This document shows positions 1 through 64,000 of a stretch of DNA of 64,000 nucleotides, piece after piece. Location: NCBI GenBank assembly GCA_947166625.1, contig CAMVEX010000009.1:1-64000 (forward strand), written 5' to 3'. The DNA is from an uncultured Clostridia bacterium. GTDB lineage: Bacteria > Bacillota > Clostridia > Oscillospirales > Acutalibacteraceae. The translations under genes were made by a program, and so were the position numbers. A model generated the notes under the pieces. The model ran no database searches and had not been told where the DNA came from. It saw only the letters and a list, made by a program, of their open reading frames with translations. Every line of letters starts with the position of its first letter. Positions within the stretch are counted from its first letter, which is position 1.

Positions 1-80
1 GAGGAGTATACGAGTCTTCAGTATATGAGCCAAATGAAAAAGTGTATTTGGAGAGATACTGGATCAGTCTTTTCAAGTGA
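1..80 (+). CDS. C-terminal end of a GNAT N-acetyltransferase (partial)
   Basis: Reading frame 3 is open from the window edge to a TGA at 78-80 and encodes the tail 'EKVYLERYWISLFK'. This matches the last residues of the next gene ('NEVWFERYEISIL'), and an xxERYWI ending is typical of GNAT acetyltransferases. I infer the end of a related acetyltransferase whose body lies outside the window. It is too short for the ORF track, and the function rests only on the tail similarity. Confidence 0.5.
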   Translation, partial: GVYESSVYEPNEKVYLERYWISLFK

Positions 81-207
81 CAAATTCCAGCTTATCGGGA
101 TAAATCACACAGAAAGAATAATACAAATCGAGATTTGCGGAGAAAAGTATTAAATATAAAAAACCGACTAATAAAACGATTATATAAAACAAGAGAAAGA
201 AGGCAAC

Positions 208-717
208 ATGGAATCTTTGAAATTGGAAATACCGAATAATACTCATCAACAAGAATACGAACGTATTATGGATAAGTGGGAGGCCTTGGAAGAAAACATC
301 CAGCCCGAATTGATGCGAAGGGGTAAAACATCCTATGATAAATGGTTAGAATATTGTGAGGATGATCGAACAACAGCATCTATGCTATCAACGAAAATAC
401 CCGCCACCTTATATTTTCTGGTAAATGAGAGTCAAGAAATCATCGGCGGTATCGTAATCAACCACGCCGACACAAAACGAGGGCATCTCCATGCCGGAAT
501 TGTTCTCTGGCACAGAGGAAAAGGATATGGAACAACAATGCTGACTCTTGCGTTAAAAGAATGTAAAAAAATGGGGATCAGCAAAGTTCACATTTGTCCG
601 AACAGTAGGGAGAATAAAGCTGCAATTCAAACGATACTGAACAATGGCGGAAAGTTACTGAATGAGTTCAAAGAGAACGAGGTTTGGTTTGAACGTTACG
701 AAATATCCATATTATAA
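208..717 (+). CDS. GNAT family N-acetyltransferase
   Basis: This 169-residue protein is a normal length for the GNAT fold, which transfers acetyl from acetyl-CoA to an amine. The acetyl-CoA pyrophosphate-binding motif 'RGKGYG' is at about residues 103-108, followed by a helix and the usual 'NxxAIxxxxxNGG' segment near the C-terminus. An AGAAGG ribosome binding site lies about 6 bases before the ATG. The substrate cannot be told. The truncated gene just upstream ends in a similar tail, so the two may be tandem paralogues. Confidence 0.85.
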   Translation: MESLKLEIPNNTHQQEYERIMDKWEALEENIQPELMRRGKTSYDKWLEYCEDDRTTASMLSTKIPATLYFLVNESQEIIGGIVINHADTKRGHLHAGIVLWHRGKGYGTTMLTLALKECKKMGISKVHICPNSRENKAAIQTILNNGGKLLNEFKENEVWFERYEISIL

Positions 718-913
718 TCCACATCAACAAGGAAAATAAAGGTCGAATCCGTTTTGGTAACAGAATTAAACAAATTCCGGTTTGTTACATCGATAACTGA
801 TAAATGCTGTGGTTGTACTTCAACGCAATACACACGGAAAAAGCATTTTTCGAGAGGCTTTACAATATTTTGTATTTCCGTCAACAGAGAATTATAACTC
901 TCAGGAGCCTGTT

Positions 914-1678
914 ATGAATAATAAAAACATAGACAGCGGCAGGAGCTTTGATTTCGGCAAAACGGCGCAGGCATATTCTCTTTACAGAGATATTTATCCC
1001 GATGAGCTTTACAATAAGCTAAGAGAGCGCGGAGTTGCCGCCGACGGCACTTCGTGGCTCGATCTCGGCACCGGCACCGGAGTTTTGCCCTCAAATCTCT
1101 ATAATCCCAAAGCGAGAATCACCGGCGTTGATATTTCGCAGGAGCAGATTTCTTTCGCAAGGTCTGCCGCTTTGAAAAACAATATGAATATAAATTATTC
1201 GGTATCTCCTGCGGAAGAGACGGGGCTTCCCGATGATGCCTTTGATGTGATTACGGCAGCCCAGTGCTTTTGGTATTTCGACCGGGAAAAAATGCGCTTC
1301 GAAATCAGCAGGATGATAAAGCCGGGCGGTATGTTCATCAAGATTTTTATGAACTGGGATTTTGATGATCCCATCGCTTCAAAAAGCATTATGCTTGTCA
1401 AAAAACACAATCCGCTTTGGTCGAGCGGAAGAAATGCGGATGCCGATATGTATGATGATATTTTCCCGCACCGTCATACGGAAGTTTTTCGTGCGGAGAT
1501 TCCGTTTACCCGTGAAAGCTGGCACGGCAGGATGTGCGCCTGCCGGGGTACTCTCGCCTCCATGGATGAAGCGGCATTCAATGCCTGGGAGGCGGAGCAT
1601 ATAAGCTTTGTGAATACCTGCCCCGATGAATTCAAGGTTTCTCACGATGTTTATATTTCATACTTCATCATTGAATAA
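914..1678 (+). CDS. Class I SAM-dependent methyltransferase
   Basis: The protein (254 residues from the chosen start) carries the SAM-binding motif I 'WLDLGTGTG' at about residues 48-56, an acidic 'VDIS' strand after it, and the post-motif segment 'MIKPGGMF'. This is the UbiE/COQ5-like Rossmann methyltransferase pattern; the acceptor is unknown. The ORF track starts at 809, but AGGAG sits 6 bases before the ATG at 914 and the upstream 35 residues do not look like coding sequence. It converges on fhs, with a bidirectional terminator between them. Confidence 0.85.
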   Translation: MNNKNIDSGRSFDFGKTAQAYSLYRDIYPDELYNKLRERGVAADGTSWLDLGTGTGVLPSNLYNPKARITGVDISQEQISFARSAALKNNMNINYSVSPAEETGLPDDAFDVITAAQCFWYFDREKMRFEISRMIKPGGMFIKIFMNWDFDDPIASKSIMLVKKHNPLWSSGRNADADMYDDIFPHRHTEVFRAEIPFTRESWHGRMCACRGTLASMDEAAFNAWEAEHISFVNTCPDEFKVSHDVYISYFIIE

Positions 1679-1691
1679 ACCGGTAAAAACA

Positions 1692-1736
1692 GCGGAGACT
1701 GTCACAACAGACAGCCTCCGCATATTAATTTTTTAT
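1692..1736. terminator. Bidirectional intrinsic terminator between methyltransferase and fhs
   Basis: The inverted repeat GCGGAG-a-CTGTC / GACAG-c-CTCCGC (1692-1721) has a six-base loop. It is followed by a T-rich run on the plus strand (TTAATTTTTTAT) and by TGTTTTTACC on the minus strand. It serves the two convergent genes. Confidence 0.85.
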
Positions 1737-3412
1737 CAGAAAAGTCCCGAAATCGCGCCGTTTTCGTCAACATCTATCTTTTCTGCGGCGGGTACTTTGG
1801 GAAGACCGGGCATGGTCATTATATCGCCCGTGAGCACCACTACGAATCCCGCGCCTGCCGAAACCTTAACATTTTTGATCGTAACGGTAAAATCTTCGGG
1901 AGCGCAGATCTTTGAGGGATCGTCAGAGAATGAATACTGAGTTTTTGCAATGCATATCGGGAGTTTGTCATAGCCCAGAGCGGTGAGCTGCGCGATTTGC
2001 TTCTCCGCCGCCGGAGTGATATTGATGGCGCTTCCGTGATACACATTTTTGACTACCGAGAGAATTTTATCGGCGATGGGATCATTCACATCATAGGAGA
2101 ATGAAAAGCCCGAATTATCCTCTTCACAGAGCTTTACTATCTCTTCGGCGAGCTCTTTTCCGCCTTCTCCTCCGTCTGCCCAGACGGTAGAAAGGATCGT
2201 ATTCACCCCGAGCTCTCTGCATTTGGCGATTATGAAATCTATTTCCGCGTCGGTATCCGTCGGGAATCTGTTTACCGCTACAACGCAGGGGAGCTTATAC
2301 ACATTTTTGATGTTTGAAACATGTCTGAGCAGGTTGGGGATCCCCTTTGCAAGTGCGTCAAGGTTTTCGCTTCCGAGCTCCGATTTGGCAAGTCCTCCGT
2401 GCATTTTTAGAGCGCGGATCGTCGCCACCATTACCACAGCATTGGGCTTGAGCCCCGTCATCCTGCATTTGATATCAAGGAATTTTTCCGCTCCGAGATC
2501 GGCGCCGAAGCCTGCCTCTGTCACCGCGTAATCGCCGAGCTTCATGGCGAGCTTTGTGGCCATTACGGAGTTACAGCCGTGAGCGATATTCGCGAAAGGT
2601 CCGCCGTGAACGAATGCGGGAGTTCCTTCGAGAGTCTGAACGAGATTCGGCTTGAGCGCGTCCTTGAGCAGAGCCGCCATCGCGCCGACCGCTTTGAGAT
2701 CGCCCGCGGTTACGGGCTTGTCATCGTATGTATAGGCGACGACTATTCTCGAAAGCCTTTCTTTGAGATCGGTTATGGAAGAAGAAAGGCAAAATACAGC
2801 CATTATTTCGCTTGCGACGGTGATGTCAAATCCGTCTTCTCTCGGGGTGCCGTTGGGCTTGCCTCCGAGGCCGTCCACCACAAATCTGAGCTGCCTGTCA
2901 TTCATATCGACACAGCGTTTCCAGGTGATTTTACGCGGATCTATTCCGAGTGAATTTCCCTGCTGAATATGATTGTCAAGCATTGCCGCGAGCAGATTGT
3001 TTGCCGCCCCTATCGCGTGAAAATCCCCGGTGAAATGGAGGTTTATATCCTCCATGGGGACTACCTGAGCGTAGCCTCCGCCTGCCGCGCCGCCCTTGAT
3101 TCCGAATACGGGGCCGAGCGAAGGCTCACGAAGCGCCACAACGGAGTTTTTGCCGATTTTCCTGAGCCCGTCGGCAAGGCCGATCGTGGTCGTCGTTTTT
3201 CCTTCTCCGGCAGGTGTGGGGGTTATGGCGGTCACGAGAATGAGCTTTCCGTCTTTTCTGCCGCAGTCATTGAGGATCGCGGGATCTACCTTTGCCTTGT
3301 ATTTTCCGTATTGTTCAAGGTATTTGTCGTCAATGCCGGCAAGCTCGGCGATGCTTGTGATTCTCTTCATTTCGCATCGGCGGGCGATTTCAATATCAGA
3401 AAGATATGCCAT
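1736..3412 (-). CDS. fhs: Formate--tetrahydrofolate ligase
   Basis: This 558-residue protein has the length and sequence of 10-formyltetrahydrofolate synthetase (EC 6.3.4.3), which makes 10-formyl-THF from formate, THF and ATP in the cytosol. The P-loop '[11 protein letters not shown]' is at about residues 66-76. It is the last gene of the purine operon, 12 bases after purL, so formyl donor synthesis is co-transcribed with its two consumers, PurN and the AICAR transformylase. Formate can come from pyruvate formate-lyase encoded at 45.4-47.7 kb. No defects are seen. Confidence 0.97.
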
Positions 3413-3424
3413 ATTATTACCTCT

Positions 3425-6400
3425 TTATTTGAAATATTTGACTGCGGATTCAAACATCCTTATATCGTAATTGCCGGGTACGTTCTTATAAAGACCGCTG
3501 CCCCATCTCTCGGAGTGACCCATTTTTCCGAATACTCTGCCGTCGGGTGAGGTGATCCCCTCAATGGCGTAGTTGGAGTTGTTCGGATTGAATTGGATGT
3601 CGTTCGTGGCGTTACCGTCAAGATCGACATACTGCGTCGCTATCTGACCGTTCGCCGCCATTTCGGCTATAAGCTCATCACTTGCGATGAATTTGCCTTC
3701 GCCGTGCGAAATGGGAACGGAATATATATCGCCGACATTTGTGAATGAAAGCCAGGGAGATTTGTTGGATGCTATCCTCGTGCGTACTATCTTCGACTGG
3801 TGTCTGCCTATCGTGTTGAATGTGAGCGTCGGGCAGTTTTCGTCGGCGTCAATGATTTTTCCGTAAGGCACGAGCCCCAGTTTTACAAGAGCCTGGAATC
3901 CGTTGCAGATACCGCACATCAGACCGTCTCTCTCCGAGAGAAGCTCATTTACTTTTTCTTTGATTGAATCATTGCGGAAAAACGCCGTGATGAATTTGCC
4001 GCTGCCCTCCGGCTCGTCGCCGCCCGAAAAACCGCCGGGTATAAATACCATCTGTGTTTCGGAAAGAGCCTTTGCAAATTTTTCAACGCTTCTGCGAATG
4101 CCGTCAGCCGAAAGATTGTTGATTACGATTATTTCGGGCTCCGCGCCTGCGTCTCTCATGGCTTTTGCGCTGTCAAATTCACAGTTGGTGCCCGGGAAAG
4201 CGGGGATAAGCACTTTCGGCTTTGCCGTCTTTACAAGCGCCGATCTGTGCTGCGAAACGCTGTATTCAAAATTCTTTACGGGCGTATCGTTATTCTCTAT
4301 GTTGCAGGAGAAAACGCCTTCAAGCCTGTTTTCATAAATATCGCAGAGCTCGGCGAGATTGACGCTTTCGCCGCCGCGGGTAATTTCGCATTTATCCGTG
4401 ATTTCACCTATAACGGTGTGTTCTCCCGCGTCTGCAACCTCAAGCAGGAAGGAGCCGTAGCAGTAGGAGAATAAGTCCCCGGTATCGAGAGCGTCGGTGT
4501 AATCAAAGCCCAGGCCGTTACCCATACACATTTTCATTACCGCTTCCGCAATGCCGCCCTCTCCGGGTGTGTAGCAGGATACAGCGGATTTGCTCCTGAT
4601 AAGTCCGGTAACTGTATCGAATACTTTAAGGAGCGATTCTGTTACGGGCAGACCGTTTTCATCATAATCGGGTTTGATGAAAATAAGCTTGTTGCCCGCT
4701 TTTTTGAATTCGGGTGAGATTATGTTTTCGGTCTTATCAACTGTTACCGCAAATGAAACGAGCGTCGGCGGTACATCGAGCTTTTCAAATGAGCCGCTCA
4801 TTGAATCCTTGCCGCCTATCGAGCCAATGCCGAGCTGAGTCTGAGCCTTGAATGCTCCAAGCAGCGCGGCGAGGGGCTGACCCCAGCGCTTTCCGTCTCT
4901 GCCGGGCCTTGCAAAATATTCCTGGAAGGTCAGATATACCTCATTGAATGAAGCGCCGGTCGCGATCAGCTTCGATACGGATTCTGTTACGGCAAGATGT
5001 GCTCCGTGATACGGGCTCTTTTCCGTAATGAATGGGTTATATCCCCAGCTCATAAGCGAGCAGTCATCGGTATGCTTTTTCTCAACGGAGATTTTTTGTA
5101 CCATCGCCTGGATTGGCGTGCGCTGATATTTTCCGCCGAAAGGCATAAGCACCGTTCCGGCTCCAATGGTGGAGTCAAATCTTTCGCTCAGGCCTCTCTT
5201 TGAGCAGATATTCAGATCATCTGCAAGCTTGCGATAATTATCTGCGAATGAGCCGCTGAATTCTTTTGCATATCCCGATATGGGAGCGGTCTCGATGTTG
5301 GTATGCTTTTCCGCGCCGTTGGAATTCAGGAATTCTCTGCTGATGTCAACTATTGTGGCGCCGTTCCATTTCATCACAAGGCGGGGATTTTCTTTTACCT
5401 CGGCAACCACCGTTGCGTTGAGATTCTCTTTATCCGCAAGGGCAAGGAAGGCGTCGATGTTTTCCTTTTCGATAACGACCGCCATTCTCTCCTGCGATTC
5501 GCTGATCGCAAGCTCCGTTCCGTCAAGTCCTTCATATTTTTTGGGTACGGCGTTGAGATTGATTTCAAGCCCGTCTGCAAGCTCTCCGATGGCTACCGAA
5601 ACGCCGCCTGCGCCGAAGTCGTTGCAGCGCTTTATCATACGGCAGGCTTCACGGTTTCTGAAAAGCCTCTGAAGTTTTCTCTCCTCGGGGGCGTTACCTT
5701 TTTGAACTTCCGCTCCGCAGGTTTCAACCGAATGCATATTGTGGGCTTTGGATGAGCCGGTCGCTCCTCCTATGCCGTCTCTTCCCGTCGCTCCGCCGAG
5801 AAGTATGACCACATCGCCGGGGGCGGGGACCTCACGCCTTACATTTTCTGCGGGAGCCGCCGCGATAACCGCGCCGATCTCCATTCTTTTTGCGGCGTAG
5901 CCGGGATGATAGATTTCATCAACTATACCGGTCGCTAGACCGATCTGGTTGCCGTATGAAGAATAGCCCGCCGCGGCAGTGGTGACGATGCTTCTCTGGG
6001 GAAGTTTTCCCGGGATCGTCTCTGATATCGGCTTCGTCGGGTCTGCGGCGCCGGTGATTCGCATTGCCCCGTAAACGTATGATCTGCCTGAGAGCGGGTC
6101 GCGGATAGCGCCGCCTATGCAGGTAGCCGCTCCGCCGAAGGGCTCTATCTCAGTGGGATGATTGTGGGTCTCGTTTTTGAAGAGCAGCAGCCAGGGCTCT
6201 TTTACTCCGTCAACCTCTATCTCGATTTTGACGGTGCAGGCGTTGATTTCTTCGGATTCGTCAAGCTTATCGAGCTTGCCCTGCGTCTTGAGGTATTTTA
6301 CCGCAACCGTCGCGAGATCCATCAGGCAAACGGGTTTTGTCCTGCCAAGCGATTTCCTGACCGCGATATATTCGTCATAAGCGTCATTCAGTAGCTTATC

Positions 6401-7111
6401 CTCGAATTTTACACTGTCTATCGTTGTTAAAAATGTGGTGTGTCTGCAATGATCCGACCAGTAGGTGTCTATCATCCTGATTTCGGTGATGGTCGGGTCG
6501 CGCTTTTCTTCTCTGAAGTATTTCTGGCAGAATTCTATATCGTCAGCGTCCATCGCAAGGCCGTATTTCACTACGAACGCCTCAAGCTCTTCTCTTGATA
6601 AGCCGATAAAACCGTCAAGCGTTTCAACTGTTTCGGGAATATCGTATTTAGTGATTATCGTCTCGGGCTTTTCGAGAGACGCTTCTCTTGCCTCAACGGG
6701 GTTTATAACGTATTTCTTTATCTCCGAATACTGCTCGTCGGTAATATTACCGCTGAGGATATAGACCTTCGCCGAGCGGATAACGGGTCTGTCTCCCTGC
6801 GACATTATCTGAATACACTGCGCGGCTGAATCCGCCCTCTGATCGAATTGACCGGGAAGGTATTCCACGGCAAAGATCCTGTCGCCGTCCGATGGTAAAT
6901 CATAATATACATTATCTACCTGGGGCTCCGAGAATACGGTCGGAACTGCTCTGTCAAAAATTTCTTTTGAGATCTGCTCGGCGTCATATCTGTTTATGAG
7001 CCTCACATTTTCAAGAGAAGTGATATTAAGCAAAATCCTGAAATCCGAAAGCAGCGTTTTTTCTTCATTATTAAAGCCGGATTTCTTTTCTGTATATACT
7101 CTGTAAACCAT
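3425..7111 (-). CDS. purL: Phosphoribosylformylglycinamidine synthase, single-chain form
   Basis: At 1228 residues this is the large fused PurL (EC 6.3.5.3), which converts FGAR, glutamine and ATP to FGAM in step 4 of purine synthesis. The synthetase core includes 'YWSDHCRHTTF' and 'FKNETHNHPTEIEPFGGAAT'. A class I glutaminase domain begins near residue 964 ('KVLIPAFPGTNCEFD'), with nucleophile Cys about 1069 in 'GICNGFQAL' and the His/Glu pair in 'SHGEGK' about 1136-1138. The glutaminase triad is intact, unlike PurF in the same operon. One base separates it from purD. Confidence 0.97.
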   Translation of the reverse strand: MVYRVYTEKKSGFNNEEKTLLSDFRILLNITSLENVRLINRYDAEQISKEIFDRAVPTVFSEPQVDNVYYDLPSDGDRIFAVEYLPGQFDQRADSAAQCIQIMSQGDRPVIRSAKVYILSGNITDEQYSEIKKYVINPVEAREASLEKPETIITKYDIPETVETLDGFIGLSREELEAFVVKYGLAMDADDIEFCQKYFREEKRDPTITEIRMIDTYWSDHCRHTTFLTTIDSVKFEDKLLNDAYDEYIAVRKSLGRTKPVCLMDLATVAVKYLKTQGKLDKLDESEEINACTVKIEIEVDGVKEPWLLLFKNETHNHPTEIEPFGGAATCIGGAIRDPLSGRSYVYGAMRITGAADPTKPISETIPGKLPQRSIVTTAAAGYSSYGNQIGLATGIVDEIYHPGYAAKRMEIGAVIAAAPAENVRREVPAPGDVVILLGGATGRDGIGGATGSSKAHNMHSVETCGAEVQKGNAPEERKLQRLFRNREACRMIKRCNDFGAGGVSVAIGELADGLEINLNAVPKKYEGLDGTELAISESQERMAVVIEKENIDAFLALADKENLNATVVAEVKENPRLVMKWNGATIVDISREFLNSNGAEKHTNIETAPISGYAKEFSGSFADNYRKLADDLNICSKRGLSERFDSTIGAGTVLMPFGGKYQRTPIQAMVQKISVEKKHTDDCSLMSWGYNPFITEKSPYHGAHLAVTESVSKLIATGASFNEVYLTFQEYFARPGRDGKRWGQPLAALLGAFKAQTQLGIGSIGGKDSMSGSFEKLDVPPTLVSFAVTVDKTENIISPEFKKAGNKLIFIKPDYDENGLPVTESLLKVFDTVTGLIRSKSAVSCYTPGEGGIAEAVMKMCMGNGLGFDYTDALDTGDLFSYCYGSFLLEVADAGEHTVIGEITDKCEITRGGESVNLAELCDIYENRLEGVFSCNIENNDTPVKNFEYSVSQHRSALVKTAKPKVLIPAFPGTNCEFDSAKAMRDAGAEPEIIVINNLSADGIRRSVEKFAKALSETQMVFIPGGFSGGDEPEGSGKFITAFFRNDSIKEKVNELLSERDGLMCGICNGFQALVKLGLVPYGKIIDADENCPTLTFNTIGRHQSKIVRTRIASNKSPWLSFTNVGDIYSVPISHGEGKFIASDELIAEMAANGQIATQYVDLDGNATNDIQFNPNNSNYAIEGITSPDGRVFGKMGHSERWGSGLYKNVPGNYDIRMFESAVKYFK

Positions 7112-7112
7112 A

Positions 7113-8381
7113 TTATTCCTTTCCGGCGCTTAAAGCTCTCGCTCCGATATCGTGCCTGAAATACGCATTTTCAAATTTGATTTTTTCCGCTTTGCCGTAT
7201 GCGCCGTCTATTGCGTCCCTGAGATTATCGGCTGTCGCGGTAACTCCGAGCACTCTGCCGCCGTCTGTCACAAGGGTTCCGCCATCAAGCTTTGCCCCGG
7301 CAAAGAAAGTGTCTTTTTTGACTTCGCTGTCTATCTCTATCGGGTATCCCTTTTTGTATGAAACCGGGTATCCTTCGGATGCCATTATTACACAGCAGGC
7401 GCATTTATCCGCGAATTTAACTTCTGTGTTTTCAAGAGTACCTTCGGTCACCGAGAGCATTATTTCGAGCAGATCGCTCTCAAGCAGCGGAAGCACTACC
7501 TGTGTTTCCGGGTCGCCGAATCTGCAATTATATTCAACCACCTTGGGTCCGTTTGGTGTTATCATCAGTCCGAAATAAAGGCATCCCTTGAAAGTCCTGC
7601 CCTCCGCGTTCATGGCATTGATCGTTGGGATAAATATCTTATCCATGCATTCGCGGGCAACATCTTCGGTGTAAAACGGATTGGGAGCAACCGTTCCCAT
7701 GCCGCCGGTGTTGAGGCCTTCGTCATTGTCAAGTGCGCGCTTGTGATCCATTGATGAAACCATCGGCTTGACGCATTTTCCGTCGGTGAATGCGAGCACC
7801 GAAACTTCGGGACCGGTCATGAATTCCTCAATGACGATATTGTTTCCGCTCTCTCCGAATTTTTTATCTTCCATTATGGATCTTACTGCTTCGCAAGCCT
7901 CGTCTCTGTTTTGAGCGATTATTACCCCTTTGCCCAGAGCGAGCCCGTCGGCTTTTATGACTATCGGAGTTTTGGCGCTTTCAAGATATTTCAGCGCTTC
8001 GCCGGCGTCGGAGAAAGTTTCGTATTCGGCGGTCGGAATATTGTATTTTTTCATAAGGTTTTTAGAGAATACCTTACTGCCCTCGATTATTGCGGCATTC
8101 GCTCTCGGTCCGAAACACGGGATGCCGATTTTTTCAAGAGCGTCAACGCAGCCGAGCACAAGCGGATCATCAGGAGTGACTACCGCATAATCTATATCGT
8201 TATTTGCCGCAAATTCCGCTATCGCCTGAATATCCGTTGCCTTTACGGGCACGCAGATCGCGTCATCCGCCATGCCGCCGTTTCCGGGCAGGGCATAGAT
8301 CGTTCCGCATTTCGGGCTTTCCTTGAGCTTTTTGATAACGGCGTGCTCTCTGCCGCCGGAGCCGATTACTATGATGTTCAT
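7113..8381 (-). CDS. purD: Phosphoribosylamine--glycine ligase (GAR synthetase)
   Basis: The 422-residue length is standard for PurD (EC 6.3.4.13), the ATP-grasp enzyme joining phosphoribosylamine and glycine. The N-terminus 'MNIIVIGSGGREHAVIKKL' is diagnostic. ATP-grasp signatures include 'KADGLALGKGV', 'GGMGTVAPNPF' and 'YNCRFGDPETQ'. The start is clear and no residues look lost. It sits 9 bases after the AICAR transformylase gene and one base before purL, so it is translated from the shared purine transcript. Confidence 0.97.
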   Translation of the reverse strand: MNIIVIGSGGREHAVIKKLKESPKCGTIYALPGNGGMADDAICVPVKATDIQAIAEFAANNDIDYAVVTPDDPLVLGCVDALEKIGIPCFGPRANAAIIEGSKVFSKNLMKKYNIPTAEYETFSDAGEALKYLESAKTPIVIKADGLALGKGVIIAQNRDEACEAVRSIMEDKKFGESGNNIVIEEFMTGPEVSVLAFTDGKCVKPMVSSMDHKRALDNDEGLNTGGMGTVAPNPFYTEDVARECMDKIFIPTINAMNAEGRTFKGCLYFGLMITPNGPKVVEYNCRFGDPETQVVLPLLESDLLEIMLSVTEGTLENTEVKFADKCACCVIMASEGYPVSYKKGYPIEIDSEVKKDTFFAGAKLDGGTLVTDGGRVLGVTATADNLRDAIDGAYGKAEKIKFENAYFRHDIGARALSAGKE

Positions 8382-8390
8382 TATCTCACC

Positions 8391-9575
8391 TCAATGATGG
8401 AAGAGTCTCATTCCGGTAAACGCCATTACCATACCGTATTTGTCGCAGCATTCGATGACCGCGTCGTCTCTGATGGAGCCGCCGGGCTCTGCTATGTATT
8501 TTACGCCGCTGCGGTGTGCTCTCTCGATATTGTCAAAGAAGGGGAAGAATGCGTCCGATCCGAGTGCAACATCGTTTTTGCCTGCAAGATATTCGTCGAT
8601 TTCGGCCTTCGTGAGTGGGGAGGGCTGCTCTGTGAAATATTTCTGCCAGATGCCGTCTGCGCACACATCCTCTTCGTTTTTGTTTATATATCCGTCAATG
8701 ATATTGTCTCTGTCGGGTCTGCCTATATCAGGGCGGAAGGGGAGGTTGAGCACTTTTTCGTGCTGACGCAGGAACCAGGTGTCCGCCTTTGTCCCGGCGA
8801 GACGGGTGCAGTGGATTCTCGATTGCTGACCAGCGCCCACTCCGATTGCCTGGCCGTCATAAGCGTAGCATACGGAATTGGACTGAGTGTATTTGAGAGT
8901 GATAAGGCTGATGATAAGATCTCTTACGGCGCTTTCGGGAAGTTCTTTGTTTTCGGTCACGATGTTTTTGAGAAGTTCGCGGTTTATCTCAAAATTGTTT
9001 CTGCCCTGCTCAAAGGTGATTCCGAATACCTGCTTATGCTCAACGGGGGCGGGGATATAGTCTGGATCTATCTTGACTATATTATAGGTGCCCTTTCTTT
9101 TTGATTTGAGTATTTCGAGAGCCTCGGGTTCATAACCGGGGGCGATGATACCGTCCGATACTTCTCTTTTTATCATCGTGGCGGTCGTCACATCACACAC
9201 ATCCGAGAGGGCGACCCAGTCGCCGAATGAGCACATACGGTCCGTTCCTCTCGCTCTCGCGTAGGCGCAGGCGAGGGGAGAATCATCGAGACCGTCTATA
9301 TCGTCAACGAAATATGCCTTTTTGAGCGTATCGGATAATTTGATGCCTACCGCTGCGGAAGTGGGGCTCACATGCTTAAAGGATGTTACCGCGGGCATAC
9401 CGAGAGCCTCTTTCAGCTCTTTGACAAGCTGCCAGGAGTTGAAAGCGTCGAGGAAATTGATGAAGCCGGGTCTGCCGTTGAGTATTTCTATGGGCAGATC
9501 GGCGCCGTTTTCCATAAATATTTTGGAAGGCTTCTGATTCGGGTTGCAGCCGTATTTTAATTCAAATTCTTTCAT
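8391..9575 (-). CDS. purH: AICAR transformylase, stand-alone domain of PurH
   Basis: The protein of 394 residues matches only the formyltransferase half of bifunctional PurH (EC 2.1.2.3), which moves the formyl group from 10-formyl-THF to AICAR. The catalytic Lys-His pair is visible in 'TSFKHVSPTSAAVG'. The N-terminal MGS-like IMP cyclohydrolase domain of ordinary PurH (about 200 residues) is absent. The next step is supplied by the adjacent PurO-type gene, 15 bases upstream in the operon. This split arrangement is known in archaea and some anaerobic bacteria. Confidence 0.93.
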   Translation of the reverse strand: MKEFELKYGCNPNQKPSKIFMENGADLPIEILNGRPGFINFLDAFNSWQLVKELKEALGMPAVTSFKHVSPTSAAVGIKLSDTLKKAYFVDDIDGLDDSPLACAYARARGTDRMCSFGDWVALSDVCDVTTATMIKREVSDGIIAPGYEPEALEILKSKRKGTYNIVKIDPDYIPAPVEHKQVFGITFEQGRNNFEINRELLKNIVTENKELPESAVRDLIISLITLKYTQSNSVCYAYDGQAIGVGAGQQSRIHCTRLAGTKADTWFLRQHEKVLNLPFRPDIGRPDRDNIIDGYINKNEEDVCADGIWQKYFTEQPSPLTKAEIDEYLAGKNDVALGSDAFFPFFDNIERAHRSGVKYIAEPGGSIRDDAVIECCDKYGMVMAFTGMRLFHH

Positions 9576-9590
9576 TTCAAATCTCCTGAC

Positions 9591-10310
9591 TTATTTATTT
9601 TTGTTGATGAGCCTGTTGATCTCTTCGCCTGTTTCGAGATCGGTGTATCTAACATAAAGAGAGATTTTGTTGTCCTCGTCAAGTGAGTTCCAGAGAGCGC
9701 AGGTGAATTCGTCAATGTCGTTTCCTATCTCAACTCTCTCGGGCTCTCCCTGAAAAGTCGGTATCGGATCACCGTCGGTTACATAGGTGTGGATAAAATG
9801 TCCGAGACCGGGCAGCGCGGTGTATGAGAAGGTGTATCTGTTGCAGGCAGTGCCGTCGGCGTCCGCGCTCTTGAGAATGCTCATTTCATAATCAAAATCG
9901 CCTTCGCAGAAGTTGAGAACAGCGCTGATCCTCGGAGTGAAATTCGGCTTGTCGGGCTCAAATTCTCTTGATTTAAGAGAATCGGAAAAGCCGATGCCCG
10001 CTTTCAGACCGTCATATATCGTATCCGTCTGATCGCCGTTGGTGACGATAAGGCTGTTGTTGAATTTTCTGATTGCCGCGTAGATTATAAGGCTCGGATC
10101 TTCCACCTTTGATTCGTCAAAGGGCTTGGTATATACTGCGCCGTTTTCTTCGGCAAAGATCCTGTTTCTGCTGTTTGCGCTTCTGCCCATAATGAAATAA
10201 GCCGAAACCGCTTTCTTTCCGTCGGCGCTCTTGCCGGCGATAATTCCTCTGCCTACATAGGGGTTGCCCTTGATGAGCCCGTCGATTTTATTGATTTTAT
10301 AAATATCCAT
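9591..10310 (-). CDS. purO: IMP cyclohydrolase, PurO type
   Basis: The 239-residue protein begins 'LIKGNPYVGRGIIAGKSADG' with 'AYFIMGRSANSRNR' after it. I recognise this as the PurO-type IMP cyclohydrolase family (EC 3.5.4.10) first described in archaea and unrelated to the PurH cyclohydrolase domain. It closes FAICAR to IMP, the last step of the pathway. Its place beside the stand-alone AICAR transformylase and one base from purN supports this. The exact family assignment is from memory of the motif. Confidence 0.88.
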   Translation of the reverse strand: MDIYKINKIDGLIKGNPYVGRGIIAGKSADGKKAVSAYFIMGRSANSRNRIFAEENGAVYTKPFDESKVEDPSLIIYAAIRKFNNSLIVTNGDQTDTIYDGLKAGIGFSDSLKSREFEPDKPNFTPRISAVLNFCEGDFDYEMSILKSADADGTACNRYTFSYTALPGLGHFIHTYVTDGDPIPTFQGEPERVEIGNDIDEFTCALWNSLDEDNKISLYVRYTDLETGEEINRLINKNK

Positions 10311-10311
10311 A

Positions 10312-10932
10312 TTACTCTCCCAGTATTTCCTTGCTGATTTTTTCTATTGAGAGCGGAAGTATTTTCCACTCCGCTTCTTCCATAACTCTTTTTTGCAGTA
10401 TTTCGGGCGTGTCTCCTTCGTGCACTTCGACCGCCTTCTGCATTATGATTTTGCCGCCGTCGGGTATTTCGTTCACAAAATGGACCGTGGCACCCGTGAC
10501 CTTTACTCCCTTTTTGAGAGCCGCTTCATGGACCTTCAGCCCGTAAAAACCTTCTCCGCAGAATGAAGGGATCAATGCGGGATGAACATTTATTATCCTG
10601 TCTTTGAAACGGTCCGTGAAGTTTTTGCTGAGAATGCTCATAAATCCCGCAAGGACTATGAGGTCGATCCCCGCGTTTTCGAGCAATTCGATGATCCTTC
10701 TCTCAAATTCCTCGGGGCTTCCCGACTCTTTCTTTGTGATAACTGCGGTTTTGATCGAGTTTTTTTCAGCCCTTGTCAGCGCGTAAGCTCCCGGATTATT
10801 TGAGATCACAAGCTCTACCTTCGCCGATTTAATGATTCCGGAATTAACGGCATCAATGATGGCCTGTAAATTTGTGCCTCCGCCCGAGACAAGCACTCCG
10901 ACCGATACTTTATCTTTCATACTCTGCCTCAT
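10312..10932 (-). CDS. purN: Phosphoribosylglycinamide formyltransferase
   Basis: This is the folate-dependent GAR transformylase (EC 2.1.2.2), 206 residues, about the usual length. The substrate loop '[13 protein letters not shown]' and the catalytic Asn/His segment '[10 protein letters not shown]' are present, as is the conserved Asp in '[10 protein letters not shown]'. The ATG at 10932 overlaps the purM stop in an ATGA, which suggests translational coupling. A second Met at residue 5 is an alternative start. Confidence 0.96.
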
Positions 10933-11972
10933 ACGAGTTTGATTTTTTCGTTTGATTCTTCGATCCTGCCGATGATATAGGCGTCTTCTCCGTTTGCCTT
11001 GAGGATCTCAAGGGCGCTGTCTGCGTCTTCGGGAGAAACTGTCACGCTCATGCCTACGCCCATATTGTAGGTGTTAAACATATCTCTTTCGCTTATATTG
11101 CCCTTTTCGGCAAGAAGCTTGAATATCGGCAGTATTCTGATATCCGATTTGTTGATAACGGCTCCGAGACCGTCGGGTATGCTTCTCGGAATATTTTCAT
11201 AAAATCCGCCGCCTGTGATATGAGATAATCCCTTTACCTTGATTTCTGCAAGAAGGGCAAGGATGGGCTTCACATATATTTTGGTGGGTGTCAGCAGAGT
11301 TTCGCCGAGTGATTTGCCGCCGAGAGCTTCAATGGGGGATTTGATGTCAGCATTTTCCACATCAAAAACTTTTCTTACAAGTGAAAAACCGTTGGAGTGG
11401 ACTCCGCTTGAGGGCAGGGCGATGATAATATCCCCGGCTTTCATCGTTTTGTTGTCGATGATCTTGTCTTTATCAACTATTCCCGTGCAGTAACCGGCGA
11501 GGTCATATTCATCCAATGGATAGAAGCCGGGCATTTCGGCTGTTTCTCCGCCGATAAGCGCCGCGCCCGACTGAATGCAGCCGTCACAGACGCCCTTGAC
11601 AATATCCGCTATTTTTTCGGGGTAATTCTTACCGCAGGCGATGTAGTCAAGGAAATAGAGAGGCTTCGCGCCGCTGCATATTATATCGTTTACGCACATG
11701 GCTACGCAGTCGATGCCTACAGTATCGTGCTTATCCATGAGAAAAGCGATTTTGAGCTTTGTGCCTACTCCGTCCGTTCCGCTGACGAGAACGGGCTTTG
11801 AGATCCCCGTGAGATCGAGCTCAAACAATCCGCCGAATCCGCCTATATCGGTGTCGGCTCCGTTTATCTTCGTCTTTGCGATGTGCTTTTTCATCAGTTC
11901 GACCGATCTGTAGCCGGCTGTGATATCCACCCCGGCGCTTGCGTAACTGTCGGATTTAGATTGAGTATTCAT
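10929..11972 (-). CDS. purM: Phosphoribosylformylglycinamidine cyclo-ligase (AIR synthetase)
   Basis: The 347-residue length is typical of PurM (EC 6.3.3.1), which closes FGAM to AIR using ATP. Characteristic segments are '[19 protein letters not shown]', '[13 protein letters not shown]', '[11 protein letters not shown]' and '[13 protein letters not shown]'. It lies three bases after purF and shares an ATGA overlap with purN. No missing residues are seen. Confidence 0.97.
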
Positions 11973-11975
11973 ATA

Positions 11976-13400
11976 TTATTCCTTTCCGTTCCAGCAATAT
12001 GTGCATAAGTCGCATTCATCTATTCCGATAGCGTCCACTATTCCTTTGAGCGATTGAAATTCAAGCGATGAAAAATTGAATTTTTCGCAGATGGCCTTGC
12101 GGAGGTTTTTGCCTCTTTCGGTGTTTGAATCGGAATATTCGTCGATGTATTTGAATCCTTCTTCGCCCTCAAGCTCGGCTATCACTCTCCTTGCGATAAG
12201 CTCCATGTCGCTTGTTGAGCGTGAAAAATTGAGATATTTGCAGCCGTACATTATGGGCGGGCAGGCAGAGCGCATATGGACCGATTTTGCGCCGTTGCCG
12301 TAGAGAAATTCGACCGTTTCTTTAAGCTGAGTGCCTCTGACTATCGAGTCATCCACAAACAGCAGATTTTTATCTTTGATGAGGTCAAGAACCGGCACCT
12401 GCTTCATCTTGGCGATCTTATTTCTCTCGGATTGTACCGAGGGCATAAAGCTTCTTGACCAGGTGGGAGTGTATTTAATAAATGCTCTGGCAAACGGGAT
12501 GTGAGCGCAGTTTGAATATCCTATGGCGTGAGCCGTGCCCGAATCGGGTACTCCGCCCACATAATCTACTCCCTGACAGTTGTTGAGCTCAATATCATGC
12601 TGAGCCATTATCCAGCCGTTTCTGTTTCGCATTATCTCTACATTTACGCCTTCATAGGTAGATGTCGGGTAGCCGTAGTAACTCCAGAGGAATGCGCAGA
12701 TCCTTTTCTTTTTGCCGGGAGGGGAGAGCTGAGTTATTCCCTCGGGCGTAATTTCAACTATTTCGCCGGGCCCGAGCTCTTTTTCGTCTGTATAGCCGAG
12801 CTTCTGATACGCGAATGATTCAAAGGTCACCGCGTATCCGTCTTCGCCCTTGCCTATCAACACCGGCAGCCTGCCGAGGCGGTCGCGGGCGGCAATGATG
12901 CTTCCGTTATCCCGAAGCACGAGTATGCTTGCGGTGCCGTCGATTGATTTCTGGGCGAATTTGATGCCCTCGGTAAAATCGCTTTTTTGATTTATCAGTG
13001 CGGCGACAAGCTCCGTGGAATTTATTTTGCTGCTCGTCATTGCGTTGAAATGCCCGCCACTGAAAGAGAGGAACTGATTTATCAGATCCTCCGAATTGTT
13101 GATTACGCCTACAATGCAGATAGCGTAATTACCCAGGTTTGATCTTATCAGCAGAGGCTGAGGGTCCGTATCGCTTATGCACCCGATAGCGGATGTGCCC
13201 TGCATCTCGTTGAATATTTTTTCAAATTTGGTCCTGAAAGGGGAGTTGCCGATATTGTGAATTTCCCTCTGAAGACCGATTTCTTTGTCATATACGGCAA
13301 TGCCGCCGTTCTTTGTGCCGAGATGTGAATGGTAGTCTGTGCCGAAGAATACTTCGCTCAGACAGTTTTTCTTTGATGAAATTCCGAAAAATCCGCCCAT
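11976..13400 (-). CDS. purF: Amidophosphoribosyltransferase-like protein lacking the N-terminal cysteine
   Basis: PurF (EC 2.4.2.14) makes phosphoribosylamine from PRPP and glutamine. This 474-residue protein keeps the PRPP loop 'LLFVDDSIVRGTQL' (about 347-360). It also keeps four cysteines that align with the Fe-S ligands of Bacillus-type PurF: C235 ('ICAFLW'), C387 ('YGCKY'), C466 and C469 ('CTYC'). However, it starts 'MGGFFGIS' where canonical PurF starts 'MCGVFGI', so the Ntn glutaminase nucleophile is Gly. The start is firm: GGAG lies upstream and there is no in-frame cysteine extension. It may use free ammonia, or a second PurF may exist elsewhere in the genome. Confidence 0.9.
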   Translation of the reverse strand: MGGFFGISSKKNCLSEVFFGTDYHSHLGTKNGGIAVYDKEIGLQREIHNIGNSPFRTKFEKIFNEMQGTSAIGCISDTDPQPLLIRSNLGNYAICIVGVINNSEDLINQFLSFSGGHFNAMTSSKINSTELVAALINQKSDFTEGIKFAQKSIDGTASILVLRDNGSIIAARDRLGRLPVLIGKGEDGYAVTFESFAYQKLGYTDEKELGPGEIVEITPEGITQLSPPGKKKRICAFLWSYYGYPTSTYEGVNVEIMRNRNGWIMAQHDIELNNCQGVDYVGGVPDSGTAHAIGYSNCAHIPFARAFIKYTPTWSRSFMPSVQSERNKIAKMKQVPVLDLIKDKNLLFVDDSIVRGTQLKETVEFLYGNGAKSVHMRSACPPIMYGCKYLNFSRSTSDMELIARRVIAELEGEEGFKYIDEYSDSNTERGKNLRKAICEKFNFSSLEFQSLKGIVDAIGIDECDLCTYCWNGKE

Positions 13401-13418
13401 ATTATTTTCTCTTCTCCG

Positions 13419-13913
13419 TTAATCTTTAAGTTTATTCATTACGTCGGCGTCCTTTTTGAGGACCGCCTGCGCGTCCGCCTGCCTTTTTGCCGTCAGTTTA
13501 TCTCTCAGCTCTTTATCCTCAACGGCAAGGATCTGAGAGCAAAGTAAAGCGGCATTAACTCCTCCGTTGATCGCAACAGTGGCTACAGGTATGCCTGAGG
13601 GCATCTGTACTGTTGACAAAAGGGCGTCAATGCCGTCTAAGGTATTTGATTTGCAGGGAATGCCGATTACGGGCAAAACCGTATTTGCGGCGATAGCTCC
13701 GGCGAGGTGTGCCGCCATGCCTGCGGCTGCAATTATTGCGCCGAATCCTTTTTCGGCGGCAGATACGGCAAAATCCCTTGCTTCTACCGGTGTACGGTGA
13801 GCGGAATAGATATGGACCTCGTAGGGTATTCCGAATGAGTCAAGGGTATCGGTCGCCTTTTTGATTACGGGAAGATCGCTGTCGCTGCCCATAACAATGC
13901 CGATTTTTTTCAT
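13419..13913 (-). CDS. purE: N5-carboxyaminoimidazole ribonucleotide mutase / AIR carboxylase
   Basis: PurE (164 residues from the chosen start) catalyses CAIR formation in purine synthesis. Diagnostic segments are 'IGIVMGSDSDLPVIKKA', 'SAHRTPVEARDFA' and 'IAAAGMAAHLAGAIAA'. The track start at 14018 is wrong: the upstream part is the riboswitch leader. AAGGAGGT at 13921-13928 is 7 bases before the ATG at 13913. It is the first gene of the operon and directly follows the ZTP riboswitch. No purK, purC or purB is in the window, so the class of PurE reaction is not settled. Confidence 0.96.
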   Translation of the reverse strand: MKKIGIVMGSDSDLPVIKKATDTLDSFGIPYEVHIYSAHRTPVEARDFAVSAAEKGFGAIIAAAGMAAHLAGAIAANTVLPVIGIPCKSNTLDGIDALLSTVQMPSGIPVATVAINGGVNAALLCSQILAVEDKELRDKLTAKRQADAQAVLKKDADVMNKLKD

Positions 13914-13935
13914 CCTGTTTACCTCCTTAAATAAT

Positions 13936-13973
13936 AAAAAGGTGCACTTGCTCCGTAAAAAAGTAAGTGCGCC
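13936..13973 (-). terminator. Riboswitch-controlled terminator upstream of purE
   Basis: On the minus-strand transcript GG-c-GCACTT pairs with AAGTGC-a-CC, followed by TTTTTATTATTT just before the purE ribosome binding site. The 5' strand overlaps the last bases of the conserved CUGGGC of the ZTP aptamer. Aptamer folding and termination should therefore exclude each other, which fits an on-switch. Confidence 0.85.
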
Positions 13974-14043
13974 CAGACGGTCGGCTTGATGATCCGCGGC
14001 TTCACAGTGGTGCTCCACTTATTCCGTCAGTCACCGCAGAACG
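13971..14043 (-). promoter_or_regulatory. ZTP (pfl motif) riboswitch aptamer controlling the pur operon
   Basis: The minus-strand transcript contains GCGG-UGACUGACGG, then the hairpin AGUGG-agca-CCACU, then GUGAAG and a closing CCGC. After a short linker comes the highly conserved GCCGACCGUCUGGGC. This is the two-domain layout and sequence signature of the ZTP riboswitch, which binds ZMP/ZTP, the AICAR derivatives that build up when 10-formyl-THF is short. The targets fit: purE to fhs include both formyl-consuming enzymes and the formyl donor synthetase. Ligand binding would relieve the terminator downstream. Confidence 0.93.
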
Positions 14044-14066
14044 CTATATCTATATCTAGTAATTAA

Positions 14067-14095
14067 AGTATACCAAAGCTACTATATAAAGTCAA
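14067..14095 (-). promoter_or_regulatory. Sigma-A promoter of the purine operon
   Basis: TTGACT and TATACT are separated by exactly 17 bases on the minus strand, and the predicted start falls just before the ZTP aptamer. No other promoter is seen between purE and fhs, where gaps are 1-18 bases. Confidence 0.88.
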
Positions 14096-14170
14096 GTGAC
14101 TGAATAAATTTCACTATTTGCACAAAGTAATCGGAAATTGTTTTTAATTATTGATAAAAAATGATAAAAC

Positions 14171-14198
14171 GGTACCGGCAACCTTGGTTACCGGTACC
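14171..14198 (-). terminator. Terminator of the sugar-isomerase operon
   Basis: The near-perfect hairpin GGTACCGGcAACC-tt-GGTTaCCGGTACC lies just after the kinase stop codon and is followed on the minus strand by GTTTTATCATTTTTT. Confidence 0.85.
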
Positions 14199-14210
14199 GA
14201 CAGGATATTG

Positions 14211-14774
14211 TTAATCGAGCTTCGATTTGAGATAATTCTCGTAAAAATCATTTACTCCGGCGTAGAAATCTTCTATTGAGCCGTCGTTTTTCATCACATA
14301 GTCAGCCATCTGCTCGCTCACGCTTGTGTGAAAGATTTCTTCCTCGTGAATATCGTTTTCGCGCAGCTTTTCAATGCTTTTTCCGTCTCTTTCGCTGCCT
14401 CTGGCAAGCATTCTCTGATAGCGCACGTCATCATCGGAGATCACGACGTCAACAAGCACGAATTTGTCGCCGAATGCATTCTTGAAAACTTCGATATCCG
14501 AAGGCGGGCGGATGCCCGATACAAGGAAATTGGGGCTGTCCGATTCCTTGATCTTTTTCACTATCATTTCGGGGAAGAAGGTCTGACCGTTCGCGGTCAT
14601 ATATTTCTTTGAGGTCGCGTGAAGATTGTCTCTTGTGAGCTCAAGCCCGTCTTTCGCCGCGAGCTCTCTCACTACATCGCCTATGGAGATCATCGGGAAA
14701 TTATATGTTTTTGCAACATATTCAAGGAAGAAATCCTTGCCTGTCCCGTTTTTGCCTACTGCTGCCAATACCAT
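14211..14774 (-). CDS. P-loop nucleotide kinase-like protein
   Basis: The 187-residue protein starts 'MVLAAVGKNGTGKDFF', a Walker A motif of the GxxGxGKD type used by dephospho-CoA kinases and the archaeal UPF0200 group. A second conserved segment, 'FLVSGIRPPSDIEVF', resembles the nucleobase/substrate loop of such kinases. Its substrate cannot be stated. It follows the Gfo/Idh oxidoreductase by 14 bases and is the last gene of that operon, ending at a strong terminator. Confidence 0.75.
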   Translation of the reverse strand: MVLAAVGKNGTGKDFFLEYVAKTYNFPMISIGDVVRELAAKDGLELTRDNLHATSKKYMTANGQTFFPEMIVKKIKESDSPNFLVSGIRPPSDIEVFKNAFGDKFVLVDVVISDDDVRYQRMLARGSERDGKSIEKLRENDIHEEEIFHTSVSEQMADYVMKNDGSIEDFYAGVNDFYENYLKSKLD

Positions 14775-14788
14775 TTATGTTACCTCCG

Positions 14789-15931
14789 TCAAATCTCGGG
14801 AATTACTATCTCAATCTCTCTGCCGAGCTCGGCGGAGCGTGAGATACCGTCAATGATCGCCTGATTATAAAGAATTTCGCTGCTCGGTACCGGAGCGGCT
14901 CCGCCCTCTTTGACCGCGTCGCAGAATGAGCGGATCTTGATATCAAAGCAGTCTGCGTCATTTTCTTTTTCGGGGATTATCGTCTCGATCTGTTCGCCTG
15001 CTATCTCGTGATAGATTACAAGAGGTCCGCCGATAGAGCCGTTCCAGCATTCGGTCGAGGGAACTCTGACCGAGCCCTTTGTGCCCATGATTATAGTGTC
15101 GCCCGGGGTGTCGAGGTTCATTGCCCACGCGATCCTGAAGTCAAGGATTATATCGCCCTCAAGGCGGATGAATCCTGCCGCGAAATCGTCAACGCCGAAT
15201 TTATCGTGATAGGGGAAATCTGGTGATTTGCCGAAGAAATCGGATTTGTAGCCGGTTACGGTGAGGGGCTTCGGGTAGCCTATTGAATTGAGCACCATAT
15301 CGAGAGAATAGCATCCTATATCGCCCAGTGCGCCGATTCCCGCGGTTTCCTTCTCAATGAAGGATGTGCCGAACGGAGTGGGGATTCCTCTTCTTCTGCC
15401 GCCGCCGGTCTGGATATAATAAATCTTGCCGAGCTCGCCGGACTGGACTACTCTCTTGAGCATCTTCATATTTTCGTCAAAACGGGGCTGAAAACCTATC
15501 GAAAGCACAGCGTCGCTGTTTTTATCTGCTCTGCATATCTCGACCGCTTCGTCAAGAGTGACGCACATCGGCTTTTCGAGCAGTACGCTTACTCCGTGAT
15601 TGAGAGCGTAGATCGCGCACTCGGCGTGAGTTGCATTATAAGTGCATACGCTTACTGCGTCGCACATTCCCGAATCAATGAGCTCTTTGTGGCTCGGGAA
15701 AAACGCGATGTTTTCGCCCACATTGTATCTCTCGCAAAATGCTTCGGCTTTGCCGGGGATAAGGTCCGCGAGCGCTACTATTTCAACATCGGGGCATTTC
15801 TGATATGCCTTGACGTGCGCCTCGGCAATCCAGCCGGTGCCGATGATACCGACCTTGAGCTTTTTGCTCATATCTATTTCTTTTTTTGCGCTGTGATCCT
15901 CTTTGAAAGCGTCAAGAATATTCTCTGACAT
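14789..15931 (-). CDS. Gfo/Idh/MocA family oxidoreductase
   Basis: This 380-residue protein has an N-terminal Rossmann domain ('KVGIIGTGWIAEAHVKAY', about residues 26-43), the 'EKP' motif in 'VLLEKPMCVT', and a C-terminal alpha/beta domain. The family oxidises or reduces sugars, inositols and related polyols with NAD(P). AGGAGG 8 bases before the ATG at 15931 supports this start, leaving a 20-residue lead before the Rossmann fold. It is co-transcribed with a sugar isomerase/epimerase, so an inositol- or sugar-type substrate is likely. Confidence 0.92.
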   Translation of the reverse strand: MSENILDAFKEDHSAKKEIDMSKKLKVGIIGTGWIAEAHVKAYQKCPDVEIVALADLIPGKAEAFCERYNVGENIAFFPSHKELIDSGMCDAVSVCTYNATHAECAIYALNHGVSVLLEKPMCVTLDEAVEICRADKNSDAVLSIGFQPRFDENMKMLKRVVQSGELGKIYYIQTGGGRRRGIPTPFGTSFIEKETAGIGALGDIGCYSLDMVLNSIGYPKPLTVTGYKSDFFGKSPDFPYHDKFGVDDFAAGFIRLEGDIILDFRIAWAMNLDTPGDTIIMGTKGSVRVPSTECWNGSIGGPLVIYHEIAGEQIETIIPEKENDADCFDIKIRSFCDAVKEGGAAPVPSSEILYNQAIIDGISRSAELGREIEIVIPEI

Positions 15932-15945
15932 AATTTATCCTCCTT

Positions 15946-16776
15946 TTACCAGCCGAGAGATCTGAGATAATCTCTGCTGAGTTTTACCGAATTCAATGAT
16001 GTTTCGCCCTTGGCGGGATTATCCTGCTCTACGATCACCCATTCCGAGCCCGCTTTAAGCGAAGCGTCGAGTATCGCGGGCATATCCTGTACGCCGCTCC
16101 CTACGGGCATAAAGCTGAAAGAATCCTCTTCCTCCTGAGTATCATCCGCTTCGTCATCAATGCCGATAAGGTCGTAAAGCTTGCCCTTTGATTTGCCCTT
16201 CATCACAAAATCCTTCAGATGAACTACGGGAGATCTGCCCGAATATTTAAGGATATAGCCCGCGGGGTCTTCGCCGCCGACATTTACCCAGCAGGTGTCG
16301 ATTTCGGTCTTGAGCAGATCTTCGCTCACGGTCGAGTAAAGAATATCGAGCGCATATTCGCCGTCTATTTTGACAAATTCAAAATCGTGATTGTGATAGA
16401 GAAGCTGTATGCCGAGCTTCTTTGCGGCGGCGCCGATTTTTTTGATTCCCTCTATTGTGGCGGCAAAGCCGTCGGTTCCGGGTCTGCATTCCTCGGTAAG
16501 GTAAGGCACTGCGGCGTATTTGCAGCCTATTTCGGCATAATCGGCCAATACCTTATCCGGGTTTTCGAGCATATCATAATACGGCACGTGAGCGGATATC
16601 GGGATTATTCCGATTTCATCGCAAAAGCTCTTGATTTCAGCGGGGCTTTTGCCGAAAAGGCCGGCAAATTCAACTCCGTCATAGCCGTATTCTTTCATCA
16701 GTTTTATCGTGCCGAAAAAATCCTTTTCCATCTCATCTCTTACCGAGTAGAGCTGGACGGCAACAGGCAGTTTCAT
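15946..16776 (-). CDS. Sugar phosphate isomerase/epimerase (xylose isomerase-like TIM barrel)
   Basis: The 276-residue length and the segments 'VAVQLYSVRDEMEKDF', 'GYDGVEFAGLFG', 'LLYHNHDFEF' and 'EIDTCWVNVGGEDP' fit the AP endonuclease family 2 TIM barrel (IolE/hexulose epimerase-like). The metal-binding Glu, His and Asp residues appear in these segments. The substrate is unknown; the partner oxidoreductase 14 bases downstream suggests inositol or a sugar acid. AAAGGAGAT precedes the ATG and a good promoter lies just upstream. Confidence 0.9.
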   Translation of the reverse strand: MKLPVAVQLYSVRDEMEKDFFGTIKLMKEYGYDGVEFAGLFGKSPAEIKSFCDEIGIIPISAHVPYYDMLENPDKVLADYAEIGCKYAAVPYLTEECRPGTDGFAATIEGIKKIGAAAKKLGIQLLYHNHDFEFVKIDGEYALDILYSTVSEDLLKTEIDTCWVNVGGEDPAGYILKYSGRSPVVHLKDFVMKGKSKGKLYDLIGIDDEADDTQEEEDSFSFMPVGSGVQDMPAILDASLKAGSEWVIVEQDNPAKGETSLNSVKLSRDYLRSLGW

Positions 16777-16798
16777 AAAATCATCTCCTTTATCGGAA

Positions 16799-16827
16799 AT
16801 AATATCATAAAAATTTTTTAGTTACAA
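16799..16827 (-). promoter_or_regulatory. Promoter of the isomerase/oxidoreductase/kinase operon
   Basis: TTGTAA and TATTAT are spaced by 17 bases on the minus strand, about 20 bases before the epimerase start codon. Confidence 0.6.
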
Positions 16828-16939
16828 GGTAAAATGCGAAAATAGGCTTTATTTTTTTCGCGGAATAATGTATAATTTTCACAAACATCTCAAGTAAACC
16901 GGGCAAAAATGAGATTTAACTTTAATCGGAGGGTAATTC

Positions 16940-17464
16940 ATGGGCAGAGCTTCTCTTAAAGAAAACAAAAACATCTATCAGATTTGCCGCGAGGAATGCG
17001 GGCTGACGAGGGCGCAGGCGGCTGAAAAACTTGTCTGGATCTCGGATTCCAGGATCGAAAAAATCGAGAGCGACAAGAGCAGGGCCACTCCCGAGGAAGT
17101 CCTTGCCATGGCAAAGGTCTATAAAAAGCCGGAGCTCAGCAACTGGTTTTGCTCTCACGAATGTGAGATAGGCAAAAAATATGTTCCCGAAATCACCGAA
17201 AAATCACTTTCGGAGATCGTGCTTGAAACTCTTGCTCTCATAAACAAGCTCGAGAGAGAAAAAGACCGGCTCATCGAGATCACATCGGACGGTATTATTC
17301 ACGATGATGAGATCAAAGATTTTGTTATGATAAACAATCAGCTCAAACATATATCAATGAATGTTGATTCTCTCAAGCTCTGGTTTGATGAAACCATAGA
17401 GGAGGGGAGAGTGAATAAAAAGATCCTCTCCGAAGTCCTCAATGAATTAGGGGAAAAAATATAA
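16940..17464 (+). CDS. XRE-family helix-turn-helix regulator
   Basis: The 174-residue protein has an N-terminal HTH_3-like domain at about residues 12-65 ('CREECGLTRAQAAEKL', 'SRIEKIESDKSRATPEEVL'). A largely helical C-terminal half with heptad-like leucines may mediate dimer formation. GGAGG lies 7-8 bases before the ATG, and TATAAT at 16871-16876 is a likely -10 box with a poor -35. It is divergent from the isomerase operon and upstream of a secreted glycosidase. A dyad in the following spacer is a possible operator. Confidence 0.85.
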   Translation: MGRASLKENKNIYQICREECGLTRAQAAEKLVWISDSRIEKIESDKSRATPEEVLAMAKVYKKPELSNWFCSHECEIGKKYVPEITEKSLSEIVLETLALINKLEREKDRLIEITSDGIIHDDEIKDFVMINNQLKHISMNVDSLKLWFDETIEEGRVNKKILSEVLNELGEKI

Positions 17465-17466
17465 CT

Positions 17467-17529
17467 TTGCAATAAGTGAACGACGAATTTATTATTTCAC
17501 TTGCAATTTACCGGATAATACTATATACT
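17467..17529 (+). promoter_or_regulatory. Promoter of the glycosidase gene with overlapping dyad
   Basis: TTGCAA (17501-17506) and TATACT (17524-17529) are 17 bases apart. The -35 box is the right arm of an imperfect inverted repeat, TTGCAAtaaGTGAA (17467-17480) against TTCACTTGCAA (17496-17506). A repressor bound there would block the promoter; the XRE protein encoded just upstream is the obvious candidate by inference. Confidence 0.6.
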
Positions 17530-17609
17530 GTATCCGTACCGCAGAATACTGCCGGATTCACACAAAATATATGTATTTATCCGGTGCGGGGCTGAATGGA
17601 GGAAAAATA

Positions 17610-18980
17610 ATGAAACAAACGATCGTCAACCGGCTTCTTTCCCTGCTGCTGAGCCTGCTTGTTCCGCTCAATCTCTGGATGTCTTTTCATCCCGCCGCCA
17701 AAATTGATCCTCAGGTCAAGACCGTGCTTGAAAAGACCGGCGGATTTATGAAAGGTTGCTGTCACACTCATCAGGATTACAAGCTGCTCAAGGGCGCCAA
17801 TATCGGCTGGACAAGAGGCGATATCCCGTTCCCTTTCAATAAGGACGGAAGCATCAGCAAGTATTATAAAAGCTGGAAGTCCGAGATGAAAGAGTATGTC
17901 AAAAACGGCGTCAAGGTCTTTGCGGTAACTCCCTATCCCGATGACTATATCGAATACGGGCTTGATCCGAGAAAGCCCGAGAATAAAGCGGCTATCCAAA
18001 AGATCGCAAAATTCTATGTTGAAGATCTCAAGGGTATCGTCGGTGCTTTCCAGATTACAAACGAAATGGGTATCGACCGTTTCACCCTTCCGCTGAATCT
18101 TGATGAGGCGGTTGATTTTATCGGGATGCACGCCGAGGCGATGTATCCTGCCACCCGTGATTCAAATGTGATAATCGGTTATAATATCGTCAATCCCACC
18201 GTCGCGCTCAAAATGCTTAAATATAATAAATTCCTTGATTATATCGGCTTTGACCTCTATATCGGATGCTTTGAGGAGTTTGTTCACGATATAAATCTTT
18301 ATCAGGTGCTGCTCGGGCTTATCCGCGCCGTTTCTCAGAAGCCGCTGATCCTCTGTGAATTCGGTTATATCGGCTACGGCGAAGCCCTCAATAAATCCGA
18401 AAAGAAAGCCCTTCTTCAAGGCTACGGTTATTCGAGCGAGGAGCAGGCCGTCAATGATATGGATGATTTCCTTGATGAGTTGCCGCCCGATATGTCCGAT
18501 GAGATACGCGAGCTTTATCCTAACGCCTCCGATGAGGAACTCGGCGAAATGATATTCAAGGGCGAATACGCGAATCACTTCTATAAATCCCTTCCTGCCC
18601 GCTGCAAGCTTTGGGGTTATGACCATACTCCCGAGGGTCAGGCAAAATTCTATTATGATCTTATCCCGAGACTTCGCAGGCTCGATTATCTCTGCGGCGC
18701 GTTTGTCTATTGCTGGGCAGACAGTTCCCATTGCTATGTCTGCGGCCAGGCAGAGTGCCCCGTTGAAACCGGTTGGGGTCTGATCGACGGCAAGGGAAAT
18801 CCGAAACCTGCTTATTATGCCGTCAGAGACGGATTCTCCGATGTCAGGAAGCCTCTCACCGAGAGAATCGGCGAAAAACTCGATCGCTCGATTTCCGAGC
18901 TTAATGCCCGTAAAACCAAGGCGGTTGACGGTTTCAGACAGAGACTCGGCGAATTCTCGTTCAAAGGTATTTTCAACTGA
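17610..18980 (+). CDS. Secreted clan GH-A-like glycoside hydrolase
   Basis: The protein (456 residues from the chosen start) opens with a signal peptide, 'LLSLLLSLLVPLNLW'. The body looks like a clan GH-A TIM barrel: 'GAFQITNEMG' gives the Asn-Glu acid/base and 'LILCEFGYIG' gives the strand-7 nucleophile Glu. The family number and substrate cannot be fixed by eye. The track start at 17571 is unlikely: GGAGG at 17598-17602 is 7 bases before the ATG at 17610. The late 'CYVCGQAEC' cluster is unusual for a glycosidase and might bind metal or form disulfides. Confidence 0.75.
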   Translation: MKQTIVNRLLSLLLSLLVPLNLWMSFHPAAKIDPQVKTVLEKTGGFMKGCCHTHQDYKLLKGANIGWTRGDIPFPFNKDGSISKYYKSWKSEMKEYVKNGVKVFAVTPYPDDYIEYGLDPRKPENKAAIQKIAKFYVEDLKGIVGAFQITNEMGIDRFTLPLNLDEAVDFIGMHAEAMYPATRDSNVIIGYNIVNPTVALKMLKYNKFLDYIGFDLYIGCFEEFVHDINLYQVLLGLIRAVSQKPLILCEFGYIGYGEALNKSEKKALLQGYGYSSEEQAVNDMDDFLDELPPDMSDEIRELYPNASDEELGEMIFKGEYANHFYKSLPARCKLWGYDHTPEGQAKFYYDLIPRLRRLDYLCGAFVYCWADSSHCYVCGQAECPVETGWGLIDGKGNPKPAYYAVRDGFSDVRKPLTERIGEKLDRSISELNARKTKAVDGFRQRLGEFSFKGIFN

Positions 18981-18993
18981 AAAATATTAAAAC

Positions 18994-19019
18994 AACAGCG
19001 GACGAAACCGTCCGCTGTT
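18994..19019. terminator. Bidirectional terminator between convergent genes
   Basis: AACAGCGGACG-aaac-CGTCCGCTGTT is a perfect 11-bp stem. The minus-strand side is followed by TTGTTTTAATATTTTT, so it mainly serves the phosphatase operon. Confidence 0.8.
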
Positions 19020-19028
19020 CTCTGTTTA

Positions 19029-19667
19029 TCAGAATACTTTGCTCGTGTCCGTTTTGCTTTCGGGCGAAAGAGAATCTTCCCTCGTTAATGAGACCGCTCT
19101 GCCGTCTTTTATTTCGGCCTTATACACAACGCAGTTTTTTATAGGCGTCTGCCACACTCCGCCGTCTTCGCCTTTAAGATTTCTCATTATTGCCCTGAGA
19201 GCTATGCCGTGGGTCACCGCGAGTATATTTCCCGATAAATCGGATTCAATAATATCCCGTAAAAACTCGCCTGTTCTCGCGATGAGAGAATGAATGCTCT
19301 CGATGCCGGACGGCGGCTCGACTTTTTCAGGGTCGTGAATAAAGGCCCAGAGCGGCTCGTCGATATCCTTATACGCAAGCCCTTCATAGTCTCCGAATGA
19401 AAGCTCCTTGATCCTCGGCTCCGGTATGATTTCGCTGCCGGGGCATATTATTTTTGCCGTATCGATCGCTCTGCTCAGAGTGGAGGCGTAAACCGCCGAG
19501 AATTCGATTCCCGCTTTTTTCAGAGATTTCGCGGTTTCACGGGCTTCATTTATCCCGTTTTCATTGAGAATGCTGTTTACCTGCCCCTGAAGCATCTGAC
19601 GGGCGTTCATATCGGTTTCGCCGTGTCTTATCAGATAAAGTGTTTTGTCCTTCAATTTATTTACCAA
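19029..19667 (-). CDS. Histidine phosphatase family protein
   Basis: The 212-residue protein has the 'LIRHGETDMN' phosphohistidine motif near the N-terminus and the second catalytic His in 'AVTHGIALRAI', as in phosphoglycerate mutase-like phosphatases (CobC/GpmB type). The substrate is not known. Its start overlaps the stop of the upstream lipase-like gene by 7 bases, so the two are translated together. Confidence 0.92.
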   Translation of the reverse strand: MVNKLKDKTLYLIRHGETDMNARQMLQGQVNSILNENGINEARETAKSLKKAGIEFSAVYASTLSRAIDTAKIICPGSEIIPEPRIKELSFGDYEGLAYKDIDEPLWAFIHDPEKVEPPSGIESIHSLIARTGEFLRDIIESDLSGNILAVTHGIALRAIMRNLKGEDGGVWQTPIKNCVVYKAEIKDGRAVSLTREDSLSPESKTDTSKVF

Positions 19668-20518
19668 TCAAGCCTTTTTATCCAGCCTGCTATATCCTTC
19701 AAAACCTCTTTTTTTACATTTCCTTCGTTTAGGATCTCGTGCTTCGCATTCTTATACAGAGTGACGGTGACGTTTTTAACTCCGCTTCGTCTCAGATCTT
19801 TGCCGACTCTTTTAGGACCTTTGCAATGGATCCCGAAAGGATCGTTTACACCCGAAATAACAAGCACCGGCGTATTGTCGGGCAGCCTGTTTGCCCAGCC
19901 CGGTTTGCAGGCTTCGGCAACGGTGAGATTTGCGCTTGCCTGAAAGCCCTTTGTTGTCGTGTGAGCCACAAGCGGATCCTGAGCATAAGCCTCTCTGTTT
20001 GATTTATCATAGCTGAGCCACGAGAGGGGAATGCTGTTTTTTACGGTCTCTCTGCTCGTCTGTTGTTTCTTGAATACGGGGACTGCGAGCCTCGCGATAC
20101 CGGGCAGATGACCAGTTCCGCAGAGGATAAGAGCTTTAAGATCGAGATCGTATTGCTGAATCATTATCCTCGCTATGCAGGAGCCGAGCGAATGCCCGAA
20201 GAGTATTATCGGCAGTGACGGATATTCGCTTTTTACCTTATCATAGAGTTTTTTCGCGTCTTCAACAAAGTATTTATCGGCGTAAGCCGGGGTGTATCCG
20301 ATCTCTCCCGATTTGCCGTGCCCGAGGTTATCGGCTCCGCAGCAGATATATCCTTCGCCGACCATCGTCTGAGCCAGCTCATTATATCTGTCGATATGCT
20401 CCTCCACACCGTGGATCATCATAAAAATGCCGCAGGGCTCGTCTTCGCCCTTCCATTCGTTATATCTGATATTTGTTTTATTATCCGCCGAAAGAAAATA
20501 TTTTTCTGTTTTTGTCAT
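19661..20518 (-). CDS. Alpha/beta hydrolase, monoacylglycerol lipase-like
   Basis: The 285-residue protein shows 'MMIHGVEEHIDRY' (oxyanion loop) and the nucleophile elbow 'FGHSLGS'. A late Asp ('GVNDPFG') and His ('NAKHEILNE') complete the triad. This is the serine aminopeptidase S33 (lysophospholipase) group. It has no signal peptide and is probably cytosolic. It overlaps the phosphatase gene and follows gpx by 23 bases. Confidence 0.9.
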   Translation of the reverse strand: MTKTEKYFLSADNKTNIRYNEWKGEDEPCGIFMMIHGVEEHIDRYNELAQTMVGEGYICCGADNLGHGKSGEIGYTPAYADKYFVEDAKKLYDKVKSEYPSLPIILFGHSLGSCIARIMIQQYDLDLKALILCGTGHLPGIARLAVPVFKKQQTSRETVKNSIPLSWLSYDKSNREAYAQDPLVAHTTTKGFQASANLTVAEACKPGWANRLPDNTPVLVISGVNDPFGIHCKGPKRVGKDLRRSGVKNVTVTLYKNAKHEILNEGNVKKEVLKDIAGWIKRLDW

Positions 20519-20541
20519 ATTTTACTCCGAGTATCAGTCAA

Positions 20542-21081
20542 TTAAAGCAGCGCTTTGATACATTCCTCAACCTTGCCCATATCGGCAGTCGGCTCAAAAC
20601 GGGCAACGACATTTCCGCTGCGGTCGATTATGAATTTTGTGAAATTCCATTTGATATCCGGCTTTTTATCCCAATCGGGATCGGCTTCGGAAAACATCTT
20701 TTCGAGCAGTTCTTTGTAAGGATGCTCCTCAAAGCCTTCAAATCCCTTTTGCGATTTGAGATAGGTGTAGAGGGGAAGCTCGTTTTCGCCGTTTACATCC
20801 GCTTTTTTCATCTGGGGGAATGTCGTGTTGAAATGCAGAGTGCAAAATTCGTGAATTTCTTCATCGGTACCGGGCGCCTGACCTCCGAACTGGTTGCAGG
20901 GAATGTCAAGTATCTCGAGCCCTTTGTCATGGTAATCTTTGTATAACTGCTCTATCGGAGCATATTGCGGAGTGAAGCCGCAGCCCGTTGCTGTGTTTAC
21001 TGCCATAATGACCTTTCCCTTGAAATCGGCAAGGTCGATCGTTTCTCCGTTGCCCGATGTGATTTTGTAATCGTATATCAT
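20542..21081 (-). CDS. Glutathione peroxidase family protein
   Basis: At 179 residues this is a standard bacterial GPx, reducing peroxides with thiols (often thioredoxin rather than glutathione in Firmicutes). The catalytic Cys is in 'VNTATGCGFTPQY'; 'LDIPCNQFGGQ' and 'KWNFTKFIID' give the Gln and Trp/Asn of the active site. There is no selenocysteine. A consensus promoter lies upstream, and this is the first gene of a three-gene operon with the hydrolase and phosphatase. Confidence 0.94.
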   Translation of the reverse strand: MIYDYKITSGNGETIDLADFKGKVIMAVNTATGCGFTPQYAPIEQLYKDYHDKGLEILDIPCNQFGGQAPGTDEEIHEFCTLHFNTTFPQMKKADVNGENELPLYTYLKSQKGFEGFEEHPYKELLEKMFSEADPDWDKKPDIKWNFTKFIIDRSGNVVARFEPTADMGKVEECIKALL

Positions 21082-21116
21082 CTTTTTATCCTTCCTCAGT
21101 GAAATAATTCTTCAAA

Positions 21117-21145
21117 ATATTATCACGAAAAGGTTTGATTGTCAA
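21117..21145 (-). promoter_or_regulatory. Promoter of the gpx operon
   Basis: TTGACA and TAATAT are separated by 17 bases on the minus strand, 36 bases before the gpx ATG. Confidence 0.75.
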
Positions 21146-21187
21146 TTACTCCCAATGAAGCACAGGGCATTTGTTGATTTTTTACAG

Positions 21188-21216
21188 TTTACAATTTCGG
21201 TTTTTGAGCGTATAAT
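21188..21216 (+). promoter_or_regulatory. Promoter of the secreted phosphodiesterase-like gene
   Basis: TTTACA and TATAAT are 17 bases apart, with the -10 box about 25 bases before the chosen ATG. Confidence 0.75.
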
Positions 21217-21241
21217 AATCGTATCAAAGGAGGTATATTTT

Positions 21242-22267
21242 ATGTTAAAGAAATCGTTATCTGTTGTTTTAAGCGTTTTAATGATGCTCGGAGCAATGAG
21301 CTGCGCTTTTGCAGCCGAGGGGGATGCTCCTTCAAGCTTCGGATATTATAAGCATGTTTTCATTATCGGTGTTGACGGCGCAGGCGCGGCGTTTGATAAA
21401 GTCGAATCCCCGAATTTTGACAGGATCTTCGGCTCTAACGCATACAGACACAATGCCGTTACCGAGGATATTACCGTCAGCGCTCAGAACTGGGGTTCGA
21501 TCCTTACCGGAGTCACATACGACACTCACGGCTTCACCAATGATTCGACCGGTAAAAACAAGCGTCAGGCAGGCTGCGAGAATCCTTCGATTTTCTATTA
21601 CGCCCGTCAGAAATTCCCCGACGCAAAGCTCGTTTCATTCAATAACTGGTCCAATATCAATCACGGTATCATCGAATACGGACTCGGTGTCAATAAAATT
21701 AACAGAAAGTCCGATCCGCTTCTCACTCAGTCTATAGTCAGATATTTTGAATCCGGCAACAAGCCCGATCTTATGTTCGTTCAGCTTGACAGTGTCGATC
21801 ATGCCGCTCACAGCCACGGCGGTTTCAGTGATGAATACTATGATGCTGTTAAGAAAATGGATGGTTATCTCGGTCAGATTTATGACGCAATAGCCGGTGC
21901 GGGCCTTATGGATGACGGTCTCTTTATTCTTGTAGCCGATCACGGCGAGACGACAAACGGCCACGGCGGCAACACTCCCGAAGAAATGGCTGCGGTTTTG
22001 GCGGTAGCCGGTAAGACCGTAAATCAGACAATCCTGCCCGAAACCGCTCATAACCGCGATGTTTCAGCCATTGCTCTTTATGCCCTCGGAATTGAGCAGC
22101 CCGAGCAGATGGTTTCATCCGTACCCGAAGGATTATTCGGAGCCGAAAAAGATAAGGTTGCCGATCTCGGCAGTGAGGAGCTTCCCGTCGCCGATAAACT
22201 CGGTAATTTCTTACTTAAAATGCTTGACGCGTTTGTAAGTCTTTTTGACTGGATAGCTTCAGTCTGA
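21242..22267 (+). CDS. Secreted alkaline phosphatase superfamily (nucleotide pyrophosphatase-like) protein
   Basis: The protein (341 residues) starts with the signal peptide 'LKKSLSVVLSVLMMLGAMSC'. Metal-site segments follow: 'VFIIGVDGAG', 'SAQNWGSILTGV', 'QLDSVDHAAHSHG' and 'LVADHGETTNGHGG', as in type I phosphodiesterases. The substrate is unknown. The track start at 21155 reads through the promoter; AAAGGAGGT 7 bases before 21242 fixes the start. Cys20 of the chosen start could make it a lipoprotein, though the signal reads 'GAMSCAFA' rather than a clean lipobox. Confidence 0.85.
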   Translation: MLKKSLSVVLSVLMMLGAMSCAFAAEGDAPSSFGYYKHVFIIGVDGAGAAFDKVESPNFDRIFGSNAYRHNAVTEDITVSAQNWGSILTGVTYDTHGFTNDSTGKNKRQAGCENPSIFYYARQKFPDAKLVSFNNWSNINHGIIEYGLGVNKINRKSDPLLTQSIVRYFESGNKPDLMFVQLDSVDHAAHSHGGFSDEYYDAVKKMDGYLGQIYDAIAGAGLMDDGLFILVADHGETTNGHGGNTPEEMAAVLAVAGKTVNQTILPETAHNRDVSAIALYALGIEQPEQMVSSVPEGLFGAEKDKVADLGSEELPVADKLGNFLLKMLDAFVSLFDWIASV

Positions 22268-22291
22268 TTCTCTTAATACATAATAAATCGA

Positions 22292-22313
22292 CCCGGTCGG
22301 TATTCCGACCGGG
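22292..22313 (+). terminator. Intrinsic terminator
   Basis: CCCGGTCGG-tatt-CCGACCGGG is a perfect 9-bp stem followed by TTTGCTGTTT, 24 bases after the phosphodiesterase-like gene. Confidence 0.8.
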
Positions 22314-22338
22314 TTTGCTGTTTAGGGACTGTATTTTT

Positions 22339-22464
22339 TCAAAGATTATTTGCAAATTCTTTTATTGCCGCGAGCTTTTCCTCGTTTTTATTATCCTCGC
22401 CGCCGAACGCAAAAGGCTGCCCGTAGAAGCCGTCTTTTCTGAATTTAATTGCTTTGATTATCAT
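22339..22464 (-). CDS. Small ORF overlapping the MarR remnant (41 residues)
   Basis: An ATG inside an ATGA overlap with the restored MarR stop codon opens a 41-residue frame ('MIIKAIKFRKDGFYG' ... 'KLAAIKEFANNL') ending at 22339. An AGAAGGAG sequence lies 10-16 bases before it. The tail resembles the last helix of flavodoxin-like oxidoreductases, which are often encoded after MarR regulators. I think it is the remnant of such a gene with most of the body deleted, but it could be a true small protein. Confidence 0.4.
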   Translation of the reverse strand: MIIKAIKFRKDGFYGQPFAFGGEDNKNEEKLAAIKEFANNL

Positions 22465-22792
22465 TTTTCCCAATCTCCTTCTAAAAGTTTATAAAGTAAT
22501 TCTTTGAGAGTATTGAATTCTTCGTCAGTAAGCCGGTGCTCATCGGCAAGCGTTTTTGGCACTTCGACAGCTTTTTTTTAAGCTGCCTGCCCTCATCCGT
22601 CAGACTTATGACGATATTCCTCCGGTCCGTTTCATCTCTGCTTATTTCTATGTAACCTTTCTTTTTCAGCTTTCTGAGCAGATCGGTGAGCGTGTTTGCC
22701 TTCAGATAAAGAGCGTTTACAAGGTCTTTTTCGTTGACCTTTTCTTTTTCCCACATCACCATCATCGTTACATACTGTGTATAGGTCAGAAT
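22461..22792 (-). pseudogene. MarR/OhrR-type regulator, truncated and frameshifted
   Basis: The minus strand encodes 'YTQYVTMMVMWEKEKV', then the winged helix 'LRKLKKKGYIEISRDETDRR', which is clearly MarR. Two lesions are visible. The N-terminal 40 or so residues are missing, with an in-frame TAA just before 'ILTYTQ'. At a run of eight A (CTT-AAA-AAA-AAG) the frame also breaks. A -1 shift restores 'AVEVPKTLADEHRLTDEEF' up to a natural stop. The track ORF 22481-22765 follows the wrong frame after the A run. Confidence 0.75.
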
Positions 22793-22813
22793 TTACCCGT
22801 AAACATTTAATTC

Positions 22814-22842
22814 TTGAATAACACGGGCTTTTATAGTATAAT
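22814..22842 (+). promoter_or_regulatory. Promoter of the FAD oxidoreductase pair
   Basis: TTGAAT and TATAAT are spaced by 17 bases; the ATG at 22858 follows closely, so the 5' leader would be under 15 bases. Confidence 0.65.
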
Positions 22843-22857
22843 CGGCTCGGTGATTAT

Positions 22858-24084
22858 ATGAAACATTTTGATCTCGGTATCGTGGGCGCGGGCGCTTCGG
22901 GGCTCGCCGCGGCAATAGCCGCAAGCGAAAAATATCCCGGTTATAAAATTGCTCTGTTTGACCGTCTCCCGAGGGTAGGTAAAAAGATACTCGCCACCGG
23001 AAATGGCAGATGCAATCTCACAAATATCAACGCTTTGTCTCACGGTTACAGGAATAAATCATTTGCCTCGGCTGCGCTCAATAAATATCCGCCCGAATCC
23101 GTTATGGATTTTTTTAAGCGGATCGGCTTATATACTTTTATCGACGGTGAGGGCAGAGTATATCCCAGGAGCAACAGCGCAAATTCCGTTCTCGATTCGC
23201 TGAGATATGCGGCAGAAAAAGATAATATTTCCGTTTTTGCGGAAACGCGCGTCAGCGATATTATTCCCGGCGAAAATTCTTTCACCGTTAACGGCGAATA
23301 CATTTGCGATAAAATCATATTGGCGGGCGGCGGAAAATCTTCGCCGTCTCAGGGAAGCGACGGAAGCGCTCTCAGTCTTGCACGCTCACTCGGTCACAGA
23401 GTTACTCAGACCGTTCCCGCCCTTGTCCCTCTGAATTCCCGCCCCGATAAAGTCAAATCGCTCAAGGGTATCAGAGCCTCCGGCGTCGCATTGACTCTTG
23501 AGGGAGAAAGAGAAGATCATGCTTCGTTTGGCGAAATCCTTTTTACCGATACGGGCGTTTCGGGTATTGCCGCGATGGAGCTTGCCGCCGCGGCCGAAAG
23601 AGAACTCAGAAACGCTTTTGATCCCGTTCTCCATATTGATTTCCTGCCCGAGGAGAATAATATTAAAGCGATAATTTCCGATATATTGTATTCCAGAAAA
23701 AATCAGCCGCTTGAAAATCTGCTCTCCGGCCTTCTTCCAAAGCAGCTCGGAATTCAGATTCTCAAAAACGCGGGCGTATTTGATCCTTCAGGGGTCATTT
23801 CTCCCGATTATTTCAGCGATAATATGATAGATATCATTGTCGGCGGGATAAAAGATTTCAAGCTCGAAATTCTCGGCACAAGAGGCTTTGCCAATTCTCA
23901 GGTGACAAGCGGCGGCGTCGATATAAACGAGATCGACCCCGAAACCCTTGAGTCGCTGATTGTTCCCGGGCTTTATTTCAGCGGCGAAATAATTGATGTT
24001 GACGGAGGCTGCGGAGGCTTTAACCTTCAATGGGCTTTCGCTTCCGGCTTGCTTGCAGGTGAATTGAATGATAAGAATAAATGA
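22858..24084 (+). CDS. NAD(P)/FAD-dependent oxidoreductase (HI0933/BaiN-like)
   Basis: This 408-residue flavoprotein starts with the dinucleotide-binding motif 'LGIVGAGASGLAAAIAA' and carries 'RVGKKILATGNGRCNLTN', diagnostic of the HI0933 family. Near the C-terminus, 'LYFSGEIIDVDGGCGGFN' is the second FAD contact typical of the group. Members include aminoacetone oxidase-like and BaiN-type enzymes; the substrate here is unknown. Its end overlaps the next gene by 17 bases. Confidence 0.92.
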   Translation: MKHFDLGIVGAGASGLAAAIAASEKYPGYKIALFDRLPRVGKKILATGNGRCNLTNINALSHGYRNKSFASAALNKYPPESVMDFFKRIGLYTFIDGEGRVYPRSNSANSVLDSLRYAAEKDNISVFAETRVSDIIPGENSFTVNGEYICDKIILAGGGKSSPSQGSDGSALSLARSLGHRVTQTVPALVPLNSRPDKVKSLKGIRASGVALTLEGEREDHASFGEILFTDTGVSGIAAMELAAAAERELRNAFDPVLHIDFLPEENNIKAIISDILYSRKNQPLENLLSGLLPKQLGIQILKNAGVFDPSGVISPDYFSDNMIDIIVGGIKDFKLEILGTRGFANSQVTSGGVDINEIDPETLESLIVPGLYFSGEIIDVDGGCGGFNLQWAFASGLLAGELNDKNK

Positions 24085-25675
24085 ATTGAAACTGCCGCTT
24101 GATTCTGATGAATCGGAGCTCAGGCTGTATGCGGCAAAAGCTCTCAGATGCGATGAAAAGCTTATCGGGAATATTACAATTCTCAAAAAAGCCGTTGATT
24201 CGCGGCATAAGAATAATATCTGCTTCGTCTATAATGTAGCCGTAAATGTTGACGGGAATGAAAAAAGCATTTTGGATCATTCGCGTAATTCCAAAGCGGA
24301 TTTTTATAATGCTCCCGTATATAAAAAGCCCGAAAACAGGCGCACAAGCTCTCTGAGACCCGTGATCGTCGGCTTCGGCCCGGCGGGGTTTACAGCCGGT
24401 CTTATCCTCGCGAGAGAAGGCTTGAGGCCGCTTATAATTGAGCGCGGAGCGGATGTTGACCAAAGGCATAAAGATGTCCTCGGCTTCTGGAATGATAAAA
24501 AGCTTAATACCGAAAGCAATATCCAGTTCGGAGAGGGCGGCGCGGGCACTTTTTCCGACGGTAAGCTGACCACCGGGATTAAAGATTCTCTCATAAGCAA
24601 GGTCATTGAGGAATTGATCCTTCACGGCGCTCCGGAAGAAATTGCCTATTCGGCCACTCCCCATATCGGCACCGACCGCCTCGGCTCGGTAGTCAAATCG
24701 ATCAGAGAAGAGATTATTTCGCTCGGCGGCGAGGTCAGATTCAATACGAAGCTCACCGACATTATCATAGCGAATAATTCCGTTCAGGGGGTCACGTTCA
24801 CTCAGCCTGGCGGCAGGAGCACCGATTTTGAAACCGATACCCTTCTTCTTTGCATAGGCCATTCGGCGAGGGATACGGTCGAAATGCTTCATAAAAAAGG
24901 CTTCAATATCATTCAGAAGCCTTTCAGCATCGGCGTTCGCATCGAGCATCCCCGCGAGCTTATAGATACTGCTCAATACGGCTCTCGCGCAGGTCATCCC
25001 AAACTCGGAGCGGCGGTCTATAAAATGGCTTGCCATCCCGATCACGGAAGGGGAGCATATACCTTCTGTATGTGCCCGGGAGGATCTGTCGTCTGCGCTT
25101 CAAGCGAAGAGAATAAAGTGGTCGTTAACGGTATGAGTGAATATGCGAGAGACGGTGAAAATTCAAATTCGGCTCTGCTTGTCGGCATCGAGCCCGAGAA
25201 TTTCGGCAGCGATGATCCTCTTGCGGGTATAGAAATCCAGCGCAGGATCGAGTCCGCGGCATTTGAAGCGGCGGGAAGCGATTATTCCGCGCCCTGTCAG
25301 CTTGTCGGCGATTTTTTGAGCGGAGTCAAAAGCACTGCGCTTTCATACGTAAAGCCGACCTGCCCCACCGGTGTCACTCCCGGCGATATACGTAAGATCC
25401 TGCCTCAGAGGGTTACGGATACAATGGCTTCTGCGATAGTTAAAATGGACGGTATGCTTCACGGCTTCGCTTTGCCCGACGCCGTATTGACAGCCCCGGA
25501 AACAAGGTCGTCATCCCCGGTAAGAATCCTCAGGAATGATATATATCAATCCAATATCCGCGGTGTATATCCATGCGGAGAGGGGGCCGGTTATGCGGGC
25601 GGCATAGTTTCGGCGGCTGTTGACGGGATCCGCTGCGCCCACGCTGTATTGCTTGACGAAACAGACGATATGTAA
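24068..25675 (+). CDS. FAD-dependent oxidoreductase, COG2509 type
   Basis: The 535-residue protein has an N-terminal region of about 90 residues before the FAD motif 'PVIVGFGPAGFTAGLILARE'. It then shows 'NIQFGEGGAGTFSDGKLTT', the hallmark of the uncharacterised COG2509 flavoproteins. The C-terminus 'YPCGEGAGYAGGIVSAAVDG' again contacts FAD. The start lies inside the previous gene in another frame, so the two flavoproteins are translationally coupled and may act in one pathway. No function is established that I know of. Confidence 0.9.
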   Translation: MIRINELKLPLDSDESELRLYAAKALRCDEKLIGNITILKKAVDSRHKNNICFVYNVAVNVDGNEKSILDHSRNSKADFYNAPVYKKPENRRTSSLRPVIVGFGPAGFTAGLILAREGLRPLIIERGADVDQRHKDVLGFWNDKKLNTESNIQFGEGGAGTFSDGKLTTGIKDSLISKVIEELILHGAPEEIAYSATPHIGTDRLGSVVKSIREEIISLGGEVRFNTKLTDIIIANNSVQGVTFTQPGGRSTDFETDTLLLCIGHSARDTVEMLHKKGFNIIQKPFSIGVRIEHPRELIDTAQYGSRAGHPKLGAAVYKMACHPDHGRGAYTFCMCPGGSVVCASSEENKVVVNGMSEYARDGENSNSALLVGIEPENFGSDDPLAGIEIQRRIESAAFEAAGSDYSAPCQLVGDFLSGVKSTALSYVKPTCPTGVTPGDIRKILPQRVTDTMASAIVKMDGMLHGFALPDAVLTAPETRSSSPVRILRNDIYQSNIRGVYPCGEGAGYAGGIVSAAVDGIRCAHAVLLDETDDM

Positions 25676-25691
25676 ATATATGAAAAATTGC

Positions 25692-26001
25692 AAAAGGCTC
25701 ACATTGGGCGGGTATTCGTAAAACAGTATTGGTTTTCACGGAAAACTAAAGCCGCGGAACATCGTCAGATTTGCTTACCATACACAAAGTATGCTTTCGC
25801 AAACCTTCCTTGTTCTGCGGCTTATTTTTCACGAGAAAACTGCTTCGCACCTCAAAAAGATGAGATTTGTGCAGATTTGCAGGTTTTGACGACGAGGAAT
25901 ACTTGTCTGTATTCCGAGGAGGAATGCCTGCACAAGATGTGCAAAGATCGCTTTTTGAGGCATTACTGTTTTATGAACACCCGCCCTTGAGTGAGCCTTT
26001 T
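25692..26001. mobile_element. 310-bp MITE-like element with long terminal inverted repeats
   Basis: The left end AAAAGGCTCAC-at-TGGGCGGGTATTCGTAAAACAGTA is matched in inverted orientation by the right end, which reads AAAAGGCTCACTCAAGGGCGGGTGTTCATAAAACAGTA. Inside are further complementary pairs, for example AAGCCGCgGAACA with TGTTCtGCGGCTT and CCTCAAAAAG with CTTTTTGAGG. The whole could fold into a branched hairpin. A 100-residue ORF (25688-25990) fills the element, but I do not recognise it and treat it as incidental. No target duplication is evident. The element occupies the entire spacer between the flavoprotein and MATE genes. Confidence 0.65.
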
Positions 26002-26021
26002 TACTTATGATCTTTAATTGT

Positions 26022-27386
26022 TCAGCTTTTGATTTTCTTTACCCAGTTGAGGCTTTTTGCCTTGAAATAGGCGACGGGGCATTTTAATACCTGATCCGCT
26101 TTAAGGCAGGCGAAGGTCACAACGACCGGGAATTTGAAAACGAATGCGCTCAATGCCGAAACGGGCAATACGATAAACCACATAAAGAGAATATCGTTTC
26201 TCAAAACGAACGAAGTCTCTCCTCCGCCCGAAACTATTCCGCAGAGTGTCGGAGCTTCGTATGAAGTGCCGATTATCGTCACGGCGAGCACCGCTGTAAA
26301 CAGGTTTGTGTAATGGACGGTTTCTGCCGTCGCATCATAAAAGCCTATGATCAGATTTTTGCAAATTATGAGTATGATGCTTGAAATGATGCCGATAACA
26401 ATAAATCTTATCTGAAGTCCGTTGCTTCTCTTTTTTATCGTTTCCATTGAGGAATCTTCGCCGATCGTTTTTGCTGTCAGCACACACGCCGCGTTACTGC
26501 TCGCGTATGTAAAAATCGTCGCGACCTGAAACAGAGTAGTCACTATGCTGTTTGCGGCGATCGCGCTTTCTACAAGCCTGCCGATTATGGCACCCTGTAT
26601 ATTCATCGCTATTCCCCAAGAGACCGAGCTCGCGAGCAGCGGGACGCCCGTCTTGAAATATGCCACGAACATTTCTTTTCCTGCGTTAAACAGCTCCGGT
26701 ATTTTCATTTTCAGCTTTTTGTCGCCGAATAATGTGTAGATCAATACCACGGCGAATTCGACAAGCCTCGATATGAAAGTTGCCAGAGCGGCGCCCCTTA
26801 TTCCGAGAGCGGGCAGCCCGAATTTGCCGAATATAAGGGCGTAGTTGAGCAGGATGTTTATTCCGAATGAAGAGAGTGAAACATAAAATCCGATGTTGAC
26901 CGTTTCAACGCTTCTGAGGATCGCGAGAAGTATCTGAGTCGCTCCGTAAAGGAGGTATGTGTATTTAATTATCGCGAGGTATTCGACCGCCTGCGCCGCG
27001 ACTGCGGGCTTATCCGTATAGAGAGCGATCAGCTTTTCGGGCATTACCGCCGAAAGAGTAAAGAGGACCGCCGAAAAAGCGAGCGCCAGAATATTCGCGA
27101 CAGCAGATGCTTTTTTGACCGATTCAATATTTCTTTCGCCCCACGCTCTTGAAGAAATCACTGTCATCCCGTTTGCAACGCCCGTCACGCACATCATAAG
27201 CAGATATTGTATATTGTTGCAGATGCCCACTCCGCTCAGAGCGGTCTCGTTATATGCGCCGACCATTACGGAATCCGCAAGATTAACTCCGTAAACTATC
27301 AGATTCTGAAGCGCTACCGTGACGGTCATCGCGAGGAACGCTTTATAAAAATCTTTATCCGTCATTCTTTTTTCATCTGTTTTCAT
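26022..27386 (-). CDS. MATE family efflux transporter
   Basis: The 454-residue membrane protein has about twelve hydrophobic segments and the MATE N-terminal pattern 'LIVYGVNLADSVMVGAYNETALSGVG'. MATE proteins export drugs or metabolites using Na+ or H+ gradients. The substrate is not predictable. The gene has its own consensus promoter, divergent from the deacetylase gene, and its 3' end lies against the 310-bp repeat element, which probably supplies the terminator. Confidence 0.93.
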   Translation of the reverse strand: MKTDEKRMTDKDFYKAFLAMTVTVALQNLIVYGVNLADSVMVGAYNETALSGVGICNNIQYLLMMCVTGVANGMTVISSRAWGERNIESVKKASAVANILALAFSAVLFTLSAVMPEKLIALYTDKPAVAAQAVEYLAIIKYTYLLYGATQILLAILRSVETVNIGFYVSLSSFGINILLNYALIFGKFGLPALGIRGAALATFISRLVEFAVVLIYTLFGDKKLKMKIPELFNAGKEMFVAYFKTGVPLLASSVSWGIAMNIQGAIIGRLVESAIAANSIVTTLFQVATIFTYASSNAACVLTAKTIGEDSSMETIKKRSNGLQIRFIVIGIISSIILIICKNLIIGFYDATAETVHYTNLFTAVLAVTIIGTSYEAPTLCGIVSGGGETSFVLRNDILFMWFIVLPVSALSAFVFKFPVVVTFACLKADQVLKCPVAYFKAKSLNWVKKIKS

Positions 27387-27412
27387 ATCTCTCTCCCTGC
27401 TTTTGTTAGTGA

Positions 27413-27441
27413 ATTATATCACCGTGAATATCCGTTTTCAA
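27413..27441 (-). promoter_or_regulatory. Promoter of the MATE gene
   Basis: TTGAAA and TATAAT are spaced by 17 bases on the minus strand, 27 bases before the ATG. Confidence 0.75.
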
Positions 27442-27444
27442 CTC

Positions 27445-27474
27445 TTGATTTATGATTATTTTGTGTGATATTAT
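27445..27474 (+). promoter_or_regulatory. Promoter of the polysaccharide deacetylase gene
   Basis: TTGATT and TATTAT are spaced by 18 bases, directly back-to-back with the MATE promoter. Confidence 0.6.
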
Positions 27475-27492
27475 TCCGTTGAGGTGAGATTT

Positions 27493-28197
27493 ATGTTCAG
27501 AGGAAAAATGAAGGCGTTGACCTTCAGCTATGATGACGGAGTAACGCAGGACAGAAAGCTTGTTAAACTTCTTGATAAATACGGATTAAAAGCAACCTTC
27601 AATCTCAATTCCGATCTGCTCGGCACCGATTCGCATCTCATCATCAATGATATTACCGTTTCTCATGTGAAATCCCGGCTTTGTGAGATAAGATCGATCT
27701 ATTCGGGTCACGAGATCGCCGCCCATACCCTCACTCATCCGAATCTTACTCAGTGCGACGAGGCGGAGATCATCAGGCAGGTAGAAGCAGACAGAAAAAA
27801 TCTCTCCGAAGCCGCGGGATATGATGTTGTCGGATTCGCTTATCCAGGCGGGGGAGTGAATTATAACGGCGAAGTCTCGCGGATAATTAAAGATAAAACC
27901 GCCGTGAAATACGCCCGCACCACCGTATGCACCGGCGGCTTTGATCTTCAGGATGATCTTTTTAAGTTTAAGCCCACCGTAAAGCATACGGATTTTGACA
28001 GGATGTTTGCCCTTGCCGATGAATTTATAAATATGAGACCCGATACGCCGAAACTCTTTTATATCTGGGGCCACAGCTATGAGCTCGATTTGGGCGATAA
28101 TTGGGAAAAACTCGAAGAATTCTGCAAAATTGTATCCGGCAAAGACGATATTTTCTACGGCACAAACAGTGAAATATTGTTGCAGAAAAACAAATAG
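27493..28197 (+). CDS. Polysaccharide deacetylase (NodB-like)
   Basis: The 234-residue protein has the NodB metal and catalytic motifs 'LTFSYDDGV' (Asp-Asp near residue 12) and 'HTLTHPNLT' (His-x3-His). The late 'FYIWGHSYEL' fits the strand carrying the catalytic His. Such enzymes remove N- or O-acetyl groups from glycans. There is no signal peptide, so it probably acts in the cytosol. The track begins at a GTG (27484), but that GTG is part of the GAGGTGA ribosome binding site, so the ATG at 27493 is preferred. Confidence 0.88.
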   Translation: MFRGKMKALTFSYDDGVTQDRKLVKLLDKYGLKATFNLNSDLLGTDSHLIINDITVSHVKSRLCEIRSIYSGHEIAAHTLTHPNLTQCDEAEIIRQVEADRKNLSEAAGYDVVGFAYPGGGVNYNGEVSRIIKDKTAVKYARTTVCTGGFDLQDDLFKFKPTVKHTDFDRMFALADEFINMRPDTPKLFYIWGHSYELDLGDNWEKLEEFCKIVSGKDDIFYGTNSEILLQKNK

Positions 28198-28291
28198 TTT
28201 TTACTGCTTATGCTTATGATATTTACAGCGTATTTATAATTATCAGTTTTGTTTTTTAGAAATTCACATAAATACGCTTAATTAAGAGAAA

Positions 28292-28321
28292 AACAGAGGC
28301 CGATTTTTACCGACCTCTGTT
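28292..28321 (+). terminator. Intrinsic terminator after the deacetylase
   Basis: AACAGAGG-c-CG-atttttac-CG-a-CCTCTGTT is followed by AATTTTTTTATT. The rest of the spacer 28198-28424 shows nothing else I can name. Confidence 0.8.
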
Positions 28322-28424
28322 AATTTTTTTATTACGGTGTGAATACCTTAAGCTGGCGCAATTTCTCTTATTTTCAACTGTCTGGAAACTGTAAAGCTGT
28401 TACAGGTGTGGGGATAACAATATT

Positions 28425-30875
28425 TTAATGATATTTTATTCTTGTGTTTTTAAATCTGCCGAATAATATGTCGATGATTCGTTGAATAAGCTGAGCAAGA
28501 GTTATTGTTTTTGATCCCTGAATTGTTTCCAGCTCGCTTTTAATTTCACCGCATTTTGAACAATATGTCCGGTAATATATTGTATTACCGTTGTTGTTTT
28601 CCGTGCTTTTTGTCACAAAATTGTGGCCGGTGGGGTTAATTCTGTATTGTTGCTTAATGATTTGATTGCATACTGTGCAGTGGCTGCCTTCTGTATATCC
28701 GTATTCTGTACATGTCGGCTCCGTTGCATAATCTGTTATCGGCTTATGTCCAAGTGCAGGTATTATCTCCATGTCGCTTATCATATCTCCGCAGGCAGCG
28801 CATGTATAAAATTGCGTCCCTGCTTTTGTGCAGGTTGGTTCATTTCTGATTAAAATCGGGTCATGTCCGTTTGCATATAATATTTCTTTTTGAGTATGAC
28901 CGCAATTATAACAACAGTAAACATTATATCCGCCTTGAGTGCAGGTCGGCTCTTTGTATTCTTTTACATAGTAGTCATGCCCTGTAGCCTCATATGTTTC
29001 CGTGTAAGTGTCATTACAGTGTGTACATGTGTAAATACAGTAGCCGTCCGTTGTGCAGGTGCTTGGGTAATATTCTTCCGTATAGTCATGCCCTGTAGCC
29101 TCGTATGTTTCCGTGTAAGTGTCATTACAGTGTGTACATGTGTAAATACAGTAGCCGTCCGTTGTGCAGGTGCTTGGGTAATATTCTTCCGTATAGTCAT
29201 GCCCTGTAGCCTCGTATGTTTCCGTGTAACTGTCATTACAGCGTGTACATGTGTAAATACTGTAACCGTCCGTTGTGCAGGCGCTTGGGTAATATTCTTC
29301 CGTATAGTTATGACCTAAAGCCGGATAAACAACAGGTTCCACTATATATTCAATCGGATCTGTGTCAGACCAGTAGACATATTCTGAAAAACCTGTTTCT
29401 GTGCAAGTGGGTTCCACCGAACTCGTTTCAATTGGATAATGCTTTTTTGCATCAATTATTGGTTCGTTTGATTTTGCAATTGTTATTTCACGCCACTCGT
29501 TCTCTGAGCCTAAATAATAGACATCTATAAGATATGAACATCTAACAAATGCCCCTAGATTGATACTTGTAACACTTTTGGGTATGATTATACTTGTCAG
29601 TCTGGTACAATTGTAGAATGCAGATTTTCCGATACTTGTGACACCGTTGGGTATTGTGATACTTGCCAGTCCGGTACAACCGGAGAAAGTATCTCTTGCG
29701 ATGCTTGTGACACTGTCAGGTATCGTAATACTTGTCAGTCCGGTACAACCGGAGAATGCATATTCTCCGATGCCTGTGACACTGCCGGGTATCATAATAC
29801 TTGTCAGCCCGGTACAATCGGAGAATGCATATTCTCCGATGCTTGTGACACCGCTTAGTATCGTAATACTTGTCAGTCCGGTACAACCGGAGAATGCACC
29901 CCGTCCTATGCTTGTAACACTGTCTGGTATCGTAATACTCGTCAGTCCGGTACAATCGGAGAATGCACGCTGTCCTATGCTTGTAACACTGTCTGGTATC
30001 GTAATACTTGTCAGCCCGGTACAACCGTAGAATGCACCCTGTCCTATGCTTGTAACACTGTCTGGTATCGTCATATTTGTAAGTCCGGTACAACCGGAGA
30101 ATGCATAATCCCCGATATACTTGACACTACCGTCTGTTGGAATAATACTGTTTTTACATCCGGTAATCAGTGCTTTGCCTTCCGTTGCAATCATACAATT
30201 TCCTGCGCTATGGTATTTCGGGTTGCCTGATTCAACTGTGATGTTTTCTAATCCGGTACAACCGGAGAATGCACTACTGCTTATACTTGTAACACTGCTA
30301 GGAATCGTAATACTTGTCAGTCCGGTACAACCGTAGAATGCATATTCTCCTATACTTGTGACACTTTCGTGTATCGTGATACTTGTGAGTTCGGTATGAT
30401 CGGAGAATGCACGATTACCGATATTCTTGACGCTACCATCTGTTGGAATGATGCTGTTTTTACATCCGGTAATCAGTATTTTGTCTTCCGTCGCAATCAG
30501 ACAGTTTCCTGCACTATGGTATATAGGATTACCTGCTTCAACTGTGATGTTTTCTAATCCGGTACAACCGGAGAATGCACACTGTCCTATGCTTGTAACA
30601 CTGTCGGGTATCGTAATACTTGTCAGCCCGGTACAATTGGAGAATGCACACTGTCCTATGCTTGTAATCGGTTCACCGTAAATCTCAGACGGAATTTCCA
30701 ATGCACCGGTTGCAGAATTTGTGTAACCAACTACGGTGACATAATTATCGGAAACTTCATACTTCAAGACGCCGTCGCTTATTGCTCTAATAGCAAAACA
30801 AGTTACATATGTTGTAATGACAATAAAGACAATTACTATAATACCGATCACTCTTTTTGCTAATCTCAGTTTCAT
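28425..30875 (-). CDS. BspA-like leucine-rich repeat surface protein with Cys-rich tandem repeats
   Basis: The 816-residue protein begins with a signal anchor ('[16 protein letters not shown]'). About fourteen LRR_5/BspA repeats of 23 residues follow ('[23 protein letters not shown]') up to about residue 460, interrupted twice by a 'GNPxYHSAGNC' insert. Then come six or so Cys-pair repeats of about 37 residues ('[22 protein letters not shown]'), three of them almost identical. Such proteins are exposed on the surface and bind host or matrix ligands; that role is inferred from the family. No LPXTG anchor is seen, so retention would depend on the N-terminal membrane segment. Confidence 0.9.
28964..29330. 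repeat. Near-identical 111-bp tandem repeats in the LRR gene
   Basis: The stretch CCTGTAGCCTCGTATGTTTC recurs with a period of 111 bases, and adjacent copies differ at only a few positions. It encodes the 37-residue Cys-rich units. Low divergence implies recent duplication or gene conversion, so copy number may vary between strains. Confidence 0.85.
29560..30680. repeat. 69-bp coding repeats of the LRR domain
   Basis: Units containing 'CTTGTCAGTCCGGTACAACCGGAGAATGC' (split here only for description) recur about every 69 bases with modest variation. The out-of-frame ORFs of the track in this interval are shadows of these repeats. Confidence 0.85.
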
Positions 30876-30981
30876 ATCAAATGCCCCTTTTTTGGTTGTT
30901 TTCTATGTTATTATTCATTAGTAGCTATAATTATGCATTGTCCATTTGAAGTTTTGTTAACAAATGATATTATGATGAAAA

Positions 30982-31365
30982 TTATTGAATCCCTCTGCCT
31001 TTTAGATTCAAAGTAAATTCATGTTTAGCAAAAAATTCAGGAAGATAGCCATTACCAAGACAGTCAGGAACCGCTTGTTGTAAATACTTATTACATTCTT
31101 TTTCAAATTCACAAGTTTTATGCGGAAAAAATTCTGATAAAACTTTCAAGCCATAATTATTTGTATATTTACAACATGGGTTTATAAGAATTAAGTTTAT
31201 TGACTTTGACATATCCCACGCAGTTGAATCATATCTTTCATTAAGGGTTATTGCATTTGAGAGAATGATTGCATTCACCTTGTCATATGCATCACGCATC
31301 AGCGGTTTTCCGTTATTTCTGAACTGACTAACATCAGAGTGTTTGTTAAAAACCCGAATCTTCAT
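30982..31365 (-). pseudogene. 3' half of a split nuclease-like gene
   Basis: This 127-residue frame overlaps the upstream ORF by 20 bases and has no clear ribosome binding site before its ATG. Dropping one T from the TTTTT run at about 31347-31351 joins the two frames as 'NEDSGFNKHSDVSQF', giving a product of about 336 residues. I therefore read it as the C-terminal half of one gene, frameshifted either in the cell or in the assembly. The sequence is AT-rich compared with the neighbours. I do not recognise this half. Confidence 0.55.
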
Positions 31366-31993
31366 TCATAATATAATCCCAGTAATGAATCATTTCTAAA
31401 GAAGTTGTTGAAATCAACAATAAATTGCAAATTGTTTTTGAAGGATCACAAAATTTTTCCTGTGCATTCAATAAACAATCTTTAATTTTGTTATCGGACA
31501 TTTCCTTATGAACAACATCTCCCATTTCTAAAACAGATGCTGATTCCCTCAATTGTTCGACAAAAGCATTCATTGCTGCACAGTTTTCACTTTTATCACC
31601 CGATCTATATGCGAAACTTCCAAACATTTTATCTTTATTGTTTTCCTCATATTTAGGTGATTTAACTTCAAAATTATAGGTAATCCCGCTATAATCTAGG
31701 GAGACATCAACGTTTTTGTTATTTGAGTAATTAACATTTTTTTCTGGAATAAATGCTTTTCTTGTAGATGATAGACAAAAATAAAGCATCAATTCAGCAA
31801 TAGCTTCATTATACTTGAATTTATCAAATTTTGAATTGTCACACAGAAGGTTTTTAATCTTTTCTTCTTTGACAGAATTAATATCTAATAACAATAGTTC
31901 TAATTTTTCTCTATATTCCACATTAGAGCAATTTCTCAGTGGGTTATCAATATTTAATGAATCGATTATTCTTTTAACTGTACATTTTTCCAT
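31346..31993 (-). CDS. Putative PD-(D/E)XK nuclease-like protein, N-terminal part
   Basis: The 215-residue frame contains 'NEAIAELMLYFCL' followed by 'NKNVDVSLDYSGITYNFEVKSPK'. A helix with Glu, then Asp, about ten residues and Glu-x-Lys is the spacing of the PD-(D/E)XK nuclease core. No specific family is recognised, so this is a motif-level inference. It could be a restriction-like or defence nuclease. The stop comes right after a T run, and the frame continues in the next ORF. Low GC and its place between a recombinase remnant and a repeat-rich surface gene suggest acquired DNA. Confidence 0.45.
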   Translation of the reverse strand: MEKCTVKRIIDSLNIDNPLRNCSNVEYREKLELLLLDINSVKEEKIKNLLCDNSKFDKFKYNEAIAELMLYFCLSSTRKAFIPEKNVNYSNNKNVDVSLDYSGITYNFEVKSPKYEENNKDKMFGSFAYRSGDKSENCAAMNAFVEQLRESASVLEMGDVVHKEMSDNKIKDCLLNAQEKFCDPSKTICNLLLISTTSLEMIHYWDYIMNEDSGF

Positions 31994-32292
31994 TAGACAA
32001 TAATCCCTCTCAATTTGTAGTTTGATATATTTGTTATGTAATTAAAGACAAAAAAGAAACAGGGTGCAACCTGCATTAGTAAAGACAATCACTGGTATCA
32101 AAAAAGTGAACTTTTTGATACCGGTCTCAAGTTTCCCTATATAGTCTCCTGGTCTGCCACTTTCATGATATAACAGCTAAAAATACACCAAAAGTATTGA
32201 TTTGATTAGTCAAATATAGTATAAAAAACAGGAATGTTAACTGTCAAAAAGTTCACATTGTGACAGTATTTATGACGGTATAATATATTATT
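31994..32292. other. AT-rich spacer with two inverted-repeat signals
   Basis: No gene is visible. The hairpin GGTATCAAAAA-agtgaac-TTTTTGATACC lies at 32094-32122 and looks terminator-like. The sequence GTGAACTTTTTGA (32106-32118) recurs inverted as TCAAAAAGTTCAC at 32244-32256, 13 of 13 bases. These sites flank the end of the recombinase remnant and could be old recombination sites. Confidence 0.5.
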
Positions 32293-32526
32293 TTATTTAT
32301 TCATAAGCCTGTATTCTCTCAGCCTTCTGTAAAAAGTAGCTTCCGATATACTGCACCGCTGTAAGATTTCTTGCAGCGTGATTTGTTTTTTATCCCACTT
32401 TTTGATGAGAGAGGGGAAATCCGCCGGCAACTGCTTTTCCGGTCTCCCGAACTTTACACCCTTCAGCTTCGCCGCCGCTATGCCCTGAGCTTGCCGCTTT
32501 TTGATAAGTCGTTTCTCCTTCAGCTG
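32293..32526 (-). pseudogene. C-terminal fragment of a serine recombinase (resolvase)
   Basis: The minus-strand frame encodes 'KEKRLIKKRQAQGIAAAKLK', then 'GVKFGRP' and a C-terminal helix-turn-helix ('ITLQEILQRCSISEATFYRR'), ending in a TAA at 32293. This is the tail of a resolvase/invertase-type serine recombinase: the end of the E-helix and the DNA-binding HTH. The catalytic N-terminal domain with its Ser is absent, so it is a dead remnant. The ORF track covers this only in another frame. Confidence 0.8.
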
Positions 32527-32606
32527 CAGATGATAATGAATTTGCCGGAACAGTCCCCAAAATCATTATGACACAGACAATAATAGACATTACTCTTTTT
32601 TTTCAT
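32527..32606 (-). pseudogene. 5' remnant of a secreted-protein gene fused to the recombinase fragment
   Basis: GGAGGG precedes an ATG at 32606. Read directly, ATG-A8-GAG stops after 28 codons. With one A fewer in the run it encodes 'MKKRVMSIIVCVIMILGTVP' and 'ANSLSSAAEG', a classic signal peptide with an Ala-rich cleavage site. After that the DNA runs into the recombinase tail in a different frame. It is the start of an exported protein whose body was replaced, and it carries a full regulatory leader upstream. Confidence 0.65.
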
Positions 32607-32632
32607 AAAAATTACCCTCCATAAAATAAAAA

Positions 32633-32656
32633 GTGCGCAGCCCGTGAGCTACGCAC
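32633..32656 (-). terminator. Leader terminator (attenuator) before the secreted-protein start
   Basis: The transcript reads GTGCGTAGC-tcacgg-GCTGCGCAC-TTTTTATTTT, ending 12 bases before the GGAGGG ribosome binding site. An alternative pairing, GAGCTATG with CGTAGCTC, uses the same 5' strand and would prevent the terminator, as in an attenuator. Confidence 0.7.
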
Positions 32657-32791
32657 GAAAAACGCATAGCTCCGATTGCTGCCACGCAACTTCTGAATAC
32701 TTAGCAATGAGTATATCAAAACAGGAGCATGCATTTTTACCGAGATAAAAACACAGACTCATTGCTAAAAATATTCAGTTACGTGGCAATC
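32657..32791 (-). promoter_or_regulatory. Candidate structured RNA leader with long imperfect hairpin
   Basis: Arms at 32674-32712 and 32757-32791 form a long interrupted stem (GATTGCC.ACG..ACT.GAATA...TTAGCAATGAGT against its complement). Inside is the small hairpin TTTTTA-tctcgg-TAAAAA and the apical sequence TGCATGCTCCTG. Downstream comes CGGAGCTATGCG, able to pair as an antiterminator. The order promoter, structured domain, antiterminator/terminator, ribosome binding site is that of a riboswitch. I cannot match it to any class I know. A MITE at this position is the alternative. Confidence 0.5.
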
Positions 32792-32793
32792 AC

Positions 32794-32823
32794 AGTATAT
32801 CATACTTGTAATACAAATATCAA
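32794..32823 (-). promoter_or_regulatory. Promoter of the structured leader
   Basis: TTGATA and TATACT are 18 bases apart on the minus strand, placing the start of transcription at the beginning of the long hairpin. Confidence 0.6.
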
Positions 32824-32904
32824 GGTAGAATTATCATGAATATTCATTTTTGTTTTCGATACCCAAATCCCAAAAAGCCGGTTGGTTATAATCCAAAACA
32901 AATA

Positions 32905-32935
32905 CCCCGACCGAAGCGTTAAGCCTCAGTCGGGG
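32905..32935 (-). terminator. Terminator of the UPF0340/ECF operon
   Basis: The stem CCCCGACcGAaGC / GCcTCaGTCGGGG with a short GTTAA loop lies 33 bases after the UPF0340 stop and is followed on the minus strand by TATTTGTTTTGG. Confidence 0.75.
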
Positions 32936-32967
32936 CAGTGAATATATATAGTTATTACTTACAATGT

Positions 32968-33501
32968 TTATTCATATTTTGTTCTTTCGCCGCCGATATA
33001 TTTCGGCCTTGTCCTTGCGGCGGTGAGCTTCGCTTTTCCGATAAAATCATTTTTGAGCCTGACGGGTACGGCCACTCTTTTCAGGTGCATTCCGATAAGC
33101 GTTTCGCCTATATCTATCCCGGCGTCAGCCTGTATCTCTTCAACGGTTACGGGATTTTTAAGGTTTTGATAAGTGACAGTAGCGAATGATCCGCCCGCGT
33201 GAGGGTGAGGCACTGCGCAGACCCGCTCCCAGCCGTGTCTTTCGGCGTTTTCGGCTTCCGTAATGATTGCTCTGTTCAGATGTTCGCAGCATTGAGCCGC
33301 GATAAATATTCCTTTTTCATCGGTTATCTCCGATATGCCTCTGTATATTTCAAGGGCGGTTTCAGGGCTCCTCACAGTGCCGATTTTGCCGCCGAGCACC
33401 TCGCTCGTCGAGCAGCCTATCACAAGCGTATCTCCCGCTTTGAGCCCCGCGGCCTCAATAAGCTCCGACGCCGCTTCCTTAGCCTGTTCGTAAATACTCA
33501 T
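32968..33501 (-). CDS. UPF0340 (TIGR01440, YwlG-like) protein
   Basis: The 177-residue protein has the family start 'EAASELIEAAGLKAGDTLVIGCSTSEVLGG' (conserved but of unknown function) and the segment 'FIAAQCCEHLNRAIITE'. This group is found across Firmicutes and has no assigned role that I know. It follows the ECF S component gene by two bases, so it is co-expressed with a vitamin transporter subunit. The start has a suitable AAAGGAGAA upstream. Confidence 0.9.
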   Translation of the reverse strand: MSIYEQAKEAASELIEAAGLKAGDTLVIGCSTSEVLGGKIGTVRSPETALEIYRGISEITDEKGIFIAAQCCEHLNRAIITEAENAERHGWERVCAVPHPHAGGSFATVTYQNLKNPVTVEEIQADAGIDIGETLIGMHLKRVAVPVRLKNDFIGKAKLTAARTRPKYIGGERTKYE

Positions 33502-33503
33502 TT

Positions 33504-34025
33504 TTATTCTCCTTTACCGCTCAAAATTCTTTTCAGCTTTTCGCTTTTGTAAATCGCCGAATACAGCAGGTATGATGCAATCATCCCCGCCGCCCCCTGA
33601 ATCAGGTTCATAGGTATTTCGGCAAATGCCGCCCTGCCGTATCTCAATATGACTGATTCATATAAAAGATAGCCGCCCGTCATTATGATTTCCGCAGGCA
33701 AGGCTCCCAGAATGATGCCGTGTCTCGATTTGAATTTACGGGTGATAATCCCCGCGGTCAACGCCATTAAAGCTTTGATCATCAATGTTGCCGGTGCATA
33801 AGCCGTATATCCGAATATTATATCGCTCAGCGCGGAGCCGAATCCGCCCGCAAGCGCGCCGCAAAGCGGACCGAGAAATACTCCGGCAAGTATTACGAAG
33901 CAGTCCCCGAGATTTACATAACCGTGCGTCGCAGGCACGGGGACCTGCACCGTGACGGTAGCTGCGCAAATCAGCGCGGCAAATAGCGCCGTGTTGGCGA
34001 TTTTTAATGTTTTTGTTCTTTTCAT
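33504..34025 (-). CDS. ECF transporter S component (ThiW/HmpT/PdxU-like)
   Basis: The 173-residue protein has about six membrane segments and the S-component opening 'KIANTALFAALICAATVTVQVPVP' with 'GYVNLGDCFVILAGVFLGPLCGALAGGFGSALSDI'. S components bind a vitamin and work with a shared EcfAAT energy module, which is not in this window. The divergent MocR-type regulator, itself a pyridoxal-phosphate protein, suggests a vitamin B6 compound or hydroxymethylpyrimidine as substrate; that is inference. Confidence 0.85.
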   Translation of the reverse strand: MKRTKTLKIANTALFAALICAATVTVQVPVPATHGYVNLGDCFVILAGVFLGPLCGALAGGFGSALSDIIFGYTAYAPATLMIKALMALTAGIITRKFKSRHGIILGALPAEIIMTGGYLLYESVILRYGRAAFAEIPMNLIQGAAGMIASYLLYSAIYKSEKLKRILSGKGE

Positions 34026-34072
34026 TTTTATATTCCTCTTGATTTATCTGCGGTGAGATATTATAATAAATT

Positions 34073-34116
34073 TGGCATTAAATCAATGGCCATTTCTTGA
34101 ATATAATATAATGCCA
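34073..34116. promoter_or_regulatory. Dyad in the divergent ECF/MocR promoter region
   Basis: TGGCATTA (34073-34080) is repeated inverted as TAATGCCA (34109-34116), with the small palindrome TGGCCA between them. TATAAT boxes for both directions lie in or next to the arms. This is a plausible operator for the MocR protein. Confidence 0.5.
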
Positions 34117-34127
34117 GATGAGGGCTT

Positions 34128-35513
34128 ATGCTTACTTATAATTTTGAACGAAACAGCGGCGTTCCGCTATATGAGCAGCTTTACGGCGCTGTCAAATCCG
34201 ATATATTGAACGGAATAATCAAATCCGATGAAAAGCTTCCTTCAAAAAGGGAGCTTGCGGCGCATCTCGGGATAAGCAAGGTCACGGTCGAGGCGGCTTA
34301 TGCCGCATTGATAGATGAGGGATATGTTTATTCAATAGAAAAGAAGGGCTATTTCTGTGAAAAAAACCTTGCTCTGCCCGGCAAAAAATCAACTCCCGTT
34401 TCAGCCGCCTCGTTTTCCGCCGATGAATTCAAGGTGGATTTAAGCTCAAATGCCGTTCCCAAAAACCAGTTCCCTTTTTCAATATGGTCGAGGCTTACCC
34501 GTGAAGTTATGCTCAATTACAGCCGCGAGCTGCTCGATCCTATCCCGTACAAAGGAATGTATGCTTTCCGCGAGGCGCTTTGCAGTTATCTGCTCAGCTC
34601 AAGAGGTATGCGGGTTTCTCCCGAAAATATCATCATAGGCGCGGGTAGCGAATATCTCTATACCCAAATAATAAGACTGCTCGGGACGGATAAGGTCTAT
34701 GGGATCGAAAATCCCTCATATCATAAAATTTCCGAAGTTTATTCAATGAATAATGCGGATATCCGCTATTTTGATATTACCGATCATTCTGAGACCGTTT
34801 CCGAGATCGAGAGATCGGATATTGATATCATACATATATCGCCGTCTCATAATTTCCCCACGGGCAGGGTGATGGGCGCCAAGATCCGCCATGATCTGCT
34901 TTCTCTTATCGGAGACAGGCGAAACGGATATATCATAGAGGATGATTTTGACAGTGAGCTTCGTTTTGAGGGAAGACCGATCCCGCCGATGCAGACCATT
35001 GATAATTCCGGAAGAGTTATCTATATAAACACATTCTCAAAAACTATATCGCCCTCTATGAGGATCGGCTATATGATCCTGCCGCCCGATCTTGCCGCAA
35101 AATATTCACGCGAGCTCTCTTTTAATTCCTGCACGGTGCCGTCCTTTGAGCAATATACCCTTGCCGAATTCATTTCACGGGGTTATTATGAGCGGCACAT
35201 TAACCGTACCAAAAAATATTACAGGATTCTCAGGGCGGAGCTTCTTGAAGAATTCGCCCGTTCTCCTTTGCCAAAACGCTCGGAAATTTCAGAATCTCAA
35301 GCCGGCCTTCATTTCACCCTTTTGCTCGATACCGAAATGCCGGATGCCAAATTAAAAGAAATGCTTGCGGCAGAGGGAATTAAAGCGTCGTTTATGTCCG
35401 ATTATGTTTACGGCTCCGATTCTCACGGGCATGAGCTGCTTGTGAATTATTCGGGCCTTGACAGAGAAAAATTCAGGCTTGCGCTCGATACTGTCTGTAA
35501 ATTACTCGGTTGA
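34128..35513 (+). CDS. MocR/PdxR-type GntR regulator with aminotransferase domain
   Basis: The 461-residue protein joins a GntR winged helix (residues 5-75, 'GVPLYEQLYGAVKSDI', 'KLPSKRELAAHLGISKVTV') to a fold-type I aminotransferase domain. The PLP lysine is in 'YINTFSKTISPSMRIGY'. MocR proteins use PLP as a sensor or cofactor and often control B6 or amino acid genes. It is divergent from an ECF S component with a shared dyad between them, so local control of that operon is likely. Confidence 0.92.
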   Translation: MLTYNFERNSGVPLYEQLYGAVKSDILNGIIKSDEKLPSKRELAAHLGISKVTVEAAYAALIDEGYVYSIEKKGYFCEKNLALPGKKSTPVSAASFSADEFKVDLSSNAVPKNQFPFSIWSRLTREVMLNYSRELLDPIPYKGMYAFREALCSYLLSSRGMRVSPENIIIGAGSEYLYTQIIRLLGTDKVYGIENPSYHKISEVYSMNNADIRYFDITDHSETVSEIERSDIDIIHISPSHNFPTGRVMGAKIRHDLLSLIGDRRNGYIIEDDFDSELRFEGRPIPPMQTIDNSGRVIYINTFSKTISPSMRIGYMILPPDLAAKYSRELSFNSCTVPSFEQYTLAEFISRGYYERHINRTKKYYRILRAELLEEFARSPLPKRSEISESQAGLHFTLLLDTEMPDAKLKEMLAAEGIKASFMSDYVYGSDSHGHELLVNYSGLDREKFRLALDTVCKLLG

Positions 35514-35538
35514 TTTATTCCCGTCGGGATGTTATAAT
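35510..35538 (+). promoter_or_regulatory. Promoter of the secreted hydrolase operon
   Basis: TTGATT and TATAAT are spaced by 17 bases, overlapping the end of the MocR gene, about 30 bases before the ATG. Confidence 0.7.
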
Positions 35539-35569
35539 AAACCATAATGTTTTTCGGAGTGATAAATTT

Positions 35570-37087
35570 ATGAAAAAGGCTATTTCGTTACTGCTCTGCG
35601 TGATTATCGCGCTTTCCGCTTTGTCTGTAGGTTTTGCGGGCGCGTATTCACCTTCCTGCCCTTATATTTTCATTCACGGTTTTATGGGCAAGGATCTTTA
35701 TTCGGATAAAAACGATCGTGACAGCGAGCCCGTCTGGCCTCCGTCATCCGATAAGATCCTTGAATTGGTCAAGGCTCATATAGGCGATCTGCTCAAATTT
35801 CTTGTCACAAAGAATTATGATGAGCTCGGCGACGCAATCCTCGGCCCAGTCGGTGAGCTTCTCAGTTCGGCAGATCTTGATCCGAACGGTGAAGTTGCCG
35901 ATAACAGCGGAGCTTATATGGTTTATCCTCCCGAGAGCTCTGTCACTTCATCAAGCGAGCTTGATTTTAATTATGACTGGCGTATTGACCCCATAGAGGT
36001 TGCCTCTCAGCTTAATGATTTCATCAATTTTGTCACCCGCGCCTCCGGCTGTGATAAAGTCGTTATCGAATGCCACAGCTTCGGCGGGATAGTCGTAAAT
36101 ACCTACACACAGCTTTACGGCTATGATAAGATCAAATCCGTCTGCTATAATACGACCGCTATCTTCGGCGAGCAATATACCGGTGAGATGATGAGCGGAA
36201 ACATAGTTTTTGAAGGCGAGGCAATTTCGGCGTTTATCAAGAGGATGATCGGCGAGAATGAATATAAAAAGCTTCTTGTCGGCCTGATCGATCTGCTTGA
36301 CAGCGCCGGAGTTACGGGCGATATCGCAAAGCTCGGCAACGGAATCGTCGAGAATCTCGGAGAGAGAGCTATCAAACAGATTCTTCTGCCCATGTTCGGC
36401 AGGTGGCTGAGCATTTGGGCGATGATCCCCGATGCATATATCGATTCGTCGATGGATTTTGTATTCAATAAAGTTTATAAAGATGACGGTGTCGATCATT
36501 CAAAGCTGAAAGCAAAAATCGATGATTACAACACGAGGATCAGACCCAATAAAAAATCATCCCTTCTCGAGCAGGATGAAACCGTTAACACCTATGTGAT
36601 TTCAAGATATAATTATCCGTCCGTTCCGCTCACACCCACCTGGAAAAAGATGAGCGACGGCGTAGTTGATACGGCAAGCTCCTCCTTCGGAGCCGTCTGC
36701 GCCGAATACGGCGATAAATTCAGCGATGAATATGTTGCCTCACGCAAAGACAGATCCTGCGTCAATCCCGATCTCACGGTATGCTCCGAAACCTGCCTTT
36801 TCCCCGATCGCACCTGGTTTATTAAGGATTTGCAGCACGCAGCCATGCCCGATGATATGGAAGATATGGTGCGAGAGCTTCTCTTTTATGACGGCGAAGC
36901 GACGGTAGAAACATTCGATATGTATCCGAGATTCCTCGATTTTGATGAAAAAAGCGAAAAAATATCTCCGGATAACGGCACGGAAGCTGAGCAAAGATCC
37001 GTTTTCAGGTTCTTTTATGATATTTATCTGGCTCTGCTCAGGCTCAGAAGAAAAATATTTGATTTGATTTTCTTTTTCAGAAAGTAA
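35570..37087 (+). CDS. Secreted lipase-like alpha/beta hydrolase
   Basis: The protein (505 residues from the chosen start) has the signal peptide 'AISLLLCVIIALSALSVGFA', then 'YIFIHGFMGKDLY' and the nucleophile elbow 'IECHSFGGIVV', as in PGAP1/LCAT-type lipases. A central 120-residue region and a hydrophobic C-terminal stretch ('FDLIFFF') may act as lid and membrane contact. The track start at 35510 reads through the promoter; GGAG before the ATG at 35570 is preferred. It is followed by the FAD oxidoreductase after 18 bases. Confidence 0.82.
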   Translation: MKKAISLLLCVIIALSALSVGFAGAYSPSCPYIFIHGFMGKDLYSDKNDRDSEPVWPPSSDKILELVKAHIGDLLKFLVTKNYDELGDAILGPVGELLSSADLDPNGEVADNSGAYMVYPPESSVTSSSELDFNYDWRIDPIEVASQLNDFINFVTRASGCDKVVIECHSFGGIVVNTYTQLYGYDKIKSVCYNTTAIFGEQYTGEMMSGNIVFEGEAISAFIKRMIGENEYKKLLVGLIDLLDSAGVTGDIAKLGNGIVENLGERAIKQILLPMFGRWLSIWAMIPDAYIDSSMDFVFNKVYKDDGVDHSKLKAKIDDYNTRIRPNKKSSLLEQDETVNTYVISRYNYPSVPLTPTWKKMSDGVVDTASSSFGAVCAEYGDKFSDEYVASRKDRSCVNPDLTVCSETCLFPDRTWFIKDLQHAAMPDDMEDMVRELLFYDGEATVETFDMYPRFLDFDEKSEKISPDNGTEAEQRSVFRFFYDIYLALLRLRRKIFDLIFFFRK

Positions 37088-37105
37088 TTTAGGGGTGTGT
37101 GAATT

Positions 37106-38425
37106 ATGGGTAAAAAAATAATTGTTGCGGGTCTCGGTCACGGCGGTATTGCGGCTGCCGCTCAGCTTTCAAAAGCGGGCTATGATGTTACTGTTTATGA
37201 AAAGAAATCCGAGGGTACTCTCGGATATGACTGGACTGATATATTCGCTCCCGGTGCGCTCGGCGTTGCGGGTATCCCCATGCCGGATGAATCTCTTTAT
37301 GAATATAAAGAAAATATGACCTTTTTCGGCCCTTCCGAAACCGTCGGGCTCAAACAGCATGTGCCGCAGGATCAGCTTGAGATAAAAATGGAGAGGCGGG
37401 ATATATATAATCATCTTATCTCTCACGCCGTCGATTGCGGCGTAAAAATCGAGTATGATACCGAAGTTATCGCCCCCGCGCTTCTTGGCAACAGAGTTGT
37501 TGGGATCAAAACCGATAAAGGCGATTTCTATGCAGATCTCGTGATAGACGCCTGCGGTATGCTCTCGCCCGTGAGGATGAATCTTCCCGATCATCTCGGC
37601 ATTGAAAAAGCGCCTTCGAGGCTCGAATATATTACTATTTACAGAGCCTTTTATAATATCGGAAGCGACGAAGAGGTCGAGGCAAAATTCAAGGTTATGC
37701 TCTATAAAGACGGAATCCTCGGTATGAGCTGGGTGGCTTCAGAGGATGATCACACCGATGTGCTCATCGGCAGATTCGCCGATTTTGATATGGATGAAGT
37801 CAACAGATTTACCGATTTGTTAAGGCAGACCAATCCCCGTATAGGCACCGATAAGGTCAGGGGAGGGCAGTTTGTCAATATCCCCGTAAGGCAGCCTCTC
37901 TCGCTTATGGTGGCAGACGGTTACGCTGCTATCGGTGACAGCGCCTTTATGACAGTTCCGCTTATCGGCTCGGGTATTGCGAATTCGCTTCGCGCTTCGA
38001 GGATTCTTTTCGACGCGATAATTTCCGACCCCACCGATTCATTCTCGGCAGAGACGCTTTGGAAATACCAGTATAATTTCTATAAACTTCTCGGCTCGTC
38101 TCTTGCGCCGCTTGCCGCGGCAAAGCTTATTTTGCCAAAACTTACGGCAGAAGATGTCGATTATGCCTTTGAAAGCGGAATGGTCACCTCCGATGACATC
38201 ACCTTCGGAGCCGATTTTATAGGCCTTTCAAGTATGAATGTCAAATTCCAGGATATTATAAACAAAGCAAAACTCGCCGGCGGCAATAAAGAATTCCTCA
38301 GGAAGCTTCCCTCGACGGGCGCAAGGGTCAGCGCCGTGACCGGTGCCTGCGCCGCTATACCCAGGAGATACAGCGCCGATAAAATAAGAAGCTGGAAACG
38401 AATATATGAAATGTCATTTAAGTAA
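37106..38425 (+). CDS. FAD-dependent oxidoreductase (geranylgeranyl reductase-like)
   Basis: The 439-residue flavoprotein opens with 'KIIVAGLGHGGIAAAAQLSKAGYDV', a dinucleotide-binding fold, and has the second FAD segment 'GYAAIGDSAFMTVPLIGSGIANSL', which is the GD motif of the PHBH/geranylgeranyl reductase superfamily. The substrate is unknown. It lies between a secreted lipase-like protein and a tyrosine phosphatase in one operon; no shared pathway is obvious. Confidence 0.85.
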   Translation: MGKKIIVAGLGHGGIAAAAQLSKAGYDVTVYEKKSEGTLGYDWTDIFAPGALGVAGIPMPDESLYEYKENMTFFGPSETVGLKQHVPQDQLEIKMERRDIYNHLISHAVDCGVKIEYDTEVIAPALLGNRVVGIKTDKGDFYADLVIDACGMLSPVRMNLPDHLGIEKAPSRLEYITIYRAFYNIGSDEEVEAKFKVMLYKDGILGMSWVASEDDHTDVLIGRFADFDMDEVNRFTDLLRQTNPRIGTDKVRGGQFVNIPVRQPLSLMVADGYAAIGDSAFMTVPLIGSGIANSLRASRILFDAIISDPTDSFSAETLWKYQYNFYKLLGSSLAPLAAAKLILPKLTAEDVDYAFESGMVTSDDITFGADFIGLSSMNVKFQDIINKAKLAGGNKEFLRKLPSTGARVSAVTGACAAIPRRYSADKIRSWKRIYEMSFK

Positions 38426-38431
38426 TGAATT

Positions 38432-39229
38432 ATGACAGATAGAATTAAAAATAAAAAACTGAATTTCAGAGATCTCGGCGGTATAAAGGTAAACGGCGGC
38501 AAATCGGTCAGGCACAATCTGATTTTGCGAAGCGCAAAGCTGAGTAAACTTGGCTCTGCCGATAAACTGACTCTTGAAAAGTATTACAAAGTCAAAAAAG
38601 TCATAGATTTCAGAGCCAAGGAGGAGAAAAAGGGTAAAACCGATATTATTCCCGACGGAGCCGAATATATTCATATTCCCTTTTTTAACGAAGCGAATAT
38701 GGCTATGACGGGCGGTATGGGCTCCGATGTTTTATCTGCCATAAAAAAATCAGAGAGTAAAGAGGAATTGTATTCCTATATCCCGGAGCTCACCGATGTT
38801 TATCCCATAGTCGTTACGGATGATTACGCCCTTTCCCAGCTCTCTAAAACGGTTAAGATTATTATGAATAACCGCGAGGGCTCCGTGCTGTTTCATTGCA
38901 CCGCCGGGAAGGACAGGACCGGGATAACCGCCGCTCTTATCTTAAAAATGCTCGGCGCAAGTGACGAAGATATTCTTGAAGATTATCTCAAGACCAACGA
39001 AATATCGGCTAAAAACGGCAAAAAGTATGCAAGGCTTGCAAAAGTGTTTTTACGCAGCAAAAAAATCGCCGATAAAACCTACCGCGTTTTCCTTGCAGAT
39101 AAGAGTTATCTTAAATCCGCTTATGACGCCATGCTTGATAAATTCGGCTCATTCGATGTCTTCCTTTCCGAAGGCCTCGGCATTACCGATGACGAAATAA
39201 CCGATTTCAAAAATTATATTCTTGAATAA
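38432..39229 (+). CDS. Tyrosine-protein phosphatase (Y_phosphatase3 family)
   Basis: The 265-residue protein has 'NFRDLGGIKVNGGKSVRHNLILRSAKL' at the N-terminus and the P-loop 'FHCTAGKDRTG' (C-x5-R), as in the LMW-like/IphP phosphatases of Firmicutes, which hydrolyse phosphotyrosine or phosphoinositides. It has no signal peptide. It starts six bases after the FAD oxidoreductase and ends at a strong terminator. Confidence 0.92.
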   Translation: MTDRIKNKKLNFRDLGGIKVNGGKSVRHNLILRSAKLSKLGSADKLTLEKYYKVKKVIDFRAKEEKKGKTDIIPDGAEYIHIPFFNEANMAMTGGMGSDVLSAIKKSESKEELYSYIPELTDVYPIVVTDDYALSQLSKTVKIIMNNREGSVLFHCTAGKDRTGITAALILKMLGASDEDILEDYLKTNEISAKNGKKYARLAKVFLRSKKIADKTYRVFLADKSYLKSAYDAMLDKFGSFDVFLSEGLGITDDEITDFKNYILE

Positions 39230-39234
39230 AAGTA

Positions 39235-39252
39235 CCCGTCCGGACGGACGGG
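39235..39252. terminator. Terminator between phosphatase and trmO
   Basis: CCCGTCCG-ga-CGGACGGG is a perfect 8-bp stem followed by CATTTTTA, just after the phosphatase stop codon and five bases before the end of trmO on the other strand. Confidence 0.75.
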
Positions 39253-39257
39253 CATTT

Positions 39258-39929
39258 TTACTGTTCTTCTGTTATTTCGGTAACCGTTACTGTTTTATCG
39301 GATATTTTGAATTTGATATTTAATCCGCCGTAGCTCATCCCGTATATTCTTTCGGGGTCGTCAATGTATCTCGGAGCTGGATTGAGAGAAAGAATTTCTT
39401 TGAGCGTTTCTGCTTTCTCTTTCGTTATCGGCGGATTTATCCCGTCGGGTATCATTACTTTGAATTTTTCTCCGGGTTTATCAAATAAGTGATTGACTGC
39501 GTCAGGCTTTATATCCGCATAAGGGATATAGGGCTTGATATCATAAATGGGCGTGCCGTTCATCAGATCCGCTCCTGAAACGGTCAGCGCCGTTCCCGAG
39601 CCGGGTGTTTTGATTTTACCGGTCAGTTTAACCGCCGAAAGCCCTATGGGGTTCGGTCTGTGAGGCGATCGCGTTGCAAATACGCCGAGTCTTTTATTTC
39701 CACCGAGCCTCGGGGGTCTCACGGTCGGTGACCATTTTGTATCCTTGAATTCGCTGAATTCCCAGATAAGCCAGATGTAGTTTGATTCTTCAATTCCTCT
39801 CAGAGCCTCTTCGGCTCTGAATTCCGGCTCGAATACGATAAGGCTGTTTTCGGATTCTACAAGACCCGATTGCCTCGGGACCCCGAATTTTGATGTGTAG
39901 TCATTATAAATTCTCGCTATTATTTTCAT
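39258..39929 (-). CDS. trmO: tRNA m6t6A37 methyltransferase TrmO-like
   Basis: The protein (223 residues from the chosen start) has the TrmO/UPF0066 beta-barrel signature 'GVFATRSPHRPNPIGLSAVKL' and 'YIWLIWEF'. The family N-methylates t6A37 in tRNA-Thr(GGU). The track start at 39992 lies inside the preceding gene; ATG codons at 39938 and 39929 are more plausible and would couple it to the flavin reductase stop at 39931. An extra C-terminal domain of about 70 residues matches the longer TrmO form. Confidence 0.9.
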   Translation of the reverse strand: MKIIARIYNDYTSKFGVPRQSGLVESENSLIVFEPEFRAEEALRGIEESNYIWLIWEFSEFKDTKWSPTVRPPRLGGNKRLGVFATRSPHRPNPIGLSAVKLTGKIKTPGSGTALTVSGADLMNGTPIYDIKPYIPYADIKPDAVNHLFDKPGEKFKVMIPDGINPPITKEKAETLKEILSLNPAPRYIDDPERIYGMSYGGLNIKFKISDKTVTVTEITEEQ

Positions 39930-39930
39930 T

Positions 39931-40548
39931 TCATTCATACACCGGCTCAAAATCATCCGCCGGGTGTCCGCACCACGGGCAGACAAAATCATCCGGCAGG
40001 TCGGGTCCTTCGTAGATGTAGCCGCATATCTTACATTTCCACGCGATTATTTTTCTTGATTCATCTTTCTTTTGCGGCTTCGGCTTGATTCTTGAATGAT
40101 ACTCCGCGTAAGTCAAAGGAGCGTTTTCGCCTGTCTTGAAGCAATCTGTTATCTCTGCGATAAATAATGTATGGGTGCCGAGGTCTGTTGATTCAACCAC
40201 CCTGCATACAATCACGGCGCAGGTGTTGTTTTTGAGATAAGGTACCCCGTTCATATCCGTGAGATATTCGACCCCTTCAAATTTATCAATATCTCTGCCG
40301 GATTTCATGCCGAATCTTTCAAAAAGAGGGTATTCGCAGGTGCTGTCAAGTATGCTGAGGTTAAATGATCCGCTGTGTTTTATCATTTCGCAGGTGAGAT
40401 TTGAATTGAGGCATGATATCGCTATCCTGTCGGGGCTTGAAGCCACCTGAATGGCGGTATTTGTAATGCATCCGTTGATCTTGCCGGAATCCTTTGCGGA
40501 TAAAAGAAATACACCGTAAGTCAAGCTGAATAAAGCTGTTTTATCCAT
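39931..40548 (-). CDS. Flavin reductase-like protein with C-terminal rubredoxin
   Basis: An N-terminal FMN-binding flavin reductase domain ('FLLSAKDSGKINGCITNTAIQVASSP') runs to about residue 150. After a Lys/Pro linker comes a rubredoxin domain with both iron knuckles, 'CKICGYIYEG' and 'CPWCGHPADDFE'. Such fusions pass electrons from the iron centre to flavin in oxygen or nitric oxide detoxification of anaerobes. AAAGGA before the ATG at 40548 is better than the track start at 40566. It closely follows the sialidase-like gene. Confidence 0.92.
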   Translation of the reverse strand: MDKTALFSLTYGVFLLSAKDSGKINGCITNTAIQVASSPDRIAISCLNSNLTCEMIKHSGSFNLSILDSTCEYPLFERFGMKSGRDIDKFEGVEYLTDMNGVPYLKNNTCAVIVCRVVESTDLGTHTLFIAEITDCFKTGENAPLTYAEYHSRIKPKPQKKDESRKIIAWKCKICGYIYEGPDLPDDFVCPWCGHPADDFEPVYE

Positions 40549-40572
40549 ATCTTTTCCTTTCATCATAATTGG

Positions 40573-41661
40573 TTATATTTTCCATTTGACATAATGCAAA
40601 GAGGCGAAATCGTCTCCCTCGCACCTTGCGTAATAAACCGTGAAAAGCGAGCCGTCTTTAAGGGAAACCGTCGCCGGGTAGCCTATATCATCGTCGAAGC
40701 AATCGGCAAGTCTTATTTCGTTTCCGGCAATATCTCCGTTATTGTCAAGCTTAACGGCATATATTCCGTATGGCTCCGCGCGCCTGCCGTAAGAGAGGAT
40801 CGCTCCGCCGTCGATTTTGAGAAGATGGGGAGGGGAGCCGCAAATTCCCGTTTCTTCCCATTTACTCCAGGTCTTGCCGAAATCATCGGTATAGGTTTTC
40901 ATTATCGTGAAATAATTGTCATCCTCGGTCAGATGTGATCTGAAAAAAGCCAGTATCCTCCCCGAATCGAGTTGCACACATTGTACCTCATGAAAAGTAT
41001 CATTTGAATACTCACCGGGTATTTTGCATTCTCCGATTTCCTTGAATGTATTTCCGCAGTCATCGGAGATAAAAGAATAAAATCTGTTTTTTCTGTTTTC
41101 GTCTTTTTCAAATACTTCTTTACCGAGATAAAATATCCTGCCGTCGCTGAGTAAAACAGGGCCGTGAGTGCTGTGGACGGGAATTCGTTTTTCGTCGCCT
41201 GAATAATCGCCGTAACCGGTCAGGATTCGATAAAACGATCCGCCCGTTCTTTCGTCTTCGCTTAGCAGCTTATAATGTTTTACGAGACCTGAGCCTGCTT
41301 CTCCGCTGTCGGAGCGTATCCATTCGGCAAATTCATTTTCGTAGATCGCTGCGTGATTGGAGCAGTAAGTCACCATCATTTTACCTTCCCCGATATAAAG
41401 AATTCCGGGGTCTCTGTCATCGAGGAAACGGTCATTTATTACAGAGGGCAGGGTAAATGTTTTTCCGCCGTCACGGCTTTTATACATCGTTATCTTTCCG
41501 AATGGGCACATGTGACCCATACGAAATCCGGAGCAGACAACGTACATCACCCCGTTTTCGTCAACGCACGCCGAGGGCCACGATTGATAAGCAAAGAAAC
41601 TGTTGTTTCTTCGCGATACAATGCCTCTTTCAGTGATTACCACTTCGTGATCATTCATCAT
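40573..41661 (-). CDS. BNR-repeat sialidase-like protein
   Basis: The protein (about 362 residues) shows Asp-box repeats of the S-x-D-x-G-x-T-F/W type: 'SRDGGKTF', 'SDDCGNTF' and 'TDDFGKTWSKW', with the arginine-rich opening of a six-bladed propeller ('FLDDRDPGILY'). No signal peptide is visible, so it is probably intracellular, and the catalytic residues are not proven. The start is uncertain: Met codons at 41673, 41661 and 41658 all lie in the 3' end of scfB. It is therefore translationally tied to the SCIFF maturase. Confidence 0.75.
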   Translation of the reverse strand: MMNDHEVVITERGIVSRRNNSFFAYQSWPSACVDENGVMYVVCSGFRMGHMCPFGKITMYKSRDGGKTFTLPSVINDRFLDDRDPGILYIGEGKMMVTYCSNHAAIYENEFAEWIRSDSGEAGSGLVKHYKLLSEDERTGGSFYRILTGYGDYSGDEKRIPVHSTHGPVLLSDGRIFYLGKEVFEKDENRKNRFYSFISDDCGNTFKEIGECKIPGEYSNDTFHEVQCVQLDSGRILAFFRSHLTEDDNYFTIMKTYTDDFGKTWSKWEETGICGSPPHLLKIDGGAILSYGRRAEPYGIYAVKLDNNGDIAGNEIRLADCFDDDIGYPATVSLKDGSLFTVYYARCEGDDFASLHYVKWKI

Positions 41662-43027
41662 CTTCTTCTGCAACTTTCATCATAATCGCGCATTCCATTC
41701 TTTTTTTGAAAAGCTCGCAGCCGTATTCATATACCCCGTTTATCGAGCCGGTGGCGTGATATGAATTTGCGGCGCATCCACCCGAGCAGTAAAGCCTTGC
41801 CCAGCAGTTTTTGCATTCTTCTCTCGAATATACATTGCAGGAAGCGAAACTGTCTCTTATTTCAGTGTTTGTAACTCCGTCCCAAACGTTGCCCATCAGA
41901 TATTTTTTATCTCCTACAAATTGATGGCAGGGGTAGAGTTCGCCCGCGGGAGTAACCGCCATATACTCGGTGCCCGAGCCGCAGCCTGATATTCTTTTAT
42001 AGATGCAGGGGCCCGCTTTGAGATCTATCATATAGTGATAAAAAGTGAATCCTCTGCCTTCGCGTTTCCTTTTGATCATTTCTTTTGCAAGGATCTCGTA
42101 TTGCCCCAGCAATATCGGCAGATCATCGCCGGTCAGCGCATAAGGCTCGGTCGGCTTGCATACGACAGGCTCCATAGACAGCTCTGTAAAACCGAGATCG
42201 GCCATGTGAAATATATCGTTTGTAAAATCGGTGTTGGCATGAGTGAAGGTGCCTCTCATATAGTAGCCCTTGCCGCCGCGTGCCTCAACCAGCTTTTTGA
42301 ATTTCGGAAGAATAATATCGTATGATCCCTTCCCGGAAGGAGTCGGCCTTTTTGCATCGTGGATTTCGCGCCTGCCGTCAAGCGAAAGCACTACATTGTG
42401 GCATTCCCTGTTGCAGAAATCGATCACATCGTCATCAATGAGCATTCCGTTTGTGGTGAGAGTGAATCTGAAATGCTTGCCCGCTTTTTCTTCAACGCTT
42501 CGCGCATATTTTACGAGCTCTTTTACTACCTCAAAATTCATCAGCGGCTCTCCGCCGAAGAAATCCACCTCAAGATTTTTTCGGCTGCCGGAGTTTTCGA
42601 TCAGAAAGTCGAGAGCCCTTTTGCCTGTTTCAAAGCTCATGAGAGCGCTTTGCCCGTGGTATTTGCCCTGAGCGGCAAAGCAGTATTCACAATTCAGATT
42701 GCATGTATGAGAGACGTGCAGGCAGAGCGCCTTCACAACATTGCCCCTGAGCTTCAGATTAAGCGATTTGCCCTCGTAAATATCCTTTGTAAAAAGCTTT
42801 TTTTCATCTTTGAGATATTGAATATCATCGAGCAGATCGGATATTTCTTTTTCATTTATATCGGGGCTTTCACTGTATTTTTTGAGCAAAGCCGATGTTA
42901 TTTCTTCGCGGGTGTGCGTTTCAAACATACCTATCGCGTCATAGGCGACCTCGTCAACGCTGTGTACGCTTCCCGAAGCAACATCTATCACTATATTGTA
43001 TCCGTTTAATTTGTATTGGTGTATCAT
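41651..43027 (-). CDS. scfB: SCIFF peptide radical SAM maturase
   Basis: The 458-residue enzyme has the radical SAM motif in 'HTCNLNCEYCFAAQG' and a SPASM-type C-terminal cluster region ('CGSGTEY', 'CHQFVGDK', 'CKNCWARLYCSGGCAANS'). An N-terminal peptide-recognition domain of about 90 residues ('GYNIVIDVASGSVHSVDEVAYD') comes first. It installs thioether bonds between Cys and other residues of the SCIFF precursor. The precursor gene is 57 bases upstream, which makes the assignment firm. It is the second gene of the operon. Confidence 0.95.
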   Translation of the reverse strand: MIHQYKLNGYNIVIDVASGSVHSVDEVAYDAIGMFETHTREEITSALLKKYSESPDINEKEISDLLDDIQYLKDEKKLFTKDIYEGKSLNLKLRGNVVKALCLHVSHTCNLNCEYCFAAQGKYHGQSALMSFETGKRALDFLIENSGSRKNLEVDFFGGEPLMNFEVVKELVKYARSVEEKAGKHFRFTLTTNGMLIDDDVIDFCNRECHNVVLSLDGRREIHDAKRPTPSGKGSYDIILPKFKKLVEARGGKGYYMRGTFTHANTDFTNDIFHMADLGFTELSMEPVVCKPTEPYALTGDDLPILLGQYEILAKEMIKRKREGRGFTFYHYMIDLKAGPCIYKRISGCGSGTEYMAVTPAGELYPCHQFVGDKKYLMGNVWDGVTNTEIRDSFASCNVYSREECKNCWARLYCSGGCAANSYHATGSINGVYEYGCELFKKRMECAIMMKVAEEDDE

Positions 43028-43084
43028 AATGCTCCTAAGTAAAACCGCCTGCCGAATTACTACGGCAGACGGCAGTTTTATTTA

Positions 43085-43234
43085 TTATTTTTTCTCACAC
43101 TGCTGGTTTGCTACGCCGCAGGAAGTTTTGCAGGCTGACTGGCAGGAGGTCTGGCATTCGCCGCAGCCGCCGTTTTTAACGCTCTTTGTAAGATCGCGTG
43201 TTTCAATGGTCTTGATTCTGTTGGTCTTTTTCAT
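43085..43234 (-). CDS. scfA: SCIFF (six-cysteine) ranthipeptide precursor
   Basis: This 49-residue ORF, too short for the track, reads 'MKKTNRIKTIETRDLTKSVK' followed by a core with six cysteines: C24, C27, C31, C35, C39 and C46 ('CGECQTSCQSACKTSCG'). That is the 'six cysteines in forty-five residues' pattern found in nearly all Clostridia next to the radical SAM maturase. The leader is Lys/Thr rich and the tail is 'CEKK'. AAGGAG precedes the ATG, and a perfect consensus promoter lies upstream. No dedicated protease or exporter gene is adjacent. Confidence 0.95.
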   Translation of the reverse strand: MKKTNRIKTIETRDLTKSVKNGGCGECQTSCQSACKTSCGVANQQCEKK

Positions 43235-43286
43235 AACGGTCTCCTTATATGATGTATTGTGAGCTTCCTCACTTCTTTACCGTATT

Positions 43287-43315
43287 ATTATATCATAGTA
43301 ATTTTACCGTGTCAA
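43287..43315 (-). promoter_or_regulatory. Consensus promoter of the SCIFF operon
   Basis: TTGACA and TATAAT are exactly 17 bases apart, a perfect sigma-A match, about 53 bases before the scfA ATG. It starts directly beside the end of the decarboxylase gene. Confidence 0.9.
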
Positions 43316-43325
43316 TTGATTTGAA

Positions 43326-44717
43326 TCAATTATCTTTTATTACGGAAATTTTATCATTCCCGTATTCTCCCGGTATCTCAACGGCGCAGTTACGGGATTT
43401 AAGCAGATTTATGTATTCGATGACTTCTTTTGTTATTATCTCGCCGGGAACTGCCGCGGGGATCCCGGGAGGGTAAGCCATTATGTATTGCCTTGAGATC
43501 CTGCCCTGCGCATTTTCAAAGGGAATGTATTCGCCCGGCGAATGTATCGCGCCCGAAATGCTCACAGCCGCCTTTGCCTTCGGATATTTAACTGTGAAAG
43601 ATACGTTTTCGCTTTCCGACAAGGTTTCTTCGATTTTATGAAGGGCGTCAGAAAGCCTCCCGAGAGAAATATCCGTATCTGCAAGGCCTGTCATGCATAT
43701 AACATACAGCGGCGCCGACATTTCCGTTTCGATACCGTATCGTTTTCTCAGAGTTTCCGAAAGCTGAGCTCCGCTCATTCCGGTATTTTTACAGGGGATT
43801 ATTATTTTCCCTTTGTCGTGACCGTAACAGTTTTTGAATTTCAGCGGTTTGAGATATTGCAGATCTTCGGTTGATTTTGTAAAACGCTCCAGTGAATCGG
43901 AATATTCGTTAAATAAATAAGATGCCTCTTTTTCGATCAAACCGACGCAAACATCCGCCGAAGCCATAAGGATATAAGAAGGGGAGGATGTTTCAAAAAT
44001 ATCGAGAGCGTATTCGATATCTGCCGGATTTACCCTGTCGGAAATATACATCGCCGCGGTCTGTGTAAGTGCAGGCAGAGTTTTGTGAAGCGATTCAACC
44101 GATATATCCGCTCCCTGCGACAGAGCGTCGGCCGGGAATTTATCGGAATATCCCAGATGAGCCCCGTGAGCGGCGTCAACCAGCAGCCTTGCGCCGTGTT
44201 TACGGACTGTATCTGAAATCTCGGCGATATTGCTGATGATCCCTTCGTAAGTCGGTGAAGTGATGACAACGAGCGATATACCGGGCTCTGCGCAAAGCGC
44301 TTTTTCTATCTCGTCGGGAGAAACCGAATCAAAAATACCGTATTCATCTTCTCCTGGATAGATGTAAACTGTTTCAATCCCCCTGATTTCGCAGGCGTGA
44401 TAAACCGACTTGTGGCAGTTTCTTGCTATCAACGCCTTATCTCCGGGCGATGTGAGAGCATATACGCCGGCGAGTATGCCGAGCGTTGAGCCGCCCGTCA
44501 AAAGGAAAGCCTCCTTTGCCGAGCGAAGGGCTGCCATTCTGTCTGTCAATTCTTTGATTATTCCTTTTCTGTTATGCAGGTTGTCAAAGCCGTCAATTTC
44601 CGTTATGTCAAGCGAATAAGGCAGATCGTCATTAAAACTGCGGCGTTTGTGCCCCGGCATGTGCATAGGGATAATATCCGATTTTGAGTATTTAATCAGT
44701 TTGTCTGTCAGAGACAT
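43326..44717 (-). CDS. Orn/Lys/Arg decarboxylase-like PLP enzyme
   Basis: The protein (about 463 residues) has 'IIPMHMPGHKRR' at the N-terminus and the PLP lysine in 'SVESLHKTLPALTQTAAMYI', as in the fold-type I arginine/lysine/ornithine decarboxylases of Firmicutes (SpeA/YaaO type). It lacks the long N-terminal wing of the inducible E. coli enzymes. The start overlaps the pflA end by about 26-35 bases, so it belongs to the pfl transcript. The amino acid used cannot be told. Confidence 0.88.
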   Translation of the reverse strand: MSLTDKLIKYSKSDIIPMHMPGHKRRSFNDDLPYSLDITEIDGFDNLHNRKGIIKELTDRMAALRSAKEAFLLTGGSTLGILAGVYALTSPGDKALIARNCHKSVYHACEIRGIETVYIYPGEDEYGIFDSVSPDEIEKALCAEPGISLVVITSPTYEGIISNIAEISDTVRKHGARLLVDAAHGAHLGYSDKFPADALSQGADISVESLHKTLPALTQTAAMYISDRVNPADIEYALDIFETSSPSYILMASADVCVGLIEKEASYLFNEYSDSLERFTKSTEDLQYLKPLKFKNCYGHDKGKIIIPCKNTGMSGAQLSETLRKRYGIETEMSAPLYVICMTGLADTDISLGRLSDALHKIEETLSESENVSFTVKYPKAKAAVSISGAIHSPGEYIPFENAQGRISRQYIMAYPPGIPAAVPGEIITKEVIEYINLLKSRNCAVEIPGEYGNDKISVIKDN

Positions 44718-45438
44718 ATTTTTCACCGTTTAATCGTGAATTTAATAGATCTTGAAGCGCATTCAGTTTTTCTTTGTCTAACGGGGGAGTATCTTTCAGC
44801 GGATTATCGATACCGAGCTCGTCATATTTGAAAAATCCCATTGTGTGAAATGCGAGCAGCTCATATTTTTCAAATCTGAGGCCGAGATTTTTTACATAAT
44901 CGGCATAGCCTTTTATATCGCTCTCGTTGTCGTTTATTCCCGGTATGATCACGCTTCTGAGCATAAGCCTTTTTCCGTTATCCGAGCAGAATTTTCCGAT
45001 CTCAGCGGGGAGCGAAAAATCTCCGCCTGTGTATTTTTTATAATCTGCTTCGTTATGGAATTTAATATCGAGTATTACCATATCGGCGTTCAGCAGAGCG
45101 GTCTTGACTTCATCATCGAGCCTGACGCTGCCGGATGTATCAATGCAGTATCCAATATTTTCCGTTTTCAAAAGGCGGCAGGTTTCGTTAATGAATCTGC
45201 TGCTGAGCAGCGGCTCTCCGCCGGAAAATGTAACTCCGCCGCCGTTTTTGAAATACGGCTTGTATCTTTTGATTTTATCAAAAAGCTCTGCCGCGGACAT
45301 TTCTATTTTGCCCGCGTGCCATGTATCGGGATTGTGACAGTAAACGCATCTCAGCGGGCAGCGCGTGAAAAACACCGCGTATCTGATCCCTTCTCCGTCA
45401 AGCGCGGCGAGCGATTCAAAAGAATGTATATTCGCCAT
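44692..45438 (-). CDS. pflA: Pyruvate formate-lyase-activating enzyme
   Basis: The protein (248 residues from the chosen start) has the radical SAM motif 'CPLRCVYCHNPD' and the glycyl radical activase features 'GGGVTFSGGEPLL' and 'DIKFHNEADY'. It makes the glycyl radical on PflB. The ATG at 45438 lies one base after the pflB stop, so the track start at 45471, inside pflB, is unlikely. Confidence 0.95.
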   Translation of the reverse strand: MANIHSFESLAALDGEGIRYAVFFTRCPLRCVYCHNPDTWHAGKIEMSAAELFDKIKRYKPYFKNGGGVTFSGGEPLLSSRFINETCRLLKTENIGYCIDTSGSVRLDDEVKTALLNADMVILDIKFHNEADYKKYTGGDFSLPAEIGKFCSDNGKRLMLRSVIIPGINDNESDIKGYADYVKNLGLRFEKYELLAFHTMGFFKYDELGIDNPLKDTPPLDKEKLNALQDLLNSRLNGEKYVSDRQTD

Positions 45439-45439
45439 A

Positions 45440-47689
45440 TTACATCGAATGATGGAAGGTGCGAGCGACAACCTCTTCCTGCTTATCTCTTGTAAGTTTA
45501 TTGAAGTTTACCGCATAGCCCGAAACTCTGATGGTAAGCGAAGGGTAAAGGGTGGGATCCGCCATGGCGGCTATCAGCTTTTCTCTGTTGAGCACATTTA
45601 CATTCAGATGATGCGCATCCTGCACAAAATAGCCGTCAAGCATCGTCACAAGGTTTGAGATCCTGTTTTCTTCATCCGAGCCGAGCGCGTCGGGTGTGAT
45701 GGAAAATGTATTGGATATTCCGTCTCTGCAGCAGGCATAATTCAGCTTTGCAACAGAGTTGAGAGAAGCAAGGGCTCCCTGAGAATCCCTGCCGTGCATG
45801 GGATTTGCGCCGGGCGCGAAGGGCTCGCCCGCTTTTCTGCCGTCGGGTGTGGAGCCGGTCTTTCTGCCGTACATTACATTGGATGTTATCGTGAGGATCG
45901 AAAGCGTATGCTTTGCTCCTCTGTATGCGGGAGTTTTGCAGAGCTCTCTGTAGAAATACTCTATAAGATTTTTGCCTATAAGGTCGGCTCTGTCATCATC
46001 GTTGCCGTATTTCGGGAAATCTCCTTTTATTTCAAAATCGGTGATAATTCCTCTTTCGTCTTTTATCGGCTTTACTTTAGCGTATTTTATCGCCGAAAGC
46101 GAATCGACAGCGACCGAGAAGCCCGATACGCCGAATGCCATGAGTCTTTCAACATCCGTATCGTGAAGCGACATCATGAGGCGCTCATAAGCGTATTTAT
46201 CATGCATATAATGTATGATATTCATTGTGTTTACATACAGACGAGCCATCCATTTAAGGTATTTTTTATATTCATTATAAACTTGAGTGAAATCAAGTAT
46301 TTCTTCGTCGAAGGTCATCCCTTCGGGAGCTATCTGATCTCCGGCTATTTCGTCTTTTCCGCCGTTAAGAGCCATAAGCAAGACTTTTGCAAGGTTGCAG
46401 CGGGCGCCGAAAAACTGCATCTGCTTTCCCATTTTCATCGCGGAAACACAGCAGGCTATGGCGTAATCGTCGCCGTAAAGTCTTCTCATCAGGTCGTCAT
46501 TTTCATATTGGATCGAGTCTGTGTCAATGCTGACCTTTGCGCAGAATCTCTTGAACGGCTCCGGCAGGCGCTCAGACCACAGGACGGTAATATTCGGCTC
46601 GGCGGATGATCCGAGATTATAGAGAGTGTTGAGCACTCTGTAGCTTGTTTTTGACACCATGTGCTTGCCCTCTCCGGTAACTCCCGCGAGAGCGATGGTT
46701 ACCCAGACGGGGTCGCCTGCAAACAGATCGTTGTATTCCGGGGTGCGCAGATGGCGTACAAGACGGAGCTTGATAACAAGATCGTCTATAAGCTCCTGAG
46801 CTTCGCTTTCGCTGAGCTTGCCTTCCCTGAGATCTCTTTCGATATATATATCAATGAATTCGGCTATTCTTCCGATTGAATTCGCCGCGCCGTTCTGCTC
46901 CTTGACCGCTCCGAGATAGCCGAAATAAAGCCACTGGATCGCCTCGAAAGCGTTGACGGCGGGCTTTGAAATATCATATCCGTAAAGAAGCGCAAGCTCC
47001 TTTAACTGATACATAAATTCGATCTGCTTCGCAAGGTCCTCAAGCAGATGTATGGTTTCTTCATCAAGATACTCTTTCTCTGCGAGGCGCTCTTTATCGA
47101 GCTTTTTCTGTTCGATAAGGAAATCCATACCGTAAAGAGCGATCCTTCTGTAATCGCCGATTATCCTGCCTCTTGCGTATGCGTCGGGCAGACCGGTCAG
47201 GATTCCGGCGTGACGCGCCTTTTTCATGGTTTCGGTATAAGCTCTGAAAACGCCCGTGTTGTGAGTGGTTCTGTATTTGAATTCATCCTTGATTTTATCG
47301 CTCATCTCATAGCCGTAAGCGTTGCAGGCCTGAACGGAGTTTCTGATGCCGGCAAAGGGGGAGACGCCGCGCTTGAGAGGCTCGTCTGTCTGAAGGCCGA
47401 CTATAATATCGGTGTCTTTATCCACCACATAACCGGGGCCGTGTGAAAGAATTGTGATTACTCTTGAGGTATCCACATCGAGCACACCGCCTTTTTTGTT
47501 TTCTGCGATAAGCAGCTCTTTTACTCTGTCGGCTTCTTTCTTTGTTCTCTCGGTAGGTCCTTCAAGAAATGAATGATCACCGTTATATGCGGTATAGTTC
47601 ATTTTGATAAAATTTGAAACATTTATATCGTCACACCATACGCCGCGATTGAAATCTCTCCAAGCGTTTCCGTTATCGTTCATATTCAT
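45440..47689 (-). CDS. pflB: Formate C-acetyltransferase (pyruvate formate-lyase)
   Basis: At 749 residues this is a full PflB (EC 2.3.1.54), turning pyruvate and CoA into acetyl-CoA and formate. The paired active-site cysteines are in '[13 protein letters not shown]' and the glycyl radical is Gly 724 in '[11 protein letters not shown]'. It is strictly anaerobic and oxygen-sensitive. It lies nine bases after the DUF134 regulator gene and one base before pflA. Its formate can feed the Fhs enzyme of the purine operon. Confidence 0.97.
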
Positions 47690-47698
47690 TCTCCTTCT

Positions 47699-48064
47699 TT
47701 ACTTTATATTTCTTCTTTCGCATTTGCCGCAGCTTTTGCAGTCATTTTTGCCGCATTTGCCGCAGCAGACGGAGTTATATGGGCATCGGGTCACATTCCC
47801 TCCGTGGATGTTTATCGCCTTGCCCGAGACTATCGCATCGGCAATTTTGTTCCTTGCGCTTTCGTATATTGACGCGACGGTCGAGCGTGCGATACACATC
47901 TGCCTTGCGCATTCCTGCTGGGTATATCCGAGAGTATCTATAAGGCGGAATGCCTCATATTCGTCAAATGCCAGCTCGACGTTATCTGCATAATCACCGT
48001 AGGGCTCAAATCCGATATTTTTCGGATATTCGCAGATATATCTGCTTTTTACCGGTCTTGCCAT
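47699..48064 (-). CDS. DUF134/UPF0251 family DNA-binding protein
   Basis: The 121-residue protein has an HTH region at about residues 35-75 ('FDEYEAFRLIDTLGYTQQECARQMCIARSTVASIY') like a sigma-70 region 4 fold. A Cys-rich tail follows ('CPYNSVCCGKCGKNDCKSC') that could bind metal or a cluster. The family is of poorly known function. As first gene of the pfl operon, with a 20-bp palindrome over its promoter, it is a likely autoregulator and sensor for fermentation genes; this is inference. Confidence 0.88.
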   Translation of the reverse strand: MARPVKSRYICEYPKNIGFEPYGDYADNVELAFDEYEAFRLIDTLGYTQQECARQMCIARSTVASIYESARNKIADAIVSGKAINIHGGNVTRCPYNSVCCGKCGKNDCKSCGKCERRNIK

Positions 48065-48093
48065 ATTTTCACCTTTTTCGATTTTCTGATTAT

Positions 48094-48121
48094 ATTATAT
48101 CGTATTATTGACATATGTCAA
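48094..48121 (-). promoter_or_regulatory. Promoter of the DUF134-pflB-pflA-decarboxylase operon
   Basis: TTGACA and TATAAT are 16 bases apart on the minus strand; the -35 box lies inside the palindrome described next. Confidence 0.75.
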
Positions 48122-48124
48122 TAA
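48105..48124. promoter_or_regulatory. Perfect 20-bp palindromic operator
   Basis: TTATTGACAT-ATGTCAATAA is a perfect dyad without spacer, overlapping the -35 box of the pfl operon. A dimeric regulator bound here would block or modulate transcription. Candidates are the DUF134 protein itself or a CRP/FNR-type factor, whose sites look similar (TTGA...TCAA). Confidence 0.75.
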
Positions 48125-48207
48125 CCGTTTTGACAAACTATTTAACGAATTATTTTCGATTTTGTATGAAATGACAAAAATACAATATGTTGTGCCGATA
48201 AAAAATA

Positions 48208-48228
48208 ACCGGCACATAATGTGCCGGT
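48208..48228 (-). terminator. Terminator of the secreted esterase gene
   Basis: ACCGGCACA-tta-TGTGCCGGT is followed on the minus strand by TATTTTTTATC, 17 bases after the esterase stop. Confidence 0.8.
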
Positions 48229-48244
48229 AAATCCGAGATTATGA

Positions 48245-49318
48245 TTAAAGCCCCAACAGATCCTGAATGAGCTGGACCAGATAAAAAATACGGTATTTGA
48301 AAAAGTTATTTATTTTGGTAAAGAATGTGAGATTATATTCGGGATCTGCTCTGTCCTCGTTGCCGTTATAGTCCGAGTGTACCGATGAGATCCAAGAAAT
48401 GATGCCTTCCGGTGAGGTGAGGCTGACCTTGTCGCCGTTTCCGTTGATCGTCTCGGCTTCAATGTAATCGCTCTCATCCTTCATGTGCATATCATAAGTG
48501 ATCACCGAAGCGAGGTGGTGATTGGTTGATGTGGGTGTCCCGTCGGGATTATGGACATTTTCAAATGAAGTCAGTCTGCAAAGCCCGGGTCTTGAATTGG
48601 TCGCCGTAACATTATTCCAGATTTTCAGGGTGCTAAAATTATAGTTGACTATTCTGCCTTTTTTGCTCGCGAATATCCATATCGCCGTATCTTTTGCCTT
48701 TTCTATATCCGCTTTTGAGGGTGTAATTGTCGAAGCGAGAGGAAAGGCGCACGAAAACATACCGGGGAATGCGTCGAGCATCAGCCAGCACATACCGCCG
48801 CCCGCCGATGAGCCCGTAATTGAAATCGAGGTAGTGTCCACATTTTCGCTGTGTTCTTCTATGAATGAGTGGATCATTGCTTTTACGGGTGAAATGAATG
48901 TTTCTCCCCAATATAATTTTTTGTCTTCGGGTGCGCGCGGCATAAGGATGAACACTCCGCCCGATTCGCTGAATCTCGCCTGAAATTCACTGCTTGACCA
49001 GTAGGGGAAATCGCTGTCGTTCAGCTGACTGCCGACAGACTCGCCGTGATTTATGCCGTGAAAGAATATAACTATGGGATATTTGTTGCTGTCATTTTCA
49101 CCTACGGGCGAATAATATTTGCAGTCTATGGCATATCCGTCTTTTTCAGGACCGGTAAATGATTCGAACTGACCGCACAGAGCCTCGATACCGGCGTTTA
49201 CGCTCAGCGCTTCTTTCGGAATGTATTCATCATCCTGCGCAAATGACAAAAAAGATGCGAAGGAGAGAATCATGATCAGGCACAATACCGCAGCGGCACT
49301 TTTTTTAACTGCATTCAA
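48245..49318 (-). CDS. Secreted esterase/alpha-beta hydrolase
   Basis: The 357-residue protein has a signal peptide ('SAAAVLCLIMILSFASFLSFA') and the nucleophile elbow 'SITGSSAGGGMCWLML' (G-S-S-A-G), as in esterase D and depolymerase-type carbohydrate esterases. 'IVIFFHGINHGESVG' gives the oxyanion loop, and a late His in 'TNHHLASVITYDMH' is likely catalytic. The substrate may be acyl groups on plant or host glycans, given the GH3 gene next to it; that is inference. Confidence 0.82.
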   Translation of the reverse strand: MNAVKKSAAAVLCLIMILSFASFLSFAQDDEYIPKEALSVNAGIEALCGQFESFTGPEKDGYAIDCKYYSPVGENDSNKYPIVIFFHGINHGESVGSQLNDSDFPYWSSSEFQARFSESGGVFILMPRAPEDKKLYWGETFISPVKAMIHSFIEEHSENVDTTSISITGSSAGGGMCWLMLDAFPGMFSCAFPLASTITPSKADIEKAKDTAIWIFASKKGRIVNYNFSTLKIWNNVTATNSRPGLCRLTSFENVHNPDGTPTSTNHHLASVITYDMHMKDESDYIEAETINGNGDKVSLTSPEGIISWISSVHSDYNGNEDRADPEYNLTFFTKINNFFKYRIFYLVQLIQDLLGL

Positions 49319-49339
49319 CGACGATCACCTCAGTTTCAT

Positions 49340-49380
49340 TTTTTATTTCTCAATCCAATATTTTTATTTCTCAATCCAAT
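49340..49380. repeat. 21-bp tandem duplication at the end of the GH3 gene
   Basis: TTTTTATTTCTCAATCCAAT occurs twice (49340-49359 and 49361-49380), one base apart. The second copy contains the GH3 stop codon and last residues, so the downstream copy looks like a recent slippage duplication. Confidence 0.8.
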
Positions 49381-51443
49381 GAAATTTTTATTCCCTCAGG
49401 CGCCCCGAGCTCCCGGCTTCTGTTATCGGGCTGCGTTGAGCCGATATAGAGTGTTATCCCGGAATCGGGATCTTTTCTTTCGCCGTTTTCGGTAACGGCT
49501 TTTAACCAGTAACGATCGATTTTAAGCTCGGCTTCAACTGTCTCGCCTGCATTTATTTCGATCGGCTTTATCGCGCAAAGCTGATAATTCGGAGTAACGC
49601 ACCGTGTATCGTCGTAATGCGCGTAAACCTGGATCTTTTCCGTAATATCGTAATTGCCTGTATTCAATACGCTTACTTTGACTTTTACGGTTTTCGGATC
49701 CGAAAGAGTTATTTCGGCTTTGTTATATTTGACGCTTGAATATGAAAGACCGAATCCAAACGGCCAGAGAGGCTCGGTTTCGATGAATCTGTAGGTCCTG
49801 CCTTTCATACTGTAATCGGTGAATTCGGGAAGCTCGATGTCTCCGTAATATACGGTTATCGGTAGCCTTCCGCTCGGAGCTTTTTCGCCAGCGAGGATTT
49901 TTGCCAGAGCAAGTCCGCCCTGAGAGCCGGGGTACCAGCCGTAGATTATTGCTTTAGCCTTGCTTCTAACTTTTTCGCCTATATCAACGGATGAGCCCGC
50001 CATAATGATCACAACGGTGTTTTCATTTTCTTCGCATACCGCTTCGGCAAGTTTTATCTGAACTTCGGGCAGGGTGATGCTTTCTTTGTCGCCATCTTCG
50101 CCTTCAAGCCTCCAGTCAAGCCCGAGGCAAAGCACGGTCACATCGCTGATCGACGCCACGGCAACTCCGTCTGATATTATGTTATCGTGACCGTCCCAGC
50201 TGTTAAATACGTTTCTGTCATATTTGCATCCGGGTGAAACCCTGATTTCGGATTTGTCAAATACTCTTCTGATCCCGTCGGCGGGTGTGATATATTCGCT
50301 CGCCTTTCCCTCGTAGTTTCCTTCAAGACCTGTTATCGAAAGAGCGTTAGGGCCTACAACGCCGATGCTTTTGACTTTTTCTTTATCAAGAGGAAGAAAA
50401 CCGGCTTCATTCTTGATAAGCACGGCGGTCTGCATGGCGGCTTCAAGATTCAGCTGCCTGTGCTCCCTGCAATCCACCTTCTCAAATCCGATATCCGAAT
50501 ACGGCCTGTTTTCTTCAAATTCACCGAGCATATATCTTATCGTAAAAAGATTCTCGGCGGCTTTTGTTATTTCTTCATCGCCCGTCAGATCTTCTTCATA
50601 AGCTTCGTTCAGATGTGCGTAGCATTCGCCGCAGTTGAGGTCGCATCCTGCGTTGAGAGCCGCGGCGGCAGCTTCGCGGGCTGTTTCAACATATTTATGG
50701 TTTTCATATATATCGGAGATCGCGCCGCAGTCGGATACAAAATACCCTTTGAATCCCCAATCTCCGCGTAGCTTATCTTTTATCAGAGCTTCGTTTGCGC
50801 AGGCGGGTACGCCGTTAACCGCGCTGTACGCGCCCATTACTCCGGTCACTCCCGCCTCTACCGTCTTTTCAAATGCAGGCAGATATGTTTCCTCCATATC
50901 TTTTTTGCCGGCTTCTGCATTGAAACCGTGTCTGAGTTTTTCGGGACCCGAATGGACGGCATAATGCTTTGAGCAGGCGGACGCCTTCAAAAATTCTCCG
51001 TCTCCCTGAATTCCTTCAATGAAAGCCTTGCCGATCACTGAGGTAAGAAACGGATCTTCGCCGTAGGTTTCGTGGCCTCTGCCCCATCTCGGATCTCTGA
51101 ATATATTGATATTCGGCGACCAGAATGTGAGACCCTTGAATATATCTCTGTCGTTGTATTCGACGGATTTATTGTATTTTGCCCTTGCTTCCGTTGAAAT
51201 TACATCGGCGCATTTCTTTACCGTTTCGGGAGAAAAAGATGCGGCGAGCGCTATCGCCTGAGGAAAGACGGTCGCCGTTCCCGCCCTTGCCACTCCGTGA
51301 AGGGCCTCGTTCCACCAGTTATATTCATTTATTCCGAGCCTTTCGATCGCTGGCGCGTTATATACGAGCTGGCTCATCTTTTCTTCGGCGGTCATCTTTG
51401 AAACAAGTTCTTTTGCCTTTGCTCTCGCTTCATTATAATCCAT
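49371..51443 (-). CDS. Glycoside hydrolase family 3 beta-glucosidase/xylosidase
   Basis: The 690-residue protein has the GH3 N-domain ('NWWNEALHGVAR', 'RDPRWGRGHETYGEDP'), with the catalytic Asp in 'GYFVSDCGAISDI'. The C-domain includes 'DVTVLCLGLD' and 'YGWYPGSQGG', followed by a fibronectin III-like domain. The sequence around 'WWNEALHG' is that of xylosidase-type GH3 enzymes. It has no signal peptide, so it would work on imported oligosaccharides. The start at 51443 is natural. Confidence 0.93.
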   Translation of the reverse strand: MDYNEARAKAKELVSKMTAEEKMSQLVYNAPAIERLGINEYNWWNEALHGVARAGTATVFPQAIALAASFSPETVKKCADVISTEARAKYNKSVEYNDRDIFKGLTFWSPNINIFRDPRWGRGHETYGEDPFLTSVIGKAFIEGIQGDGEFLKASACSKHYAVHSGPEKLRHGFNAEAGKKDMEETYLPAFEKTVEAGVTGVMGAYSAVNGVPACANEALIKDKLRGDWGFKGYFVSDCGAISDIYENHKYVETAREAAAAALNAGCDLNCGECYAHLNEAYEEDLTGDEEITKAAENLFTIRYMLGEFEENRPYSDIGFEKVDCREHRQLNLEAAMQTAVLIKNEAGFLPLDKEKVKSIGVVGPNALSITGLEGNYEGKASEYITPADGIRRVFDKSEIRVSPGCKYDRNVFNSWDGHDNIISDGVAVASISDVTVLCLGLDWRLEGEDGDKESITLPEVQIKLAEAVCEENENTVVIIMAGSSVDIGEKVRSKAKAIIYGWYPGSQGGLALAKILAGEKAPSGRLPITVYYGDIELPEFTDYSMKGRTYRFIETEPLWPFGFGLSYSSVKYNKAEITLSDPKTVKVKVSVLNTGNYDITEKIQVYAHYDDTRCVTPNYQLCAIKPIEINAGETVEAELKIDRYWLKAVTENGERKDPDSGITLYIGSTQPDNRSRELGAPEGIKISLD

Positions 51444-51448
51444 TTATA

Positions 51449-51946
51449 TCACTCCAATATAAATTCCATATATGTTTTTTGCGGCTTAAAGCCGTTTTTT
51501 TCATAAAATTTCTCTGCCGGGTTATTTCCTCGCCATACATTCAGTGTTATTTCATAGCATCCGAGCTCTTTTGTAAAATTTTTAACATATTCAAACAGCT
51601 GTTTTCCTATGCTCATGCCTCTGTATTTATCGTCAACGCACAAATCGTCGATATACAGATATTTGAATTGCACGAGATTTTCATCTGAAGGCTGCTCGCG
51701 GATGATGCAAAATGCATAGCCGATTATGTCGCTGTTCTCATTTACTGCGACAAATACCGGAGTATTTTCGCCGTTGATTATCGAACACAGCTCTTCTCTG
51801 CCGTATTTTGTCGTCCCGGAAACAAATATATCGGGCCGTATTTCCGCGTGAATTTCCAACACCTGTGAAAGCAGGTTCAGAATCCCCGGAATATCCTTTT
51901 CTTAGGCTTTCCTGATCGAAAGCCCTGTTTCGAAATTGTTTTTCAT
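51449..51946 (-). pseudogene. GNAT acetyltransferase with in-frame TAA near the start
   Basis: The frame from a good ATG at 51946 reads 'MKNNFETGLSIRKA', then TAA (51902-51904), then 'EKDIPGILNLLSQVLEIHAE' into the track ORF. The interrupted helix is the normal first part of a GNAT domain, and the acetyl-CoA motif 'YRGMSIGKQLF' is intact. The stop replaces a codon where most relatives have Glu or Lys, so a single base change is likely. The track start at 51862 is a GTG that would cut off the first strand. It is either a pseudogene or a sequencing error. Confidence 0.7.
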
Positions 51947-52002
51947 AGTTTTTCCCCCATCAAATTATATCATCCGATTTTTTTACAGTCAATTTATTTT
52001 TC

Positions 52003-52031
52003 TTGTATAAGCGCAAAATATATGATATTAT
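52003..52031 (+). promoter_or_regulatory. Promoter of the Lrp/aminotransferase operon
   Basis: TTGTAT and TATTAT are spaced by 17 bases, about 26 bases before the ATG. Confidence 0.55.
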
Positions 52032-52057
52032 AGTTAAAAATAATTCGGAGGATCAAA

Positions 52058-52543
52058 ATGAACGTACAGATTCTAAAACTTCTTGCGAAGGATGCAAGAA
52101 TGTCAATAAACGATATTGCTACCGTTACGGGTTTGTCCGAGCCTGAAGTTTCGGCGCAGATTGACGAAATGAAAAAGGACGGCCTTATCAGAGGCTTCCG
52201 GACTGTGATCGACTGGGAAAAGCTTGATGAATTTTATGTATCCGCGATGGTCGAGATCAAAGTCACTCCGAAGCCCGGTCTCGGATTTGAGGATATTGCA
52301 AAAAAAATCGCCAAATTCCACGAGGTCGAGAGCGTTTATCTCTTATCCGGCGATTCTGATCTCTGCGTCATAGTCAAATGCAAGACCTTCCAGGATGTTT
52401 CGCGATTTGTTGCCAAAGAGCTTGCCGTTATGGAGAGCGTCACATCTACCAAAACTCAGTTTGTAATGAGAAGATATAAAGAGCTTGATGTCGATCTCGA
52501 GGTAACCGATCCTGATGAGCGGGGAGTTGTTTCATCTTGCTGA
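52058..52543 (+). CDS. Lrp/AsnC family transcriptional regulator
   Basis: The 161-residue protein has an N-terminal HTH ('LLAKDARMSINDIATVTGLSEPEV') and the ligand-binding RAM domain ('VYLLSGDSDLCVIVKC', with the G-x-x-D turn). Lrp/AsnC proteins sense amino acids. It overlaps the aminotransferase gene by 7 bases, so it probably controls that enzyme in answer to an amino acid. CGGAGGA precedes the ATG. Confidence 0.93.
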   Translation: MNVQILKLLAKDARMSINDIATVTGLSEPEVSAQIDEMKKDGLIRGFRTVIDWEKLDEFYVSAMVEIKVTPKPGLGFEDIAKKIAKFHEVESVYLLSGDSDLCVIVKCKTFQDVSRFVAKELAVMESVTSTKTQFVMRRYKELDVDLEVTDPDERGVVSSC

Positions 52544-53715
52544 ATTACGAAAGTATTCTCAATGATACTATTACCGAAATTCAGCCTTCCGGTATAAGAA
52601 AGTTCTTTGATATAGCGGCGACAATGATCGATGTTATCTCTCTGGGAGTAGGTGAGCCCGATTTTCCCACTCCCTGGAAAATACGCTCCGCGGCAATCAA
52701 AACTCTTGAACGAGGTAAGACAAGATATTCCTCAAACAGAGGCCTTGCCGAGCTCAGGAAAGAAATATCCTCATATTTAAGCCGTAAATATGAGCTGAAT
52801 TATGAGCCGGAAAGCGAGATCCTCGTTACAGTCGGCGGCAGCGAAGCCATTGATGCGGCGCTTCGCTCGATAATAAACCCCGGTGATGAGGTCATAATCC
52901 CTCAGCCGAGTTATGTCTGCTATGTCCCTATGGTGATGATGGCGGGCGGAGTGCCTGTTATTATAGAAAACAAGGCTGAGAATGATTTCAAACTGCCTGC
53001 TTCGGATCTAAAAAACAAAATCACGGATAAAACTAAAGCCGTTATCCTGCCTTATCCCTCAAACCCGACGGGTGCGATAATGGAAAGAGCGGATTATGAA
53101 GCGATAGAAGAGCTTGTAAAAGACACCGGGATAATTTTGATTTCCGATGAAATCTATTCGGAGCTTACCTTCAACGGCAAAAAGCATGTTTCTCCCGCCG
53201 CTGTCGGCTCGCTTAAAGAGCGGACCGTTGTCATAAACGGCTTTTCCAAAGCATTCTCCATGACCGGCTGGAGGCTCGGCTATACCTGCGGCCCCAAAGA
53301 AATCATTTCTCAGATAACAAAGCTTCATCAGTATTCGATAATGTGCGCGCCGACCGTTTCTCAATATGCAGCCGTTACTGCGATGAGAGATTGCGACGCC
53401 GAGGTCGAGGCAATGATCGAGGAGTATGATACCCGCCGCAAACTGATGGTAAAGGGATTCAACGATATTGGTCTTGAATGCCGTGAGCCCGAAGGCGCGT
53501 TTTATGCCTTTCCTTCAATCAAATCCACCGGGCTTACCGGAGCGGAATTTTGCGAGAGGCTTCTCGAATCGCAAAAAGTGGCCATTGTTCCCGGCACCGC
53601 ATTCGGCGAGAGCGGAGAGGGATATGTGAGGGCTTCATACTGCTATTCCACCGATCACATCCGCACGGCTATAGACAGGATCGGAAAATTTATGGATGAA
53701 CTGAAATCCGTATAG
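52537..53715 (+). CDS. Class I/II aminotransferase (aspartate/aromatic type)
   Basis: The 392-residue protein is a fold-type I aminotransferase with the PLP lysine in 'VINGFSKAFSMTGWRLGY', 'YPSNPTGAIM' and 'SLGVGEPDFPTP'. It starts with TTG at 52537 inside the Lrp gene end; no ATG fits the conserved N-terminus, so the TTG start is accepted. Its partner substrate is uncertain; the fused arrangement with Lrp is common in Clostridia. Confidence 0.92.
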   Translation: MLNYESILNDTITEIQPSGIRKFFDIAATMIDVISLGVGEPDFPTPWKIRSAAIKTLERGKTRYSSNRGLAELRKEISSYLSRKYELNYEPESEILVTVGGSEAIDAALRSIINPGDEVIIPQPSYVCYVPMVMMAGGVPVIIENKAENDFKLPASDLKNKITDKTKAVILPYPSNPTGAIMERADYEAIEELVKDTGIILISDEIYSELTFNGKKHVSPAAVGSLKERTVVINGFSKAFSMTGWRLGYTCGPKEIISQITKLHQYSIMCAPTVSQYAAVTAMRDCDAEVEAMIEEYDTRRKLMVKGFNDIGLECREPEGAFYAFPSIKSTGLTGAEFCERLLESQKVAIVPGTAFGESGEGYVRASYCYSTDHIRTAIDRIGKFMDELKSV

Positions 53716-53757
53716 CATTAAGAATGATTGCTGATAATTCTTTTCGGAGGTCAATAT

Positions 53758-54735
53758 ATGGAACTTAAAATCAAAGAAATTCCCGTAAGCGAAGTCGGCT
53801 ATGCCGAAAAAATGAAAGATCAGATCGAGCCGTTTCTCGAAAAAATCAGAAAGGAAGATTTTTTCAGAGGTCATGACGGCAAGGATATTCATTTTGAAAA
53901 GTACCTTATCCCCGACGCTCTCGCAAGCGTAACTATAGTCCACGGTTTTACCGAAAGCGCCGAAAAATTCCGCGAAATGGTTTTCAATTTTATAGTTATG
54001 GGCTTTAATGTGTTCATTTACGATCAGCGCGGACACGGTAAAAGCTTCCGTTACGCTCCCGATCCCCAGACAGTTTCCATAGTCAGATTTGATGAATATG
54101 TTGAAGATCTCGATATATTCGTTCACTCTGTCGTCAAGCCCGATTCGGCAGGCCTTCCGCTTTATCTTTATTCTCATTCGATGGGCGGAGCCGTCTCGAT
54201 TCAATATCTCCAGACTCATCCCGGCGTTTTTGACAAAGCCGTTTTGTCTGCGCCGATGGTTCTTTGCAGGACCGCCGGTCTGCCTCAGGGCCTTGCTCTG
54301 GCTATCGCCCGTGTATTCTGCGCAATAGGCAAGGGCCACGATACCGTTATGGGCTTCCACGGCTTTGACCCGAATAAAACCTATGTTGACAGCAATATGA
54401 CAAGCAAGGCCAGATTCAATTATTACCATGATAAGAAAAAAGCGCATAAAGAATATCAGACCGCCAACGCTTCTTACAGATGGCTCAAAGAGGCCGTGAC
54501 CGTTGCCAAAAAGAATCTTGATCCCGCAAGATGTGCAAATATCAAAATTCCCGTTTTGCTCTGTCAGCCCGAGGAGGACGGATCTGTAGTGAGCGAAAAA
54601 GAGGATGAATTCATCGCGCTCATTCCCGACGGAAAGCTTGTCAGATTCCCGGCAAGCCGCCACGAAATCTACGGCTCAGGCGACGCGACGGTGCTTGAAT
54701 ATCTCAAAACAATAGAAAGTTTTTATAAAGCATAA
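53758..54735 (+). CDS. Alpha/beta hydrolase, lysophospholipase-like
   Basis: The protein (325 residues) has 'VTIVHGFTESAEKF', 'YDQRGHGKSF' and the nucleophile elbow 'LYSHSMGGAVS', with Asp in 'CQPEEDGSV' and His in 'ASRHEIYG'. This is the PldB/monoglyceride lipase group of serine hydrolases. CGGAGG 7 bases before 53758 makes this ATG better than the track start. It is the second such enzyme in the window (see 19661-20518). Confidence 0.9.
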   Translation: MELKIKEIPVSEVGYAEKMKDQIEPFLEKIRKEDFFRGHDGKDIHFEKYLIPDALASVTIVHGFTESAEKFREMVFNFIVMGFNVFIYDQRGHGKSFRYAPDPQTVSIVRFDEYVEDLDIFVHSVVKPDSAGLPLYLYSHSMGGAVSIQYLQTHPGVFDKAVLSAPMVLCRTAGLPQGLALAIARVFCAIGKGHDTVMGFHGFDPNKTYVDSNMTSKARFNYYHDKKKAHKEYQTANASYRWLKEAVTVAKKNLDPARCANIKIPVLLCQPEEDGSVVSEKEDEFIALIPDGKLVRFPASRHEIYGSGDATVLEYLKTIESFYKA

Positions 54736-54806
54736 CAATTTAATATTTTTACATTGTCAAAATTTTGCGCCTCATCCGTTTTCGGAGAGACAGCAAGGAG
54801 GATATT

Positions 54807-55379
54807 ATGTCAAAAAAAACAAAGCAACTTGTAATGATGGGCCTGCTCACTGCGATCGTATTCGTGTTTCAGTTTGTCAGTATGTCCATCAGAACGGCAA
54901 CCTTTTCGATCACGCTTTCACTTGTGCCGATAGTAGTCGGTGCGGCGCTGTACGGCAAGTGGGCGGGCGCATGGCTCGGCTTGATTTTCGGAGTCGCAGT
55001 GCTTATGACGGGCGACGCAAACGCCTTCCTGGCGGTCAATGTTCCCGGCACGATAATCACCGTGATTCTCAAAGGCGTTCTCGCGGGCTTCTCTTCCGGC
55101 GTTGTCTATGAACTGCTCAAAAAGAAAAACGACACCGTCGCGACCTACGCTTCAGGAGTGCTCACGCCGATAGTCAATACCGGTGTATTCATTATCGGAT
55201 GCCTTGTGTTCTTTATGCCTACCATCAGAGAATGGGCGGGCGGAGCGAATGCAGTGAAATTCATTTTTGTCGGATTGATAGGCTTCAATTTCTTTATTGA
55301 ACTTGCCGTGAATCTCATTCTCAGCCCGTCAGTCGCAAAGATCATCAAAATTGCCAGAAAAGAAAAAATCAATTCATAA
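54807..55379 (+). CDS. ECF transporter S component, probably pantothenate (PanT)
   Basis: The protein (190 residues) has about six membrane segments and the S-component opening 'KQLVMMGLLTAIVFVFQFVS', with 'ITLSLVPIVVGAALYGKWAGAWLGLIFG'. The next gene, 14 bases on, is type III pantothenate kinase, so the vitamin carried is very likely pantothenate. AAGGAGG precedes the ATG at 54807; the track start at 54765 has none. The EcfAAT module is not in the window. Confidence 0.85.
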   Translation: MSKKTKQLVMMGLLTAIVFVFQFVSMSIRTATFSITLSLVPIVVGAALYGKWAGAWLGLIFGVAVLMTGDANAFLAVNVPGTIITVILKGVLAGFSSGVVYELLKKKNDTVATYASGVLTPIVNTGVFIIGCLVFFMPTIREWAGGANAVKFIFVGLIGFNFFIELAVNLILSPSVAKIIKIARKEKINS

Positions 55380-55393
55380 ATGAGGTGAGATCG

Positions 55394-56158
55394 ATGCTGC
55401 TTGCTCTCGATATCGGCAACACAAATATTGTAGCCGGATGTATAGGCGATGAGGGAATACTGTTTTCCGAAAGGATCAAGACCGATACCTCAAAGACGGA
55501 TCTTGAGTATGTGGTGCTGTTTGACGCGCTTCTTGACCTTCATGATGTGAATAAAGAAGAGGTAGAGGGGATCGCCGTTTCGTCGGTCGTCCCTCAGGTC
55601 AATACCGTAATAACCGCCGCCGTAAAAAAAATGTTCGGCAAAGCACCGATGTTTGTGGGTCCCGGCATTAAAACCGGCATAAATATCGCCATTGACGATC
55701 CATCGACCGCCGGCTCCGATTTAATAGTCGATGCCGTAGCGGGTCTGAACGATTACGGTGCGCCGCTCATCATGATCGATATGGGCACCGCCACTACGGT
55801 TTTTGTCATAGATGAAAACAGGAATTTCATCGGCGGAGCGATAATGCCCGGCGTGGGCGCCACCATGGATTCGCTTGTGAATAAGACCTCGCAGCTGCCG
55901 AGGATTTCTCTTGAGGCTCCCAAAAAAGTAATAGGACGAAATACCGTTGACAGTATGAAAAGCGGCATAATTCTCGGTCAGGTTTCGGCTCTTGACGGTA
56001 TGATCGAGAGAATTTGGAATGAACTCGGCTACGAAACAAAGGTCGTTGCTACGGGAGGGCTCGCTCCTGCAATGATCCCGAACTGCAAGCACGATGTTAT
56101 TATCGACAGCGATATGATCCTGAAAGGGCTTAAGATCATTTACGAAAAAAATAAATAA
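55394..56158 (+). CDS. coaX: Type III pantothenate kinase
   Basis: The protein (254 residues) matches CoaX (EC 2.7.1.33), which phosphorylates pantothenate in the first step of CoA synthesis. The ASKHA phosphate loop 'LALDIGNTNIVAG' and 'IMIDMGTATTVFVID' are clear, as is 'GGAIMPGVGATMDSL'. The track begins at a GTG that is part of the GAGGTGA ribosome binding site, so the ATG at 55394 is used. It pairs with the ECF S component upstream. Confidence 0.95.
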   Translation: MLLALDIGNTNIVAGCIGDEGILFSERIKTDTSKTDLEYVVLFDALLDLHDVNKEEVEGIAVSSVVPQVNTVITAAVKKMFGKAPMFVGPGIKTGINIAIDDPSTAGSDLIVDAVAGLNDYGAPLIMIDMGTATTVFVIDENRNFIGGAIMPGVGATMDSLVNKTSQLPRISLEAPKKVIGRNTVDSMKSGIILGQVSALDGMIERIWNELGYETKVVATGGLAPAMIPNCKHDVIIDSDMILKGLKIIYEKNK

Positions 56159-56176
56159 TTATATTGTGCGATAAAA

Positions 56177-56204
56177 AGCGGAACCTGTTTTTGCAGGTTC
56201 CGCT
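56177..56204. terminator. Bidirectional terminator after coaX
   Basis: AGCGGAACCTG-ttttt(g)-CAGGTTCCGCT is a perfect 11-bp stem followed by GAATATTTTATTT. The opposite side ends in TTTTTATCGC for the convergent gene. Confidence 0.85.
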
Positions 56205-56211
56205 GAATATT

Positions 56212-57120
56212 TTATTTACCGATATTATAAAGTGCCGAGGTGTCGCAGGATTTGTTTGCGACATACCAGCTGTGACCGATCCTTACAACGGTTATTTCGA
56301 TCCCGTTCGTCAGCGGTCTTGCATCTTCGCTTACGGAATTTCCGCTGACGGTTAAATTGACTTTTACGGTTTTTGCCTCCGCTATCTCGGCGTCGATCCC
56401 GTATTCGGATATATCCGGGATTTCGGCATCTTCCGATGAAACCGCTTCCGATTTTATTTCATAGTCTTTGCCGAATGCGGTCTGATAACTGCCGGTAACG
56501 GCTTTTTTGAGCTGCACTCCGGTGTTTTTGTCAAATTCATCCTCGCATCCGGTCAGACTTTCGCCGTATTTTAAAAGATTGGCTTCAAACGCCTTGAAAA
56601 ATGCCTCGTCATCAAAATAATCGTCGCCGAATATTTCTTTTCTTACCTTTTTGAGCTCCGAAATATAGGATTTGAATATCAGATCGTAATTGTCAAACCC
56701 TTTGTTTTCGGTGATGAGCCTTACGAATTCGGGATACATTTTATCCGTTACCTTGCCCTGAAGGGTGCCGTCGTCATTGAGGGTGTTTTCACCTTTTAAT
56801 GATTTGTCGTTAAGTCCTTTAAGCCCTTTGGTCGATTCACCCGGCTTATAGTTTTCGTAAATTTCGGGATAAATGTAATTCTCTCTGATAAAATCTCCGA
56901 ATTTTTTATCATAGCTCAAAAGGCTGTTTTTATAGGCGTTATATCCGTCGCCGTTTTGAACTATCGTATCAACATATAGCTGAGCCGTTTTTTCGGGGCT
57001 GAGAGCGGTATATCTGGAAGTGTATGCATAAAGCGTCAGTGCGATAAGTGCGGCGGCAACGATGACTACGGCAAAAATACCGTAAAGCTTGTAATTGAAT
57101 TCTTTTTTATTATTTGCCAT
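56212..57120 (-). CDS. Membrane-anchored protein of unknown function
   Basis: The 302-residue protein has one N-terminal membrane segment at about residues 12-32 ('LYGIFAVVIVAAALIALTLY'), then a Lys/Asp/Glu-rich extracellular domain with many short helices. Near the end is a small beta segment ('GIEITVVRIGHSWYVANKSC') resembling the DUF4878/lumazine-like folds that follow such anchors. I do not recognise a family. It follows the GPH symporter by two bases, so it may be an accessory protein of that transporter or simply share its promoter. Confidence 0.7.
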   Translation of the reverse strand: MANNKKEFNYKLYGIFAVVIVAAALIALTLYAYTSRYTALSPEKTAQLYVDTIVQNGDGYNAYKNSLLSYDKKFGDFIRENYIYPEIYENYKPGESTKGLKGLNDKSLKGENTLNDDGTLQGKVTDKMYPEFVRLITENKGFDNYDLIFKSYISELKKVRKEIFGDDYFDDEAFFKAFEANLLKYGESLTGCEDEFDKNTGVQLKKAVTGSYQTAFGKDYEIKSEAVSSEDAEIPDISEYGIDAEIAEAKTVKVNLTVSGNSVSEDARPLTNGIEITVVRIGHSWYVANKSCDTSALYNIGK

Positions 57121-57122
57121 CG

Positions 57123-58616
57123 TTAAACCTCCTCGCCAGTCTGAATTGCGCCTTCGGGCTCCGCATTTTCTGCGGCTGCTCTGCGCTCCATCAGCTCTTT
57201 TGTGATTCTTTCCTTCTTTTCGCCAACCATATCATAGAAGAGGATCGGCAGCCCCTGGAAGATTACGAATATCGCGGGGATGATAGTGTATATCATGAGA
57301 AATTTATTGAGCGTAGCGTCGCTCTGAGCGGCGTATGCTACATTCGCGTCTGTAGATACAAGGTATCCTGACCAGGTGTAAAGCAGCCACGGACCGAGCG
57401 CTTTTGTGAATGCGGAAGCGATTTTTGCAAAAAGGCCGTAACCCGCGTATGCCGTTCCTTCCTGGCGCTTTCCGGTTTTCCATTCTATTTCGTCAACGCA
57501 ATCCGCGATCATTATATTGGGAGTAACGTTGGTGTTGCCGTGCTGGATACCGCAGAAGAAATTGAGGATAAGGAAGGGGATTATAAGAGCGCTTCTGAAT
57601 CCGATCCCGGTAGCTACAAAATAAAGAATGGCAAGAGAAGTCGCTCCGTAAACGCAGAATATTATGAAAGTCTGCTTTGTGCTGAATTTCTTCAAAACGA
57701 AGTTAACGAGCAGAGTGCCTACCGCCGTGCCTATTCCCATCGGGAGAAGGAGGGCGAGCTTCAGATCCTTCGAGCCGAGCAGATAAATTGCAATATAAAG
57801 CGAGACTGTGCCGTAAACGCCTCTGCCGAATCCGGTGAGCTTTGTGAGCGAAACCATGAGCAGATTTTTATTTGTGAAAACGACCTTTACGGCGTCTTTT
57901 AGCGATACTTTTTCTCTCGTGAAAGGAACTCTCTCTTTGTTATTCACAAAGAATATCATTACAAAAATGATAAATCCGAGCGCGCAGACCGCGGTTGAAA
58001 TTATCAGGTCAAGACCCTGAGCCTCGGCATTCTTAAACTGCTGCTGACCCATAATGCTTTTCATAATAAGACCGACCGCCATTACAACTACCATGCCACC
58101 CGATTGACCGACGCTCTTCATAAATGAAGCGATCGAAATTGCACTTGATCTCTCCGAAGGCTCGGGTGAGCAGAGCGCTCCGAAGCATTCCGCAGGTCTT
58201 TCCACGGCGCAGCCGATGGCTGTATAGAGCGAATAAACAATATACATCCATATTATCGCGAGGGTCTGATTATTTGTGTTCGGCGCCACAAAAATAAGCA
58301 TTGCGATTATTGCCATAGGGATCGAGCCGAAGCCTATCCAGGGCTTTACCTTGCCGAGCTTTGTCCTCGTATTATCTATCAAAAAGCCGGTGATAAGCTC
58401 GATTACGGCTCCGATAATGCCCGCGGCGAGAAATACCGTTGATATGCTGCTGGATATAGCCGCGCTGTCAAAGCCCTTGCCTTTGAATGCAAAATCCGCA
58501 AAGAATGTCTGCGTATAATCGGGCATCCATCCGGTCAGCAGCGCCACGCCGAAAAGCCCGATTCCGAATGTGAATATTTCGGATTTTTTCATGAATTTTT
58601 TCTTTTCGTTTTCCAA
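57123..58616 (-). CDS. GPH-family sugar:cation symporter (MFS)
   Basis: The 497-residue protein has about twelve membrane segments and the GPH loop 'TGFLIDNTRTKLGKVKPWI' between helices 2 and 3. The family imports glycosides, pentosides or hexuronides with Na+ or H+. The sugar is not told by the sequence. It has its own promoter and is divergent from a second GPH gene, with 261 bases between them. Confidence 0.9.
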   Translation of the reverse strand: MENEKKKFMKKSEIFTFGIGLFGVALLTGWMPDYTQTFFADFAFKGKGFDSAAISSSISTVFLAAGIIGAVIELITGFLIDNTRTKLGKVKPWIGFGSIPMAIIAMLIFVAPNTNNQTLAIIWMYIVYSLYTAIGCAVERPAECFGALCSPEPSERSSAISIASFMKSVGQSGGMVVVMAVGLIMKSIMGQQQFKNAEAQGLDLIISTAVCALGFIIFVMIFFVNNKERVPFTREKVSLKDAVKVVFTNKNLLMVSLTKLTGFGRGVYGTVSLYIAIYLLGSKDLKLALLLPMGIGTAVGTLLVNFVLKKFSTKQTFIIFCVYGATSLAILYFVATGIGFRSALIIPFLILNFFCGIQHGNTNVTPNIMIADCVDEIEWKTGKRQEGTAYAGYGLFAKIASAFTKALGPWLLYTWSGYLVSTDANVAYAAQSDATLNKFLMIYTIIPAIFVIFQGLPILFYDMVGEKKERITKELMERRAAAENAEPEGAIQTGEEV

Positions 58617-58656
58617 ATTTTTTCTCCTTTCAATGAGGCGAAATACTTTATTTTGA

Positions 58657-58685
58657 ATTATATATCATATTTTTCCGAAAAACAA
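58657..58685 (-). promoter_or_regulatory. Promoter of the minus-strand GPH symporter operon
   Basis: TTGTTT and TATAAT are 17 bases apart on the minus strand, about 40 bases before the ATG. Confidence 0.6.
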
Positions 58686-58877
58686 TAGTGATTTATATCC
58701 TTTTTATCGTTCTCGGCTGTTCTGAGCGCTTTCTTTAAATCATTAAATCAACCAAATCGAGGGTGGATTTATTATGATTTATTACTATTGAAATCCTCGG
58801 GCATTTATTGTAAAATGACAAAGATATAGTATTCGGAGCAATCCGCCGTATCGCAAATATTTTTTAGGAGGGGTTAT

Positions 58878-60446
58878 ATGGGTAATTCAACTCGTAACCC
58901 AAATGCAAAAACTTATACTCAAGGCGAGCTGACCGGTTATCTTATCGGCCTTGCCGGGCAAAACATTATTTATAATATTATAAGCAGCGGGCTTATGTAT
59001 TATTTCCAGAGCGTTATTTTCCTGCCTGCGATGGCTTATAGTATGATAGTTGCCATTGCCCGTGTGTGGGATGCTGTCAATGACCCTATGATGGGTACCA
59101 TTGTTGATAAGACTCATACAAAATGGGGCAAATGCAAGCCTTATCTGCTCTTTGTTCCCGCCATCATCTGCATCTGCACTATTCTTCCTTTTATCAACAG
59201 GCAGTATTCAACCGCGCTTCCCATGTGGGAGAAGATCCTTGTTGTCGGTTGGGCAGGGTTTTCGTATATTCTCTGGGGTATGAGCTATACTGCCGGTGAT
59301 ATCCCCATCTGGGGCGTAACCTCTCTTATGACAGAGGATGCCAAAGACCGTGCAAAGGCTCTCGCGCTCGCGAGGATAGTTGCCAATGTCGGCGTTATCG
59401 GCATGGCAGTTCAGTTCCTTGCTCCCTCTTTCAAGGGAATGTTTATTGATAAAGGTCACAATGACGCGACCGCTCTCCAGTATTCGATGATTCTTCTCGC
59501 GGTCATTGTCACCGTATTTGCCACGCTCCTTTTCCAGGTAGCGGGTTTTGCCGTAAAAGAAAAGGTAAAGCAGCCGTCCGAAAAGAAGCCTTCTATCAAA
59601 GAAAACTTCAGGACCATGTGGCAGTGCAAGCCGTTCCGTCAGCTTCTTGTTTCCGGTATCATCAGAAGCCCGATTCAGCTTCTTTCAACAGTTGCTCTCA
59701 CCCTCGTTATGTATTTCTTCTTTGATAATGATCCGGGCAGAGCGCTCTCGACCGATAACGGTCTTAACATTCAGCTGATTTTGAAGGTCCTTATCATAGG
59801 CCTCGGTATTTTCGGCGGTATGATAGTTGCGTCTGCATTTACACCGTCTCTTGCCAGAAAGTTTGAGAAAAAGTCGCTTTATAATTTCTATTCGATCATA
59901 GGCGCTGTTCCCTTCGGACTTATATTTGTGTTCTATCTTATCGCCGGCGTAAAAATCAGGGATGAATTCATCTGGGCGGTAATTATGGGTATCACCTTCT
60001 TCGCCGCTTCCTGGGCGATGGGCGGCCTCAATGTGCTTCAGTCCATTATGATAGCCGATTGCGTTGACTATGAAGAATATCACAACAATAACCGTCCCGA
60101 CGGTATATTCTTCTCCGGCCAGAGCTTCATCACAAAGCTCGGCGCAGGTATTTCAACGGTGATCTCCGGCGTTATATTCTCGATTGTACACTGGAGCTCC
60201 GATGTTATCGCCGACACCAATGCCGCTCTTGCGCAGGGCGGAGCAAGCTTCGCGGTTGATTATGAGAAGTTTGCCGCGACGATGTTCTTTATTGTAGCTA
60301 TTCCTCCGATGATAGGTCTTGTTCTTTCCGCTATCCCGACCATGAAATACGCTTTGCCCAACGATGAGCATAAGAGGATCCTTGCCTCTCTTATCGAGAA
60401 GCGCCACGGCTCTCAGGCGGAAGAATCCGAAGAGGAAGTCAAATAA
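58878..60446 (+). CDS. GPH-family sugar:cation symporter (MFS), second copy
   Basis: The 522-residue protein has about twelve membrane segments and the GPH signature 'NDPMMGTIVDKTHTKWGKCKPYL'. It differs in length and details from the divergent neighbour, so it is a distinct paralogue rather than a recent copy. AGGAGGGG precedes the ATG by 6 bases. A perfect-length terminator follows. The local glycosidase genes (GH-A, GH3) could supply its sugars; that is inference. Confidence 0.92.
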   Translation: MGNSTRNPNAKTYTQGELTGYLIGLAGQNIIYNIISSGLMYYFQSVIFLPAMAYSMIVAIARVWDAVNDPMMGTIVDKTHTKWGKCKPYLLFVPAIICICTILPFINRQYSTALPMWEKILVVGWAGFSYILWGMSYTAGDIPIWGVTSLMTEDAKDRAKALALARIVANVGVIGMAVQFLAPSFKGMFIDKGHNDATALQYSMILLAVIVTVFATLLFQVAGFAVKEKVKQPSEKKPSIKENFRTMWQCKPFRQLLVSGIIRSPIQLLSTVALTLVMYFFFDNDPGRALSTDNGLNIQLILKVLIIGLGIFGGMIVASAFTPSLARKFEKKSLYNFYSIIGAVPFGLIFVFYLIAGVKIRDEFIWAVIMGITFFAASWAMGGLNVLQSIMIADCVDYEEYHNNNRPDGIFFSGQSFITKLGAGISTVISGVIFSIVHWSSDVIADTNAALAQGGASFAVDYEKFAATMFFIVAIPPMIGLVLSAIPTMKYALPNDEHKRILASLIEKRHGSQAEESEEEVK

Positions 60447-60458
60447 ATAATCATTATC

Positions 60459-60486
60459 CGGAGGTCTGCATTTGCGGATCTCCGGC
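60459..60486 (+). terminator. Terminator after the GPH symporter
   Basis: CCGGAGgTCtGC-attt-GCgGAtCTCCGG is a 12-bp stem with two wobble pairs, followed by CTCGCTTTTTG. Confidence 0.8.
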
Positions 60487-60632
60487 TCGCTTTTTGAGAA
60501 ATAATTTTGAAAAATCGTTTGATTGTATTGATTATAAGCACCGAATATGATATTAACAGAAAATAATTTCAAAAAAATGTTGATTTTTTAATTCGGTTGT
60601 GATAATATTATGTGCGTTCGGAATACCGACCT

Positions 60633-60709
60633 GCGCTGTTAGCTCAGCTGGATAGAGTGCTTGGCTACGAACCAAGAGGTCAGGGGTTCGAGTCCCTTAC
60701 AGCGCGCCA
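60633..60709 (+). tRNA. tRNA-Arg (anticodon ACG)
   Basis: The acceptor stem GCGCTGT/ACAGCGC, D-arm TAGCTCAGCTGGATAGAG, anticodon stem CTTGG-ctACGaa-CCAAG and T-arm GGGGTTCGAGTCCC are all regular. CCA is encoded at 60707-60709. The ACG anticodon (A34 edited to inosine) reads CGU/CGC/CGA. Confidence 0.97.
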
Positions 60710-60712
60710 TTA

Positions 60713-60740
60713 AAAACCCGCCGTGATAACGGCGGGTTTT
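60713..60740 (+). terminator. Terminator after tRNA-Arg
   Basis: AAAACCCGCCGT-gata-ACGGCGGGTTTT is a perfect stem ending in a T run, four bases after the tRNA. Confidence 0.9.
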
Positions 60741-60811
60741 TGCGTATGTTTTTCCCGGAGTTTCGGGATCGGTTTTGTAAACACGAAAATCTATAATTTT
60801 ATATTTACGCT

Positions 60812-63800
60812 TTAAGTACGGTCGCTTTCCTGATTTTGCTTCTTAAATCTTGTGATTATTTTTTCGGCGCAATCTTTGCATACGGTTATGCTCTGCCGTT
60901 TTCCGCTTTTTTCTGCGACTATGAAATAAAGCTGCGAAGTGTCGGATTTACATTTTGCGCATTGCCCCGGCCGGCCCGTCGGCTTGCAGGCATATTTCAT
61001 GAGCGTTTCCGGCTTTTTCTCCGCCGTTTCAGCCCCTTTTGCCGAATTTGCCGGCTGAATAGGCGGCGAGGGAGGCGCCGTGTATGCGTTTTCGTTTTGA
61101 ACAGGCTCGTAACCGGCGTTTTCGTATTCGGGAATTATCCTTTGCCCGGTTTCAGCGGCTTTTTTGCTTTTGCGTTTCTTGATTATGATAACCGCTGTCA
61201 CCGCGGCTATTGCCGCTGCTGCAGCGACGGCGATGATGATATATAGTGCCGTTTTATTATTTTTCTTTTCACCCACGGAATCATTTTTAACGCTGTCTTC
61301 GGTTTTATCGGCGTTAATGATTTCTCCGGTTTCTCCGTCCTTAAGCACTGTATCGGTTGATTTTATATTGCCGCCCCATTCGGTGAGAATTGTTTTATCC
61401 TTGTGCACCTCAACATTCTTGAAATCGACGCTGTCTGTAACATTTCTCGAATTTGAATCGAAATTACGCATCAGCAGGGTCATTTCGCCCTCATCTGTGC
61501 CTGTTATCTGAACATTTGTATGCTCTGTATCGGGTACGATTACGATCTTGTGATCCTGATTGATGATTATAAATACATTTTCATCCTTTTGCGTAATTTT
61601 GTTGTCGATTACCTCGGCTATAACTTTACCGTTGTCATCTGTGAGCTTGACATCCACGGGGCACAAAAATCCGAATATTTTTCCGTTCCATTTTAACGGA
61701 TTGGGGATATTTGTTTTCATCGCAAAATAATCTTTTAATTCGCTTTCGGGTCTTTTTTGCCTTAAATATTTCAGATAATTATTTTGCTCATGACTGCTTA
61801 ATTTAATGCTGTTATATTTCATATCCGACCAATCGTGACAAAACCATAAGCTCTTTCCGTATTTGCCCCATTGATTTATAGCGATAATTATTCCCAAATC
61901 ACCTAAATAACCCGGGACCATAGAAACTATATCCTGATTACATGAAATGTTGAAAATGTTATCGTGAGCTCCATTCAGATTCCAATATACACCCGTATCA
62001 ACTGCTACATCTGGGCAGGCAAAATTATAGTTATACAGGTTTGATTTTTTAACTCCCAATTTACAAGAGACTATGTTTCCGACTGCCGCGCCTCTGCTGT
62101 GGCCGGTAACCGCAAAAATCGCTTCACTCTTTTTAATGTTATTTGTTGAAAGAAATGAATTCAATCCCTTAATCAGATAATCGGCAGCCTGTTCAAAACC
62201 GTGATGATAGCCCGTTGCACTGAGTTGAGTGATGAAACCGAGATCCAAATCACTCAACCATTCCCCGGAAGGGCCGAGATAATCTCCGTTTCTTAAAGGA
62301 TCTCCGTTTGTACCGGCAATATCAATAAGTACAAGTGTTTTGCCGTTGCTCATTGCTTTGGCACCTAAGCCATATCTGATTTTATTTTCAAGCATTTTGA
62401 CTTCATTAGATTCTATATATGTTTCATGTGAAGTATTAATTTGGGTAAACTCCAATGTTTCAAACATATCTTTTACCGTATCTTCGCTGTATGCCGCATA
62501 CGCTATTGACATCAGAATATATGCAAGCTCGGGATCGTATTTTGTCGAATCGGCTTTACTGATGTAATAGTCAAGGTTATGTTCAAAGGTGTCGCTTGTG
62601 CCGTCTGTGTATTTTATTGTGTAATTATTACTGTCGGAAACATCTTTCGAAAAATTTAAACTCTCATTAAAGTTTATGTTTTTACCATGTTTGTACAAAG
62701 ACCAATATTTTTTTCCGTCAATTGTTTTATACTTTAATATGGCGCGGTTGCCTTTAACATAATATGTCGCTGGATCAGGAACATCTCCCAAAGCATATGT
62801 ATATTCTACTCCATAGTATTCGCCTAATTTTTTAATACTATCTATAATGATTTCGCAGTAACCTGGGCCTCCAATACCACTAGTTGTCTCACAATAGTAG
62901 TTACCACTATGGTAATAAAAACAAGCTAAATCTTTTTTTTGCAAATTTGTACCAAATGCTTTCTCTCCGTTTTTTCTCATCGAATCTATATCATTGTCGT
63001 TGCAATTAAAAAGATTTTTGGCAATCCAATCGACTCGGGAAGCTTTTGTCTTTGTATAACTCTTGTACATTTGCTTGGGATCTTTAGTATAGTTGTTGTC
63101 CGTTTTCCAGTATTCAGTTCTGTTATCAGCATCAAAATTGTTGCTGTCATAGAAAAAACTGTATCCACCATAGTATAATAAACAAGCAAGCAATGTTGAG
63201 TTCGAAGCATTATTGCAATCATAATTTCTGCTCATTGTCATACCGTCTGTTGCCGGGGATCCATTCGCAAAACTATCGGAATAAGTACACAAGAAATGGT
63301 GTAGAAAACTTTCTAATTCCTTCTGCTGATTTGATGTTAATATTGAATAGGATATTTCTGAACTATCACTAACTGTATAACCGTATTTTTTACAAAAAGA
63401 TGCCCAACCCATAGAACTGATTTCAGATAATGTAAAAAAGTTTAAATTTTTTATATTGGTGTTGCCACTATAGAATTCATTTAATGCATTGTCCGGGTCG
63501 ATACCTCCCGCTTTACAAAATGCATTATAGAGTTTTATATTTTCAGTCTTATCTGTAATTCTTATTGAATATTCCGTTTCGCCATCGTTTTCCGGTCTGT
63601 CTGTTCCTTCAACCAACAACTCTTCTTTTAATTTGCCATTAGTTCCAATCGAAACATATCTAATATTGTATCCTCCGGTATGAGCGAACGATAAAAATAA
63701 TCCGTTAAACTCGGTTCCGGTTATGTAATCAACGCCATAAGTCGTGAATGAACCGATATACTGAACAACATCGTTCTTACACATATACACATTGAATCCG

Positions 63801-64000
63801 TCAGCTGCTGCAGGATGCCATAATCCATCATAAACAATTAATTCCGGAGTACCGTCTGAATTCATATCATGCAAGGCAAAATCAGGTTGTTCACCTGTTT
63901 GGTTGTTTTTTCCGGAATAATCTTGACCGGATAATAGATATTTACTATTTAATACAAAGTCATTATACGCCTCCTGCCAACTGCTATATGCTTTCGCCGT
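60812..64000 (-). CDS. Membrane-anchored class 3 lipase-like protein (5' end beyond window)
   Basis: The frame is open from 60812 to the window edge, at least 1062 residues. The track start at 63874 is only an internal TTG, and 'AYNDFVLNSKYLLSGQDYSG' continues upstream. From the left: an extracellular region with 'LHDMNSDGTPELIVYDG' (an FG-GAP-like calcium loop), then a lipase 3 domain with the elbow 'FAVTGHSRGAAVGN', then a membrane segment ('LYIIIAVAAAAAIAAVTAVIII'). A Pro-rich linker and a cytosolic zinc-ribbon-like tail ('CAKC' ... 'CKDC') follow. The 5' half is AT-rich. The role is unknown. Confidence 0.8.
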   Translation of the reverse strand, partial: TAKAYSSWQEAYNDFVLNSKYLLSGQDYSGKNNQTGEQPDFALHDMNSDGTPELIVYDGLWHPAAADGFNVYMCKNDVVQYIGSFTTYGVDYITGTEFNGLFLSFAHTGGYNIRYVSIGTNGKLKEELLVEGTDRPENDGETEYSIRITDKTENIKLYNAFCKAGGIDPDNALNEFYSGNTNIKNLNFFTLSEISSMGWASFCKKYGYTVSDSSEISYSILTSNQQKELESFLHHFLCTYSDSFANGSPATDGMTMSRNYDCNNASNSTLLACLLYYGGYSFFYDSNNFDADNRTEYWKTDNNYTKDPKQMYKSYTKTKASRVDWIAKNLFNCNDNDIDSMRKNGEKAFGTNLQKKDLACFYYHSGNYYCETTSGIGGPGYCEIIIDSIKKLGEYYGVEYTYALGDVPDPATYYVKGNRAILKYKTIDGKKYWSLYKHGKNINFNESLNFSKDVSDSNNYTIKYTDGTSDTFEHNLDYYISKADSTKYDPELAYILMSIAYAAYSEDTVKDMFETLEFTQINTSHETYIESNEVKMLENKIRYGLGAKAMSNGKTLVLIDIAGTNGDPLRNGDYLGPSGEWLSDLDLGFITQLSATGYHHGFEQAADYLIKGLNSFLSTNNIKKSEAIFAVTGHSRGAAVGNIVSCKLGVKKSNLYNYNFACPDVAVDTGVYWNLNGAHDNIFNISCNQDIVSMVPGYLGDLGIIIAINQWGKYGKSLWFCHDWSDMKYNSIKLSSHEQNNYLKYLRQKRPESELKDYFAMKTNIPNPLKWNGKIFGFLCPVDVKLTDDNGKVIAEVIDNKITQKDENVFIIINQDHKIVIVPDTEHTNVQITGTDEGEMTLLMRNFDSNSRNVTDSVDFKNVEVHKDKTILTEWGGNIKSTDTVLKDGETGEIINADKTEDSVKNDSVGEKKNNKTALYIIIAVAAAAAIAAVTAVIIIKKRKSKKAAETGQRIIPEYENAGYEPVQNENAYTAPPSPPIQPANSAKGAETAEKKPETLMKYACKPTGRPGQCAKCKSDTSQLYFIVAEKSGKRQSITVCKDCAEKIITRFKKQNQESDRT

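What the first reader, a model, noticed from the sequence alone, without database searches (positions are those of the whole stretch)
32606..32823. Orphan structured leader with riboswitch layout
A promoter is followed by a long imperfect hairpin (arms of about 39 and 35 bases), an antiterminator segment GAGCTATG that competes with a terminator for CGTAGCTC, a T run, a ribosome binding site and the start of a signal peptide. This is the architecture of a metabolite- or ion-sensing attenuator, yet it matches no class I recognise. The gene it controlled was later replaced by a recombinase tail.
Basis: partly seen in the sequence, partly recalled or inferred. Interest (0 to 1): 0.7.

Follow-up and report, generated by a model that had tools for sequence, protein, structure and literature searches.

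The report
Undescribed RNA switch before surface-protein genes
A 160-base RNA leader that can fold to stop or allow transcription turns out to be one of hundreds of copies of a previously undescribed RNA family that sits in front of surface and accessory genes throughout one order of gut Clostridia; what signal it reads is still unknown.

Summary
Promoter, long hairpin, antiterminator, terminator, RBS and signal-peptide start lie at 32823-32570. The element is one of seven copies in this genome and of a large RNA family with no Rfam match and no paper found: 97 of 295 genomes of the order (58 genera, 18 families), and no other genome among 349 drawn from the phylum. I aligned 246 copies from 136 genomes. 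The core helices covary strongly (97% paired; 31 of 38 pairs with two-sided changes). The linker GAGCUAUGCGUUUUU is complementary to two partners: the 5' arm of the terminator (antiterminator), and the 3' strand of the apical stem, with which it covaries. That gives a five-segment switch: 1:2 + 3:4 = read-through, 2:3 + 4:5 = termination. Copies are strictly oriented (151/233 have an RBS-led gene within 60 nt downstream, 3/233 in reverse), start codon about 21 nt past the terminator, promoter locked 6 nt before the first helix. Genes are mostly exported BspA-type LRR proteins, also CHAP, zinc-ribbon, HTH, LytTR. Endogenous c-di-GMP and LoaP are unlikely effectors. The signal is unknown. This copy now heads a frameshifted signal peptide fused to a resolvase-like tail.

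The parts
32818..32823 (-). -35 hexamer TTGATA
   Evidence: 17-nt spacer in 220 of 244 homologues (the window copy has 18)
32794..32799 (-). extended -10 (TG-n-TATACT); 6 nt before the first base of P1
   Evidence: gap of 6 nt in 231/244 and TG in 233/244 homologues
32628..32787 (-). whole leader RNA element (predicted start site to T run), 150 bits to covariance model R1
32772..32787 (-). P1 5' strand GCCACGTAA, extended in this copy by CTGAATA
   Evidence: P1 98.9% paired, 8 of 9 pairs with two-sided changes
32757..32768 (-). P2 5' strand (variable stem) TTAGCAATGAGT
   Evidence: own arms pair better than foreign arms in 98.7% of comparisons
32745..32756 (-). segment 1: apical stem P3 5' strand CTGTGTTTTTAT
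   Evidence: helix 4
32725..32740 (-). segment 2: P3 3' strand plus unpaired GCUC tail, GTAAAAATGCATGCTC
   Evidence: covaries with segment 3 (95.3% paired, 0/500 shuffles reach the covariation score)
32700..32712 (-). P2 3' strand ACTCATTGCTAAG
32681..32699 (-). P1 3' strand ...TTGCGTGGC
32673..32680 (-). conserved joint AGCAATCG
   Evidence: AGCAA in 134 of 246 homologues
32658..32672 (-). segment 3: switching linker GAGCTATGCGTTTTT
   Evidence: pairs with segment 2 or segment 4
32646..32656 (-). segment 4: terminator 5' arm GTGCGTAGCTC, also the antiterminator partner
32633..32643 (-). segment 5: terminator 3' arm GGGCTGCGCAC
   Evidence: 99.6% paired (helix 5)
32623..32632 (-). T run TTTTTATTTT
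32615..32620 (-). ribosome binding site GGAGGG
32390..32606 (-). degenerate ORF: ATG at 32606, 8-A run frameshift, signal-peptide frame MSIIVCVIMILGTVPANS from 32590
32299..32530 (-). resolvase/recombinase C-terminal tail with HTH, in another frame (approximate limits)
   Evidence: HTH_23 E 0.0025, HTH_7 (resolvase) E 0.008, both below Pfam cut-offs

Best explanation
The element is a promoter-linked, cis-acting transcription attenuator of a new RNA family. Transcription starts at the first base of P1. P1, P2 and the apical stem P3 (segments 1:2) fold first. The linker (segment 3) then chooses a partner. If it pairs with the emerging 5' arm of the terminator (3:4), the terminator cannot form and the polymerase reads into the gene. 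If it pairs back onto the 3' strand of P3 (2:3, possibly entered through the unpaired GCUC tail as a toehold and displacing segment 1), the terminator (4:5) forms and transcription stops. An unidentified factor that favours or blocks 2:3 sets the choice. Shown: the family, covarying helices, dual complementarity of the linker, fixed promoter and gene geometry. Inferred: the order of events, that the 2:3 pairing is intramolecular, and which state the signal favours. Unknown: the signal.
For: 246 homologues in 136 genomes. Core structure 97.0% paired, 31/38 pairs with two-sided change, 555 double-change cells against 147 in shuffles. 2:3 pairing 95.3% paired, covariation score reached by 0/500 shuffles, e.g. 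G-C to A-U in 20 sequences. Own strands pair better than foreign ones for 1:2 (0.82), 2:3 (0.80), 3:4 (0.64) and 4:5 (0.76), while control combinations give 0.49-0.51. Transcripts ending before the terminator 3' arm fold the antiterminator in 99% of copies; full-length transcripts fold the terminator in 52%, so the two states are close in predicted energy. An RBS-led gene lies within 60 nt downstream in 151/233 against 3/233 in reverse and 47/589 at random positions; median 21 nt to the start codon.
Against: 3:4 shows no covariation beyond shuffles on A3 (201/500), although it stays 92.8% paired and gives 0.64. A 2:3 helix with P1 and P2 intact would be a long-range pseudoknot needing a sharp bend; nested folding never predicts it. 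No expression or probing data exist. About a third of copies have no detected gene within 60 nt (tandem units, stranded copies).
Confidence: 0.75

Rival explanations
1. Riboswitch in the strict sense: a small molecule or ion binds the conserved parts (joint AGCAA, 3' bulge of P3, GAATA) and directly sets the 2:3 choice.
For: Conserved unpaired nucleotides between covarying helices and a terminator expression platform; one RNA class before many genes.
Against: Regulated genes share no pathway, so no ligand is suggested. Endogenous c-di-GMP is unlikely: 23 of 35 mostly element-rich genomes, including one with 16 copies and 100% completeness, have no GGDEF protein.
Confidence: 0.4
2. Protein- or RNA-operated attenuator: a trans-acting RNA-binding protein or small RNA recognises the hairpin and sets the switch.
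For: Long hairpin starting at +1, a regulon of surface and accessory genes, up to 16 copies per genome, and P2 stem types that recur before unrelated genes in different genomes.
Against: LoaP is not the factor: only 2 of 295 genomes are over its cut-off, and neither was listed with the element. No regulator gene recurs beside the element. No antisense promoter was seen by eye in the alignments.
Confidence: 0.35
3. A mobile element of MITE type that happens to carry promoter and terminator.
For: Near-identical RNAs (91-99%) in unrelated flanks with sharp ends; absent from the same site in all 27 other congeneric loci holding the neighbouring gene.
Against: Ends coincide with the predicted start site and terminator; orientation to the next gene is 151 to 3; helices covary; no exact 20-mer match in viral contigs. 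Target-site duplications and empty sites were not tested base by base.
Confidence: 0.07
4. A free-standing small RNA ending at the terminator, or a 5'-terminal stem-loop that mainly stabilises the mRNA.
For: Complete promoter-to-terminator unit; tandem arrays of units each with its own promoter; stem begins at the predicted 5' end.
Against: Fixed 18-30 nt to an RBS-led start codon in most of the 65% of copies with such a gene; conserved alternative pairing of the linker serves no purpose in a plain sRNA or stabiliser.
Confidence: 0.15

Closest known systems
Terminator-type riboswitches and orphan riboswitch candidates (Weinberg/Breaker motifs in Rfam)
   Same: 5' leader, conserved structured domain, mutually exclusive antiterminator and terminator, RBS shortly after the T run.
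   Different: No Rfam 15 family matches; no ligand; promoter locked to the first helix; regulon rich in exported proteins; up to 16 copies and tandem arrays per genome.
Antisense-RNA-controlled attenuators of Gram-positive plasmids (pT181, pIP501 type; recalled from general knowledge, not tested)
   Same: Upstream segment competes with the 5' arm of a terminator through alternative pairing.
   Different: No antisense RNA or plasmid context found; chromosomal and before many genes.
Ribosome-mediated attenuation and T-box leaders (recalled from general knowledge)
   Same: Choice between antiterminator and terminator.
   Different: Predicted RNA starts in P1, the P2 stem is too variable for a conserved upstream ORF, and no T-box match in Rfam.
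LoaP processive antitermination (NusG paralogue; recalled from general knowledge)
   Same: Leader hairpin controlling read-through of terminators.
   Different: LoaP over its cut-off in only 2 of 295 genomes of the order, neither listed with the element.

Membership tests
Transcription-attenuating leader RNA | Intrinsic terminator between promoter and start codon | tested here: met
Transcription-attenuating leader RNA | Alternative antiterminator that uses a terminator arm | tested here: met
   3:4 complementarity in 92.8% of cells, 0.64 own-versus-foreign, antiterminator folded in 99% of truncated transcripts; covariation on A3 not above shuffles
Transcription-attenuating leader RNA | Signal-dependent change in termination | not testable with these tools
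   needs in vitro transcription or reporters
Riboswitch | Conserved structured aptamer-like domain | tested here: met
   covarying P1, P2, P3 with conserved joints
Riboswitch | Direct binding of a metabolite or ion | not testable with these tools
   none
Any Rfam 15 family | Match to the covariance model | tested here: not met
   no match over the element at gathering threshold in the window, none over the element at E up to 5 in six loci
c-di-GMP riboswitch | Genome can make c-di-GMP (GGDEF) | tested here: not met
   23 of 35 mostly element-rich genomes lack GGDEF
MITE | Insertion without regard to orientation of neighbouring genes | tested here: not met
   151 forward versus 3 reverse
MITE | Target-site duplication / empty site | not tested
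   site absent in congeners but flanks not compared base by base
LoaP-dependent leader | LoaP present in the genome | tested here: not met

The most novel reading that the evidence does not exclude
The variable P2 stem is an address: each copy in a genome carries its own stem type, the same types recur before unrelated genes in other genomes, and type-specific trans-acting factors (or avoidance of cross-pairing between copies) drive rapid exchange of the stem. This would make the family a modular, individually addressable set of RNA switches for surface proteins.
Probability: 0.15. Interest if true: 0.9.

Novelty: new variant of a known kind. Interest (0 to 1): 0.72.

Why it matters
A regulatory RNA found in about a third of sampled genomes of a major gut order, often in many copies, has no Rfam entry and no description I could find. 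It puts surface proteins that probably meet the host and other microbes under a common RNA switch, and the dual-complementary linker makes its logic directly testable with a handful of mutants. Finding the signal would show what these largely uncultured bacteria sense before they change their surface.

Tried and rejected
Rfam at gathering and permissive thresholds: no match over the element. Plasmid collection: none. Phage collection: two unannotated 'Bacteriophage sp.' faecal contigs at 70-77%, most likely bacterial since no viral contig holds the exact 20-mer. c-di-GMP as the common ligand and LoaP as the trans factor tested and judged unlikely. Upstream ORF / ribosome attenuation rejected because the P2 region is too variable. 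MITE rejected on orientation and covariation. Nested folding does not predict the 2:3 helix, so it rests on covariation. Paper searches found nothing on this motif; Weinberg 2017 itself was not read, but motifs from that work went into Rfam 14 (PMC7779021). The first idea that stems diversify within a genome by selection was weakened: spacers of tandem units may be homogenised, and one identical pair of units in one genome was hidden by removal of duplicates.

Full report
Observation. A sigma-A type promoter (TTGATA / TATACT, extended by TG) lies at 32823-32794. The predicted RNA starts at 32787 and folds into a long hairpin with three stacked helices. It is followed by GAGCTATGCGTTTTT (32672-32658), a terminator (32656-32633) with a T run, an RBS at 32620-32615 and an ATG at 32606. 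An 8-A run puts that ATG out of frame with the signal-peptide frame MSIIVCVIMILGTVPANS (from 32590). Further on, another frame encodes a resolvase-like C-terminal tail (HTH hits below cut-off). The fold is 4.3 standard deviations better than shuffles (computed on the + strand).

A family, not a singleton. DNA search of the same genome gave five further copies, and a covariance model a seventh. An exact 20-base core found complete elements in 23 Clostridia, Oscillospiraceae and Ruminococcaceae records, plus three chance hits. Model R1, built from 12 seeds, finds the element in 26/45 genomes of the genus, 146/398 of the family (59/135 genera) and 97/295 of the order (58 genera, 18 families). In 349 genomes drawn from the phylum only the window's own genome matched, so it appears specific to one order. 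Up to 16 copies occur per genome, some in tandem with a promoter for each unit. No Rfam family matches and paper searches found no description.

Structure. In 110 aligned copies the model's helices are 97.0% paired; 31 of 38 pairs have changes on both sides; 555 double-change cells compare with 147 in shuffles. The alignment was fitted to this structure, which favours it, but P1 also covaries on the unfitted MAFFT alignment. P2 is the most variable stem and pairs only with its own partner (0.987 own better than foreign). The apical strand GUAAAAAUGCAUGCUC pairs both with its 5' partner and, with one bulge, with the linker GAGCUAUGCGUUUUU. The latter pairing holds in 95.3% of cells and exceeds all 500 shuffles in covariation, with G-C to A-U replacement in 20 sequences. 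The linker also pairs with the 5' arm of the terminator in 92.8% of cells, without excess covariation on that alignment. On all 246 copies, own strands beat foreign strands for 1:2, 2:3, 3:4 and 4:5 (0.82, 0.80, 0.64, 0.76), while three control combinations sit at 0.49-0.51, so relatedness does not explain the signal.

How it probably works. Predicted energies of the rival helices are close (1:2 -13.5, 2:3 -15.3, 3:4 -13.3, 4:5 -16.4 kcal/mol on average). Transcripts truncated before the last arm fold the antiterminator in 99% of copies; full-length ones fold the terminator in 52%. This suggests that the antiterminator forms first and that termination needs the linker to be taken up by the apical strand. 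Whether the signal favours or blocks 2:3 is not known, and the geometry of 2:3 with P1 and P2 intact is unresolved.

Genes controlled. An RBS-led ORF on the same strand within 60 nt follows 151 of 233 testable copies, against 3 in reverse orientation and 47/589 at random positions; the start codon lies a median of 21 nt past the terminator. Of 89 downstream proteins, 29 carry BspA-type LRR_5, 6 DUF6273, 5 CHAP, 5 double zinc ribbon, and single cases LytTR, PIN7, bPH_1, an EcoRI-type methylase and others. Signal-peptide-like starts are found in 58% (87/151) against 28% of background ORFs in the same loci, by a crude hydropathy test. The promoter is locked to the RNA: 6 nt from -10 to P1 in 231/244, spacer 17 in 220/244, TG extension in 233/244.

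Signals tested. GGDEF proteins are missing from 23 of 35 mostly element-rich genomes, including the one with 16 copies, which argues against endogenous c-di-GMP. LoaP is over its cut-off in 2 of 295 genomes, neither listed with the element.

The locus here. The upstream gene 32968-33501 is conserved in 27 other genomes of the genus, none of which has the element within the fetched 1.5 kb flanks. The window copy is therefore a lineage-specific addition.

Unexplained. Between unrelated genes, similarity starts at the predicted start site and stops at the T run. One P2 type occurs in 12 genomes before unrelated genes, while neighbouring or duplicated units with 92-98% identical flanks can have unrelated P2 stems. 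Homogenised spacers between tandem units could produce part of this, so I do not build on it.

Noticed in passing
window 13964-14044, minus strand: ZMP/ZTP riboswitch (Rfam RF01750, 59.8 bits, above gathering).
   Followed up: no
own genome C9:64613-64775, minus strand (L005), just beyond the window: Another copy of the element; no exported gene directly follows, though one starts about 500 nt on.
   Followed up: partly
window 28425-30875, minus strand: 816-aa BspA-type LRR protein; no copy of the element was detected directly before it, although many of its relatives elsewhere have one.
   Followed up: partly
L002 1159-1235 (+) and 1253-1337 (-), own genome contig C24: Gut-1 RNA (RF01706, 70.2 bits) and a weaker inverted second copy (36.5 bits) shortly upstream of an element copy.
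   Followed up: no
A3/A5/A6 alignments: P1 type and joint go together: GCCAA stems have joint GACA (29 copies), GCGAC stems mostly AGCA (95), which may mark subfamilies or a tertiary contact.
   Followed up: partly
L127, L128, L129, L130, L261: Tandem arrays of 2-4 promoter-to-terminator units with similar spacers but different P2 stems.
   Followed up: partly
MT837627.1 and MT835845.1 (L020, L021): Records labelled 'Bacteriophage sp.' from faeces carry the element; no viral contig has the exact 20-mer core, so they may be bacterial contigs.
   Followed up: partly
window 30982-31993, minus strand: Two overlapping ORFs (215 and 127 aa) without Pfam matches next to the recombinase remnant.
   Followed up: partly
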